Assembly: GCA_958435545.1 (NCBI GenBank)
Contig: CAUBGU010000072.1
Location: 1 to 6,940 of the forward strand
Source of the DNA: an uncultured Collinsella sp.
Lineage (GTDB): Bacteria > Actinomycetota > Coriobacteriia > Coriobacteriales > Coriobacteriaceae
Length of the DNA stretch: 6,940 nucleotides
Direction: 5' to 3'
This document shows, in pieces, positions 1 to 6,940 of this stretch. How positions within the stretch are numbered: position 1 is the first letter of the stretch; each line of letters opens with the position of its first letter. A model generated the notes under the pieces. It saw nothing but the letters and a program-made list of their open reading frames with translations. It made no database searches and had not been told where the DNA came from. The position numbers and the translations under genes were made by a program.

Positions 1-635
1 TTGCCTCGGCATTTATGTACTCGCTCATCATCACGGTCACGTCGGTCGTGCTGATTCTGGTGTGCTGCTCCATGTGTGCTTGGTACGTAGTGCGCGTCAA
101 CAGCAAGATCTCGAACTTCTTCTATTACCTGTTCGTCTTCTCGATGGTCGTGCCCTTCCAGATGCTCATGTTCACGCTGTCCAATTTGGCGGACCGCATC
201 GGCTTCAACACGCCGTTCAACATCTGCTTTATCTACCTCGGCTTTGGCGCGGGCCTGGCGGTCTTTATGTTCGCCGGCTTTGTAAAGAACATCCCGCTCG
301 AGATCGAGGAGGCGGCCATGATCGACGGCTGCAACCCGGTCCAGGTGTTCTTTAAGATCGTCCTTCCCATCATGAAGCCCACCTATCTTTCGGTCGGCAT
401 CCTCGAGACCATGTGGGTCTGGAACGACTATCTGCTGCCCTACCTTACGCTCGACTCCACCAAGTACAAGACCATTCCTATCTTGATCCAGTACTTCCGC
501 GGCGGCTACGGCCACGTCGAGCTCGGCCCCATGATGGCTTGCATCATGATGGTCGTTGTCCCCATCGTCGTCATGTACATCCTCTGCCAGAAGTACATCA
601 TCGACGGCGTGGTGGCAGGTGCCGTCAAGGGCTGA
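1..635 (+). CDS. Sugar ABC transporter permease, MalG type (5' partial)
   Basis: Inner-membrane permease subunit of a carbohydrate uptake ABC transporter, partner of a MalF-type permease and of the ATPase that follows. The frame is open from base 3 through to the TGA at 633-635. The codons before the ATG at 15 read A-S-A-F, so that ATG is internal and the gene enters from the left. About 210 residues are visible against roughly 280 for MalG proteins, so the first membrane helix and periplasmic entry are missing. Counting from the ATG at 15, hydrophobic segments lie at about 5-27, 37-57, 68-91, 122-142 and 172-195. The cytoplasmic EAA loop, which docks on the ATPase, is clear near residues 96-122 (EEAAMIDG, then IVLPIMKP). 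The C-terminus GAVKG is typical of the family. The sugar cannot be read from this subunit; the nearby malQ and glgP suggest maltodextrin or another alpha-glucoside (inference). Confidence 0.93.
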   Translation, partial: ASAFMYSLIITVTSVVLILVCCSMCAWYVVRVNSKISNFFYYLFVFSMVVPFQMLMFTLSNLADRIGFNTPFNICFIYLGFGAGLAVFMFAGFVKNIPLEIEEAAMIDGCNPVQVFFKIVLPIMKPTYLSVGILETMWVWNDYLLPYLTLDSTKYKTIPILIQYFRGGYGHVELGPMMACIMMVVVPIVVMYILCQKYIIDGVVAGAVKG

Positions 636-659
636 TGCCGTAACTGTTTTGCAAGTTTC

Positions 660-685
660 TGCGGCGCCCTCAACATGGTGCCGCA
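660..685 (+). other. Intercistronic hairpin between permease and ATPase
   Basis: TGCGGCGCC (660-668) pairs with GGTGCCGCA (677-685) as a 9-bp stem with one G.U pair (666/679) and an 8-nt loop. It fills much of the 67-nt gap between the two genes. No T-tract follows, so it is not an intrinsic terminator. It may stabilise or process the operon mRNA so that the two subunits are made in different amounts (inference). Confidence 0.45.
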
Positions 686-702
686 TATCGAAAGGTAAAG
701 AC

Positions 703-1902
703 ATGGCCGAGATCGTTCTCAAACATGTTCAGAAGGTGTATCCCAACACCGAGTCCAAAAAGAAGGGCTTCTTTGGCAAAAAGAAGAAGACCGAGGAGAA
801 GAAGCACAACCTCAAGGTTACCGAGGATGGCGTGCTCGCTGTTGAGGACTTTAACCTCACCGTTCACGACCAGGAGTTCGTCGTCCTCGTTGGCCCGTCT
901 GGCTGCGGTAAGTCCACGACGATGCGCATGGTTGCTGGCCTGGAGGACATCACCTCGGGTGACGTGTTCATCGACGGCAAGCGCGTCAACGACGTCGCTC
1001 CCAAGGACCGCGACATCGCCATGGTGTTCCAGAGCTACGCTCTGTACCCCAACATGACGGTGTACGAGAACATGGCGTTTACGCTTGAGCTCAAGAAGGT
1101 CCCCAAGGACGAAATCGACCGTAAGGTTCGCTCCGCTGCCGAGATCTTGGGTATCACCGAGTACCTCGACCGTAAGCCCAAGGCGCTTTCGGGCGGCCAG
1201 CGTCAGCGTGTCGCTATCGGCCGCGCCATCGTGCGTGATCCTAAGGTCTTCCTGATGGACGAGCCGCTGTCCAACCTGGACGCCAAGCTGCGTAACCAGA
1301 TGCGTGCCGAGCTCATCAAGCTGCGCCACGAGATCAAGGGTACGTTCATCTATGTTACCCACGACCAGACCGAGGCCATGACCCTCGGTGACCGTATCGT
1401 GGTCATGAAGGACGGCGTTGTCCAGCAGATCGCCACGCCGCAGGAGGTCTTCAGCCACCCCGCGAACATCTTCGTCGCCGGCTTCATCGGCGTGCCGCAG
1501 ATGAACTTCTTCGATGCCCAACTGGTGCGCTCGGGCGACGGCTTTACCGTCAAGACCGAGGATATGAACGTTGCTCTCGCCCCCGAGACCTGCTCTCAGC
1601 TTGCTCTCAACTGGGACGGCGGCGACGTGAAGGAGATTACGGCCGGCGTGCGCCCCGAGCAGATTCTGCTCGCCGACAAGGGCGAGGAGGGTGCGCTCCA
1701 GGGTACCGTCGAGGTGACCGAGCTCATGGGTTCGACCGAGCATGTCCACGTGACCGCTCCCGATGGCCAGTTCGTCCTGATCATTCCCGTTGTCGACCTT
1801 GAGGCCAAGGGTGCGCTCAAGGCGGGCGACTCCATCTGGTTCAAGTTCGAGAAGAACGCGACCCATCTCTTCGATAAGGTGTCTGGCAAGAACCTTATCT
1901 AG
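703..1902 (+). CDS. Sugar ABC transporter ATP-binding protein, MsmK/UgpC/MalK type
   Basis: Cytoplasmic ATPase that powers sugar import; a complete protein of 399 residues. The frame is open further upstream, but ATG 703 is chosen because AAAGG lies 7 nt before it and MAEIVLKHVQKVYPN is the family's usual N-terminus. Visible motifs are Walker A GPSGCGKST (64-72), Q-loop Q110 (VFQSYALYP), ABC signature LSGGQ (162-166), Walker B FLMDEP (183-188), D-loop (SNLDAK) and switch His220 (VTHDQTEAM). A C-terminal regulatory TOBE-like region spans about 240-399, including GVRPEQ. Its odd feature is a lysine-rich insert at about 16-44, between the first strand and AVEDFNL, where compact relatives have only a few residues. 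It follows the permease by 67 nt, presumably in the same operon, and a terminator follows it. ATPases of this type can serve several sugar transporters, so the partner is not certain. Exact gene name (msmK, ugpC or malK) is not resolvable from sequence alone. Confidence 0.96.
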   Translation: MAEIVLKHVQKVYPNTESKKKGFFGKKKKTEEKKHNLKVTEDGVLAVEDFNLTVHDQEFVVLVGPSGCGKSTTMRMVAGLEDITSGDVFIDGKRVNDVAPKDRDIAMVFQSYALYPNMTVYENMAFTLELKKVPKDEIDRKVRSAAEILGITEYLDRKPKALSGGQRQRVAIGRAIVRDPKVFLMDEPLSNLDAKLRNQMRAELIKLRHEIKGTFIYVTHDQTEAMTLGDRIVVMKDGVVQQIATPQEVFSHPANIFVAGFIGVPQMNFFDAQLVRSGDGFTVKTEDMNVALAPETCSQLALNWDGGDVKEITAGVRPEQILLADKGEEGALQGTVEVTELMGSTEHVHVTAPDGQFVLIIPVVDLEAKGALKAGDSIWFKFEKNATHLFDKVSGKNLI

Positions 1903-1972
1903 GCCCGGTGCATCCAGGCCCTCCCTTTGGGCGACTGCGGTATTGCCATCCTTTTGCCGCGGTCACATATAA

Positions 1973-2014
1973 GACTCCCCTCCCGTCCACTGGGCGAGAG
2001 GGGAGCCTTTCTTT
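1973..2014 (+). terminator. Rho-independent terminator of the ABC transporter operon
   Basis: CTCCCCTC (1975-1982) pairs perfectly with GAGGGGAG (1998-2005) around a 15-nt loop, followed by the T-rich run CCTTTCTTT. It lies about 70 nt after the ATPase stop codon and before the repeat array, so most operon transcripts should end before the array. Confidence 0.82.
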
Positions 2015-2040
2015 GTGTTGGGACCGTTCGTCTGTCAGTT

Positions 2041-2099
2041 TGTCTCAATCTGTAACAGGAGGAGGGCCAAATTGGGTCTAGATGTTACAGATTGAGACA
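2041..2099. repeat. Inverted-repeat unit 1 (perfect 17-bp stem)
   Basis: Left arm TGTCTCAATCTGTAACA (2041-2057) is the exact reverse complement of 2083-2099. The loop is 2058-2082. This is the only unit with a fully Watson-Crick stem over all 17 pairs, and its loop is the most divergent of the four. Confidence 0.92.
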
Positions 2100-2120
2100 G
2101 CGTTGAGCTGCCTGTCCTTT

Positions 2121-2179
2121 CATCTCGATCTGTAACACGAAGGACTGATTTCGGCGGCTACCTGTTACAGAACGAGATT
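2121..2179. repeat. Inverted-repeat unit 2 (compensated pairs)
   Basis: Arms 2122-2137 and 2163-2178 form 15 of 16 Watson-Crick pairs, with one A.A mismatch (2128/2172). Relative to unit 1, two pairs changed on both sides: G-C became A-T (2122/2178), and A-T became G-C (2127/2173). The outermost position (2121/2179) is unpaired. Confidence 0.9.
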
Positions 2180-2200
2180 GTTTTAGCCGGCTTATCCATT

Positions 2201-2259
2201 TGTCTCGATCTGTAACAGTAAGGGCGGATTTCGGACGTTAGGTGTTACAGATTGAGATA
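2201..2259. repeat. Inverted-repeat unit 3 (two wobble pairs)
   Basis: Arms 2201-2217 and 2243-2259 pair throughout if G.U is allowed on the + strand. Wobbles are G2202.T2258 and G2207.T2253. The loop is 2218-2242. Confidence 0.9.
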
Positions 2260-2281
2260 AACCCTAGGGAAAGGACCGGTT

Positions 2282-2340
2282 TGTCTTGATCTGTAACAGG
2301 TAGGACCGTTTTGGCCGAGTAGGTGTTACAGATTGAGACG
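2282..2340. repeat. Inverted-repeat unit 4 (three wobble pairs)
   Basis: Arms 2282-2298 and 2324-2340 pair throughout with G.U allowed on the + strand. Wobbles are T2282.G2340, T2287.G2335 and G2288.T2334. The loop is 2299-2323, and a short T-rich stretch (ATTTTG) follows the right arm. Confidence 0.9.
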
Positions 2341-2375
2341 ATTTTGTCGAGGCGGGCCACGGGCAACACGCGGGC

Positions 2376-2406
2376 AAAAAACGGAGCCGTGCTGCCACGA
2401 CTCCGT
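2376..2406 (-). terminator. Rho-independent terminator of glgP
   Basis: Read on the - strand, ACGGAGTCGTG pairs with CACGGCTCCGT as an 11-bp stem with one T.G wobble and a GCAG tetraloop, followed directly by a run of six T. It starts 30 nt after the glgP stop. On the + strand the wobble becomes a C.A mismatch and no long T-run follows, so it works best for glgP. Confidence 0.93.
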
Positions 2407-2436
2407 TTCTCAAGAGGATGGGTAAGGGAAACGAAA

Positions 2437-4704
2437 TTAGCTCAGGTGCCAAATCTCGTCGTTGTACTGGGAGATTGTGCGGTCGGACGAGAAGGTGCCG
2501 GCGTTGGCGATGTTGATTAGCGCCTTGCGCATCCAGGTGTCCTGGTCCTCGTAGTCTGCTAGCACGTGCTCCTTGGTCTGGATGTACTCCTCAATGTCGA
2601 GCAGGGCCATAAACCAGTCCTTGCCCTTGATGTCGTCGTGCAGGCGTTGCAGACGCTTAGCGTTGCCGGTCGCCATAAAGGCGGGGTTGGTGATAAAGTC
2701 CACCAGCAGTTTGATACCGGGCTTGCGGTAGAGTGCGCTGGCGTTATAGCTGCCGTCGGCGTAGAGCTGCTCGACCTGCTTGGAGGAAGCGCCAAAGGTG
2801 TAGATGTTCTCGTCACCCACGAGCTCGGCGATCTCGACATTGGCACCGTCGAGCGTGCACAGGGTCAAAGCGCCGTTGAGCATGAACTTCATGTTAGAGG
2901 TTCCGCTCGCCTCCTTGGAGGCCAGGCTGATCTGCTCGGAGATATCGGCGGCGGGAATCACACGCTCGGCAGCAGTGACGTTGTAGTTCTCGATCATGAC
3001 GACCTGCAGGTAGGGAGCCACGTCGGGGTCGTTGGCAATCCACTGGGAAAGCGTCAGGATCAGATGGATGATGTCCTGGGCGATAGTGTAGGCAGGCGCT
3101 GCCTTGCCGCCAAAGATGATGGTGACGGGGTGCTTAGGTCTGTTACCGTTCTTGATGTCGAGGTACTTCCAGATGATGTAGAGCGCGAGCATCTGCTGGC
3201 GCTTGTACTCGTGGATACGCTTGACCTGAACATCGATGATGGCGTTGGAGGGGATCGTCACACCCTGCTCGAGCGCCATGAACTGGCGCATGATGGTCTT
3301 TGCCTCGGCCTTGGTGGCGGCCAGGCGCTCAAGAATACTCTTATCGTCGGCGAAGTCGGCGAGCTTGCTCAAGTCGCCGGTGCTGCGCCAATCGGTACCG
3401 ATCACATCGTCGAGTAGGCTGGCGAGCGCGGGGTTGGCTCCCTGGATCCAGCGGCGGAAGGTGATGCCGTTGGTCTTGTTGGAGAACTTCTCGGGGTAGA
3501 TTTCGTAGAACGGATGAAGCTCGGTGTCCTCCAGGATTTTGGTGTGGAGTGCGGCGACGCCGTTGATGGAGAAGCCAAAGTGGATGTCCATGTGGGCCAT
3601 GTGGACGGTGTCGTATTCGTCGATGATGGCAACGCGCGGGTCGTCGTGCTCGGCCTTTGCGATCTCATCGAGCTTGACGATAATGTCGGCGATGGCAGGG
3701 GAGACCTTCTGCAGGCTGGCGAGCGGCCACTTCTCGAGCGCCTCGGCAAGAATCGTGTGGTTAGTGTAGGCGACCATGGAGCGTACGATGGTCACGGCCT
3801 CGTCAAACTCGATGCCATGCTCGGTGGTGAGCAAGCGAATGAGCTCGGGGATGACCATGGTGGGGTGCGTGTCGTTAATCTGGACCACGGCGTAGTCGGC
3901 CAGATCGTGCAGGTTGCTGCCGCGCTCGATGGCCTCGTCGATCAGGAGCTGGGCGGCGTTGCTCACCATGAAGTATTCCTGGTAGATGCGAAGCAGGCGG
4001 CCCTGCTCGTCGGAATCGTCAGGGTAGAGGAACAAAGTGAGGTTCTTGGCGATCTCGGTCTTGTCGAAGTCGATGGAGCTGCCGGGTACCAGACCGTCGT
4101 CGACGCTTGCCAGGTCGAACAGGCGCAGGCGGTTCTTGGCGGGCTGGCCGTAGCCAGGCACGTCGATGTTGACGAGCTTGGAGGTAACGGCAAAGTCGCC
4201 GAACTCAACAGTGTAGGAGCGGTCGTCATCGATCAGGATATCCTGCTCCCCGAGCCACTCGTCGGGAACGGCCTTCTGCTGATTGTCGACAAAGCGCTGG
4301 CGGAACAGGCCGTAGTGGTAGTTGAGGCCCACGCCGTCGCCGGTCAGGCCCAGCGTGGCGATGGAATCCAGGAAGCACGCGGCCAGGCGGCCCAGGCCGC
4401 CGTTGCCGAGCGACGGTTCGACCTCAAACTCCTCAATCTTATTGAGGTCGTGGCCCGCGGCGGTGAGCTGGTCCTTAACCTCGCTATAGATACCGAGGTC
4501 GATCATGTTGTTGATGAGCAGCTTGCCGATCAAGAATTCGGCGGAGATGTAATAAAGCTTTTTCTTGCCATTGTTGAGCGGGCAGGCGGCTGAGCGCTTC
4601 TGCACGAGCTTAACAAGCAGTTTGTAAATGCGACGGTCATCGAGCTGCTCGAGCGAGATGCCAAAAGACTGCTCGGCAAGTTCTGCGAGATCGATACGGG
4701 GCAT
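2437..4704 (-). CDS. glgP: Glycogen/maltodextrin (alpha-glucan) phosphorylase, GT35
   Basis: Cytoplasmic PLP-dependent enzyme that cleaves alpha-1,4-glucan ends with phosphate to give glucose-1-phosphate; 755 residues. The start is the ATG at 4704-4702, preceded by a clear AGGAGG (4714-4709); the frame is open further upstream but overlaps malQ antiparallel features and lacks family similarity. Family landmarks are SLGNGGLGRLAACFLDS (98-113), the GLNYHYGLF segment (126-134), QINDTHP (275-281), FSNKTNGITFRRWI (407-420), VKRIHEYKRQQ (494-504) and the cofactor loop EASGTSNMKFMLNG (598-611) with Lys606 as the expected Schiff-base lysine. The protein is shorter than the roughly 790-840 residues of enterobacterial and animal enzymes, and no long regulatory N-terminal extension is visible. 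It lies 128 nt downstream of malQ on the same strand, which supports a maltodextrin or glycogen breakdown role. Whether the natural substrate is glycogen or maltodextrin (malP) cannot be decided here. Confidence 0.96.
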   Translation of the reverse strand: MPRIDLAELAEQSFGISLEQLDDRRIYKLLVKLVQKRSAACPLNNGKKKLYYISAEFLIGKLLINNMIDLGIYSEVKDQLTAAGHDLNKIEEFEVEPSLGNGGLGRLAACFLDSIATLGLTGDGVGLNYHYGLFRQRFVDNQQKAVPDEWLGEQDILIDDDRSYTVEFGDFAVTSKLVNIDVPGYGQPAKNRLRLFDLASVDDGLVPGSSIDFDKTEIAKNLTLFLYPDDSDEQGRLLRIYQEYFMVSNAAQLLIDEAIERGSNLHDLADYAVVQINDTHPTMVIPELIRLLTTEHGIEFDEAVTIVRSMVAYTNHTILAEALEKWPLASLQKVSPAIADIIVKLDEIAKAEHDDPRVAIIDEYDTVHMAHMDIHFGFSINGVAALHTKILEDTELHPFYEIYPEKFSNKTNGITFRRWIQGANPALASLLDDVIGTDWRSTGDLSKLADFADDKSILERLAATKAEAKTIMRQFMALEQGVTIPSNAIIDVQVKRIHEYKRQQMLALYIIWKYLDIKNGNRPKHPVTIIFGGKAAPAYTIAQDIIHLILTLSQWIANDPDVAPYLQVVMIENYNVTAAERVIPAADISEQISLASKEASGTSNMKFMLNGALTLCTLDGANVEIAELVGDENIYTFGASSKQVEQLYADGSYNASALYRKPGIKLLVDFITNPAFMATGNAKRLQRLHDDIKGKDWFMALLDIEEYIQTKEHVLADYEDQDTWMRKALINIANAGTFSSDRTISQYNDEIWHLS

Positions 4705-4740
4705 GTTTCCTCCTGTAATGGGTTGATTACATGTCTGCAA

Positions 4741-4785
4741 TTCATAAGAAGCCCGCGCGAGGGGATTGGGGTGGCCTCGCGCGGG
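4741..4785 (-). terminator. GC-rich hairpin between malQ and glgP, possible weak terminator or attenuator
   Basis: CCCGCGCGAGG (4752-4762) and CCTCGCGCGGG (4775-4785) form a perfect 11-bp stem with a 12-nt loop. On the - strand the stem is followed by CTTCTTATG, a poor U-tract. It could terminate part of the malQ transcripts or protect an mRNA end. No convincing promoter is seen in the 47 nt between it and glgP, so glgP may depend on readthrough (inference). Confidence 0.6.
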
Positions 4786-4832
4786 TAAGCAAGCGCGTCC
4801 GCACGGTGTGGTGGGGTCGGGCGCGGTGGCTC

Positions 4833-6338
4833 CTATTGGGGAAGCTCGATTTCGGCTTCCGATGGGATGCGGAAGTAGGTCTCGGTCCAGTCGGTTAGCT
4901 TGTGCTCGAGCTCGCGGGTGATGGCGCCATCGAGCATGCGCCAGGTCCAGTTGCCGCCCAGGGTGGCGGGGGTGTTGATGCGCGCCTCGTTGCCCAGATT
5001 GAGCAGGTCCTGCATGGTGTAGATGCAGGTGTCGCTCACGCTGGCGGCGATGGTGCGGTTGAGTGCGTCGGCTATGGATTCGCCTGCCTGCTGGTGGGTG
5101 TACAGGGCTGCCTGCTCGCGCTGACGCGGAGTGGCCGTACCCTCGAACCAACCGCGCGCCGTCTCGTTGTCGTGCGTGCCTACATAGGCGACGGTATTGG
5201 CGATGTAGTTATGCGGCAGGTAATACGAGTTGGTGCCCTCAAAGGCAAACTGCAAGATCTTCATACCGGGGAAGCCCGAGGTGTCGCGCATATCGATGAC
5301 GCCGGGGGTAAGGAAGCCCAGGTCCTCGGCGATAATAGGCAGCGTGCCGAGCTTTTTCTCGAGCGTCTTGAAGAGCTTGAGGCCGGGACCCTGTGTCCAC
5401 GAACCGTAGGACGAGTCGGGTGAGGAGAACGGCACCTCCCAGTAGGCCTCGAAGCCACGGAAGTGGTCCAGACGGATAACGTCGTACATGTTGAGTGCGG
5501 CGCGGATGCGGCCTTCCCACCAGGAGAAGCCGTCTGCTTCCATGGCATCCCAGTCATAGATGGGATTGCCCCAGTACTGGCCGGTGGCGGAGAACTGATC
5601 GGGCGGTGTGCCGGCGACACTGACGGGGTTGCCGGCGGCGTCGATCTTAAAGAGCTCGGGGCTTGCCCACATTTCGACGGAATCACGCGAGACGTAGATG
5701 GGCAAATCGCCGATGATCAGGATATCGCGCTCGTTGGCATAGGCCTTGAGGCGGCTCCACTGGCGGTCGAAGAAATACTGCGTCATCTGGTGATAGAGCA
5801 TGCGCGCGGGATGGGCGGCGCAGACCTTGGCGGATGTTTCGCCGCGGGTGCGCAGCTCTGCAGGCCACTCCCAAAAGGCCTTGAGTCCGCACTCCTCTTT
5901 GACGGTCATGAACTCGCAGTAGGGAATGAGCCAGTCTTCGTTTGCCTGGACAAAGTCGTCAAAATCGGCTGGCTTGTTGGAGGCGAAGCGTTCGGCGGCA
6001 CGGTCGAGAATCTGGCGGCGACCGCTAAAAATCGCGCCATAGTCAACGTTGTTGGGATCGGAGCCCAGATACACACCGTCGATATCGCGCTGCTCCAGAT
6101 AGCCGGCCTCGATAAGCTCGGCAAAGTCGATGAAATTGGGGTTGCCCGCACGGGCCGAGAACGACTGATAGGGCGAGTCGCCATAGCTCGTCGTCGTAAG
6201 GGGCAGAATCTGCCAATAATGTTGTTTGCACGAGACGAGGAAATCGACAAAGTCGTAGGCATTCCAGCCAAAGCCGCCGATGCCGTACGGTCCGGGCAGG
6301 GACGAGATGGGCATGAGAACACCGCTTGCACGCTCCAT
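4833..6338 (-). CDS. malQ: 4-alpha-glucanotransferase (amylomaltase), GH77
   Basis: Cytoplasmic disproportionating enzyme that transfers maltodextrin segments between acceptors, releasing glucose and making longer chains for the phosphorylase; 501 residues, the usual length of compact bacterial MalQ. ATG 6338 is chosen because MERASGVLMPISSLPGPYGIG is the standard N-terminus and GGTGAG lies 7 nt before it. The frame stays open to an ATG at 6500, but that would add 54 residues without family character and would start upstream of the likely promoter. Catalytic residues seen are the nucleophile Asp291 (RLDHFRGF), acid/base Glu338 (IIAEDLG) and Asp390 (GTHDNET). The segments GNPNFIDF, GDLPIYVSRDS, and GTPPDQFSATGQYWGNPIYDW are also present. 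It is the first gene of a probable malQ-glgP unit and has its own promoter region after the galE terminator. Confidence 0.96.
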   Translation of the reverse strand: MERASGVLMPISSLPGPYGIGGFGWNAYDFVDFLVSCKQHYWQILPLTTTSYGDSPYQSFSARAGNPNFIDFAELIEAGYLEQRDIDGVYLGSDPNNVDYGAIFSGRRQILDRAAERFASNKPADFDDFVQANEDWLIPYCEFMTVKEECGLKAFWEWPAELRTRGETSAKVCAAHPARMLYHQMTQYFFDRQWSRLKAYANERDILIIGDLPIYVSRDSVEMWASPELFKIDAAGNPVSVAGTPPDQFSATGQYWGNPIYDWDAMEADGFSWWEGRIRAALNMYDVIRLDHFRGFEAYWEVPFSSPDSSYGSWTQGPGLKLFKTLEKKLGTLPIIAEDLGFLTPGVIDMRDTSGFPGMKILQFAFEGTNSYYLPHNYIANTVAYVGTHDNETARGWFEGTATPRQREQAALYTHQQAGESIADALNRTIAASVSDTCIYTMQDLLNLGNEARINTPATLGGNWTWRMLDGAITRELEHKLTDWTETYFRIPSEAEIELPQ

Positions 6339-6422
6339 GGATGTGCTCACCAACCTTCTTGTTGTGGGATCGGCCTGCAGATGGGTGAACAGCCCGCCCC
6401 GAGTTTTAGAGTTGATGTCCCT

Positions 6423-6450
6423 ATTGTAGAACATGTTGTTTAAACATGTA
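6423..6450 (-). promoter_or_regulatory. Probable malQ promoter
   Basis: On the - strand a good -10 hexamer, TACAAT (6428-6423), sits about 85 nt upstream of the malQ start. The best -35 at 16-nt spacing is TACATG (6450-6445), a poor match, which would suit an activated or tightly regulated promoter. Transcription would start near 6416, giving a leader of roughly 78 nt in which I see no riboswitch-like structure. Confidence 0.45.
6431..6449. promoter_or_regulatory. 19-bp palindromic operator candidate over the malQ promoter
   Basis: ACATGTTGTTTAAACATGT has perfect 7-bp arms (6431-6437 and 6443-6449) around a 5-nt centre. It covers the spacer and the presumed -35 region just upstream of TACAAT, which is where a dimeric repressor or activator would act. 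The regulator is not in the window and the motif is not one I can assign to a named factor. Confidence 0.5.
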
Positions 6451-6501
6451 TAGGTGAGATTAAAAAGTTGCCACGTTTTCGGTAAATGGTTGCGCGCCAT
6501 G

Positions 6502-6534
6502 AAAAAACCCCGGTCTCACATCGTGAGATCGGGG
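6502..6534 (-). terminator. Rho-independent terminator of galE
   Basis: On the - strand CCCCGATCTCAC pairs with GTGAGACCGGGG as a 12-bp stem with one A.C mismatch and a 3-nt loop, followed by six T. It begins 23 nt after the galE stop and separates galE from the malQ promoter. Confidence 0.93.
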
Positions 6535-6557
6535 CAAGAACGGTTTGTAGGTTTTTG

Positions 6558-6940
6558 CTACTCGGCGTCGGCGAAGCCGTTGGGGTTATGGCTCTGCCAA
6601 TTCCAGCTGTCGCGGCACATGTCCGCGATGTCGTACTGGGCCTTCCAGCCCATCATGCGTTCGGCCTTGGAGGCATCGCACCAGTTGGCGGCGATATCGC
6701 CGGCACGGCGCTCGCGAATCACGTAGGGCAGCTCCTTGCCGCAGGCCTTGGAGAAGGCGGCGACGACCTCGAGTACCGAGGTGCCGGTGCCGGTGCCCAG
6801 GTTAAAGATCTCGACGCCGGTCTTGCCGTTCATCCAGTTGAGGGCGGCAACGTGACCAGATGCCAGGTCGCACACGTGGATGTAGTCGCGCACGCCGGTG
6901 CCGTCGGGGGTGGGGTAGTCGTTGCCAAAGACCTGAACGG
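6558..6940 (-). CDS. galE: UDP-glucose 4-epimerase, C-terminal part (5' end outside window)
   Basis: Cytoplasmic NAD-dependent epimerase of the Leloir pathway, interconverting UDP-galactose and UDP-glucose. Only the last 126 residues are visible; the frame continues past the right edge, so the N-terminal NAD-binding fold and the Tyr-x-x-x-Lys catalytic motif are not seen. Diagnostic stretches are VFGNDYPTPDGTGVRDYIHV, then NLGTGTGTSVLEVV, RRAGDIAANW and the tail WNWQSHNPNGF, all typical of bacterial GalE. The GTG at 6893 is an internal valine, not the start. The gene ends with TAG and has its own strong terminator, so it is probably not co-transcribed with malQ, although it lies on the same strand and shares the sugar-metabolism theme. 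Confidence 0.95.
   Translation of the reverse strand, partial: VQVFGNDYPTPDGTGVRDYIHVCDLASGHVAALNWMNGKTGVEIFNLGTGTGTSVLEVVAAFSKACGKELPYVIRERRAGDIAANWCDASKAERMMGWKAQYDIADMCRDSWNWQSHNPNGFADAE

Follow-up and report, generated by a model that had tools for sequence, protein, structure and literature searches.

The window analysed here, a stretch of 6,940 nucleotides from an uncultured Collinsella sp., carries a series of inverted repeats in the gap between a sugar transporter gene and a glycogen phosphorylase gene. The initial annotation suggested that the series could be an undescribed structured repeat or a multi-hairpin RNA of Coriobacteriia. The locus raises the question of what is being preserved in such units, i.e., a folded transcript, a mobile element or a DNA structure to which a protein may bind.

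The array in the window

The window sequence confirmed that positions 2041-2340 hold four tandem inverted-repeat units of a 17-25-17 design (arm, loop, arm), which stand in register with successive spacings of 80, 80 and 81 nt (Table 1); arm length, the loop of 25 nt in all four units, the linkers of 21-22 nt and the period of 80-81 nt were measured as first described. The arms of unit 1 are complementary at 17 of 17 positions. On the + strand, the departures from complementarity are one A.A and one C.T in unit 2, two G.T in unit 3 and three G.T in unit 4. Across the family, according to its profile, the linkers are A/T beside the arms and GC-rich in the middle. The array is not a product of chance, as units of the 17-25-17 design are found again, with an equal loop and period, in one clade of Collinsella.

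Known kinds of element did not account for the array. It was right to set aside a CRISPR array, since the arms are inverted, the copies share 71-80% identity with the reference copy and the five window proteins that were scanned included no cas family. The same holds for known riboswitches: in the Rfam search of the window, the array had no match, and the only hit, which scored 24 bits where the gathering score is 80, fell outside it. The array was not called by Tandem Repeats Finder. Its region folds 10 s.d. below shuffled sequences, as any good inverted repeat would do.

Table 1. Features of the array and its flanks in the window (R1, sequence profile of the unit)
Feature	Position	Strand	Details
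MalK/MsmK-type sugar ABC transporter ATPase	703..1902	+	Pfam ABC_tran, TOBE_2, OB_MalK
Terminator-like hairpin with T-run, gap between ABC ATPase gene and array	1975..2014	+	seen in the sequence; 1996-2011 also called computationally
Unit 1	2041..2099		arm 2041-2057, loop 2058-2082, arm 2083-2099; R1 match 63.4 bits
Linker between units 1 and 2	2100..2120		21 nt
Unit 2	2121..2179		arm 2121-2137, loop 2138-2162, arm 2163-2179; R1 match 55.2 bits
Linker between units 2 and 3	2180..2200		21 nt
Unit 3	2201..2259		arm 2201-2217, loop 2218-2242, arm 2243-2259; R1 match 59.8 bits (unit itself among the 83 rows used to build R1)
Linker between units 3 and 4	2260..2281		22 nt
Unit 4	2282..2340		arm 2282-2298, loop 2299-2323, arm 2324-2340; R1 match 60.9 bits
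Terminator-like hairpin (A-run before, T-run after), gap between array and glgP	2382..2408		seen in the sequence, not called computationally
Glycogen/maltodextrin phosphorylase (glgP)	2437..4704	-	Pfam Phosphorylase

Of the two terminator-like hairpins that flank the array, the one on the transporter side is conserved in nearly all rows of the locus alignment (L218 differs) and the one on the glgP side in those rows that cover its site.

A repeat family of one Collinsella clade

The pattern ATCTGTAACA, followed by 12-40 bases and TGTTACAGAT, was scanned over 84,980 species genomes and returned at least 120 stretches. Among the 80 matches listed, 73 were titled Collinsella; the other seven had loops of 14, 16, 16, 16, 23, 27 and 36 nt, never 25, and judged by these loops they look like chance matches. 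The strict loop length claimed for the window was borne out in the at least 120 loci, which were not de-duplicated: of 248 pairings, 237 had a loop of exactly 25 nt, as did 314 of 327 when one mismatch per core was allowed. In the same loci, again without de-duplication, 166 pairs of successive left cores were closer than 600 nt, and 160 of these had a spacing of 79, 80 or 81 nt.

Related genomes hold further copies in which both the arms and the loop length are kept. Among 43 genomes of the genus, 22 had 18-48 core-perfect units, one had a single unit and 20 had none. The sequence-only profile R1, which was built from 83 units and run on the genomes of the genus only, gave 54-124 strand matches in each of the 22 repeat-rich genomes; this is about twice the number of units, the element being nearly palindromic, and with 122 candidates scored per genome the highest counts may be lower bounds. 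In three genomes, roughly 17-23 arrays per genome were counted, half-unit remnants included. A spread over the Coriobacteriia, by contrast, was not found. The order-wide search, which used the exact core only, so that repeats with other arms would escape it, detected the core in 23 of 297 sampled genomes, and these were identical to the 23 found in the genus set. In a phosphorylase tree of 30 rows, the nine repeat-rich genomes included grouped in a single, fully supported clade whose inner branches are short (one other row, G029, was misread). Among the genomes searched, the repeat family is therefore restricted to one clade of Collinsella. Outside this clade, G022, G031, G037 and G038 had 2-4 strand matches, i.e., one or two units each, the unit of G037 being close to the end of its contig (about 200 bases); these stray units may reflect either horizontal transfer or assembly contamination.

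An origin from phages or plasmids was rejected, as the phage records had no match to the repeat and the sole plasmid-labelled record bears ribosomal protein genes. This record, NZ_OY725717.1, an 899,693-base 'plasmid 6' of C. aerofaciens that also carries repeat arrays, looks like a chromosome labelled as a plasmid. Among 60 viral-contig stretches with the core, only L124 (positions 904-2289 of an IMG/VR viral contig) had unit-profile matches above 20 bits. Its two units (58.8 and 50.5 bits) have an SGNH hydrolase-like host gene on one side and a phage tyrosine integrase-like gene directly after them (named by look), and a prophage has apparently inserted next to the array. In the titles and abstract beginnings of the open-access literature in PMC, no paper on an 80-bp Collinsella repeat was found among the matches listed. 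A survey of human microbiomes (PMC8040213) that reports 3161 structured RNA candidates, with 250 described as palindromic, may include it.

The evolution of the array could be followed at the locus of the window, whose phosphorylase has orthologues of 96-97% identity in 20 of the 22 repeat-rich genomes. An array of 1 to 5 units was present at the equivalent site in all 20 of them. In the 21 rows that include the window, the spacing was 80 or 81 nt in 40 of 40 neighbour pairs and the right flank was exactly 138 nt long in 18 rows. The number of units varies by whole units, with the arms and the geometry retained; the alignment of L225 reads as a fusion through a loop, yet 25 nt remain. The mean diversity at the locus was 0.068-0.083 for the arms and 0.298-0.383 for the loops of the first and last units, compared with 0.069 for the right flank and 0.115 for the third codon positions of glgP, which signifies that the loops turn over faster than their surroundings, probably through the exchange and loss of units. 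Invertible loops were rejected: in 603 array pairs sharing both flanks, from which 29 pairs with identical loops were set aside, 0 inverted, 636 direct and 952 unmatched loops were obtained (at most four mismatches). Loops within five mismatches of each other made up 21 of 1616 unit pairs inside 17 assemblies (loci among the 80 matches listed), and 14 of the 21 lay within one locus. In L208 (20 kb of G007), repeated beta-glucosidase/PTS/LacI-like cassettes (names by look) are bordered by arrays whose loops are nearly identical, as if the arrays were joints of cassette duplication.

Arms as probable DNA half-sites and the question of an RNA

The claim that the arms are under constraint was upheld in 101 non-redundant units, in which 22 of 24 positions (arm positions 3-5 and 8-16 and their mirrors) are conserved at 95% or more. 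On average, arms differ from each other by 1.43 per 15 nt and loops by 14.6 of 25. Perfect 15-nt arms are nearly confined to the units in the 868 kb of array-bearing loci, where 480 of them were found, 471 inside called units and the remaining 9 within 200 nt of one. The loops do differ as much as the drift described for them would imply, but this is not simple drift because an oriented pattern is kept, which consists of a strand-specific AAA(A) centre, GC blocks beside it and inward TAG/CTA motifs next to the arms. A model with loop orientation gained 152 in likelihood compared with 22-36 in 10 column-shuffled controls. The orientation of neighbouring loops is uncoordinated (128 same and 94 opposite). 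Within the loop there is an A+T rhythm of 10 bp, which only 9 of 5000 permutations equalled in strength. Over the unit plus linker no such rhythm was found, as 2690 of 5000 permutations were equally strong, and a gyrase-like rhythm over the whole unit was therefore rejected.

If the arrays were multi-hairpin RNAs, whether regulatory or processed, the two arms of a unit would be expected to change together, and the covariation check did not bear this out. In 83 aligned units, the arm-pair covariation score was 0.104 compared with 0.110 in shuffled alignments, 444 of 500 shuffles being as high, and the left and right arms of a unit were no closer to each other than to random partners (1.38 vs 1.43 differences, sd 0.05). 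Most of the variable arm positions change independently of their pairing partners; position 7 with 53, for example, has 30 G-C, 26 A-T, 23 A-C and 21 G-T combinations in the 101 non-redundant units, and the matches between positions 2 and 58 fall short of expectation (45 vs 53.8 in the 101 units). One arm pair of the 17, position 8 with 52, shows a small excess of matches (92 vs 89.3 expected, z 3.7), which speaks for an RNA, as do the very stable fold of the + strand and the five wobble departures of the window, all of which are G.T on that strand. The tolerance of G.U pairs is, however, apparent in the window alone and was not borne out by the wider set, in which 51 units between co-directional genes had 55 G.T and 40 A.C departures on the transcribed strand, a slight excess that we do not count as a strand bias. 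Owing to the asymmetry of the loop, its positions 25-27 tend not to pair with 33-35. Moreover, divergent gene pairs flank some of the arrays (19 of 109 classified arrays and 4 of 16 loci after orthologues were collapsed), the array of the window sits between two terminator-like hairpins and no Rfam family matches it. The multi-hairpin RNA that was initially proposed is thus very improbable. Each arm behaves as a double-stranded DNA half-site that is independent of its partner.

Candidate functions and the comparison with BIMEs and REPINs

The family combines constraint on the arms and the geometry with dispersal and with no covariation of pairing. From this constraint we infer protein binding, DNA bending and a structural role. 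Rigid spacing and strand-independent conservation suggest a protein-docking platform rather than an RNA, and we estimate at about 0.6 the probability that the array is a double-stranded DNA element whose half-sites serve a putative sequence-specific DNA-binding protein with a likely chromosome-structural function. Each half-site would cover about 25 bp, reaching from the arm as far as the TAG motif on the inner side and the A/T positions on the outer side, and the half-sites would alternate in orientation. The 25-bp loop with its A-tract could fix the distance and the helical phase of the two halves of a unit and could bend between them, and the period of 80-81 bp would allow units to stack into a larger nucleoprotein complex. 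As there are a few dozen units in roughly 20 intergenic arrays per genome, the likeliest role would be chromosome-structural, such as local wrapping, looping or supercoil control, as in enterobacterial BIMEs. HU/IHF is the best-known loop-bending partner of BIMEs. Matches to this family (PF00216, E up to 0.001) were found in none of the 43 genomes of the genus and in 9 of 14 controls, although an actinobacterial control, Corynebacterium glutamicum, does not match either; small nucleoid proteins of a divergent or another kind are possible partners. Several observations, the missing HU/IHF match among them, speak against docking. Arms are not invariably paired (2 of 65 perfect arms in G008 belong to half-unit matches and stand alone, with the closest unit some 1.4 kb away), the A+T rhythm is confined to the loop, and gene context and position relative to dnaA lack the bias that might be expected of a supercoiling or macrodomain device. 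The conserved arms could instead be the ends of a mobile element.

The genomic context of the arrays was determined for 109 of 138 arrays, after the exclusion of 18 arrays that lay at the edge of a locus and of 11 that overlapped an ORF call. Intergenic placement thus applies to 109 of 120 placeable arrays, the 11 others overlapping an ORF of simple gene calling. Before orthologues were collapsed, 44 of the 109 classified arrays lay between convergent genes compared with 85 of 333 background gaps. This bias is not claimed, being gone after the collapse to 16 loci (5 convergent, 7 co-directional and 4 divergent, with 8 loci mixed in their calls). An origin or terminus domain is likewise not claimed: in G008, 12 of 20 arrays, half-unit remnants counted, were in the origin-proximal half (p=0.50, KS 0.05).

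The nearest known kind of element is the BIME, and the array may best be read as a BIME-like protein-docking or DNA-wrapping array. BIMEs are described as regularly spaced units of alternating orientation, to which, in E. coli, IHF binds between inverted units and gyrase when the units are tandem (PMC2817692). The Collinsella arrays resemble these protein-docking elements in being intergenic, dispersed, regular and alternating, with a variable number of tandem units. They differ from them in the arm, which is non-palindromic and without GTAG, in the loop, which is fixed at 25 nt and has an A-tract, in the lack of an HU/IHF match in Collinsella and, for three genomes, in the lack of a RAYT next to the arrays. 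The REP itself is defined as an imperfect palindrome tagged GTAG or CGTC (PMC2817692, PMC3733652). The super-families with these tags (PMC3733652) are likewise short extragenic repeats that form inverted dimers, but neither tag is found in the Collinsella consensus of 83 units; the main text of that study contains neither the word Collinsella nor the word Actinobacteria.

It is also conceivable, though rather unlikely, that the arrays are a REPIN-type non-autonomous mobile element, or its relic, which is copied by a RAYT (Y1 tyrosine transposase), in which case the arms would be the ends of the element and the arrays would have grown by repeated copying or excision. The outline fits: two conserved ends are inverted around a spacer, as the REP/REPIN definition asks, and like the Pseudomonas REPINs described in PMC3116915 the units have ends of about 16 bp, mostly paired, and a less conserved spacer of set length, while the regular alternation recalls BIMEs. 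Y1_Tnp was found in 37 of 43 genomes, i.e., in 22 of 22 repeat-rich genomes and 15 of 21 others, which gives mild support for a link; half-unit remnants are present, and a single origin on the stem of the clade is consistent with a burst. However, in REPINs the spacer length and the pairing capacity are reported to be critical, the spacers to pair and compensatory changes to be common (PMC3116915), whereas in the Collinsella arrays such changes are not in excess, with only pair 8/52 slightly above expectation. In addition, the arm consensus lacks a GTAG tag and does not form a palindrome by itself, the closest Y1_Tnp gene to any array in G007, G008 and G027 is about 36 kb away, and near-identical copies at separate loci are few, so that recent dispersal is not seen among the matches listed. 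A role of the arrays as strong BIME-2-like gyrase sites, which would absorb positive supercoils between genes, appears improbable. The tandem BIME-2 arrays of E. coli are reported to be gyrase sites, with a 130-bp gyrase motif that has a GC rhythm of 10.75 bp (PMC6379681), and the Collinsella arrays offer a loop rhythm of 10 bp and a mostly intergenic position. Unlike that motif, their rhythm does not span the unit and linker, an indirect-readout enzyme would not need a strict arm sequence and the enrichment between convergent genes is absent once orthologues are collapsed. It is likewise hard to regard the arrays as operators through which one transcription factor controls the adjoining genes. 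Their half-sites are inverted and intergenic, as operators would be, but the neighbouring genes look unrelated (sugar, transport and housekeeping genes, in part annotated and in part named by look), 5 of the 16 collapsed loci lie between convergent genes and thus have no promoter side, and several units are stacked at each site; we consider this reading highly unlikely.

Within the docking reading, a more specific possibility can be put forward tentatively, namely that the arrays are a lineage-specific chromosome organiser in which a dedicated putative protein binds the half-sites, which alternate at a distance of about 40 bp, and wraps the DNA with one 80-bp unit to each turn. If this were true, a chromosome would carry a few dozen staples, the number of units being tuned by recombination with the geometry held, and one clade would have evolved or recruited a protein of its own in a genus with no HU/IHF match. 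The REP and BIME families described in the studies cited come mainly from Proteobacteria and are linked with RAYT, IHF and gyrase, while the Collinsella family, from an actinobacterium common in the gut, has the layout with no RAYT next to the examined arrays and no HU/IHF match, and retains its arms, loop length and period although the loops turn over. The arrays could serve as a defined DNA bait for fishing out a new nucleoid protein. They may also be a natural test of selfish versus structural explanations.

Mobile-element-like genes were observed in three of the array-bearing stretches (L207:7684-9220, L210:9334-10790 and L264:34979-37930), with IS3 and IS21 being annotated in L264. REPs have been reported as insertion targets (PMC1525189), and, by analogy, the Collinsella arrays may be insertion targets for mobile elements. 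In L207 and L210, a gene with identical first 70 residues (a transposase by look) starts 171 and 184 bp, respectively, from the array.
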